DNA of 39,310 nucleotides from Bacteroidia bacterium (GTDB lineage Bacteria > Bacteroidota > Bacteroidia > NS11-12g > UBA9320): assembly GCA_020849295.1 (NCBI GenBank), contig JADLGN010000025.1, positions 1-39,310 of the forward strand. The letters run 5' to 3'. Of the stretch, positions 1 through 39,310 are shown one piece after another. Every line of letters begins with the position of its first letter. Positions within the stretch are counted from its first letter, which is position 1. Below the pieces are notes generated by a model. It had not been told where the DNA came from and did no database searches. It was given only the letters and a program-made list of their open reading frames with translations. Made by a program: the position numbers and the translations under genes.

Positions 1-2
1 AA

Positions 3-143
3 ACGAAATATCAAGATACTGTCAATCAAGAAATAGTAAGTAGGTTTTCATTGTGGGAAACATTGAGTTTCTTTGAACTTGCATTTGCCATAATTTTAGC
101 AATTACCTTATTTGTGGGACTTACAAAGAATAACAATAAATGA
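3..143 (+). CDS. C-terminal fragment of an unknown membrane protein
   Basis: An open frame enters from the left edge and stops at TGA at 141-143, giving 46 residues. After a polar stretch it contains one strongly hydrophobic segment of about 20 residues (from FFELAFAI to TLFVGL) and ends in a short basic/polar tail, so this is probably the last membrane helix of a membrane protein. The other two forward frames are closed within about 45 bases. The family cannot be named from this piece. Confidence 0.6.
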   Translation, partial: TKYQDTVNQEIVSRFSLWETLSFFELAFAIILAITLFVGLTKNNNK

Positions 144-236
144 AGTACAACATTTGTGAATACTCATACACGACATATTAAGATGTTGAGACTAAGTAAT
201 GATAATTATATACAAAATAAGACACTTGGAACCACT

Positions 237-365
237 GGCTATAACACGGTATTGCCAAAATGGCGGCAGAAGTGCTACTATGAAACATTTGTGCTAAATT
301 TAACGGCAGTAATTCTATTAAACTTTAGTGCTAATAATCCGCCACTTCGGCAATACCCGAACCGT
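237..365. repeat. Imperfect palindrome resembling an integron attC site (copy 1)
   Basis: A left arm at 247-266 (CGGTATTGCC, then TGGCGG) pairs with a right arm at 339-359 (CCGCCA, then GGCAATACC) around a variable centre of about 70 bases. The left arm is preceded by GGCTATAAC. The right arm runs into ACCGT, after which a small inverted-repeat element interrupts the sequence. A second, differently spelled but equally folded copy lies at 1268-1392. Conserved folding with changing sequence is what attC recombination sites show, but the canonical core sites (RYYYAAC / GTTRRRY) are not exact here. Confidence 0.5.
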
Positions 366-369
366 CAAA

Positions 370-480
370 CTGTCTAAAAACTAAAAAATGAAGCGATTTT
401 TAAATAAAATACTCGGACACATATCTTTGAAAAAATTATTTATTCGATTCTCGAAAGGTTCGTTTTGGGTTTTTAGACAG
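370..480. mobile_element. Small inverted-repeat (MITE-like) element
   Basis: CTGTCTAAAAAC at 370-381 is the exact reverse complement of GTTTTTAGACAG at 469-480. The 111-base unit has no convincing open frame. It separates the right arm of palindrome copy 1 (ending ACCGT) from GTTATGGGC at 486-494, so it looks like an insertion into the palindrome. No clear target duplication is visible. The same left end, including flanking bases, recurs at 1394-1416, where the matching right end is absent. Confidence 0.45.
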
Positions 481-673
481 ACTGCCGTTATGGGCAAGTT
501 TAAACGACACCACAGCGGACACGGGCAGACCAGAGAACCACCTTCTTTGCGGTTTGACAGTTCTTGACTTTTAGGACTGACAGAAAATTAAAGTGGAGAC
601 CAACGACCACTTCAAAAAAAACGGGGCGACACCGAAAAGCCAAACGAGTAGGAAAATTAAATTTGAAATTAAA
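481..673 (+). other. Non-coding leader of a cassette-like unit
   Basis: The stretch begins with the GTTATGGGC junction at 486-494, which is the reverse complement of GCCCATAAC at 1269-1277 after the next gene. Between them the unit carries one gene. The leader holds GGGCGACAC near 624, which recurs near 35680 ahead of the right-edge accessory genes. No TAnnTTTG promoter element is visible. The frame of the downstream gene stays open back to a GTG at 593, but that part reads as low-complexity polar sequence and is probably not translated. Confidence 0.4.
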
Positions 674-1276
674 ATGGAAAATAAGTTCTTGACATTCATA
701 AGTCCATATCTGTCATATATTGACAAAGGACATTTATTCCGAAAACCATTCAGTTGGTTGTATGCAATAATTGGAATTATTAACCTGCTGTTGCCTCTGT
801 ATATTCTGTATCAACTCATTGACCAAAGAATATTTGACGCAGAATTTAAAATCACAATCACTGTGCTTTTAGCGTGGGCAATTATTGCGTTCGCTGGTTG
901 GTTAAGTTATCAACTTTGGTGGGACAGAAAGACAAAAATTACTTTCTCATCAGACGATAACGCAGAATTTGTTGCGACACCTGCTTTCTCTCATCTTATT
1001 CAGACACTTGGTGAATGGATAGGAACTTGGGTAGGACTTGTAGGATTTGGATTTGCACTCTTGACGACCATAATACTTGGCGAGCAAGGAGATTATTTGG
1101 GTTATCAATTTGGAATTCCAATAGTCGGGGAATACTTGGGTTTTGGATGGACTTATGTGTTTCTTATGCCGATATATGGTTTTCTCATTATCGTGCTGAC
1201 AAGATTTTTAGCAGAACAAATTAAAGCACTTTCTGCTATCGCGAACAACACGAAACACAGACAAACCAGCCCATAA
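674..1276 (+). CDS. Hypothetical multi-pass membrane protein, cassette-like gene
   Basis: The protein is 200 residues if it starts at ATG 674. The frame is open back to GTG 593, but the added 27 residues are polar and fall in sequence shared with other cassette-like junctions, so ATG is preferred. Hydrophobic segments lie near residues 28-50, 63-85, 115-135 and 155-175, with a short soluble stretch (WWDRKTKITF and following) between the second and third, so about four membrane helices are likely. No family is recognised. The stop codon lies within the left flank of the second imperfect palindrome, and no promoter is seen upstream; both are typical of genes carried as mobile cassettes. Confidence 0.65.
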   Translation: MENKFLTFISPYLSYIDKGHLFRKPFSWLYAIIGIINLLLPLYILYQLIDQRIFDAEFKITITVLLAWAIIAFAGWLSYQLWWDRKTKITFSSDDNAEFVATPAFSHLIQTLGEWIGTWVGLVGFGFALLTTIILGEQGDYLGYQFGIPIVGEYLGFGWTYVFLMPIYGFLIIVLTRFLAEQIKALSAIANNTKHRQTSP

Positions 1277-1392
1277 CAGCACATTGGCGAATATGGCGGG
1301 TGTAGTAGTAAAATGAACAGTTGTGCTTCTATCAAACTTTGGTGGTAGCTTGACAGTTTAATGCTTCTAATCCCGCCACATCGCCAATCTGC
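1268..1392. repeat. Imperfect palindrome resembling an integron attC site (copy 2)
   Basis: The left arm 1277-1300 (GCACATTGGCGA, then TGGCGGG) pairs with the right arm 1372-1392 (CCCGCCA, then TCGCCAATCTGC) around a central region of about 70 bases. It starts with GCCCATAAC, in which the stop codon of the upstream gene is embedded. The right arm continues into a 23-base stretch identical to 360-382 in copy 1. Stem sequences differ between copies but pairing is kept in both. Confidence 0.5.
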
Positions 1393-1501
1393 AAACCGTC
1401 AAACTGTCTAAAAACTCATTTATTCTTGTTAACAATTTGAGTGTAAATAAGTTGCCGGTGTTTTTCTTTGCTAATATTTTGATTTTCAGTATATTTATGC
1501 C

Positions 1502-1639
1502 ATGAAATTTATAGCAGGTAAAAATAGAAACCAATTAAAGTTTTTATGTTTAGAGCAGGCAGTTGATGCTTTCTGTGATGTTAGACTTATAGACTTGTTT
1601 GTTGCAGGACTTGATTTAGCTAAGTATTGGTTTAAGTAA
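1502..1639 (+). pseudogene. N-terminal relic of an IS1182-like transposase (copy A)
   Basis: The frame codes for 45 residues and then stops. It shows the features of the N-terminus of IS1182-type transposases: MKFIAGKNRNQ, then LEQAV, then VRLIDLFVAGLDL. An intact transposase is about ten times longer; nothing after the TAA continues it. A diverged, frameshifted relative lies at 35419-35543, and both copies are followed by an almost identical 40-base non-coding tail. It is probably an internally deleted insertion sequence, not a functional gene. Confidence 0.6.
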
Positions 1640-1679
1640 TAAACCAAAAACTCTTTTCAAAAAAAACTCTCTTAAATTT

Positions 1680-1719
1680 CATTTATTCCTCTATTTTTGA
1701 ACTAAAATTTGAATTTAAA
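1680..1719. repeat. 40-base tail shared with the second transposase relic
   Basis: This stretch, starting CATTTATTCC and ending GAATTTAAA, matches 35581-35620 at 38 of 40 positions by direct comparison. It lies at a similar distance after each transposase relic, so it may be the retained end of the insertion sequence. Just beyond it, 1725-1762 has a short hairpin (TCCCG ... CGGGA) followed by a second TCCCGA. Confidence 0.55.
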
Positions 1720-1815
1720 TGAGATCCCGACTTGGCGGGAGACAATTTGTCCCGATTTGGCAGAAGATTGAATTTATAAGCAACTTTTTGAGAAAAGTGC
1801 ATTACTCAAACTTTC

Positions 1816-1823
1816 TACCTTTG
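1816..1823 (+). promoter_or_regulatory. Promoter -7 element for the SulP gene
   Basis: TACCTTTG matches the Bacteroidota -7 consensus TAnnTTTG, 28 bases before the GTG start. No TTTG sits at the usual 19-22 base spacing; the nearest, at 1787-1790, is 25 bases away. Support is therefore partial. Confidence 0.35.
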
Positions 1824-1851
1824 ACCAACAGATGATGAACACAAAATAAGA

Positions 1852-3402
1852 GTGAAAAGAACGATTAAATACTACCGAATAATTTGGCTCAAACATGACT
1901 TACCAGCCGGTCTTTCAGTTTTCCTTGTAGCACTTCCACTTTGTTTGGGAATTGCGTTGGCTTCTGGTGCACCACTTTACGCAGGACTTTTATCAGGCAT
2001 TATTGGTGGACTTGTAGTTGCACTAATTAGCGGTTCTCAACTTGCAGTTTCTGGACCTGCTGCTGGATTGACAACTTTAGTTGCAGCATCTATCATTTCA
2101 CTTGGCGACTATAAAATTTTTCTTCTTGCAGTAATCGTTGCGGGTTTGTTTCAACTTCTGCTTGGACTTTTAAAACTTGGTGTGATCGCTAATTATTTTC
2201 CATCATCAGTAATTAAAGGGATGTTAGCGGCAATCGGTATTATCCTTATCTCCAAGCAAATTCCGTTGGTGCTTGGTTACGACCAACCCGACTTCTGGAC
2301 TGTAGGTTTTCTTAAATTGTTTAGTTTAGATGATTCCCGTAGTAACTTTGCTACATTAAATCAGCACATATCCAGAGGTGCGATTATTATATCAGTTGTT
2401 TCTATTATCATTCTTACTCTTCTTCAACTTCCATCTGCAAAAAAGCTAAAAGTAATTCCTGCACCTCTATTAGTTGTTGTTGTTGGAGTTATCATTAACA
2501 TTATATTCACTAGTTTCGTTTCAGACTTTTCGCTTAAGCAAACACAGTTGGTAAGTATTCCTTCTAATATTTTTGCAAATATTTCTTTGCCTGACATTAC
2601 CAAATTATTTTCAACAACTGAGATTTGGAAAGACGGAATTATCATAGGGCTTCTTGCAACGCTTGAAACTTTGCTTTGTATTGAAGCCATTGACAAATTA
2701 GATAAACGAAACCGCATAACTCCTGTAAATCGTGAACTTATTGCACAAGGCATTGGCAACATGACTTGCGGACTTTTAGGTGCTATACCCATAACAGCAG
2801 TTGTAGTAAGAGGTGCCGCTAATGTTGATGCAGGTGCAAGAACAAAACTTTCTGCTTTCACTCACGGACTTTTCATTTTGCTGGCAGTTTTACTTGTTCC
2901 GTTTTTGCTTAACAAAATTCCCTACGCATCGCTTTCAGCAATACTTTTAATCACTGGTTACAACCTTACAAAACCAAAACTATATCGTAATATTTGGAGT
3001 TTAGGTTGGAAGCAGTTCCTTCCATTCATGCTCACGATTATTGTAATTCTTTTAACCGACTTATTGATTGGTGTAAGCATCGGTTTATTGCTTTCTACTT
3101 ACTTTATTATACGCAATAATTTCAAAGCTGAGTATAAAATCACAAAGAAAGTTTTGAATGGAATTGAAACTGAATATATCAAACTCAACAGCAATGTCAC
3201 ATTTCTAAACAAAGTAAAATTGCGAAAATCTCTAGACGAAGTTGCAGAATTCAGCGTGCTGACAATTGACGGGAGCGAATGTAACTTTATCGACTATGAC
3301 ATTCTTGAAATCATAAGCGAATATGAAAACAAAGCACAGGAAAGACACATTGAGTTACACCTTATGGGAATTGAGAAAGTAAATGTTACTGCTATACATT
3401 AA
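1852..3402 (+). CDS. SulP-family inorganic anion transporter
   Basis: This is a 516-residue inner-membrane protein of the SulP/SLC26 family, which carries sulfate, bicarbonate or related anions. The N-terminus has the family pattern (DLPAG, then FLVALPLCLGIALASGAP), followed by SGSQLAVSGPAAGLTT and about ten or more hydrophobic segments up to about residue 425. A cytoplasmic STAS-like domain (about 430-516) ends the protein; it is slightly short. The GTG at 1852 is the chosen start: it places the family motif near residue 17, and the upstream ATGs at 1832/1835 are out of frame. There is no carbonic anhydrase or sulfate assimilation gene beside it, so the substrate is not set by context. Base composition appears less AT-rich than the genes that follow, and it borders the accessory zone. 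Confidence 0.9.
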   Translation: MKRTIKYYRIIWLKHDLPAGLSVFLVALPLCLGIALASGAPLYAGLLSGIIGGLVVALISGSQLAVSGPAAGLTTLVAASIISLGDYKIFLLAVIVAGLFQLLLGLLKLGVIANYFPSSVIKGMLAAIGIILISKQIPLVLGYDQPDFWTVGFLKLFSLDDSRSNFATLNQHISRGAIIISVVSIIILTLLQLPSAKKLKVIPAPLLVVVVGVIINIIFTSFVSDFSLKQTQLVSIPSNIFANISLPDITKLFSTTEIWKDGIIIGLLATLETLLCIEAIDKLDKRNRITPVNRELIAQGIGNMTCGLLGAIPITAVVVRGAANVDAGARTKLSAFTHGLFILLAVLLVPFLLNKIPYASLSAILLITGYNLTKPKLYRNIWSLGWKQFLPFMLTIIVILLTDLLIGVSIGLLLSTYFIIRNNFKAEYKITKKVLNGIETEYIKLNSNVTFLNKVKLRKSLDEVAEFSVLTIDGSECNFIDYDILEIISEYENKAQERHIELHLMGIEKVNVTAIH

Positions 3403-3523
3403 ATGGACATTATAGTAACCTATAACAGGTGTAATCGTTGCACAACCTCTTAATAACACATACATAAATAATGTGGTAAATTAGTGTTTAAAATACTAAA
3501 CTTGCTTATTGTTGACAGGAATT

Positions 3524-3555
3524 TTTAGAAAAAATATTTAAAGGAATTATTTTTG
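3524..3555 (+). promoter_or_regulatory. Promoter of the HtrA-like protease gene
   Basis: TTTA at 3524-3527, a 20-base spacer and TATTTTTG at 3548-3555 fit the Bacteroidota promoter (TTTG-N19-21-TAnnTTTG) with one mismatch. Transcription should begin near 3561, giving a leader of about 23 bases before the ATG at 3584. Confidence 0.6.
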
Positions 3556-3583
3556 TATGCAGTTAATTTAAATACAAAATTAA

Positions 3584-5008
3584 ATGAAAAAGTGGTTATT
3601 AATTATTTTGGTTTCTACAATTAGTGGTACCGGTGGAGCATGGTTATTTTCAAAATTTAATAAAACAAACAATTTTAGTAATATTTCAGAATTTGCAGAA
3701 GTTGCACATAATGTAAATTATAATGCAAACGGATATTCGCCTGTAGATTTTGTAAAAGCCGGTGAAGTAGCAACTCCATGTGTTGTTTTTATCAAAACCA
3801 AATCTGAAGTGCAGAGACAAAGCGGCTGGGGTTGGTTTTTTGATTTTGATCCTTTTGGCAGTATTGGTGAAGTTGCCAGTAGTGGCAGTGGAGTTATAGT
3901 ATCAAAAGATGGTTATATTGTTACTAATAACCATGTAATTAAAGGTGCAAAGTCAATAGAAGTTGTATTAAATAAAAACCGAAGAACTTACAATGCTGTT
4001 CTTGTTGGATCGCATCCATCGTCTGATTTGGCTTTACTGAAAATTGATGCCGAAAACCTCCCTTTTATACAATTTGCAAATTCAGAGGAATTAAAAATTG
4101 GAGAGTGGGTTGTTGCTGTCGGTAATCCTTTTAATCTTACTTCTACTGTTACGGCAGGTATTGTTAGTGCCAAAGGAAGAAATATTAATATAGTAAACGA
4201 GCAATTTCCTATTGAATCTTTTATTCAAACTGATGCAGCTATTAATCCGGGGAATAGTGGTGGCGCCTTAGTTGACTTAAATGGAAATCTTGTTGGGATA
4301 AATACTGCTATTGCTTCTAAAACAGGCTCTTATGTTGGATATGGTTTTGCAATTCCTTCAAAAATTGTAGCTAAAATCATTAAAGATTTAAAAGAATTCG
4401 GGACTGTGCAACGTGCATTTTCGGGAATTACAATAGTTGACATTGAAGGCGACATAGCACAAAAGTATAAAAATCAAAATACAGGAGTTTATGTTTCTAA
4501 TGTTTCGTCGAGTTGTCCTGATGCATTTAAATTTATTGAAAAATCTGATATAATATTAAAATTAAATGGTCATTCTATAGATAATAAATCTATGTATGAT
4601 GAACAATTGGCATATTATCGTCCGGGAGATAAAGTAATTTTTTTGATTTTGAGAGATGGTAAGGAAATAGAAAAATCTATACAATTAGTGAATGAAAACG
4701 GCGAAACATCTGTTTATAAACGCCTAATATTAAAGTCGCAGATATTAGGTGCAGAATTCGAGCCAATAAGCAAAATAGAAAAAGACCTATACAAAGTAGC
4801 CTCAGGCATAAAAATAATTTCAATAAGTAGTGGAAGACTATCGCAAATGGGTTTTAGCGAAGGGTATATTATTACATCAGTTAATCAAAAAAGAGACAAA
4901 ACAGCCGAAGAATTGATAAGCATTCTTGAAAATACAAGTGGAAGATTTATTCTTGAGGTAATTTCTCCTGATGGACAAAAAAGTGTAAACCAGTTTTATT
5001 TATACTGA
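3584..5008 (+). CDS. HtrA/Deg-family periplasmic serine protease
   Basis: The product is a 474-residue trypsin-like protease with PDZ domains that would degrade or refold damaged envelope proteins. An N-terminal hydrophobic helix (residues 4-22) acts as signal peptide or membrane anchor. The catalytic triad is visible: His117 in TNNHVI, Asp148 in SDLALL, and Ser225 in NPGNSGGAL. A first PDZ domain spans about 275-370 and a second, weaker one about 375-470 (SQMGFSEGYIITSVN). Length is close to typical bacterial Deg proteases. It has its own promoter and stands alone; the neighbour at 5050 is convergent. HtrA, DegP and DegQ names cannot be separated by sequence alone. Confidence 0.93.
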   Translation: MKKWLLIILVSTISGTGGAWLFSKFNKTNNFSNISEFAEVAHNVNYNANGYSPVDFVKAGEVATPCVVFIKTKSEVQRQSGWGWFFDFDPFGSIGEVASSGSGVIVSKDGYIVTNNHVIKGAKSIEVVLNKNRRTYNAVLVGSHPSSDLALLKIDAENLPFIQFANSEELKIGEWVVAVGNPFNLTSTVTAGIVSAKGRNINIVNEQFPIESFIQTDAAINPGNSGGALVDLNGNLVGINTAIASKTGSYVGYGFAIPSKIVAKIIKDLKEFGTVQRAFSGITIVDIEGDIAQKYKNQNTGVYVSNVSSSCPDAFKFIEKSDIILKLNGHSIDNKSMYDEQLAYYRPGDKVIFLILRDGKEIEKSIQLVNENGETSVYKRLILKSQILGAEFEPISKIEKDLYKVASGIKIISISSGRLSQMGFSEGYIITSVNQKRDKTAEELISILENTSGRFILEVISPDGQKSVNQFYLY

Positions 5009-5049
5009 TCTACACTTTAAAAATTTTTATGCTACTATAGCAATTTAAT

Positions 5050-6975
5050 TTAATGTATAAGAACAAACTTTCCCGCTTTGCACTTGTTTTCGAGACAATA
5101 TTTTAAGAAATATATTCCTGAGGGATATTGCGACAAATCTATTTTGATTAATTTTTCATCTTTATTCACATCTACTTTCATTATTATTTTACCGTTTAAA
5201 TCGGTAATATACAAATCAGAGCTAATACCGCTACATTCTACATACAATATATCTTTACATGGATTTGGATAATATTTTAGAAAACTAAATAAATTTTTTG
5301 AAATAGTATCATTTTTGTCAAAAGGACTTGTAAAATAGCTTGTATCTTTAACAAAACTGTCAGATTGATTTTTCTGTAATGAATCAATAATATCGGTTTT
5401 TATTGTATTATTACATTCAGGTACAAATACATATTGTTGCATCAATCTCACAAGTAAATTATTCAGAGTTTCTACATCATATTTATCTGTACTTGGAGCC
5501 AAATGCGGATTTCCTATTCCTGAGTTATCAGTTAGAAATACATAATTTCCATTCGTAGCAAGAGCAATACTTCTCATCAGGTACTCGCCAGACTTGTCAA
5601 TTCCACTACAAACAACCGGCACTATTCTTATCCCAAGTTTTGCTGCCATTTCGGTATATTTATGTATTCTTTCAACAACCTCTTTATTCTGGTGTGGCGA
5701 AGCATCAAGTACAAGAAAAACTATTCTGGTTCTTGCTTCTTTACTCCAATCAAATTTTTCTATTGCAACTTGCAATGCAGCATCTACTGCCTCAGGCTCA
5801 TCTCCTCCTCCATCAGCACTTTGTTCTTTTATAAAATCAATAACTTCCCTGATATTGCTTGTCAAACCTTGTTCTTTTGTAATATATGAATCGTGAATAT
5901 CTCTATAAAATACGCTTCCCATTCTTAAAGTTAAATCAGAATTATTTAACTTGATTTTTTCAATTACATCATAAAGCTCTGTTTGCAAATACTCTATTTC
6001 ATCTCCCATTGAACCGGTAGCATCAACCGCAAAAACAATATCAACATTTGTTTTTTTATCACAAGTTGTATTTATAATATAATTATTTATTCCATTTTCA
6101 AATTTTTTGGCTTTTTCAATTGAATATGTTTTTCCATTATATGCAATCTCAATTTCAAAATCGTTTTGACCCAATATTGATGTATCAAACAAGTTTGCCC
6201 AAAGTTCTGCTTTGCCTGTATTGTCAGAACGGCTTTGCCAAATTATTTTATTATCATAATTTTTTAAAACAACTTCTACATCATTTAATGGTATTTTATT
6301 TTGATTTGTAATGAGAACGCAAAATCTATATTTAGGCAAAAAAAACCATGTAGAAATATACGACTTTAATTCGCCTTCATTTAAGTCATTCCACAGAGTC
6401 CATTTACTAAAATCATTTATTTCTCCTGCCGTAAGCGTACCTGCTTTTAAATCTTTTTCAATTGATTTTCCTAAATATTTTGTTCTTTCAGAGCTTGTTT
6501 CGCCTATATCGTAAGCATAAAAACCTCTTTCGCCTCTTGATGCAGCACCTACATATACATCAGAACTTTCTAGGCTTTCATAAGCTTTTTCACTTTTAAC
6601 AGTACTATACTTTGATTTTTTTGAAATTGTTTTAATGTCTTTAGTACTAGAAATTTTTGAAAGCAAAATGTTAGCAGTAATAGTTGTATCTTTTGTAGAA
6701 TTTATATTCAATTTTGTTTTATAAGTTGAATACCCCGGTTTACTAAATTCAATTAAGTACTCTCCTTTTTGTAATTTTAAAATGAACTTTCCGTTTTTGT
6801 CAGAAATAGTTTCAAATGACAAACTACTTTTGTAATTCTTAGCAACAATAGAACAAGACGTAATAATTTCGCCTGTTTTTCTGTCTTTTACAAATCCTGT
6901 ATAAGTATAATTTGTTTCAGTTGGATTAAAAAATAAACCTAAAATCGAAAAAATTGATATGATTAAATATTTCAT
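5050..6975 (-). CDS. VWA-domain surface protein with type IX sorting signal
   Basis: The protein is 641 residues long. It begins with a signal peptide (residues 1-16) and a carboxypeptidase-regulatory-like beta sandwich (about 24-105: YTGFVKDRKTGE ... GYSTYKTKL). The middle has a von Willebrand A domain from residue 311 with a MIDAS-type motif DATGSMG at 318-324. The last 75 or so residues form a type A C-terminal sorting domain (YYPNPCKDILYVE, then GKIIMKVDV, then LSQYPSGIYFLKY, ending in GKFVLIH), the signal recognised by type IX secretion. It is therefore expected to be exported across the outer membrane by the system whose motor genes lie at 22-25 kb. Its ligand is unknown. No clear promoter was found upstream. 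Confidence 0.85.
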   Translation of the reverse strand: MKYLIISIFSILGLFFNPTETNYTYTGFVKDRKTGEIITSCSIVAKNYKSSLSFETISDKNGKFILKLQKGEYLIEFSKPGYSTYKTKLNINSTKDTTITANILLSKISSTKDIKTISKKSKYSTVKSEKAYESLESSDVYVGAASRGERGFYAYDIGETSSERTKYLGKSIEKDLKAGTLTAGEINDFSKWTLWNDLNEGELKSYISTWFFLPKYRFCVLITNQNKIPLNDVEVVLKNYDNKIIWQSRSDNTGKAELWANLFDTSILGQNDFEIEIAYNGKTYSIEKAKKFENGINNYIINTTCDKKTNVDIVFAVDATGSMGDEIEYLQTELYDVIEKIKLNNSDLTLRMGSVFYRDIHDSYITKEQGLTSNIREVIDFIKEQSADGGGDEPEAVDAALQVAIEKFDWSKEARTRIVFLVLDASPHQNKEVVERIHKYTEMAAKLGIRIVPVVCSGIDKSGEYLMRSIALATNGNYVFLTDNSGIGNPHLAPSTDKYDVETLNNLLVRLMQQYVFVPECNNTIKTDIIDSLQKNQSDSFVKDTSYFTSPFDKNDTISKNLFSFLKYYPNPCKDILYVECSGISSDLYITDLNGKIIMKVDVNKDEKLIKIDLSQYPSGIYFLKYCLENKCKAGKFVLIH

Positions 6976-7153
6976 GTATTTGTTTTTATATTATGAGATG
7001 CTTGTTTAAATCTGTTTCCATAAAAAATTTATTAAAAAATTATGGATTTTGTAAAAATCTAATACATCTACAATTAAAAAGGTAAACAAATTTTTAAAAT
7101 GAAATAACTGCCATTTTTCTGACAAATTGACTTTTTAAAAATTTAAAAATCGC

Positions 7154-7170
7154 TTGGCATAAATTTCGTT
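7154..7170 (+). promoter_or_regulatory. Candidate promoter motif upstream of groES
   Basis: TTGGCATAAATTTCGTT lies 34 bases before the groES start. It resembles a motif in front of dnaK (TTGGCAC, five bases, TTGTT) and a -24/-12 sigma-54 element (TTGGCAC-N5-TTGC), although the -12 half is weak here. Alternatively TAAATTTC at 7160-7167 could be an imperfect TAnnTTTG -7 element with TTTA at 7134-7137, spacing 22. No CIRCE operator is present. Confidence 0.35.
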
Positions 7171-7204
7171 TAAAGATTTCAAAAAAATTAATAATAAAAG
7201 AAAA

Positions 7205-7474
7205 ATGAAAATACAACCATTAGCAGACAGAGTATTAGTACAGGCTGCAGCAGCAGAAGAAAAATCAGCAGGAGGAATTTACATTCCTGACACTGCAAAA
7301 GAAAAACCTCAGAAAGGAACTGTGATAGCTGCAGGACCTGGCAAAAAAGATGAGCCGGTTACTGTTAAGCCTGGCGACACAATTTTATTTGGGAAATATG
7401 CAGGAACAGAAATTCAGATAGAAGGAAAAGATTATCTTATAATGAGAGAATCAGATATTTTAGCAATCGTATAA
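7205..7474 (+). CDS. groES: Co-chaperonin GroES
   Basis: The product is 89 residues and forms the heptameric lid of the cytoplasmic GroEL folding chamber. The family pattern is complete: [11 protein letters not shown] at the N-terminus, the mobile loop with [18 protein letters not shown] at about 22-39, GPGKKDE, then [11 protein letters not shown] and the C-terminal [13 protein letters not shown]. groEL follows 56 bases downstream in the same direction, the usual operon order. The intergenic gap contains an (ATT)n run. Confidence 0.98.
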
Positions 7475-7477
7475 GAA

Positions 7478-7502
7478 ATTATTATTATTATTATTATTAT
7501 TA
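7478..7502. repeat. ATT microsatellite between groES and groEL
   Basis: Eight perfect ATT units occupy the intergenic gap between the two chaperonin genes. They cannot form a stable hairpin, so the run is not a terminator. It could be length-variable and alter spacing or translation of groEL, but no function is shown. Confidence 0.9.
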
Positions 7503-7524
7503 TAAAATTAAAAAAAACACTTAA

Positions 7525-9165
<1,641 letters not shown>

Positions 9166-9195
9166 ATTTTTGTATTCATAAATATGATAAATTAT

Positions 9196-9229
9196 AAAAA
9201 TCCCGGGAAATTTCTCGGGATTTTTTTTT
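9196..9229 (+). terminator. Intrinsic terminator after groEL
   Basis: The arms AAAAATCCCG and CGGGATTTTT enclose a centre (GGAAATTTCT) that can also pair, and a run of nine T follows. It lies about 30 bases after the groEL stop and ends the groES-groEL unit. Confidence 0.9.
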
Positions 9230-9297
9230 ATAGTTTGCTTATAATTATCATATTCTTATTGAATATGTTTTTTATAAATAATACTTAAATTCGCCAA

Positions 9298-10290
9298 ATG
9301 AAAATTGGTGTAATTGGTGGTGGTAGTTGGGCTACTGCAATTGTTAAAATTTTATCAGATAATAAACATAATAAAACTATTAACTGGTGGATTAGACAAA
9401 GTACAACTATTGATTATATTAAAAAATTTAAACATAATCCAAATTACATTTCCTCTGCATATTTAGATACCGACAAAATAAATTTATATAATAACTTGCC
9501 GGAAATAATTAAAAATTCAGATTTAATTATTGTTGTTATTCCTGCTGCATTTCTTTATTCAGAATTCAAAATTATTGATAAGAATATTTTTGAAGATAAA
9601 ATAATTGTTTCTGCAATCAAGGGTATTATTCCCGAAACCGGCCAAATAGCAGGTGAATATTTTGAAAATGAATTAAAAATTAATAAAAATAGAATAGGTG
9701 TGATAACAGGACCATGTCATGCAGAGGAAGTGGCACTTGAAAAACTTTCATATTTAACCGTTGCTTCAGAAAACACTGAAATTGCTTTTCAAATAGAATC
9801 TCTGTTTATTAACCATTATATTAAAATAAATGTTTCAGACGACATTTACGGCACTGAATATTCTGCTGTTTTGAAAAATATATATGCTGTAGCTTGCGGA
9901 ATATGTCACGGACTTGGCTGTGGAGATAATTTTCAGGCAGTACTTATTTCAAATGCAATTAGAGAAATAAAGAAATTTATTGATTATGTACATCCAATTA
10001 AAAGAGATATTAATGATTCTGCATATCTCGGCGACCTTTTAGTTACTGCATATTCTCAATTTAGCAGAAACCGCACATTCGGAAATATGATTGGCAAAGG
10101 TTATTCTGTAAAATCAGCCCAAATTGAAATGAATATGATTGCTGAAGGTTTTTATGCTACAAAATCTATTTATGAATTAAATAAATTATATAGTGTAAAT
10201 ATGCCAATTTTAGATTTTACCTATAAGATAATTTACGAAAACATTCAAGCTTCTGTTGCCTTTCTTACACTAAAAGAATGTATTGATTGA
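9298..10290 (+). CDS. gpsA: Glycerol-3-phosphate dehydrogenase, NAD(P)-dependent
   Basis: A 330-residue cytoplasmic enzyme that reduces dihydroxyacetone phosphate to sn-glycerol-3-phosphate, the backbone of membrane phospholipids. The Rossmann loop GGGSWA is at residues 7-12. Further family marks are IVSAIKGI near 103, GPCHAEE near 141-147, the active-site LKNIYAVACGI near 199, and GDLLVTAYSQFSRNRTFG near 245-262. Length matches the family. It stands alone between the groEL terminator and a convergent receptor gene only 9 bases away. No good promoter element was found. Confidence 0.95.
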   Translation: MKIGVIGGGSWATAIVKILSDNKHNKTINWWIRQSTTIDYIKKFKHNPNYISSAYLDTDKINLYNNLPEIIKNSDLIIVVIPAAFLYSEFKIIDKNIFEDKIIVSAIKGIIPETGQIAGEYFENELKINKNRIGVITGPCHAEEVALEKLSYLTVASENTEIAFQIESLFINHYIKINVSDDIYGTEYSAVLKNIYAVACGICHGLGCGDNFQAVLISNAIREIKKFIDYVHPIKRDINDSAYLGDLLVTAYSQFSRNRTFGNMIGKGYSVKSAQIEMNMIAEGFYATKSIYELNKLYSVNMPILDFTYKIIYENIQASVAFLTLKECID

Positions 10291-10299
10291 TTGATTAAT

Positions 10300-12510
10300 T
10301 TATTTCTTACAACATTTATCTCCAAAAGGAAAATATTTCACTCCTCCATTTATTACAAAACCATCTAAAGGTGCGTATATATCTCTAAAAGTAGGATTAT
10401 TAATGCTTCCTGTATAAATAGTGTCAAACCTGGTTTGTCTAACATCAAGGAAGTTTTCAAAATTTATATATACTGAAAATTTCTCCCATAGCTTTTCAGC
10501 CATAAATCCGCATATCCAATAGCTTTTTCCTGTTTTTCCATCGCTTAGTTTTTGTTTGCTGAAATAATATGCTTCAAGTCCTATTTTCCATTTTCCTTCA
10601 AGTTCATACATCAATACATTATTCATACGGTGTTTTGGTGTTAAAAAAACTGTTTGAAAATTTGAATCTTCTTTTAATTTTACATAAGTATAAGTATGTC
10701 CTAAAAATAATTTAAAATCTCCAAGACTTACCGTAATATTCGTTTCAATCCCTCTTGTATCAATATATCCATCTATATTTTTTAAGTAATAAAAACCATC
10801 TTCTACATATTTTAATATAAATGGAGTATTGATTTTAGTATAAAATAAAAGGATATTAGCATTTACGGATATTTTGCTGTTTTCAAAATAGTTTCTGTAA
10901 TTAATGTCACCGTTTATTCCATAACTTGTTTCAAGTTTACTTTTATCAATATTAACGGGTTTTAAATTTCTATATAATATTCTTTCTGTAGCTTCATTAA
11001 ATATATTTGGAATTTTATATCCAAATCCCGAGCCTATTCTTGAAGTGAAAAGAGGATTTATTTTATATAAAACAGAAACTCTTGGCAAAATAGCATTACC
11101 ATATTCTAATACATAATCATTTCTCAAACCACTTTCTATAGTAATTTTTTTATTTATTCTAAAATTATTTTGTGCAAAAACTCCAATTGTATTTTGAATA
11201 TAACTTAAATTATATAAAAAAGGCAGAGTAGGATTTAGGTGTTTAAATTCTTCATTGATAAAATTTATTCCAGCCAACCAATCAGTTTTATTTCCTCTTT
11301 TTGAGTAGCTCATTTCTGAAAAAATATTTTTTTGCTTACCTTTAAATTGGTAAAACATTTCACTTAAGTTGCGATTGTAATATGAGTGCGAACCTTTGAA
11401 ATTAAATACTTCATTTTTGTTAATAATATAATCTATTTCAAATGTTGACGAAATTCTCTTAGTTTCATTCATTTCAAAATAATATTCTGGCAAACCAATA
11501 CCGCCATTTATCAAATAAATATTTCCACCTTTCCTTTTCTCGCTTACTGCAGATACTCCAATATTAATTTTAAAATTTTTATTTGGATAGAAATATATTC
11601 TAGGGTTAAGAGTATATCTCTCAAATTCAGGTATAGCTGTTAGTCCTATATTAGATGGGTCGTATGCTTTATTACTATTTCTTGCTGCATAAATTGTAGT
11701 TCCTATTTTCTTGAATTTTTTGCTATAAAAGCCATTAATATCAAAGCCCATAGCACTTGTACCATTTATCAATAATTTTATTTCATCACCATCTTCTGGA
11801 GTTTTTGATATTAGATTTACCATTCCGGCAATAGCCCCACCTCCGTATAATGTAGAAACAGAACCTTTTATAACTTCGGCTTGTTTCAAATCTAAAGGCG
11901 GAGTTTGCAGCAAACCTAAGTTTCCAGAAAATCCTGAATAAAGAGGGAATCCGTCTATTAATATCTGGGTAAATCTGCCATCAAGACCTTGAATTCTGAT
12001 TGATGAATTTGCACTTGTGGCTGATGTTTGCTGAGTTTGAATTCCTGTACTTTCTGCAAGCAACATTCTAATATCTCCAGGCTTCATATTTGCTTTTTCT
12101 TCAAGCTCCTCTCCTGCTATAAATTCAACTCTACTTGGTTCATCTTTAATTGTTCTGCCGCTTCTTGTTGAAGAAACTACAATTTCATTTATTTCTTCTT
12201 CTATTGAAATTAATTTAATAAGAAATATCTCTATGTCTTTTTGAGGAAAAATAACAGAGTCCATAATAGGCATATAACCAATTATTTTGTATGAAACAAT
12301 ATAATTTCCATTTGGAATATTAGAAATTGTGATAATACCTTCTGCGTTACTAATACCAGAAATATTTGTATTTTTTATATGTAAAACTACACCAAGAAGT
12401 GGCTCCCCTGTATGACTGTCAGTAATTTTTGCATTTAAAATATTTTGTGCATTTATAAATATACTTATAAATGTAAACAAAATAGTATAAAATACTCTTA
12501 ATTTTTTCAT
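10300..12510 (-). CDS. TonB-dependent outer-membrane receptor
   Basis: The protein is 736 residues: a signal peptide (about 1-21, ending INAQ), a carboxypeptidase-regulatory-like domain (about 23-100), a plug domain (about 125-235: DIRMLLAESTGIQTQ, IRIQGLDGRFTQILIDGFPLYSG, EVIKGSVSTLYGGGAIAGMVNL) and a 22-strand-type barrel to the end. It imports a scarce nutrient through the outer membrane using TonB energy. The plug resembles siderophore/heme/cobalamin receptors rather than SusC glycan receptors, but there is no partner gene to fix the ligand. A long hairpin lies 8 bases before its start codon. Confidence 0.9.
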   Translation of the reverse strand: MKKLRVFYTILFTFISIFINAQNILNAKITDSHTGEPLLGVVLHIKNTNISGISNAEGIITISNIPNGNYIVSYKIIGYMPIMDSVIFPQKDIEIFLIKLISIEEEINEIVVSSTRSGRTIKDEPSRVEFIAGEELEEKANMKPGDIRMLLAESTGIQTQQTSATSANSSIRIQGLDGRFTQILIDGFPLYSGFSGNLGLLQTPPLDLKQAEVIKGSVSTLYGGGAIAGMVNLISKTPEDGDEIKLLINGTSAMGFDINGFYSKKFKKIGTTIYAARNSNKAYDPSNIGLTAIPEFERYTLNPRIYFYPNKNFKINIGVSAVSEKRKGGNIYLINGGIGLPEYYFEMNETKRISSTFEIDYIINKNEVFNFKGSHSYYNRNLSEMFYQFKGKQKNIFSEMSYSKRGNKTDWLAGINFINEEFKHLNPTLPFLYNLSYIQNTIGVFAQNNFRINKKITIESGLRNDYVLEYGNAILPRVSVLYKINPLFTSRIGSGFGYKIPNIFNEATERILYRNLKPVNIDKSKLETSYGINGDINYRNYFENSKISVNANILLFYTKINTPFILKYVEDGFYYLKNIDGYIDTRGIETNITVSLGDFKLFLGHTYTYVKLKEDSNFQTVFLTPKHRMNNVLMYELEGKWKIGLEAYYFSKQKLSDGKTGKSYWICGFMAEKLWEKFSVYINFENFLDVRQTRFDTIYTGSINNPTFRDIYAPLDGFVINGGVKYFPFGDKCCKK

Positions 12511-12518
12511 AATCGCGA

Positions 12519-12557
12519 AAATAGAAAAAGCAACTTTTAAAGTTGCTTTTTCTATTT
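12519..12557 (-). terminator. Hairpin between dnaK and the TonB receptor gene
   Basis: A near-perfect 39-base palindrome, with 19-base arms (AAATAGAAAAAGCAACTTT and its complement) around one T, lies 22 bases after the dnaK stop on the minus strand. Read in that direction the stem is followed by A/T-rich sequence, so it can terminate dnaK transcripts. It ends only 8 bases before the ATG of the receptor gene and could equally shape that gene's leader. Confidence 0.75.
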
Positions 12558-12579
12558 ATTAAGTAATTAAAATTTACAT

Positions 12580-14493
12580 TTATTTTACTTCTTCAAAATC
12601 TACATCCTGAACAGTATCATTTTCTTTGTTTGCATTAGATGAATTTGGTTCATCTTGATGCTGTTGTCCATTTTGCGATTGTTGCTGCTGGGCATTGTAC
12701 AAATCTTGTGAAGCGGCTTCCCATGCTTTATTTAAAGATTCTGTAGCTGTTTCTATTGCTGCCATATCTTTATTTTGATGGGCTTTTTTTAGTTCTTCTT
12801 TAGCATTTACAATTGCATCTTTTTTATCTGCTGGTATTTTATCGCCAAACTCGCTAAGTTGTTTTTCAGTTTGAAACACTAACGAATCAGCAGCATTTAG
12901 CTTTTCAATTTCTTCTTTTGCTTTTTTATCGGCATCAGCATTAGCTTCTGCTTCGCGTTTCATTTTTTCTATCTCATCTTTACTTAATCCTGAAGAAGCT
13001 TCTATTCTAATTTTTTGTTCTTTGCCGGTTCCTTGGTCTTTTGCACTTACATTCAAAATACCATTGGCATCAATATCAAATGTTACTTCAATTTTTGGAA
13101 TTCCGCGTGGCGCCGGTGGTATTCCGTCAAGATGAAATCTTCCAATAGTTTTATTATCTCTCGCCATAGAGCGTTCGCCTTGCAAAACATGAATTTCTAC
13201 TGATGGCTGGCTATCACTTGCGGTACTAAATACTTCGCTTTTTTTAGTTGGTATGGTTGTATTAGAGTCAATTAGCCTTGTCATTACACCTCCCATTGTT
13301 TCTATTCCTAAAGAAAGTGGAGTTACATCAAGCAATAGTACATCTTTTACTTCTCCTGTAAGTACTGCTCCCTGAATTGCTGCACCAACTGCTACTACTT
13401 CGTCAGGATTTACTCCTTTTGAAGGCTCTTTGCCAAAAAAATCTTTTACTATCTTTTGTATAATCGGTATTCTGGTTGACCCCCCTACTAATATTACTTC
13501 ATCTATTTCTGATGTTGAATATCCTGAATCTTTTACTGCTTGTTTGCAAGGTTCAAGTGAACGCTGTACGAGTTTGTCTGCCAATTGCTCAAATTTTGCT
13601 CTTGAAAGTGATTTTACAAGATGCTTTGGAATACCATCAACAGGCATTATATATGGAAGATTGATTTCTGTTTGCATGGCACTTGAAAGTTCTATTTTTG
13701 CTTTTTCTGATGCTTCTTTAAGTCTTTGCAAAGCCATAGGGTCTTTTCTCAAATCTACTCCTTCATCTTTTTTAAACTCATCTGCAAGCCAGTCTATTAT
13801 TACATGGTCAAAGTCATCGCCACCAAGATGTGTATCGCCATTAGTAGATTTTACTTCAAATACACCATCTCCAAGTTCTAAAATTGAAATGTCAAATGTT
13901 CCTCCTCCAAGATCATACACAGCAATTTTCATATCTTTAGAACGCTTGTCTAATCCATAAGCAAGTGCTGCTGCAGTTGGTTCGTTTACTATTCTTTCTA
14001 CTTTTAATCCTGCAATTTCTCCTGCTTCTTTTGTAGCCTGACGTTGTGCATCATTAAAATATGCAGGGACTGTAATTACAGCTCTTGAAACTTCCTGACC
14101 AAGATAATCTTCGGCAGTTTTTTTCATTTTTTGTAATACAATTGCTGAAATTTCTTGTGGAGTGTATTTTCTTTCACCAATTTGTACTCGTGATGTATCA
14201 TTATCTCCTTTTACCACCTTATAAGTGATATTTTTCATTTCTTCGGTTACTTCACTATATTTTCTTCCCATAAATCTCTTTATAGATGAGATTGTATTTT
14301 GTGGGTTAGTTATAGCCTGTCTTTTTGCAGGATCGCCAACTTTACGCTCTCCGTTGCCATTGTCAAGAAATGCTACAATTGATGGTGTTGTTCTATGACC
14401 TTCACTATTTGGTATTACTACCGGTTCGTTTCCTTCAAGAACTGAAACACAAGAATTTGTTGTTCCTAAGTCTATGCCTATTACTTTACTCAT
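12580..14493 (-). CDS. dnaK: Molecular chaperone DnaK (Hsp70)
   Basis: A 637-residue cytoplasmic Hsp70 that binds unfolded segments of proteins under ATP control. The ATPase domain starts with [15 protein letters not shown] and contains [15 protein letters not shown] near 190-205 and [11 protein letters not shown] near 335. The substrate domain has the linker [19 protein letters not shown] near 385-403, followed by the helical lid and a Q/N-rich tail ending [10 protein letters not shown]. The Gly-Asp-Asp loop HLGGDDFD is intact. No dnaJ or grpE is adjacent. A candidate promoter motif shared with groES is at 14518-14534. Confidence 0.99.
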
Positions 14494-14517
14494 TTTTATT
14501 ATTTTTTCTCAAAATTT

Positions 14518-14534
14518 AACAATACAAGTGCCAA
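14518..14534 (-). promoter_or_regulatory. Candidate sigma-54-like promoter of dnaK
   Basis: On the minus strand TTGGCAC, five bases, then TTGTT lies 24 bases before the dnaK start. The -24 half matches the sigma-54 consensus fully; the -12 half has TTG followed by T instead of C, at the correct spacing. A related motif is in front of groES. Whether this genome encodes sigma-54 cannot be seen. Confidence 0.4.
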
Positions 14535-14613
14535 AGGAATTTTACTGACAATAAGACATTTTTTGCTTAAATATCAAAGCAAATCAACACTTTAAAAGAT
14601 ATTCTCATTAAGG

Positions 14614-14645
14614 TTTAATATATCTTAACTTTCACATTATTTTTG
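14614..14645 (+). promoter_or_regulatory. Promoter of the M42 peptidase gene
   Basis: TTTA, a 20-base spacer and TATTTTTG fit the Bacteroidota promoter with one mismatch, and match the HtrA promoter in both boxes and spacing. The -7 box overlaps the TTG at 14643, so translation must start at the later ATG (14664). Confidence 0.6.
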
Positions 14646-14663
14646 CCAAAAAAATTAAAACAC

Positions 14664-15734
14664 ATGAGAAAAGAATCAAAAAAATTTTTAAAAACTTATT
14701 TAAATAATGCTTCTCCAACAGGGTTTGAGTCGTCTGGTCAGCAAATCTGGCTTGATTATATTAAACAATATATTGATGAGCAGATTGTAGATAATTACGG
14801 CACAGCTGTAGGAGTAATAAACCCAGAGAAAAAATATAAGGTTGTAATAGAAGCTCATGCTGACGAAATATCTTGGTTTGTAAATTATATTACCCCTGAG
14901 GGTTATATCTATGTGATTAGAAACGGAGGCTCTGACCACCAAATCGCACCAAGCATGAGAGTAAATATTCATGGTGACAAAGGAATTGTAAAAGGAATAT
15001 TTGGTTGGCCTGCTATTCATGTAAGAGAGCCGGGCAAAGAAGAAATTCCTTCACTTAAAAACATTTTTATTGATTGTGGGGCAAAGAGCAAAGATGAAGT
15101 TTTGGATATGGGGATAAGACCAGGTACAGTTGTTACTTTTATTGATGAAATGATGGAATTGAACAATGATTTCATTGTAGGCAGAGCTTTAGATAACCGA
15201 ATTGGAGGATTTATGATAGCTGAAGTTGCAAGATTATTGGCAGAAAATAAAAAGAAACTTCCTTTTACACTTTATGTTGTAAATTCGGTACAAGAAGAAA
15301 TTGGGCTTCGTGGTGCTGAAATGATTTCACGAAAATTGAAACCAGATGTAGCAATTGTAACAGATGTAACTCATGATACCAGTTCGCCTATGTATAACAA
15401 AAAAGATCAAGGCGATATTGCATGCGGCAAAGGTCCTACACTAACTGTAGGTCCGGCAGTACATAATAATGTTTTTAAAATGTTAAGAGAGGTTGCTGAA
15501 AAGAATAAAATAAATTATCAGCTACATGCTACTGCACGAAGTACCGGCACTGATACAGATATGTTTGCTTACTCTGCCGAAGGTGTTCCATCAGCATTAA
15601 TCTCCCTACCTTTAAAATATATGCACACTACTGTAGAAACAGTACATAAAGATGATATTGAAAATGTAATAAAACTGATTTATGAAACTGTATTAAATAT
15701 TAAAGCAGGACAAGATTTCAGATATATAAAATAA
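14664..15734 (+). CDS. M42-family metallo-aminopeptidase
   Basis: The protein is 356 residues from ATG 14664; a TTG seven codons earlier lies inside the predicted promoter and is rejected. It belongs to the M42 peptidases, cytosolic dinuclear-metal aminopeptidases that form large tetrahedral particles. Family marks include NASPTGFE near the N-terminus, the metal-site EAHADEISWFV, ALDNRIGGFM with its bridging Asp, VNSVQEEIGLRG with catalytic and metal Glu residues, and TDVTHDTSSP. The C-terminal GVPSALISLPLKYMHTTVE gives the last metal His. It is preceded by its own promoter; the next gene is convergent and only 2 bases away. Confidence 0.92.
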   Translation: MRKESKKFLKTYLNNASPTGFESSGQQIWLDYIKQYIDEQIVDNYGTAVGVINPEKKYKVVIEAHADEISWFVNYITPEGYIYVIRNGGSDHQIAPSMRVNIHGDKGIVKGIFGWPAIHVREPGKEEIPSLKNIFIDCGAKSKDEVLDMGIRPGTVVTFIDEMMELNNDFIVGRALDNRIGGFMIAEVARLLAENKKKLPFTLYVVNSVQEEIGLRGAEMISRKLKPDVAIVTDVTHDTSSPMYNKKDQGDIACGKGPTLTVGPAVHNNVFKMLREVAEKNKINYQLHATARSTGTDTDMFAYSAEGVPSALISLPLKYMHTTVETVHKDDIENVIKLIYETVLNIKAGQDFRYIK

Positions 15735-15736
15735 AA

Positions 15737-16540
15737 CTATCTGGGCTTATAATATTTCAATGCTTCTGGCATACATTTATTGAGGTATTTAATTCTATTT
15801 TCTGGATTAGGATGTGTACTTAATAATTCAGGTACTCTTGAGCCACCTGCTTTATTCATACGTTCCCAAAATATTGGAGCTTCGCGTGGGTCATACCCTG
15901 CCATTGACATAAAAATTAATCCCATTCTGTCAGCTTCACTTTCGTGCTTACGCGAATATGGCAACATTAAACCTACAGTAGAACCAACACCATATGCTAA
16001 TTGAAATATTTGACGAGTTTCTTCAGGTTTTGTAGAAGTAGCAACATCAAGTGCTATTCCTCCCAATTGAACCATAAGTAATTGGCTCATTCTTTCATTT
16101 CCATGTCTTGCAATAGCATGAGCTATTTCGTGTCCCATTACAACTGCTACTCCTGTTTCATCTTTGCATATAGGTAAAATTCCGCTATAAAAAGCAACTT
16201 TTCCGCCCGGCATACACCATGCATTTATTGTAGGGTCATCAATTAAGTTGAATTGCCAATTGTAGCCTTTTATTCTACTTGAAAATCCGTTTGAATTCAT
16301 ATAATTGGTAACTACATTTGATAATTTATTCCCTACATTTTTTACTAAATCTGCATTTGAGCCGCTACTTATCACTTTACTTGAACCGAGTATTTGATTG
16401 TAATTTGTAAGAGCCATAGACATTAGGTTGGTTTCTGGAAGTAAATTAGTTTGTTTTCTGCCTGTTATCGGTACTTTTGTACATGACAATGTTAAAAATA
16501 CAACTATTAAAGTACTTATGTTTATATAATTTTTCCTCAT
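15737..16540 (-). CDS. M48-family metalloprotease, putative lipoprotein
   Basis: A 267-residue protein with an N-terminal signal ending in a lipobox-like LTLSC (Cys20), so it probably sits lipid-anchored in the envelope. The zinc motif is His137-Glu138-Ile-Ala-His141, and the third ligand lies in HESEADRMGL about 55 residues later. This layout fits the LoiP/YggG-type M48C peptidases, which act in outer-membrane protein quality control. A -7 element TAGGTTTG is just upstream. It lies downstream of a TPR-protein gene but is separated from it by a strong terminator. Confidence 0.9.
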   Translation of the reverse strand: MRKNYINISTLIVVFLTLSCTKVPITGRKQTNLLPETNLMSMALTNYNQILGSSKVISSGSNADLVKNVGNKLSNVVTNYMNSNGFSSRIKGYNWQFNLIDDPTINAWCMPGGKVAFYSGILPICKDETGVAVVMGHEIAHAIARHGNERMSQLLMVQLGGIALDVATSTKPEETRQIFQLAYGVGSTVGLMLPYSRKHESEADRMGLIFMSMAGYDPREAPIFWERMNKAGGSRVPELLSTHPNPENRIKYLNKCMPEALKYYKPR

Positions 16541-16565
16541 TTCTTATTTTAAAAAATATATACTG

Positions 16566-16573
16566 CAAACCTA
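16566..16573 (-). promoter_or_regulatory. Promoter -7 element for the M48 protease gene
   Basis: On the minus strand TAGGTTTG fits TAnnTTTG, 26 bases before the start codon and just after the upstream terminator hairpin. A TTTG is present at 16587-16590 but only 13 bases away, so the -33 part is not supported. Confidence 0.4.
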
Positions 16574-16587
16574 ATAAAAATCATACC

Positions 16588-16619
16588 AAAAAAATACCCC
16601 CGGTTTGGGGGTATTTTTT
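16588..16619 (-). terminator. Intrinsic terminator after the TPR-protein gene
   Basis: The arms AAAAATACCCCC and GGGGGTATTTTT enclose a GGTTT-type loop, with T runs on both sides. It works for the minus-strand TPR gene ending at 16667 and separates it from the M48 gene. The symmetry allows action in either direction. Confidence 0.92.
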
Positions 16620-16666
16620 AAACTAAATTGTCAAAAAAAAAGTAGTATTATTTAGCAACCATATTT

Positions 16667-17545
16667 TTACCTGCAATATTTAGCGATCATTTCTATTGAT
16701 TTGTCATATTTAAAATTTCTCGACTTTTCAAAATCTGAGCATGCAAGTTCTGTTTTTTTATTATTTTCTCTTATCACTCTCATATTGCTTTTAGAACTAG
16801 CGTCTGCCGAAGTAATTCCGCTTGAATTTATATATGCCAATCCTCTAAAGTAAAATCCTTCTCCATTTGAAGGTTGTAATCCTATTGCAAAATCAAAATC
16901 ATCTATTGCATTATCAAAATCGTCTTGTTCAAGATAACAAATTCCTCTGTTTACAACAGCTTTGTAATGGTCTTCTTGCAATTTTAATGTTTTATTAAAA
17001 TCTTTGATAGCATTATCATATAACTTTAATGCAAGATACGATGTTCCTCTGTTATATAAAGCGTTTACATTGTTTGGCTCTAATTGCAAAACTTTGTTAA
17101 AATCTTCAATTGCGCCATTTTCATCATTTTTTAATGATTTTAAAATACCTCTATTTAAATATGCACTTTTGTAATCATTTTTTAAAGCTATAGTTTTATC
17201 ATAATCTAACAATGAATTTGTCAATTCCATTATCTCTTTGTAAGCATTTGCCCTATTGAACCATGCTAGGAAAAATGCAGAATCAATTGTAATTGCTTTT
17301 GTAAAATCTTGTATTGCGTCTGTGTAATATTCTAACTTGCTTTTTGCAACACCTCTATTATTAAATAATGCCGGTGAGTTTGGGCTAATAGCTATTGCTC
17401 TGTCATAATCTACAATTGCGCCAGAGTAATCGCCTTTTTCAAATTTTACTTTTGCTCTTTGATAAAAATCTCCTGCTTTTTGCCCGTAAATTAAGGGATT
17501 AAGAAAAAATAACGATAAAACTGAGAATAAGAATAACCTTTTCAT
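16667..17545 (-). CDS. Exported TPR-repeat protein
   Basis: The 292-residue protein has a signal peptide (about 1-21, ending IYGQ) and about six consecutive 34-residue TPR units from residue 24 to 235. Each carries the usual pattern, for example KGDYSGAIVDYDRAIAISPNSPALFNNRG and the repeated NRG/NA at the helix turns. The C-terminal 55 residues fall outside the repeats and contain two Cys. TPR arrays bind other proteins; no enzymatic domain is present and the partner is unknown. It has its own promoter and terminator, so it is a single-gene unit. Confidence 0.88.
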   Translation of the reverse strand: MKRLFLFSVLSLFFLNPLIYGQKAGDFYQRAKVKFEKGDYSGAIVDYDRAIAISPNSPALFNNRGVAKSKLEYYTDAIQDFTKAITIDSAFFLAWFNRANAYKEIMELTNSLLDYDKTIALKNDYKSAYLNRGILKSLKNDENGAIEDFNKVLQLEPNNVNALYNRGTSYLALKLYDNAIKDFNKTLKLQEDHYKAVVNRGICYLEQDDFDNAIDDFDFAIGLQPSNGEGFYFRGLAYINSSGITSADASSKSNMRVIRENNKKTELACSDFEKSRNFKYDKSIEMIAKYCR

Positions 17546-17572
17546 ACCTATTTTAAATTGTCAATAATATAC

Positions 17573-17605
17573 CAAAGGTAATAAAATCTTTTTTTAAAAA
17601 ACAAA
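17573..17605 (-). promoter_or_regulatory. Promoter of the TPR-protein gene
   Basis: On the minus strand TTTG (17602-17605), a 21-base spacer and TACCTTTG (17573-17580) match the Bacteroidota consensus exactly in both boxes. The start codon is 27 bases downstream of the -7 box. Confidence 0.7.
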
Positions 17606-17620
17606 TTTTTTTTTAATTTT

Positions 17621-19399
17621 TTATTTTTTCTTATTAATTTTTGTATTGTTTTTCTTTTGTATTTCTTCAAGTTTTCGCTGCAATGAAGATTTTTTCATTA
17701 CAACTGGTTTCTTTTTATTTTCTTCAATTTGTTTGTGAAGTTTCTTTTCGTCCACAAACCATCTTCTAATTACAACATTTTGCCCAAATGTAATCATATT
17801 AGCCAAAAAGTAATAATATGTTAGACCCGAAGCATAATTATTAAAGAATCCTAAAAATAAAATTGGCATTAAATAACTTATCCATTTCATTTGCCCACTT
17901 ACTCCTGTAAGTTGATTATTCATTCTTGTATAAATTAATGTAGAAATTGTCATTAATAAAGTAAATAAACTTACATGGCTACCATAACCTGGTATGTGAA
18001 AACCAAATTCAAGAACAGGGTCATAAGTTGATAAATCATTTGCCCACAGAAATGCTTTTTGACGAAGTTCAATACTTGCAGGGAAAAAATTAAACATTGC
18101 AAGTAAAATTGGTAATTGAATAAGCATTGGAAGACATCCTCCAAACGGGCTCACTCCTGCTCTTTTATACAATTTCATATTTTCTTGTTGAATTTTTGTC
18201 AGTTCATTACCGTATTTTTCTTTTATTTCATCAATTTCAGGTTTTAAAATACGCATTTTGGCAGATGAAACATAAGACTTATATACAAATGGGAATAATA
18301 ATATTTTAATAATTATAGTAAGTAGTAAAATTACTAAGCCCATATTTACAATATTTTCTGACAAAAAGGAAAATATAGGAATAATCATAATTTTATTTAC
18401 CCACCCGAAAAATCCAAGCGAAATTATATCTTCAAGCTCTAAGGCTTGTTTTGATAAGGTCTTATAATTATTAGGTCCAATAAAAAATTCAAATGTGTAA
18501 AGTTCCTTGTTTTTAAAACTATATGGTAAAATAAAATTTGATGTCAGTTTTTTGATTGAGTTTGTATCAGGAACTTCCGTCTTTTCTACTTCTATATTTA
18601 CCAAATCAGCAAAACCTTCTTTATTAATTATAGTAGTATTAAAAAACTTTTGTTTATAGCAAATCCACTGTACTCCTTTTTGAAGTTTTTTGTTATCATT
18701 GTCTGTTTCTGATAAATTTTCAACATCATTATCAGATTTGTATTTATAAAAAACAGTAGTCTTTGATTGCTCGTCTTCTATACTTTGTTCAGCTAATATT
18801 ACATTTGATGACCATTTAAATTCTAAATAATTTTGGTTTGGCAATATATTTTTTTCAAAGTTTAATAATTCAACCTTAGTTAATAGATTATATGTTCCTT
18901 CTTTTAATTCGTAACTTAAATTAATACTTCCTGATTTTGTGTTTGATTGAAATACTATCTTATTTTTCTCAATTAAAACTGGATTAAAAGTAAGACTCAT
19001 TGTATTAATAATTCCTTGTAATGTATATATTCTATAATTAAAAGTATCAGATGGATTTTTCAATAATATAAGTGGTTTTCTGTAAAAGTTTTTATATTCT
19101 TTCAAAAATGCCTTTGATATTCTTGCTCCTTTGTTAGTAATATCAATTTTAAGATTAGAATTTGAAATTGAATAAATTCTTTCAGGAATAGAGTCTGTTA
19201 TCTTTTCTGCAATTAATGTATCTGCGATGGTTTTTGTTATAGTATCATTTGGCAAATCAGTTTTTGTATTATTACTAATATGGGCAGTTGTATCTGATTT
19301 TTGAGCTTCTATATCCGAAACATTTTGCTGATTAATATAAAATGTAATAAGAATTATTGCAAATATTAAAATATAACCAATGGTTGCTTTTTTGTCCAT
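17621..19399 (-). CDS. yidC: Membrane protein insertase YidC
   Basis: A 592-residue inner-membrane insertase that places membrane proteins with or without SecYEG. After the first helix (IGYILIFAIILITFYI) comes a large periplasmic domain (about 30-325). The conserved C-terminal core has helices near 345-375, ILLFPFVYKSYVSSAKM, then GGCLPMLIQLPILLAMFNFF, and FGQNVVIRRWFVDEKK, ending in a Lys-rich tail. The frame extends 32 codons upstream to 19495, but a -7 box at 19428-19435 lies inside that part, and MDKKATIGYILI is the family's normal beginning, so 19399 is the start. No rnpA or oxaA neighbours are present. Confidence 0.97.
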   Translation of the reverse strand: MDKKATIGYILIFAIILITFYINQQNVSDIEAQKSDTTAHISNNTKTDLPNDTITKTIADTLIAEKITDSIPERIYSISNSNLKIDITNKGARISKAFLKEYKNFYRKPLILLKNPSDTFNYRIYTLQGIINTMSLTFNPVLIEKNKIVFQSNTKSGSINLSYELKEGTYNLLTKVELLNFEKNILPNQNYLEFKWSSNVILAEQSIEDEQSKTTVFYKYKSDNDVENLSETDNDNKKLQKGVQWICYKQKFFNTTIINKEGFADLVNIEVEKTEVPDTNSIKKLTSNFILPYSFKNKELYTFEFFIGPNNYKTLSKQALELEDIISLGFFGWVNKIMIIPIFSFLSENIVNMGLVILLLTIIIKILLFPFVYKSYVSSAKMRILKPEIDEIKEKYGNELTKIQQENMKLYKRAGVSPFGGCLPMLIQLPILLAMFNFFPASIELRQKAFLWANDLSTYDPVLEFGFHIPGYGSHVSLFTLLMTISTLIYTRMNNQLTGVSGQMKWISYLMPILFLGFFNNYASGLTYYYFLANMITFGQNVVIRRWFVDEKKLHKQIEENKKKPVVMKKSSLQRKLEEIQKKNNTKINKKK

Positions 19400-19427
19400 T
19401 ATCTGATGTTTTCTTAAAAAATGGCTG

Positions 19428-19435
19428 CAAAAGTA
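19428..19435 (-). promoter_or_regulatory. Promoter -7 element for yidC
   Basis: On the minus strand TACTTTTG matches TAnnTTTG exactly, with the start codon ATG 28 bases downstream. The expected -33 box is not recognisable. Its position supports the shorter reading frame of YidC. Confidence 0.5.
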
Positions 19436-19510
19436 AAATTTATTTATAGCTTTTTCTTTTATTGGCTTACATTTTTTTTTCAATTTGCTTAACAATTATA
19501 ATAAATTATA

Positions 19511-19518
19511 TAATTTTG
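19511..19518 (+). promoter_or_regulatory. Promoter -7 element for tRNA-Met
   Basis: TAATTTTG matches TAnnTTTG and ends 12 bases before the tRNA. A TTTG lies at 19484-19487 with a spacer of 23, slightly longer than usual. Confidence 0.5.
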
Positions 19519-19530
19519 CACCCTGAAATT

Positions 19531-19604
19531 GGCGGGGTAGCTCAGATGGTTAGAGCGTCGGATTCATAACCCGGAGGTCGGCAGTTCGATCCTGCTCCCC
19601 GCTA
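19531..19604 (+). tRNA. tRNA-Met (anticodon CAT)
   Basis: A 74-base cloverleaf: acceptor GGCGGGG pairs with CCCCGCT (first pair G-T), with discriminator A and no encoded CCA. The D arm has GCTCAGATGGTTAGAGC, the anticodon loop is TTCATAA, and the T arm is GGCAG-TTCGATC-CTGCT. The anticodon stem contains an A-C mismatch beside the loop. The G1 start and loop sequence fit elongator methionine rather than initiator; tRNA-Ile with a lysidine-modified CAT cannot be fully excluded. Confidence 0.95.
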
Positions 19605-19681
19605 CTATAAAAAACACTCTAAGTTTATATTTTTTATTCATTTAAAACAACTTTATTAAATATTTTAATACAAAATAAGAA

Positions 19682-21307
19682 ATGTCAGGAATTTTCAAAA
19701 CACCCAAAGCTATTAACGAAACGGTTCTCGATTATATTCAAGGAAGCAAAGAAAGAGAAAATCTAAAAACTGAAATTGCTCGGCTTAGAAGTATTGAAAT
19801 AAATGCAGGAATGCATATTAATGGAGAAATTATACATACAAATAATAAAGCCGAAATGCGACCCCCTCATGACTTAAAGCATAAATTAGGAGAATATTCA
19901 ATTGGAGATTCATCACATGTGATTTCTGCTATTAATTCAGCTATGGCTGCAAAAAAACAATGGAGTGAATTACCTTGGGAACACAGAGCATCTATTTTCT
20001 TGAAAGCTGCAGATTTACTTGCAGGTCCTTACAGAGCAAGGATAAATGCAGCAACTATGCTTTGCCAAAGTAAAAATGTATATCAGGCAGAAATTGATGC
20101 TGCATGTGAAATGATAGATTTTTTAAGATTTAATGTTCAATATATGTATGAAATATATAACGAACAACCAACTGAAAACTCAAAAACAATTTGGAACAGA
20201 ATTGAATATCGCCCCTTAGAAGGATTTGTATTTGCTCTTACACCATTTAATTTTACAGCAATAAGCGGTAATTTACCAACATCTGCTGCCATGATGGGCA
20301 ACACTATTGTATGGAAACCTGCAAATACACAAATTTATGCAGCTAATATTCTAATGGAAATTTTTGAAGAAGCAGGATTGCCTCCAGGTGTTATTAATTT
20401 AATATATGTAAGCGGACCAACAGCCGGTGATATTATATTTAAACATCGCGATTTTGCCGGAATACATTTTACAGGTTCTACTGAAATATTCAGACAAGTT
20501 TGGAAAGAAATAGGAAATAATATTGAAAAATACAAAAGCTATCCAAGAATAGTTGGCGAAACAGGTGGCAAAGATTTCGTATTAGTACATAAAAGTGCTG
20601 ATACTGATGTTGTAGTTACAGCACTTTCACGAGGAGCTTTTGAATATCAGGGACAAAAATGTTCTGCTGCTTCACGAGCATACATACCAAGTAGCTTGTG
20701 GAATATTATAAAACCTAAATTAATAAAAGAAGTATCGTCAATGAAAATAGGACCAACTGAAGATTTTTCTAACTTTATTAATGCTGTAATTGATGAAAAA
20801 TCTTTTGATAAAATTTCTTCATATATAAATTCTGCAAAAAATGATAATAATGTAGAAATAATTGTTGGTGGCAATTGTAATAAAACTTCAGGTTATTATA
20901 TAGAGCCAACAATTATAGTAACAACAGACCCTAAGTACCGTACTATGTGCGAAGAAATTTTTGGTCCAGTATTAACAATTTACATATATGATGATGAACA
21001 ATTCGAAAAAGTGATTGAATTAGTTGATAACACTTCAGAATTTGCTTTAACAGGTTGTGTAATAGCTCAAGACAGATACGCAATTGAATTTTCAACAAAA
21101 AAACTGGTAAATGCTGCAGGAAATTTTTATATAAATGACAAACCAACTGGCGCTGTAGTAGGACAACAGCCATTTGGTGGAGCAAGAGGCTCAGGAACAA
21201 ATGACAAAGCTGGTGCAAAAGTAAACTTATTGAGATGGGTTAGTATGAGAACAATAAAAGAAAATTTTGTTCCACCAAAAGATTACAGATATCCATTTCT
21301 AAATTAA
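19682..21307 (+). CDS. pruA: L-glutamate gamma-semialdehyde dehydrogenase
   Basis: A 541-residue cytoplasmic aldehyde dehydrogenase of the 1-pyrroline-5-carboxylate dehydrogenase type, which oxidises glutamate semialdehyde to glutamate with NAD in proline breakdown. The catalytic Cys327 is in GQKCSAASRAY and the general base Glu293 in VGETGGKDF. The cofactor segment FTGSTEIFRQVW is near 262 and the C-terminal GAVVGQQPFGGARGSGTNDKAGA is characteristic of this subfamily. There is no proline dehydrogenase gene beside it. It lies 77 bases after tRNA-Met with no clear promoter. Confidence 0.94.
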   Translation: MSGIFKTPKAINETVLDYIQGSKERENLKTEIARLRSIEINAGMHINGEIIHTNNKAEMRPPHDLKHKLGEYSIGDSSHVISAINSAMAAKKQWSELPWEHRASIFLKAADLLAGPYRARINAATMLCQSKNVYQAEIDAACEMIDFLRFNVQYMYEIYNEQPTENSKTIWNRIEYRPLEGFVFALTPFNFTAISGNLPTSAAMMGNTIVWKPANTQIYAANILMEIFEEAGLPPGVINLIYVSGPTAGDIIFKHRDFAGIHFTGSTEIFRQVWKEIGNNIEKYKSYPRIVGETGGKDFVLVHKSADTDVVVTALSRGAFEYQGQKCSAASRAYIPSSLWNIIKPKLIKEVSSMKIGPTEDFSNFINAVIDEKSFDKISSYINSAKNDNNVEIIVGGNCNKTSGYYIEPTIIVTTDPKYRTMCEEIFGPVLTIYIYDDEQFEKVIELVDNTSEFALTGCVIAQDRYAIEFSTKKLVNAAGNFYINDKPTGAVVGQQPFGGARGSGTNDKAGAKVNLLRWVSMRTIKENFVPPKDYRYPFLN

Positions 21308-21330
21308 TAATTCAATAATTCTAAATTTCA

Positions 21331-22284
21331 ATGCAAATCAATTGGGTAAAAAATGACAAAATTGATTTTGAAAGATGGGATAATGTCATTCTCAATTGTG
21401 AATGGGGAAACATATATTCTCTGGGTAAATACATTCAACTTATTACCAATAATAATTGGGAAGCTCTAATAATAGGCGAATATGAATACATAATGCCTGT
21501 ACCGATAAAAAAAAAGTATGGTTTAGAATTTACCTATCGGCCAGACTTTTGCCAGCAATTAGGTGTATTCAGCATTTCAAATAAAATAAATGATGATATT
21601 TTAAGTAAATTCATAAAAAAACTTAACAGCAGATTTAAATTTTATGTTTATAATTTGAATTATAGAAATAATTTGAATAATTATAAAAATATAAAAGTTT
21701 CGCAAAAGACTAATTTTACAATTAACCTAAATAATAATTATGAATTTATATATTCAAACTACAATAAAGAACTAAAAAGAAATCTTAAAAAAGCTGAAAA
21801 AAATAATTTAGAAATCACTAATAATATTTCATTAAATCAATTAATAAGTAATTATAAGAATGCTTGGCAAAGCCGATATTCTATTTCAGATACAACATAT
21901 AATAATTTCAAAATTATATGTGAATGGTGTATTAAAAATGATTTAGCCAAATTGTATTCAGTTAAAAAGAATAATATAATTTTATCGTCTTGTATTATTT
22001 TTCTTTTTAAAAACAGAATTTACTACCCTTTTTCATCGATAATTTCTGAAGGGAAAAAAAATAATTCTACAGAGTTTATGATAGATTTCATAATAAAAAA
22101 ACACTCTAACACAAATTACGTTTTTGATTTCGAAGGCTCTGACATACATTCTGTTCAGTCATTTTATAGAAAATTTTCCCCACAAAATGAGCCTTATTTT
22201 CAAATATCGAAAAGAGTCTATTTTTTAGAATGTTTTATTAATTTTAGAAATTTTTTAAAAAATGTATTGTTTATTCGAAAATAG
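21331..22284 (+). CDS. FemAB/GNAT-like protein of unknown function
   Basis: The protein is 317 residues with no signal peptide or membrane helix. The region around 130-270 (YNKELKRNLKKAEKNNLEI, later LYSVKKNNIILSSCIIFLF, then YYPFSSIISEGKKNNSTEFMIDFII and VFDFEGSD) follows the pattern of GNAT-fold acyl/aminoacyltransferases of the FemAB type. Such proteins transfer acyl or aminoacyl groups to cell-wall or other targets. The substrate is unknown. It is 23 bases after pruA and 40 bases before gldL, but gldL has its own promoter. Confidence 0.65.
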   Translation: MQINWVKNDKIDFERWDNVILNCEWGNIYSLGKYIQLITNNNWEALIIGEYEYIMPVPIKKKYGLEFTYRPDFCQQLGVFSISNKINDDILSKFIKKLNSRFKFYVYNLNYRNNLNNYKNIKVSQKTNFTINLNNNYEFIYSNYNKELKRNLKKAEKNNLEITNNISLNQLISNYKNAWQSRYSISDTTYNNFKIICEWCIKNDLAKLYSVKKNNIILSSCIIFLFKNRIYYPFSSIISEGKKNNSTEFMIDFIIKKHSNTNYVFDFEGSDIHSVQSFYRKFSPQNEPYFQISKRVYFLECFINFRNFLKNVLFIRK

Positions 22285-22296
22285 TATTTATATTTG
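22266..22296 (+). promoter_or_regulatory. Promoter of the gldL-gldM unit
   Basis: ATTG at 22266-22269, a 19-base spacer and TATATTTG at 22289-22296 fit the Bacteroidota promoter with one mismatch in the -33 box. The gldL start is 28 bases downstream of the -7 box. Confidence 0.55.
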
Positions 22297-22324
22297 TATT
22301 ACAATTTGTTAATAATATTTTATC

Positions 22325-22840
22325 ATGAATGATTCAATAGAAAAAAAATTTGATTTTATTAATTTCTTTTATGGACTTGGGGCAGCTATAATATTAATAG
22401 CAGCAATGTTCAAGTTTTTAGGGTGGAATCTTGGAGATATTTTGTTTATTATTGGTTTAAGTACAGAGGCAATTATATTTCTAATTTCATCATTTGACTG
22501 GAAATACACTAAAAAAGAATATGAATGGGATAAAGTATTTCCGCAATTAGGTAATAATAAAAATTATATTGATCCTGAATTAAATATTTTAGAAGGGACA
22601 CAGGAATTGCAAATCAAAAAAATTATTGAATCACTTACCACTTTGCATTCATCTGTTGTGAGCCTTAATAATGCTACAAGAAAACTTAATGAATCTATAG
22701 AAAAAATTGATAAAAACTTTGATATAATTTCTGAAACTTCGTCATTATATCAAAATGAATTAAATACTTTAAAGGAAAAAATTGCAAAAGCAAATTATAA
22801 TTTAAAAGAATTTGATAATTTTACTATTAATAAATCTTAG
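22325..22840 (+). CDS. gldL: Type IX secretion/gliding motor subunit GldL (PorL)
   Basis: The 171-residue inner-membrane protein forms, with GldM, the proton-driven motor of type IX secretion. Two helices lie at about 14-34 (FFYGLGAAIILIAAMFKFLGW) and 38-57. Glu48 in the second helix is at the position of the conserved, proton-coupling glutamate of the family (Glu49 in Flavobacterium johnsoniae). The rest is a cytoplasmic, coiled-coil-like domain. It is shorter than many homologs, which run above 200 residues. gldM follows after 17 bases. Confidence 0.93.
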   Translation: MNDSIEKKFDFINFFYGLGAAIILIAAMFKFLGWNLGDILFIIGLSTEAIIFLISSFDWKYTKKEYEWDKVFPQLGNNKNYIDPELNILEGTQELQIKKIIESLTTLHSSVVSLNNATRKLNESIEKIDKNFDIISETSSLYQNELNTLKEKIAKANYNLKEFDNFTINKS

Positions 22841-22857
22841 CTTAATCAATATTATTT

Positions 22858-24570
22858 ATGATTGTAAGTAATTCAAAAAAATTAAGGCAAAAAGTTATAA
22901 ATCTATTGTATTTAATTTTTCTTGCATTCATTTATATATTAATACCATCAGATTTTGTAGATTCTACATTTTATTCAAATAAGAGCCTTGAAGATATAAA
23001 CAAAGAAATTGATATATTAAGCACAAATAATAATATATACTTCCTTACAATTTTAAAAAATGACCCAATTTTGTTTGATGAAACAAAAAATAATTTTATC
23101 AAGATTGAAAAAATTTGTGATATCCCTCTTAGAGCTATAGAAAGATACAGAAAAGAACTGATAAGTATTGATGGAGTAAATAAATACGGATATTATAATA
23201 AAGGGAGAGCTGAGATAAGTTCTAATAATTTTTTTATCTATAATAATAAAGCAGATTCATTATTTCTTATACTAAAACAATTCAAATCTCAAATAAGCGA
23301 TTTAGTAACTTACAAAGAACTTGATTATATTAATGAATTATTACCTTTAAAAGAATATGAAAGAAATTCAAGCGGAAATTTTACACTATCTAATAAGTTT
23401 TTTTTCAGTAAAACTCCTTTAAATGTTTCATTACTAAATTTATCGCATTTTGAAAGCAGAGTAAAAAGAATTAAAGTTCGCACATTGCAAAAAATCATTA
23501 AACAAGTTATTGTTGAAAATAATGCATTGCCTCAAGAAATTTCCGTTGCAATTTTAAACAATGGATTACCAAATAGTTCAAATACTAATTCAACAACATC
23601 AACTACTCAAAATGCAATAAGTAAATTTTACCAAAGATTTAAAAAAGATTTTGAATTAATTTATATAAATACACCAGATTCCAAATCAATAAATAATAAA
23701 GTTGATTCAATTCCACAAAAGTCGGAGGTTTCAAAAGCATTATTTATTGAAACTTTAACAGATAGTGTTCACCCAATTGGAAAACCGATTAAATTTAATA
23801 TAGGATTTGATGAAAAATCTAAGCAAGTAATATTATTAAATATTTATACAAGCGACGAAACCAAAAGTTTCAATTTCAGCAAACCAACTGAATTTGTATA
23901 TTTTCCTCAAAGAAAAGGTCATTACAAATTTTCATTTGACAATGGCATAAAAAAAGTGATTAAAGAAATAAGAGTAATTGATATTGAACCTATCATTCAA
24001 AATACTAAACTTCCAACTATATATATAGGAATAGATAATCCTTTGAAAATTAAAATTACAGAATATAGTACTAAGGACAATTTAATTGCAACAATCAGCA
24101 ATGGATTTATAATAAGAAAAGGCGATATTTTTTATGCAAGAGTAAATAAAAAGGGAATTGTAAAAGCAGAAGTTTTTGCAAATATGCCTTATGGCAAAGT
24201 TAAAATCGCAGAACAGCAGTTTGCGGTTAGAGAATTGCAGAAACCTATTCCTTTTATAAATAATACTTTTAATGGAGACGAGATTGATGAAAATGACTTA
24301 AAAACTTTTAAAAGAATTAGTTTAAAAACAGACGAATACCTTGTGAACGAAGAGGTATATGTTGCAGAATTTGATTTTATGAAAATATTCAGTAAAGAAA
24401 GTACAGCATTAAAACCGATAAAAAATATCGGCTCGTCATTTAATAGTGCTATTTATAAAATAATTAAAAATTCAAAATCAGGAGATATTTTGATTTTTAC
24501 AAATATTAAAACAAAATCATCTCTCGGCACTGAAGCCAACATTTCATCATTAACAATTAAGATAAAGTAA
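22858..24570 (+). CDS. gldM: Type IX secretion/gliding motor subunit GldM (PorM)
   Basis: A 570-residue protein with a single N-terminal membrane helix and a long periplasmic part that carries motor motion to the outer membrane. The start LRQKVINLLYLIFLAF matches the family's RQKMINLMYLVF pattern; Arg10 is at the place of the conserved arginine next to the helix (Arg9 in F. johnsoniae). The periplasmic region has an early helical bundle and later beta domains (about 300-570). It is somewhat long for the family. The next gene begins 2 bases after its stop, so they are one operon. Confidence 0.9.
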   Translation: MIVSNSKKLRQKVINLLYLIFLAFIYILIPSDFVDSTFYSNKSLEDINKEIDILSTNNNIYFLTILKNDPILFDETKNNFIKIEKICDIPLRAIERYRKELISIDGVNKYGYYNKGRAEISSNNFFIYNNKADSLFLILKQFKSQISDLVTYKELDYINELLPLKEYERNSSGNFTLSNKFFFSKTPLNVSLLNLSHFESRVKRIKVRTLQKIIKQVIVENNALPQEISVAILNNGLPNSSNTNSTTSTTQNAISKFYQRFKKDFELIYINTPDSKSINNKVDSIPQKSEVSKALFIETLTDSVHPIGKPIKFNIGFDEKSKQVILLNIYTSDETKSFNFSKPTEFVYFPQRKGHYKFSFDNGIKKVIKEIRVIDIEPIIQNTKLPTIYIGIDNPLKIKITEYSTKDNLIATISNGFIIRKGDIFYARVNKKGIVKAEVFANMPYGKVKIAEQQFAVRELQKPIPFINNTFNGDEIDENDLKTFKRISLKTDEYLVNEEVYVAEFDFMKIFSKESTALKPIKNIGSSFNSAIYKIIKNSKSGDILIFTNIKTKSSLGTEANISSLTIKIK

Positions 24571-24572
24571 TT

Positions 24573-26777
24573 ATGTACAATTTAATTAAAAATATCTGTG
24601 TAATAGTTTTTGTTATTTTATTCTTTGCCCAACAATCATCAGCTCAAAAATTTTTAATTTTTCCTGATATAATAAGCAATAATACTGAAATAGATTCCGG
24701 AAACTATATAATTAATAAAATAATTACAATAAAAAAAGGTAAAATTTTAACAATCAAAAAAGGGGTAAATTTATTTTTTGACAAAGATGCCCAAATTGAA
24801 GTTTATGGAGGTTTTGTTTGCAATGGAGAAAAAAATAATCTTATTACTTTTACAAGCTTAAATCCTGAAAATCCTGGCAAAGGAATAATAGTGAAAGGTG
24901 CAGATAACACTCCATTAAATTTTAATTATTGTAATTTTAAATATATGTCGAAGCCCTTACATATACAGAAAAATTGGCTTAGAAGTACAATAAATATCAA
25001 AAACAGTATTTTTAAATTTTCTGAACTTTATGGTGCAAATATTGAAATAAATGAAGTTGATAATTTACTAATTTCTAAACCTACAACTATTACTATCGAA
25101 AATAATACATTTTCTAATAATTCTGGGTCAATTCTAATATCAGAAATTTCATCAGAATTTTTACAAACTTCGATTAAGTCTAATGTTATTTGCAGAAATG
25201 AATATATTGGACGTGACAGAAACGGAATGTTTACATCTCCTTTGTTTTTTAACTATAACAAAACTGAAAATTCAAGATTACCTATTTTTAAAAGTAATTC
25301 TATTTTTGACAATTTTTCAAATCAATTTACAGATGATTCTCTTTCTATTGATTATACAAACCTTAGTGTAGTGGGAAATGCTGATAATTTTGATGTTTCT
25401 GACAATTACTTTGGCGATCCTAAAAACAAAGAAATAGAAAATACTTTTGATTTTGTTTCTGCAAATTATATGGCTCCAATTTTACAATTCAATCAATTAG
25501 ATGAAATACCCGACAGAACACTAAACGGACACTTTTATAAAATCTTAGTGAACAACAATGAACTTGATGAATTAATAAACTTTACAAAACTAAAAAGTAA
25601 AATTTCATCAGTTGAATTTGAATTTAACAGACCTGTGAAAAGCTCTGATAAATATAAAATTTTATATTATTATTTATTAAAAGACACTCTTATTAGTCAA
25701 GAATTAAAGCATAAACTGGTATGGGAAGAAAATAATAAAAAATTAAAAATAGAAATAAATGACAATATTTTTAATAAACAAAAGAATGGGTATATTTTTA
25801 TTGATGGTTTTTATGATGAAAACGGTATGGAAGTCCCCTCTCTGTTTATTGGAAAGAAACAATTTATGAAAAACAACGAAATAGAAATGATTATCAGCAA
25901 TTTTTATGAAAATATTCCAAGAAAAGATTTGTGGAAAAAACGTAAGAAAAGTACATCAAATAATATAGCAAATAACAACATAAATGATTCTACAAACAGA
26001 TTTAATGATTCAATTAATGATATCTTAAAAAATTCAAAATATTGGGAAGCCGGAGTGTTTTTTGGCAATTCACTTTACTGGGGAGATTTATACACAACTA
26101 CAGTTGGTCTTACCTATGAAAACTTTAAACTGTCTTATGGCTTAAGATTAAAATATCACATAAATGAAAGATTTCTTGTAAACTTTGGAGCAAATTATAT
26201 GGTAATTTCGGGCACCGACGATAAAAATACTGTTCTTGGAAAAGAAAGAGGAACCGGGTTCGCAAGAGGGCTTTCATTTAGAACCACCATTTTTGATATA
26301 AATGCTATGCTTGAAATGGATTTATTAAAATATAAATCTACCAAGTCTTATACACCTTCTATAGCAGTTGGAGCAAATGTTTATAATTTTACTCCTTATG
26401 GAAAATACAATGATAGATGGTATAAACTAAGACCAATAGGAACTGAAGGACAAACATTAAAAGGCGGTTCGGGTGTTTATGAAAATTGGCTTTTCGGAAT
26501 TCCAATTTCAATTAGTGTAAAAAAGCACATGGGCATTAGAAATGTTATTAGTTTATCATATACATATAATAAAATTTTTACAGACTATCTTGACGATGTA
26601 AGTACCGGTATTTATCCTAATGCTGATGAATTAAAAAAAGCTAACCCTTCACTTGGAGATATTGCAGTAAAACTGTCAAATCCAAATGACCAAAAAGGAC
26701 AACGTTCTGCAAGTGCAGATTTTGATGGATATGGATATTGGGGAATTACTTGGACACATAAATTCTTAAAAAAGTAA
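24573..26777 (+). CDS. Beta-helix-like domain fused to PorG-like outer-membrane barrel
   Basis: A 734-residue exported protein with a signal peptide of about 24 residues (ending SSAQ). Residues about 45-300 show repeated short beta strands with Asn ladders and right-handed beta-helix features (GKILTIKKGVNLFF, ITIENNTFSNNSGS). Residues 300-450 form a linker beta domain. From about 488 the sequence follows the PorG/DUF6089 barrel: WEAGVFFGNSLYWGDL, RGLSFRTTIFDINAMLEMDLL, YTPSIAVGANVYNFTPY, FGIPISISVKK, FTDYLDD and YWGITWTHKF at the end. PorG is an outer-membrane part of type IX secretion. The direct link to gldM suggests it is the motor's outer-membrane partner. PorG homologs are about 230 residues, so the N-terminal addition is unusual. 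Confidence 0.75.
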   Translation: MYNLIKNICVIVFVILFFAQQSSAQKFLIFPDIISNNTEIDSGNYIINKIITIKKGKILTIKKGVNLFFDKDAQIEVYGGFVCNGEKNNLITFTSLNPENPGKGIIVKGADNTPLNFNYCNFKYMSKPLHIQKNWLRSTINIKNSIFKFSELYGANIEINEVDNLLISKPTTITIENNTFSNNSGSILISEISSEFLQTSIKSNVICRNEYIGRDRNGMFTSPLFFNYNKTENSRLPIFKSNSIFDNFSNQFTDDSLSIDYTNLSVVGNADNFDVSDNYFGDPKNKEIENTFDFVSANYMAPILQFNQLDEIPDRTLNGHFYKILVNNNELDELINFTKLKSKISSVEFEFNRPVKSSDKYKILYYYLLKDTLISQELKHKLVWEENNKKLKIEINDNIFNKQKNGYIFIDGFYDENGMEVPSLFIGKKQFMKNNEIEMIISNFYENIPRKDLWKKRKKSTSNNIANNNINDSTNRFNDSINDILKNSKYWEAGVFFGNSLYWGDLYTTTVGLTYENFKLSYGLRLKYHINERFLVNFGANYMVISGTDDKNTVLGKERGTGFARGLSFRTTIFDINAMLEMDLLKYKSTKSYTPSIAVGANVYNFTPYGKYNDRWYKLRPIGTEGQTLKGGSGVYENWLFGIPISISVKKHMGIRNVISLSYTYNKIFTDYLDDVSTGIYPNADELKKANPSLGDIAVKLSNPNDQKGQRSASADFDGYGYWGITWTHKFLKK

Positions 26778-26779
26778 AT

Positions 26780-27391
26780 TTATAAATTATACCTGAGAGA
26801 AAAAATAATTAACCTATTAAACAAACCTCGTCTGTTTGTATAATAGTTGATTGAGTTATAAATTTTCTTTTCAATTGAAATAATACTGTTTTCATGAGTA
26901 ATACAAAAAGACAATCTTTTATCAATTTTATGAGTTATCCCTATTATACCGCTTATTTCAACAGGTTTTAATTCTTCATTTTGCCAACCGAATCCGAAAT
27001 CTGTTTTTGCATTCACAAAAATATTGCCTGATATGCCGGCTTTGAGTGATAAATTTTTATAATTTTTAATTACATTTTTAAACTCAGCAAAAACAGGAAT
27101 ACAAACATAATTAATTCTAAGTTTAAAAATATCAGGGTTCTTTTCACTTGTTTTTTTACGGCTTCCTTTTGATGAATAATTTATTTCAAACCCTAAATTC
27201 TTATTTTTTTTAAGTTCTCTATAAAAAGCAAAACCACCATTTAACCCTATTTGATTATATCCTGAATATCTATCTCCATCAACTTGCGAAAAATTTATAC
27301 CTGCATGAATTTGGGATTTAAAACCTTGTGCAAAACAAAATTCAATCGCCAAAAACAAAAGTATAGTAAATATGGTTTTAATCCTTAGCAT
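26780..27391 (-). CDS. PorT-like outer-membrane beta-barrel protein
   Basis: A 203-residue protein with a signal peptide (about 1-21, ending CFAQ) and a small beta barrel: FKSQIHAGINFSQVDGD, GLNGGFAFYREL, LGFEINYSSKGSRKK, LRINYVCIPVFAEF, LKAGISGNIFV, ending FSLRYNL. This matches the PorT/outer-membrane protein beta-barrel family; PorT itself is a type IX secretion component, although many members have other roles. It is convergent with the PorG-like gene, 2 bases apart, and its promoter region overlaps that of the divergent gene at 27437. Confidence 0.75.
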   Translation of the reverse strand: MLRIKTIFTILLFLAIEFCFAQGFKSQIHAGINFSQVDGDRYSGYNQIGLNGGFAFYRELKKNKNLGFEINYSSKGSRKKTSEKNPDIFKLRINYVCIPVFAEFKNVIKNYKNLSLKAGISGNIFVNAKTDFGFGWQNEELKPVEISGIIGITHKIDKRLSFCITHENSIISIEKKIYNSINYYTNRRGLFNRLIIFSLRYNL

Positions 27392-27418
27392 AAATATTAT
27401 ATGTTTGCGACAAAATTA
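27377..27418. promoter_or_regulatory. Overlapping divergent promoters
   Basis: On the plus strand TTTA (27377-27380), 19 bases, then TATGTTTG (27400-27407) drives the TerB-paa genes. On the minus strand TAATTTTG (27411-27418) drives the PorT-like gene, with a TTTG 23 bases further up (27442-27445). The two -7 boxes face each other 3 bases apart, so the two start sites should overlap and compete. Confidence 0.55.
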
Positions 27419-27436
27419 AACAACAATATAACAATA

Positions 27437-27784
27437 ATGCACAAACACAATAAAGATATATGTGGCTATCAATTGCTTTGTATGTTATCGCAAAGTGATG
27501 GTTTTTTTGCTCCAGAAGAAGGAAATATTATAGTTGATTATATTCTTAAAAATTTTCCTCTTGGCGGAAACCTTGAAAATGCTCTTGAAGAAATAAGCAC
27601 ACTAACCGAGAAGGATTATATGTTTTTTTATGAAAAAGTAGCTAATGATTTTTTTGACGAATCTACTCACAAAGAACGCACAGAATTTTTACGATTTGCA
27701 ATGAAACTGATAAATGCCGACGAAAAAGTAGTTCGTGAAGAAGATACTATGATAAGCAAACTCTTTGATTGGTGGGGGCTATAA
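27437..27784 (+). CDS. TerB-like small helical protein
   Basis: The product is 115 residues, all predicted helical, and resembles the TerB/tellurite-resistance-like fold: CGYQLLCMLSQSDGFFAPEEGNIIV, later FAMKLINADEKVVREEDTMI. The acidic residue pattern in both half-repeats could bind metal. The ATG at 27401 is in frame, but it is part of the -7 box TATGTTTG, so 27437 is the likely start. It leads the paa operon; paaE starts 17 bases after its stop. Its role is unknown. Confidence 0.7.
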   Translation: MHKHNKDICGYQLLCMLSQSDGFFAPEEGNIIVDYILKNFPLGGNLENALEEISTLTEKDYMFFYEKVANDFFDESTHKERTEFLRFAMKLINADEKVVREEDTMISKLFDWWGL

Positions 27785-27801
27785 AAATAATAAACTGAAA
27801 A

Positions 27802-28875
27802 TTGTCGTCAAAAGAATTTTATAAAGTAAAGGTTAAAAAAATAACCCGAGAAACACAAGACTGTGTTTCTATTGTATTTGATATACCCAAACAAATAATT
27901 CATGAATTTAATTTCAAACCAGGGCAACATGTAATTATTAAAAAAGAAATTAATGGTAATGAAATAAGACGTACTTATTCAATTTGCTCAAGCCCGAATG
28001 AAAATGAAATAAAAATTGCTGTTAAAAGAATAGAAAATGGTATTTTCTCAAATTTTGCAATAGAAGAATTAAAAGCCGGAGATTCACTTGAAATAATGCC
28101 TCCTCATGGTAGATTTTTTATTGAAACAAATTCAGAAAACTCAAAATACTATATTGCATTTGCTGCTGGTAGCGGTATAACTCCGATAATTTCTATTGTT
28201 AAATCTATTTTAAACAATGAACCATTAAGTAGCATAACTTTATTTTACGGTAATAAAAAATCAAACACAACAATATTTTTAGAAGAAATTGAAGGATTAA
28301 AGAATTTTTATATAGATAGATTTTCGGTATTTTATATTATGAGCAGAGAAATTCCCGAAAGTCCATTATTAAAAGGTCATCTCGACTTTGAAAAATGTAT
28401 TAAATTATCAAAATATTGTTTTTCGCCAAAAATTACTGATGAAGTATTTATTTGCGGACCTAAGCTAATGACTGAAAATATAAAAAAATGTTTAACTGAA
28501 ATAGGAATTGATAATAACAAAATTCATCATGAACTTTTTACAAATATTGGCTATACCACTAAAACAGAAACAACTGAAAAATTAGCAAATATTAAAAGTA
28601 ATATCACTATAATAAATGATGGAAATGAAATAAATTTCAATCTTGAAACAAGTGATGAAAATATACTTGATGCAGCTTTAAAAAATGGAGCAAACTTGCC
28701 TTTTGCATGTAAGGGTGGCGTGTGCTGTACATGCAGGGCAAAATTACTTGATGGAGAAGTGAAAATGGATATTAATTATAGTCTTGAACCAAACGAAATT
28801 GAAAAAGGATATATTTTGACTTGTCAGTCACATCCGGTTTCTAAAAACATTAAAATTACATTTGACGAAGTATGA
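27802..28875 (+). CDS. paaE: Phenylacetyl-CoA epoxidase reductase PaaE
   Basis: A 357-residue soluble reductase that passes electrons from NADPH through FAD and a 2Fe-2S centre to the PaaABC epoxidase. The flavin domain has [11 protein letters not shown] near 53-63, the nucleotide domain has [13 protein letters not shown] near 118-130, and a C-terminal plant-type ferredoxin domain (about 265-357) has [12 protein letters not shown] with the final Cys in LTCQSHP. Start is TTG at 27802; no suitable ATG lies in frame nearby. Its stop overlaps the paaA start by 4 bases. Confidence 0.93.
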
Positions 28876-29825
28876 CAGCTAAGGCGATTTCACAAGAAGA
28901 ACGCTTTTATCAATTAATTGATAAAGAAGAAAAAATTGAACCCAAAGACTGGATGCCTGAAAAATACAGAAATACCATGATAAGACAAATTTCACAACAT
29001 GCCCATTCTGAAGTTGTAGGAATGTTGCCAGAAGGAAATTGGATTTCGAGAGCCCCGAGTTTAAGAAGAAAAGCTGCTCTACTTGCTAAAATTCAGGATG
29101 AAGCAGGTCATGGACTTTATTTGTATAGTGCTGCAGAAACTTTAGGAGCAGATAGAGAAGAGCTAATTGAAGAATTGCACATTGGCAAAGCTAAATATTC
29201 CAGTATTTTCAATTATCCAACACTAAGTTGGGCAGATATTGGAGCAATAGGTTGGCTTGTAGATGGTGCAGCTATAATGAACCAAGTTATGTTATGCCGT
29301 ACTTCTTATGGCCCATATTCCAGAGCAATGGTTCGCATTTGCAAAGAAGAAAGTTTTCATCAAAGGCAAGGATATGATATTTTGCTGACTTTATGTAATG
29401 GAACTAAAGAACAAAAAGAAATGGCACAAGATGCATTAAATCGTTGGTGGTATCCATCATTAATGATGTTTGGGCCTAAAGATGACGAATCTGTCCATTC
29501 AGATTACTCAATAAAAATGAAAATTAAAAGATTTTCAAATGATGAGCTTCGCCAAAGGTTTGTAGATGCTACGGTTCCACAAGCAGAATACTTAGGATTA
29601 AAAGTCCCCGATAAAAATCTGAAATTTAATGCTAAAACAGAAAATTATTCATTTACCGAACCAGATTGGAGTGAGTTTTACAATGTAATAAAAGGTAACG
29701 GTCCATGCAATAAAGATAGAATAAAAACAAGACGTGAAGCCTTTGAAAATGGCAAATGGGTTAGAGACGCAGCAATAGCTTACGCCGAAAAACAAAAACA
29801 AAATAATAAAAATGGAAAACAGTAA
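28872..29825 (+). CDS. paaA: Phenylacetyl-CoA epoxidase catalytic subunit PaaA
   Basis: A 317-residue diiron oxygenase subunit that forms ring-1,2-epoxyphenylacetyl-CoA. Visible are the diiron ligand segments: [36 protein letters not shown] and later [13 protein letters not shown], each with Glu/His ligands. The N-terminus [21 protein letters not shown] and the [12 protein letters not shown] stretch are typical of PaaA. It overlaps paaE by 4 bases and paaB by 14 bases, so the genes are translationally coupled. Confidence 0.96.
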
Positions 29826-30102
29826 AAATTGGCCTCTTTGGGAAATTTTCATTAGAAGCAAGCGAGGCTTAAGCCATAAGCACGTTGGTAGCTTAAGAGC
29901 CTCTGATGCACAAATGGCTATTGAAAACGCAAGAGACGTTTACACACGAAGACAAGAAGGAATTAGTATATGGGTAATTGAATCTAAAAACATTACAGCT
30001 TCAGACCCCGGCGAACAAGATTCTCTTTTCGACCCTTCCGGCGACAAACCATATCGTCACCCTACGTTTTACAAACTTCCTGACGAATTAAAAAATATAT
30101 AA
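29812..30102 (+). CDS. paaB: Phenylacetyl-CoA epoxidase subunit PaaB
   Basis: A 96-residue small subunit that bridges the PaaA-PaaC heterodimers. Marks of the family are [22 protein letters not shown], then [21 protein letters not shown] and IWVIESKNI. It starts inside the end of paaA and precedes paaC by 11 bases. Confidence 0.95.
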
Positions 30103-30113
30103 CTTTTAATTAA

Positions 30114-30866
30114 ATGAGAAACAACAAAACATCGTATTTGTTACACCTTGCCGATAATGCTTTAATACTTTCGCAAAGACTTGGCGAATGGTGTGGGCAC
30201 GCTCCTATTCTTGAGCAAGATATTGCAATCACAAATATCACGCTTGATATTTTAGGACAGGCAAGATACTTTTATCAGTTAGCTTCAAGGGTTGACAAAA
30301 AAGATAAAGAAGAAGATTTTTATGCTTATTACAGAAATGAAAGAGAATTTAAAAATCTTCTATTACTTGAACAACCAAATGGAGACTGGTCACAGACTTT
30401 GTTGAGGCAGTTTTTTTATGACAGTTACTGTATTTTGCTTTACAGCGAACTCGAAAAAAGTAAAGATAAAAACATTGCTGCAATTGCTTCAAAAGCTATA
30501 AAAGAAGTGAAATATCATTACAAATATAGTAGCGAATGGGTTATAAGACTTGGAGATGGAACTAAAGAAAGTAACCAAAAACTAAAGAACTCACTTAATT
30601 ATTTATGGGACTTTACAGGTGAACTTTTTGAAGTTGCAGAATATGAAAAAGAAATGATTGAAAAGGGAATTGCTCCTGATGTTTCAAAATTTAAAACAAC
30701 TTGGTTTAATAATGTAACTGAAATATTCAACAAAGCAAATATTGAAGTTCCACAAACTACATGGTTTCAATCAGGAGGAAAAAGTGGTTTGCATACAGAA
30801 AATTTAGGTAAATTACTTACCGATTTGCAATATATGCAACGCACTTATCCAAACTGTACTTGGTAA
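30114..30866 (+). CDS. paaC: Phenylacetyl-CoA epoxidase structural subunit PaaC
   Basis: The 250-residue helical partner of PaaA has a ferritin-like fold. Recognisable parts are LLHLADNALILSQRLGEWCGHAPILEQDIAITNITLDILGQARYFY at the N-terminus, EQPNGDWSQTLLRQFFYD near 85, and AIKEVKYHYKYSSEWVIRLGDGTKES near 128. It is the fourth gene of the set; a short AT-rich gap and a possible promoter follow before the SPFH gene. Confidence 0.95.
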   Translation: MRNNKTSYLLHLADNALILSQRLGEWCGHAPILEQDIAITNITLDILGQARYFYQLASRVDKKDKEEDFYAYYRNEREFKNLLLLEQPNGDWSQTLLRQFFYDSYCILLYSELEKSKDKNIAAIASKAIKEVKYHYKYSSEWVIRLGDGTKESNQKLKNSLNYLWDFTGELFEVAEYEKEMIEKGIAPDVSKFKTTWFNNVTEIFNKANIEVPQTTWFQSGGKSGLHTENLGKLLTDLQYMQRTYPNCTW

Positions 30867-30882
30867 TTTAGTTTTTAATAAA

Positions 30883-30914
30883 TTTATTTTATTGTAATTA
30901 TTAAAATATATTTG
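30883..30914 (+). promoter_or_regulatory. Possible promoter inside the paa cluster
   Basis: TTTA (30883-30886), a 20-base spacer and TATATTTG (30907-30914) fit the Bacteroidota promoter with one mismatch. It would split the cluster into two transcripts. The start codon is only 8 bases after the box, so the mRNA would be almost leaderless, which lowers confidence. Confidence 0.4.
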
Positions 30915-30921
30915 AAAAATT

Positions 30922-31890
30922 ATGGAATTTATTTACTACATACCTGCAATCATAGTATTCTTTTTGTTTTGTTTTGTAACAGTAAAACAAGGCACAATAG
31001 GTGTTATAACAATTTTTGGCAAATATCGCCGTATTCTACACCCGGGATTGAATTTCAGAATTCCGTTAATTGAAGTTATTTACAGAAGAATAAGCATTCA
31101 GAATCGCTCAACAGAACTTGGGTTTCAGGCTGTAACACTTGACCAAGCAAATGTTAATTTTACAGCTTTAGTTCTTTATTCTGTTTTAAATCATGATGAA
31201 ATAACTATTAAAAATGTAGCATTTAAATTTATTGACGAAAAAAGTTTTATGCAATCACTTATTCGCACCATTGAAGGCAATGTCCGTTCTTTTGTTGCTA
31301 CAAAAAAACAAAGTGAAATTTTAACTTTGAGAAATGAGATAGTATTATTTGTTAAAGAAAATCTCGATACTATACTTGAATCGTGGGGATATCATTTGAT
31401 AGACCTGCAAATGAATGATATTACATTTGACGAAGAAGTAATGAGAAGTATGGCAAAAGTAGTAGCATCAAATAATCTAAAAGCTGCTGCTGAAAACGAA
31501 GGTCAAGCATTATTAATAACAAAAACTAAAGCTGCCGAAGCAGACGGTAATGCAGTAAGAATTGCAGCAGAAGCAGAAAGACAAGCTGCTATCTTACGTG
31601 GTCAGGCGGTTGCTTCTTTTAGAGAAGAAGTGGCTAAAGGTATGAGTATGGCTGCAAAGGAAATGCAACAATCAGATCTTGATAATTCTGTTATTCTGTT
31701 TACTATGTGGACAGAAACGCTAAAACACGTAGCTGAAAACGGCAAAGGAAATATAATTTTTCTCGATGGTTCGTCAGAATCAATGGATAGAACATTAAAA
31801 CAAATGATGGCAATGCAATCAATGCATAATCCTTTTCAAAATGATTCGAATCTTCACACACATCCACACCACGAAAAGCACAAAAAATAA
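30922..31890 (+). CDS. SPFH/stomatin-like membrane protein
   Basis: The protein is 322 residues, with a single N-terminal helix (about 4-20) followed by an SPFH/band-7 domain (about 20-190: VKQGTIGVITIFGKYRRILHPGLNFRIPL) and an Ala/Glu-rich coiled-coil (about 200-245), then a His-rich end. SPFH proteins assemble membrane microdomains and often stabilise proteases or other membrane proteins. It is not a known part of phenylacetate breakdown, yet it sits between paaC and paaD; paaD starts 5 bases after its stop. Its role is unknown. Confidence 0.88.
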   Translation: MEFIYYIPAIIVFFLFCFVTVKQGTIGVITIFGKYRRILHPGLNFRIPLIEVIYRRISIQNRSTELGFQAVTLDQANVNFTALVLYSVLNHDEITIKNVAFKFIDEKSFMQSLIRTIEGNVRSFVATKKQSEILTLRNEIVLFVKENLDTILESWGYHLIDLQMNDITFDEEVMRSMAKVVASNNLKAAAENEGQALLITKTKAAEADGNAVRIAAEAERQAAILRGQAVASFREEVAKGMSMAAKEMQQSDLDNSVILFTMWTETLKHVAENGKGNIIFLDGSSESMDRTLKQMMAMQSMHNPFQNDSNLHTHPHHEKHKK

Positions 31891-31895
31891 ATTCA

Positions 31896-32381
31896 TTGAA
31901 CGAAAAGCTCACTAAAAAGCAAATTTTAAATATTCTTTCAGAAGTTGTTGACCCTGAAATTCCGGTTATTAGTCTTGAGGAATTAGGTATAATTAGAGAT
32001 ATAAAAATTAAAGATAATATTCCTGAAATTATTATTACTCATACATACAGCGGCTGCCCGGCTAATAATATTATAGAACTTGATATTAAAATGGCTTTAT
32101 TAAAGTATGGGATTAGTAAATTTAAAATAACAACAACTCTTTTTCCGGCATGGACTACTGATAATATTAGTCAATCTGGAATTGATAAACTTCTGAATTA
32201 CGGCATTGCTCCACCTCCTAAGTTAAATTTTAATAACATAGAAAATGATTTACATGTAAAATGTCCGCGATGCAATTCAGAAAATACAGAACAAATAAAT
32301 AAATTTGGTTCAACATCTTGTAAAGCATTATACAGATGTTTGGACTGCAAAGAACCTTTTGATTATTTTAAGTGTATTTAA
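31896..32381 (+). CDS. paaD: Phenylacetate pathway Fe-S/MIP18-family protein PaaD
   Basis: A 161-residue protein with a MIP18 (DUF59) domain (about 5-105: LSEVVDPEIPVISLEELGIIRDI, then YSGCPANNIIELDI) and a zinc-ribbon-like C-terminus with CPRC, SC and CLDC Cys pairs. PaaD proteins are thought to mature the metal or Fe-S centres of the epoxidase system. The start is TTG, 5 bases after the SPFH gene; no ATG fits. The next gene follows after 7 bases. Confidence 0.9.
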   Translation: MNEKLTKKQILNILSEVVDPEIPVISLEELGIIRDIKIKDNIPEIIITHTYSGCPANNIIELDIKMALLKYGISKFKITTTLFPAWTTDNISQSGIDKLLNYGIAPPPKLNFNNIENDLHVKCPRCNSENTEQINKFGSTSCKALYRCLDCKEPFDYFKCI

Positions 32382-32388
32382 CAATTAA

Positions 32389-33549
32389 ATGAAAATTGGA
32401 ATAATTGGTTCGGGAGCAATGGGAAGCGGCATTGCACAAATTGCTGCAAATTCGGGATTTGAGACTGTATTATTTGACAATAATCAAATTGCTTTAGAAA
32501 AAGCTTCACAAAAAATAAAAGAGACATTAAGTAATTTAGTAGTTAAAGGTAAAATTAGTAATGAGCAAGCCTCACAAACTTTAAAAAATTTAACTCTTGC
32601 TAATGATTTCACTGAATTTTCAACATGCAATTTAATAATTGAAGCTGTAATAGAAGATCTATCAGTAAAAAAACAAGTAACGAGAGAACTCGAAATGATT
32701 GTAAATGCAAATTGCATAATAGCTTCAAATACTTCATCGTTTCCTATTACATCAATAGCTTCATCATGCAAAAATCCTGAAAGAGTAATAGGTATTCATT
32801 TTTTCAATCCACCAGCAATTATGCCATTAGTTGAAATAATACCTGCAATTCAAACAAACCAAATAACTTTGAATAATTCAAAATGTTTTGTAAAAAAACT
32901 AAATAAAACAATAGTTATTGCCAAAGATACTCCGGGCTTTATTGTAAACAGAATTGCAAGACCATTTTATGGCGAATCATTTAAAATTTATGAAGAAGGA
33001 ATTGCCAACTTCAAAGAAATAGATTTTGCATTAAAATCACTCGGTAACTTTAAAATGGGGCCGTTTGAACTATCAGATTACATTGGACATGACATTAATT
33101 ACAATGTAACAAAATCAATTTGGGAAGCAACATATTTTGACAGTCGTTATAAGCCCTCATATTGCCAGAAACAATTGATAGATGCAGGTTTCTTAGGCAA
33201 AAAAACCGGTAAGGGTTTTTATGATTATTCTATTTCAAATGAAGAAAATAAAACAATAATTGACAAAAATAAATCAATTGAAATTTTTGAAAGAGTACTT
33301 TCAATGTTAATTAATGAAGCAGCAGAAGCTTTACATTCAAAAATTGCAATAGCAAAAGATATCGAAACTTCAGTTATTAATGGATTGCACTACCCAAAGG
33401 GGTTACTTGCTTGGGCAAATGAATTTGGCATTAATAAGACCGTAAATATTCTAGATTCATTATATAGTAAGTATAAAGATTCGCGATATAATTGCAGTAT
33501 TATTTTAAGAGAAATGAATGAAAAAAATAAAACATTTGAAATAGATTAA
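32389..33549 (+). CDS. paaH: 3-hydroxyacyl-CoA dehydrogenase (PaaH-type)
   Basis: A 386-residue cytoplasmic enzyme that oxidises a 3-hydroxyacyl-CoA with NAD; here the likely substrate is 3-hydroxyadipyl-CoA. The Rossmann loop [11 protein letters not shown] is at residues 7-17. The catalytic His is in [17 protein letters not shown] and the catalytic Glu region in [15 protein letters not shown]. Two helical C-terminal domains follow: [14 protein letters not shown] near 183, and a second copy-like domain to the end. It is 7 bases after paaD and 3 bases before the thiolase. A general butyryl-CoA dehydrogenase role is possible. Confidence 0.9.
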
Positions 33550-33552
33550 AAA

Positions 33553-34755
33553 ATGAAACAAGCTTATATCATTTCGGGAACACGTACGCCAATAGGAAAT
33601 TTTGGAGGCTCTCTATCCTCAATTAGAACAGATGACTTAGCTGCACATGTTTTAAGAGAATTGGTAAATAAATTTTCTGAATTTGACAAATCTAAAATTG
33701 ATGAAGTAATACTTGGTTGTGCTAATCAAGCAGGAGAAGACAACCGCAACGTTGCAAGAATGGCAGTTTTATTATCTGGATTACCCTATACAGTAACCGG
33801 CGAAACAGTAAACAGACTTTGTGCAAGCGGAATGGGTGCAGTTGTAAATGCAAAAAGAGCAATAAATACCGGAGATGCCGATATAATGATTGCCGGAGGA
33901 GTAGAAGGAATGACAAGGGCACCTTATGTTTTTTCAAAATCTGCTAAACCTTTTGGTACTGATTCTAAGCTGTATGACAGTAGTTTTGGATGGCGTTTTA
34001 TAAATCCTGAAATGCAAAAATTATATGGAACAGAAAGCATGGGCGAAACTGCCGAAAACCTTGCTGAATTATATAAAATAAGTCGTGTTGAACAAGACAA
34101 ATTTGCCGAATGGAGTCAGAAAAAAGCTACTGATGCAAGAGATAAAGGAAGATTTTTGAAAGAAATTTCACCATTAACTATTAAAAATCGCAATGAAAAC
34201 ATTTCTATTATAAATGACGAATTTATTAAACCTGGTACAACAATTGAAATTTTAAGTAAGCTAAAACCTGCATTTAAAAATAATGGCAGTGTAACAGCAG
34301 GAAACTCAAGCGGACTTAATGATGGGGCATCTGCAATACTAATAGCTTCAGAAAATGCAATAAAAGAAAATAATTTTAGGCCTATGGCAAGAATTGTTTC
34401 AAGCGGAACATCTGGTGTAGCACCAAGAATAATGGGTATTGGTCCTGTTGAAGCTACAAATATTGCATTAAAAAAAGCAGGACTAACTCTTGATGAAATC
34501 GATGTAATTGAATTGAATGAAGCTTTTGCCGTACAAGCCTTGTCATGTATTAGATTATTAAAATTAGACAATGACGACAATAGAATTAACCCTAATGGAG
34601 GTGCAATTGCTCTTGGTCATCCTCTCGGTATGAGCGGTAGTAGAATTATATATTCCGCAGCTCTTCAACTTCAGTTAACTCAAAAAAAATATGCTCTATG
34701 CACACTTTGTGTTGGAGTGGGACAAGGTTATGCAGTTGTTTTAGAAGGTTGTTAA
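33553..34755 (+). CDS. paaJ: Thiolase (acetyl-CoA acyltransferase, PaaJ-type)
   Basis: A 400-residue thiolase that cleaves a 3-oxoacyl-CoA with CoA to release acetyl-CoA. The nucleophile Cys90 is in NRLCASGMGAV. Further signatures are GGVEGMTRAPYV near 115, NGGAIALGHPLGMSGSR with the catalytic His, and CTLCVGVGQGYAV with the second Cys. In this context it probably completes phenylacetate breakdown, although a general beta-ketothiolase is equally possible by sequence. It is the last gene of the cluster; no strong terminator follows. Confidence 0.92.
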   Translation: MKQAYIISGTRTPIGNFGGSLSSIRTDDLAAHVLRELVNKFSEFDKSKIDEVILGCANQAGEDNRNVARMAVLLSGLPYTVTGETVNRLCASGMGAVVNAKRAINTGDADIMIAGGVEGMTRAPYVFSKSAKPFGTDSKLYDSSFGWRFINPEMQKLYGTESMGETAENLAELYKISRVEQDKFAEWSQKKATDARDKGRFLKEISPLTIKNRNENISIINDEFIKPGTTIEILSKLKPAFKNNGSVTAGNSSGLNDGASAILIASENAIKENNFRPMARIVSSGTSGVAPRIMGIGPVEATNIALKKAGLTLDEIDVIELNEAFAVQALSCIRLLKLDNDDNRINPNGGAIALGHPLGMSGSRIIYSAALQLQLTQKKYALCTLCVGVGQGYAVVLEGC

Positions 34756-34807
34756 ACTAAAATTTCTATTTTTTTAAAAAAAACTTATTCACATTTTTTG
34801 TAAAAAA

Positions 34808-34840
34808 TTTGTTTTTTAAAATTTTTTAAATATACATTTG
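34808..34840 (+). promoter_or_regulatory. Promoter of the small membrane-protein gene
   Basis: TTTG (34808-34811), a 21-base spacer and TACATTTG (34833-34840) match both consensus boxes exactly. The ATG at 34865 follows 24 bases later. Confidence 0.7.
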
Positions 34841-34864
34841 ATATATCATTAAATAAAGAAAATT

Positions 34865-35289
34865 ATGAACACAAAAATTTTATTAGCCGCATTAGCCGGC
34901 GCAGTAGTAATGTTTTTTTAGGTTGGGGCATTTATGGACTTGCTCTAGAATCTTTCATGAAAGAAAATTGTAATGGATGTATGAATCGTCCAAAAGAAGA
35001 AATGGTAATGTGGGCTATGATTTTGGGAAACTTGTTTTTTGGATATTTGCTTGCAACTATGCTTAGTTGGGCAAATGCAAACAGTTTTATGTCAGGATTG
35101 ATTAAAGGAGGAACCTTTGGTTTACTATTAGCTTTAGGAATGGATTTTCAATTCTGGAGTATGACTACTTGGTTTAGTAATATGACAGCAATGATTGTTG
35201 ACATAATTGTCAATACAGTTATGATGGCTGTTGCAGGTGGTGCTGTTGGATATATGTTAGGCAGAGGAGGAACTACTGAAACAGCATAA
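34865..35289 (+). pseudogene. Small membrane protein gene broken in a T run
   Basis: Translation from ATG 34865 reads MNTKILLAALAGAVVMFF and stops at 34919 inside a run of seven T. Adding one T restores a continuous frame (FFLGWGIYGLALESFMKENCN...) to the TAA at 35287-35289, giving about 141 residues with four hydrophobic segments. The promoter upstream and terminator downstream are intact. The 3' part alone is open from ATG 34957. The product resembles small hypothetical membrane proteins of Bacteroidota. The break may be a true mutation, phase variation, or a sequencing error. Confidence 0.7.
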
Positions 35290-35321
35290 ATAAAAAAATT
35301 AATTTTAAAAAATTTTTAAAT

Positions 35322-35350
35322 AAAGTCGGATTTTATATCCGACTTTTTTA
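35322..35350 (+). terminator. Intrinsic terminator after the broken gene
   Basis: The arms AAAGTCGGAT and ATCCGACTTT enclose a five-base loop TTTAT and a T run follows. It lies 33 bases after the stop codon. Confidence 0.9.
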
Positions 35351-35418
35351 TTTTTAAAACTTTGTACTCTCGCTATGTCAAGTTCTTTTTCCACTTAAAA
35401 CTTGTTATCATTTTTTTA

Positions 35419-35543
35419 AGGGAAAACAGAAATCAGGTAAGTTTTTATTATCTGGAACAGGCTATTGATGATAATAATTACGAAAGGCTTATTGACTTGT
35501 TTTTGCAGGGCTTGATTTAGCAAAGCTTGGTTTTAAGAAATAA
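35419..35543 (+). pseudogene. N-terminal relic of an IS1182-like transposase (copy B)
   Basis: Read from 35419 the frame gives RENRNQVSFYYLEQAIDDNNYERLIDLF, then a one-base shift is needed to continue AGLDLAKLGFKK to the TAA at 35541-35543. The residues parallel the relic at 1502-1639. No start codon remains and nothing of the main transposase body is present. The same 40-base tail follows at 35581-35620. Confidence 0.55.
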
Positions 35544-35580
35544 ACCTATAATTTATCTCAAATAAAATATTCATAAAATT

Positions 35581-35620
35581 CATTTATACCACTATTTTTG
35601 AACTAAAATTTGAATTTAAA
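35581..35620. repeat. 40-base tail shared with the first transposase relic
   Basis: The stretch from CATTTATACC to GAATTTAAA matches 1680-1719 at 38 of 40 bases, better conserved than the adjoining transposase relics. It may be the retained end of the insertion sequence. Confidence 0.55.
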
Positions 35621-35766
35621 AAGGTTTTTGACTTGTCTCTACATGGCAGGAGACAGACTGCAGTTGGCGGTCAGTTTAGGGCGACACTGCAAACAGACAA
35701 GTTAGCCGACAACCCAAGCCCACCCACCACCCCAAATTCCCGACTTTACAACGAAAATTGCCATAC
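35621..35766. other. Non-coding cassette-like junction
   Basis: No gene is supported here. GTTTAGGGC at 35674-35682 followed by GACACTGC resembles the GTTATGGGC junction and GGGCGACAC leader at the left accessory edge, and a C-rich tract (35700-35740) follows. An open frame from 35633 to 35926 crosses this stretch and the start of the ATPase gene; it has no homology-like features. Confidence 0.35.
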
Positions 35767-35785
35767 TGACAAAAAATATCATTTT

Positions 35786-35819
35786 TTTGATTTTTCGTCA
35801 ATAAGATCTAATATCTTTG
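35786..35819 (+). promoter_or_regulatory. Promoter of the ATPase-methylase unit
   Basis: TTTG (35786-35789), a 22-base spacer and TATCTTTG (35812-35819) fit the Bacteroidota promoter. An imperfect inverted repeat at 35767-35800 (TGAC-A6 ... TTTTT-CGTCA) covers the -33 box and could be an operator. Confidence 0.55.
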
Positions 35820-35840
35820 TCAGGGACAAAACAGAAAAAA

Positions 35841-37055
35841 ATGATAAGTCGAGAAATATACTTGCAAAAACTAAAGCAACTGAAAGACCAAAACATCATC
35901 AAAGTCGTTACAGGCATCAGACGTAGCGGCAAGTCCACACTTTTGGAATCTTTCAAAAACGAATTGATTAAAATCGGTGTTGCCAAAAAAAATATTGTGT
36001 TCTTAAACTTTGAAGAGCGTGAAAACCTACATCTAACCGAATGGACAACGCTTTACGATGAAATCATCAATACCGTTTCTTCTGAAAAAAAATACTATGT
36101 GTTTTTAGACGAAGTGCAGTTAGTGAACGATTTTGAAAAATTGGTTAATGGATTGTTCCGAAAAAAAAATATTGACTTGTACGTTACAGGTTCAAACGCT
36201 TATTTACTTTCAAGCGAATTGGCAACCTTACTCACAGGGCGTTACATTGCTATAAACGTACAACCTTATTCGTTTGCCGAATACACTTTGGCATACAGCA
36301 AAGAAAAAAACACCGACAGACTTTTTCGCCAATACATCAATGCAAGCAGTTTTCCCGAAGCCGTTACATTGGCTCAAAGTGATGAGACGTTGGTGAACGA
36401 TTATTTGCAATCTATATACGATACGGTTATTATCAAAGACATTGCCGAACGTAACAAACTGCGAAATTTACACAACTTACATCGTGTAATCAGTTTTGTA
36501 TTTGATAGTGTCGGCTCTTACATTTCGCCTACGAACATTGCGGTAGCTCTCAACAAAAGTTCCAAGAAAACTATTTCGCATAACACGATAAGTAAATATT
36601 TGGATTTTTTGACCAATTCCTACATCATTTATCCTGCACCACGCTATGATATTAAAGGAAAAGAATTGCTTACCACCAATCAAAAATATTATTTGGTGGA
36701 CTTAGGTTTGAAAAACATAGCAACCACTAACAGGTACGATGCAGACTTGGGACGAAAATTAGAAAACGTAGTTTTCTTTGAATTGATCAGGCGTGGCGGA
36801 AAAGTGTATGCAGGAAAAAACAACGACAAGGAAATTGATTTTGTAGTACAGAAACCGAACAACGAACGAGAATATTACCAAGTAGCGTTTACCGTAACTG
36901 ACGAAAAAACTCATGAACGAGAAATTTCGGCTTTTAGAAACATTAAAGACAATTACCCTAAATATTTACTTACGCTTGATTTTGATAACACAAGTATTGA
37001 AGGAATACAAAAAATAAACGTGATTGATTGGCTATTAAAAACCACTAAACAATAA
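35841..37055 (+). CDS. AAA-type ATPase with DUF4143 C-terminus
   Basis: The protein is 404 residues from ATG 35841; the frame is open back to 35817, but that part overlaps the -7 box. The AAA_14 domain has Walker A GIRRSGKST near residues 24-32, Walker B YYVFLDEVQ near 88-96 and a sensor-like LYVTGSNAYLLSSELATLLTGR near 116-137. A C-terminal DUF4143 region (about 195-360) has the winged-helix stretch SYISPTNIAVALNKSSKKTISHNTISKYLDFL and a nuclease-like EIDFVVQ. These ATPases are common but their role is poorly known. The methylase gene follows after 12 bases. Base composition is less AT-rich than the core genes. Confidence 0.9.
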   Translation: MISREIYLQKLKQLKDQNIIKVVTGIRRSGKSTLLESFKNELIKIGVAKKNIVFLNFEERENLHLTEWTTLYDEIINTVSSEKKYYVFLDEVQLVNDFEKLVNGLFRKKNIDLYVTGSNAYLLSSELATLLTGRYIAINVQPYSFAEYTLAYSKEKNTDRLFRQYINASSFPEAVTLAQSDETLVNDYLQSIYDTVIIKDIAERNKLRNLHNLHRVISFVFDSVGSYISPTNIAVALNKSSKKTISHNTISKYLDFLTNSYIIYPAPRYDIKGKELLTTNQKYYLVDLGLKNIATTNRYDADLGRKLENVVFFELIRRGGKVYAGKNNDKEIDFVVQKPNNEREYYQVAFTVTDEKTHEREISAFRNIKDNYPKYLLTLDFDNTSIEGIQKINVIDWLLKTTKQ

Positions 37056-37067
37056 GCATAGATCAAA

Positions 37068-39310
37068 ATGGCATTAAGCTGGAACGAAATAAAAGATAGA
37101 GCATTAAAATTCTCAAAAGAATGGGTGGACACTTCAAACGAAGAAGCAGACGCAAAGCCATTTTTAGTTGAGTTTTTTAATGTGTTTGGCATTAGCAGTA
37201 AACGTGTTTCGACCTTTGAACACAGAGTAAAAAAACTGGACGACAAAGACGGTTACATTGACCTGCTTTGGAAAGGAACAATTTTAATTGAAATGAAAAG
37301 TCGAGGTAAAAACCTTGGCAAAGCATATCAACAAGCCAAAGACTACACACACGGACTGAAACAACACGAATTACCGAAATACATTCTCATTTCTGACTTT
37401 GAAAATTTTAGACTTTACGACCTTGATGAAGATAAAACCGTAGAATTTAAACTCAACGACCTTGTAAATAATGTTCAGCATTTCGGTTACATTTTAGGTT
37501 ATCAAAAAAAGGTTTACAAAGAACAAGACCCTGCAAACATTAAAGCGGCAGAGTTAATGGGTAAACTTCACGACAGACTTGAAGAAATCGGCTACACAGG
37601 ACATCCATTAGAAGTTTACTTGGTTCGTATTCTGTTTTTACTTTTCGCAGAAGACACAACAATTTTCAATAAACAACAATTTCAAGAATATTTAGAACAG
37701 CGAACAGCCGAAGACGGAAGCGACCTTGCAGCCAAATTGCAAGAGTTGTTTCAAGTATTAAACACACCAAAGGAAAACCGTTTTAAAAATCTTGACGAAC
37801 AACTTGCCGACTTTCCGTATGTAAACGGAAAACTTTTTGAAGAAAACTTGTCTACGGCAAGTTTCGACACAAAAATGCGTCAAGCCTTGCTTGACTGCTG
37901 TTACATTGATTGGAGTAAAATATCGCCAGCGATATTTGGCTCAATGTTTCAAAGTGTAATGAACCCGAAAGAACGCAGAAACTTAGGGGCACACTACACA
38001 AGCGAAACCAATATTTTAAAACTGATTAAACCGCTTTTCTTGGACGACCTTTGGAAAGAATTTGAAAGTATCAAAGACAATAAAAACAAACTTCCCGAAT
38101 TTCATAAAAAACTTAGCACACTCAAATTCCTTGACCCTGCTTGTGGTTGCGGAAACTTCTTGGTTATTACTTACCGAGAATTGCGTTTGTTGGAATTGCA
38201 AGTAATGCGAGCTTTGAACAAAGCAGGGCAACGCTTTTTGGACGTGAGCCAAGTGTTGTGGATAGATGTTGACCAATTTAGCGGAATTGAATATGAAGAA
38301 TTTCCTGCACGAATTGCCGAAGTTGCAATGTGGCTTATTGACCACCAAATGAATATGCAAATAAGCAATGAATTTGGGCAATATTTTGTGCGTTTACCGT
38401 TAAAGAAATCTGCTAAAATTGTTCACGGAAATGCTTTGCGAACCGATTGGGAAAGTTTGGTATCTAAAAACAAACTTTCTTACATCATCGGAAATCCTCC
38501 TTTTCTTGGAAAGAAAGAACAAAATGTACATCAAAAATCTGATATGGAATTTGTTTTTTCGAGCATTAAGGGAAGTGGCGTTTTAGATTATGTTACGGCT
38601 TGGTATTTAAAAGCAGCACAACTTATTCAAAACACAAAAATCAAAGTTGGTTTTGTTTCAACTAACTCAATATCCCAAGGCGAACAAGTTGGAATTTTGT
38701 GGCAAATACTTTTCAATCAATATCAAATCAAAATTCATTTTGCACATCAAACATTTTCTTGGACAAATGAAGCAAAAGGCAAAGCGGCTGTTCACGTTGT
38801 AATTGTTGGCTTTGCCAACTTTGACACCAACGAAAAACGAATTTTTGAATACGAAAATATTAAAGGTGAAGCCCACGAAATAAAAGTAAAAAACATCAAC
38901 CCATTTTTGGTTGAGGGCAAAGACATAACGGTTGAAAATAGAAAATCGCCAATCTGTAAAGTTCCCGAAATTGTTTACGGAAGTTTTGCATTAGATGATG
39001 GAAACTATACGTTATCAGAAGAAGAACGAAAAGAAATTATTTCTGAAAACAAAAGTTCAGAAAAATTGATTAAGCCTTTTATTGGTGGGCGTGAGTTGTT
39101 ACACTCTGAAAAGCGTTATTGTTTGTGGCTTGCAGAAGCAGAGCCAAATGAAATTAAAGGCAACAGCAAAATAAAAGAACGTGTTGAAGCAGTTCAAAAA
39201 TGGCGTTTAAATAGCGACAGAGGAAACACAAAAAAACTTGCAGATACACCGACACTTTTTGCAGAAGTTAGACAACCAAAAACAAATTATTTAGCATTCC
39301 CGACAGTTTC
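37068..39310 (+). CDS. MmeI-like type IIG restriction-modification enzyme (partial at right edge)
   Basis: The reading frame runs from ATG 37068 to the window edge without a stop, 747 codons; MmeI-type enzymes are roughly 900-1000 residues, so the C-terminal part is missing. Visible domains in order: a PD-(D/E)XK nuclease with Asp65, nine residues, Glu75-Met-Lys77 (the same spacing as the MmeI active site), a helical spacer (about 150-300), an adenine methyltransferase with motif I LDPACGCGNF at 355-364 and motif IV NPPF at 476-479, then the start of the target-recognition domain (IKPFIGGRELLHSEKRYCLWL near 674-694). One polypeptide should both methylate and cut DNA. It is in an operon with the upstream ATPase and is probably horizontally acquired. 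Confidence 0.93.
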   Translation, partial: MALSWNEIKDRALKFSKEWVDTSNEEADAKPFLVEFFNVFGISSKRVSTFEHRVKKLDDKDGYIDLLWKGTILIEMKSRGKNLGKAYQQAKDYTHGLKQHELPKYILISDFENFRLYDLDEDKTVEFKLNDLVNNVQHFGYILGYQKKVYKEQDPANIKAAELMGKLHDRLEEIGYTGHPLEVYLVRILFLLFAEDTTIFNKQQFQEYLEQRTAEDGSDLAAKLQELFQVLNTPKENRFKNLDEQLADFPYVNGKLFEENLSTASFDTKMRQALLDCCYIDWSKISPAIFGSMFQSVMNPKERRNLGAHYTSETNILKLIKPLFLDDLWKEFESIKDNKNKLPEFHKKLSTLKFLDPACGCGNFLVITYRELRLLELQVMRALNKAGQRFLDVSQVLWIDVDQFSGIEYEEFPARIAEVAMWLIDHQMNMQISNEFGQYFVRLPLKKSAKIVHGNALRTDWESLVSKNKLSYIIGNPPFLGKKEQNVHQKSDMEFVFSSIKGSGVLDYVTAWYLKAAQLIQNTKIKVGFVSTNSISQGEQVGILWQILFNQYQIKIHFAHQTFSWTNEAKGKAAVHVVIVGFANFDTNEKRIFEYENIKGEAHEIKVKNINPFLVEGKDITVENRKSPICKVPEIVYGSFALDDGNYTLSEEERKEIISENKSSEKLIKPFIGGRELLHSEKRYCLWLAEAEPNEIKGNSKIKERVEAVQKWRLNSDRGNTKKLADTPTLFAEVRQPKTNYLAFPTV

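What the first reader, a model, noticed from the sequence alone, without database searches (positions are those of the whole stretch)
237..1392. Two attC-like imperfect palindromes bounding a promoterless orphan gene
The two structures at 237-365 and 1268-1392 have different arm sequences but matching self-pairing, and the orphan membrane-protein gene stops inside the second. GTTATGGGC (486-494) before the gene is the reverse complement of GCCCATAAC (1269-1277) after it. This is the layout of an integron gene cassette, but the core sites are non-canonical and no integrase is in view. It may be an under-described cassette system of Bacteroidota.
Basis: partly seen in the sequence, partly recalled or inferred. 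Interest (0 to 1): 0.62.

Follow-up and report, generated by a model that had tools for sequence, protein, structure and literature searches.

The report
Integron-like gene cassettes in Bacteroidota
The stretch is one mobile gene cassette of a gene-capture system that looks and is laid out like an integron, is widespread in the bacterial phylum Bacteroidota, uses a different recombinase from known integrons, and appears also to underlie gut-bacterial immunity-gene arrays and the tet(X3) resistance platform.

Summary
237-1397 is the tail of one cassette's attC-like site plus a complete second cassette (487-1397). A covariance model of the site (15 of 16 pairs with compensatory changes) finds 38 good copies in the window's genome and sites in 93 of 198 Bacteroidota genomes. 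In 49 cassettes each start is the reverse complement of its own distant end (5.3 of 6 positions, against 2.0 within a site; 0 of 20,000 permutations). That is the signature of a circular cassette inserted by site-specific recombination at G^TTA. The genome carries a tyrosine integrase of a kind that lies next to such arrays. Downstream of it lies an attI-like site ending in ...GTTA, with a Bacteroidota promoter box at the integrase stop codon. The integrase is not an IntI: it lacks the I2 insertion, falls below the curated IntI cut-off, and sits outside the IntI clade. Only about 10% of R boxes fit the canonical attC consensus. Arm complementarity runs 15 nt with a fixed mismatch. The same end-matching rule holds in gut rAID immunity arrays, and tet(X3) on Acinetobacter plasmids sits as the first cassette of such a platform. 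Recombination itself is inferred, not shown.

The parts
3..143 (+). 3' end of the preceding cassette's gene, cut by the contig start
   Evidence: open frame ending TGA 141-143 just before site 1; the window starts at base 1 of contig C25
237..363 (+). attC-like site 1, R'' (GGCTATAAC 237-245) to L' end; stem arms 248-266 / 339-357
   Evidence: R1 123 bits, E 2.5e-25 (a training sequence of the model); inverted repeat I3; stem with 15/16 compensatory pairs over 17 sites
364..486 (.). 123-bp palindromic insertion (MITE-like, ends GTCAAACTGTCTAAAAAC / GTTTTTAGACAGACTGCC) sitting exactly between L' and R' at ...C^GTTA
   Evidence: repeated in the genome at 86-98% identity, mostly inside sites of this family
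487..501 (+). R' arm of site 1 = first bases of the window's cassette, GTTATGGGCAAGTTT
   Evidence: pairs with 1263-1277 (13/15), not with site 1's own R''
487..1397 (+). complete gene cassette: R' arm, leader RNA, gene, R'' arm and its own attC-like site
   Evidence: cassette end-matching test over 49 cassettes
588..658 (+). DUF805 RNA (Rfam RF03081), cassette leader
   Evidence: 75.7 bits, E 1.7e-13; the same RNA lies at the start of other cassettes with unrelated genes
674..1276 (+). cassette gene: 200-aa hydrophobic, apparently multi-pass membrane protein without relatives in Pfam, NCBIfam or 57 related genomes
   Evidence: stop codon inside TAAC
1263..1277 (+). R'' arm of the cassette, AAACCAGCCCATAAC
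   Evidence: reverse-complement match to 487-501
1269..1397 (+). attC-like site 2 core (R'' to L'); its R' is lost to the transposon remnant
   Evidence: R1 110.5 bits, E 2.0e-22 (a training sequence of the model)
1398..1751 (+). insertion-element remnant inserted at the same point of site 2, with a 45-codon transposase-like fragment (1502-1639); right end approximate
   Evidence: copies at other sites of the genome, 87-94%; same left end GTCAAACTGTC; no family match for the fragment

Best explanation
The window holds one complete gene cassette (487-1397) of an integron-like gene-capture system of Bacteroidota. A tyrosine integrase (about 345-385 aa: an N-terminal ~90-aa domain, a SAM-like domain and a catalytic domain, no I2 insertion) recombines a site just downstream of its own gene (attI-like, ending ...TATAAACAA^GTTA) with ~127-nt palindromic sites (attC-like, TAAC...GTTA). 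Crossover is next to or within GTTA. A cassette circularises when its own 15-nt ends, which are reverse complements with a fixed mismatch, come together to rebuild a full palindromic site; it then inserts at attI or another attC. Cassettes are read in the integrase's direction from a promoter at the integrase stop codon. Shown by comparison: site family, covariation, end-matching across cassettes, attI junctions, integrase adjacency, promoter box. Inferred: that this integrase does the reaction, that the substrate is a folded single strand, that the cassettes are still mobile. In this genome one full-length integrase is assembled but at least 9 dispersed copies of its 3' end exist; on four of them the attI junction followed by a cassette can be read, so several platforms may share one enzyme.
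For: Site family: 15/16 stem pairs with compensatory changes; 38 sites of 44 bits or more in this genome, sites in 31/39 relatives and 93/198 Bacteroidota genomes. End matching: 49 cassettes, 5.33/6 across the cassette against 1.95 within a site and 2.06 at random, 0/20,000 permutations; the match runs exactly 15 nt with a fixed mismatch. First cassettes behind attI match 10-14 of 15. Integrase beside arrays: (16 Bacteroidota loci with sites, 0 of 38 loci from other phyla), phylum-wide association 57/36/13/92, Fisher p 5e-13. attI-like ends. Promoter TANNTTTG at the integrase stop in 16/35 loci against 2.35 expected. Closest fold in PDB is the integron integrase 2a3v. The same end rule in gut rAID arrays.
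Against: No recombination event was observed: no strain pair with and without a given cassette, no circular form. 36 of 93 genomes with sites lack a strong integrase hit, and 13 of 70 with the integrase lack detected sites (the model was built on one genome and may miss variants). The window's own array has no attI in view and its last site has lost its R' arm, so this particular cassette may be immobile now. The integrase lacks the element IntI uses to read folded attC.
Confidence: 0.88

Rival explanations
1. The units are canonical integron cassettes, captured by a true IntI elsewhere and now stranded as CALIN-like clusters in Bacteroidota.
For: Layout, cassette logic and attI are those of an integron; the integrase is distantly related to IntI.
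Against: No match over the IntI cut-off in the genome; the co-located integrases score 190-217 bits in two pieces against 454-488 in one for true IntI controls; R boxes fit GTTRRRY in 8/77 and RYYYAAC in 7/87; quick tree places IntI apart.
Confidence: 0.05
2. The palindromes are a dispersed repeat or regulatory RNA family (terminator, RNA element) next to unrelated genes; nothing is captured.
For: Sites are strongly structured, and a known RNA (RF03081) lies in the same units. A palindromic insertion element does repeat at the sites.
Against: A terminator or RNA explains pairing within a site, not pairing of one site's 3' flank with the next site's 5' flank 250-12,700 nt away, nor the same rule at attI junctions, nor integrase adjacency.
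Confidence: 0.03
3. The units move by another recombinase (XerCD or an insertion element's transposase), the neighbouring integrase being coincidental.
For: XerD is present in the genome; an insertion element sits exactly at the crossover point of many sites.
Against: Sites co-occur with the specific integrase, next to it and on its strand; sites without the insertion element obey the end rule; attI overlaps or follows the integrase gene.
Confidence: 0.04

Closest known systems
Integrons (IntI / attI / attC / gene cassettes), including sedentary chromosomal integrons
   Same: Tyrosine integrase, attI, arrays of mostly single-gene cassettes, palindromic sites with variable sequence and conserved pairing, crossover at GTT, R'' paired with the cassette's own upstream R', promoter upstream of the array, species-typical sites.
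   Different: Integrase lacks the IntI-specific I2 insertion and carries an extra N-terminal domain; it usually points the same way as the cassettes with attI behind it; R boxes are non-canonical; end complementarity is 15 nt with a fixed mismatch; at least 9 integrase-3'-end copies in one genome.
rAID (recombinase-associated acquired interbacterial defence) arrays of gut Bacteroidales
   Same: Same integrase family, co-oriented short genes with conserved intergenic motifs, described as having a predicted tyrosine recombinase (PMC12247911); here shown to obey the same end-matching rule.
   Different: Sites are about 55-60 nt, start of cassette is CCATTA rather than GTTA, cargo is immunity genes. 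The held papers do not describe the boundary rule or an integron mechanism; the founding paper was not held.
'Integron-like' subgroup of simple tyrosine recombinases (PMC8138268)
   Different: In the passages read, no sites or cassettes were assigned to I2-less members.
DUF805 RNA, Rfam RF03081
   Same: Found in the window at 75.7 bits.
   Different: Known as a cis-regulatory candidate; its position as a leader of mobile cassettes is not in the material held.
IS1111-attC type insertion sequences (own knowledge; PMC11187229 on IS1111 targeting)
   Same: An insertion element that targets cassette recombination sites.
   Different: Here the element is small, at C^GTTA, and its transposase family was not identified.

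Membership tests
Integron (IntI-based) | IntI integrase with the I2 / IntI-specific insertion, over the curated cut-off | tested here: not met
   TIGR02249 190-217 bits in two stretches, gap over model 176-239, cut-off 265; IntI controls 454-488 in one stretch; no I2 helix in the AlphaFold2 model
Integron (IntI-based) | attC sites with canonical R boxes (RYYYAAC / GTTRRRY) | tested here: not met
   7/87 and 8/77 fit
Integron (IntI-based) | palindromic attC with conserved structure rather than sequence | tested here: met
   15/16 pairs with compensatory changes
Integron (IntI-based) | attI next to the integrase as the entry point for cassettes | tested here: met
   conserved ...GTTA junction 40-160 nt behind the integrase stop; first cassettes match end to end. 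Comparative only
Integron (IntI-based) | cassettes: one gene plus one attC, R'' complementary to own upstream R' | tested here: met
   49 cassettes; some units hold several genes
Integron (IntI-based) | Pc promoter reading into the array | tested here: inconclusive
   Bacteroidota -7 box in 16/35 against 2.35 expected; no expression data
Integron (IntI-based) | recombination of folded single-stranded bottom strand | not testable with these tools
   needs biochemistry
rAID arrays | tyrosine recombinase of the family followed by co-oriented short genes | tested here: met
   recombinase and arrays found in relatives of the window's genome; rAID examples L303 and L305 carry the same integrase family
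rAID arrays | cargo of T6SS immunity genes, GC below 41% | not tested
   the window's gene is an orphan membrane protein; no Pfam domain found; GC not measured

The most novel reading that the evidence does not exclude
A second, widespread kind of integron: an integrase lineage without the I2 helix solved the reading of folded cassette sites in another way (15-nt arms with one fixed mismatch, perhaps its N-terminal domain), and it built both the gut rAID arrays and the platform from which tet(X3) left Bacteroidota.
Probability: 0.5. Interest if true: 0.93.

Novelty: new variant of a known kind. Interest (0 to 1): 0.84.

Why it matters
Integron surveys define integrons by the I2-bearing IntI and canonical attC, and the IntegronFinder 2.0 survey reports almost none in Bacteroidota (one complete integron, Salinibacter; PMC9024848). 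If this reading is right, about half of sampled Bacteroidota genomes carry cassette sites that such surveys miss. It gives rAID immunity arrays a concrete mechanism, places a clinically important tetracycline-inactivating gene as first cassette of such a platform on Acinetobacter plasmids, and makes a testable case against the view that the I2 helix is indispensable for cassette recombination.

Tried and rejected
Rfam as the explanation of the palindromes: only RF03081, inside the cassette, matches. TIGR02249 in the genome: all hits below cut-off, and the control genomes ring too. A naive TAAC...GTTA hairpin scan had no power, because most sites in this genome are split by the insertion element; the covariance model solved it. 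Search for the window's gene in relatives: none, so no second copy of this cassette to compare. Orthologous locus in the genus: synteny is broken, no clean empty site. Identical cassettes in different genomes: none among the 49, only shared leaders and tails. A strict rAID site finder missed most boundaries; the intergenic pairwise test replaced it. Careful tree did not finish; only the quick tree was used.

Full report
What is in the window. Bases 1-1751 are the end of a cassette array. Site 1 (237-363) is the attC-like site of a preceding cassette whose gene tail ends at 143. Its 3' arm (R', 487-495) is separated from the rest by a 123-bp palindromic insertion (364-486). The next cassette runs from R' at 487 through a leader RNA (588-658, Rfam RF03081), a 200-aa hydrophobic orphan protein (674-1276; apparently multi-pass, by inspection only), its R'' arm (1263-1277) and site 2 (1269-1397). 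A longer remnant of an insertion element (1398 to about 1751) follows. Both palindromes beat all 200 shuffles.

The sites are a family. The same palindrome recurs in the window's genome (G000, 2.68 Mb, 55 contigs). Seventeen cores, about 125 nt each, vary in stem sequence but share the stem: 15 of 16 predicted pairs show changes on both sides that keep the pair. A covariance model (R1) finds 38 sites of 44 bits or more in this genome, sites in 31 of 39 relatives with runs often spaced about 1 kb apart, and sites in 93 of 198 Bacteroidota genomes, 56 of 103 genera. The 17 training sites match by construction; the others do not.

The decisive test. In an integron, a cassette is inserted by recombination at G^TT, so the first bases of a cassette once closed its own attC when it was a circle. 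The R'' at a cassette's end should therefore be complementary to the R' at that cassette's own start, and not to the R' it now faces within the same site. For 49 cassettes from this genome, its relatives and named genomes, the six positions outside GTTA/TAAC match 5.33 of 6 across the cassette, 1.95 of 6 within a site and 2.06 of 6 between unrelated loci; no permutation of 20,000 came near (best 145 against 261). The match covers 15 nt and stops sharply at the next base; one position inside it is nearly always different (A at all 49 cassette starts, G at the matching position in 45). First cassettes behind attI obey the same rule in all 11 cases tried (10-14 of 15).

The integrase. The genome has a tyrosine recombinase at the end of contig C9 (361 aa to the contig edge) and at least nine other places that hold only its 3'-terminal part. 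On four of those (C14, C28, C31, C55) an AT-rich attI-like stretch ending ...TTTACTA^GTTA and then a cassette can be read; others run into contig ends. In relatives the same family lies beside arrays. In named genomes fetched with the integrase profile, R1 sites occur in 16 Bacteroidota loci, nearly always downstream on the integrase's strand, and in none of 38 loci from other phyla. Across 198 genomes sites and strong integrase hits go together (57 both, 36 sites only, 13 integrase only, 92 neither; p 5e-13; the split at E 1e-65 was set by eye from the table to set XerD apart).

It is not IntI. Three true IntI proteins caught by the same search score 454-488 bits in one stretch against TIGR02249 (cut-off 265); the Bacteroidota proteins score 190-217 in two stretches, with the I2 region missing. 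IntI-specific sequence is the defining feature used in the field (PMC9668308). A quick tree puts the IntI clade apart (short search, some long branches). The AlphaFold2 model (mean pLDDT 88, pTM 0.56) has no extra helix there, yet its best PDB match is an integron integrase (2a3v, E 1e-17), ahead of XerA. R boxes fit the canonical consensus in 8 of 77 and 7 of 87 ('canonical' here from own knowledge). So it works like an integron but fails two membership tests.

Expression. In 16 of 35 loci the Bacteroidota -7 box TANNTTTG lies near the integrase stop codon, mostly 8-18 nt behind it, against 2.35 expected in shuffles (maximum 6); in 12 of the 16 a TTG lies 16-28 nt further up, often in the codons for the conserved SPFD motif. 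This is a candidate Pc; the box consensus is from own knowledge. The DUF805 RNA lies about 65-100 nt after R' in several cassettes with unrelated genes, for example what looks like a secreted metalloprotease in G004, so it is a cassette leader rather than tied to one gene; its function is unknown.

Two known things that fall into place. Gut rAID arrays (tyrosine recombinase, co-oriented immunity genes, conserved intergenic motifs; PMC12247911) carry the same integrase family. In a Bacteroides ovatus plasmid array, adjacent intergenic regions match by the cassette rule (mean run 4.2 beyond TTA/TAA against 2.1 for other pairs, 0 of 5,000 order permutations), and in a Parabacteroides plasmid (5.8 against 2.8, 26 of 5,000). 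Their sites are shorter and start CCATTA. That these two arrays are rAID systems is inferred from the recombinase, the co-oriented short genes and the immunity annotations. On Acinetobacter plasmids the recombinase gene upstream of tet(X3) is of this family (49% identity); between them lie a perfect TATATTTG box and a ...CCACTT^GTTATGTGCC junction, and tet(X3) is followed by an R'' arm and the 5' half of an attC-like site (31.9 bits, E 1e-5), cut off by the neighbouring sequence. The two arms still match at 12 of 16 positions, with the usual fixed mismatch, but differ at the three bases next to GTTA.

What is shown and what is not. Shown: the family, its structure, the end rule, attI-like junctions, integrase co-location, the promoter box. 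Inferred: that this integrase catalyses the exchange, that the substrate is a folded strand, that the window's cassette still moves. Its last site has lost R' to an insertion element, so this copy may be fixed. No strain pair was available. Literature was limited to open-licence papers; the founding rAID paper was not held, so part of this may have been noted there.

Taxonomy.

Noticed in passing
G000 contigs C4, C8, C14, C28, C30, C31, C51, C55 (L041, L047, L053-L057, L292): At least nine dispersed copies of only the integrase gene's 3' end, several followed by attI and a cassette; three share about 25 nt of left flank (CTTATCTCAAATAAAACCCTGTCC), which suggests the attI platforms themselves have been copied by an unknown route.
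   Followed up: partly
window 364-486 and 1398-1751; sites on C9, C14, C15, C19, C24, C28, C31, C49: A small palindromic insertion element (possible target duplication CGT) sits at the exact crossover point C^GTTA of many attC-like sites, so it seems to target them.
   Followed up: partly
window 35423-35620: A 200-bp stretch 77% identical to part of the insertion-element remnant at 1521-1719.
   Followed up: no
window 588-658; L163 5366-5433; L251-L279: Rfam DUF805 RNA recurs up to seven times per related genome; 13 of 30 fetched copies have an attC-like site within about 1.5 kb, so the RNA may be a general cassette leader.
   Followed up: partly
L299 6001-8270 (Acinetobacter p80-1-2-tetX3), L302: tet(X3) lies as first cassette behind an integrase of this family with a truncated attC-like site.
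   Followed up: partly
L166 (G000:C18): Three neighbouring cassettes carry their main reading frame on the opposite strand, unlike nearly all others.
   Followed up: no
L300 7000-9430 (Chryseobacterium plasmid): A second palindromic insertion (TTGGGAAAAATCGCCC...GGGCGATTTTTCCCAA type, about 190 nt) sits at the same crossover point in another genus.
   Followed up: no
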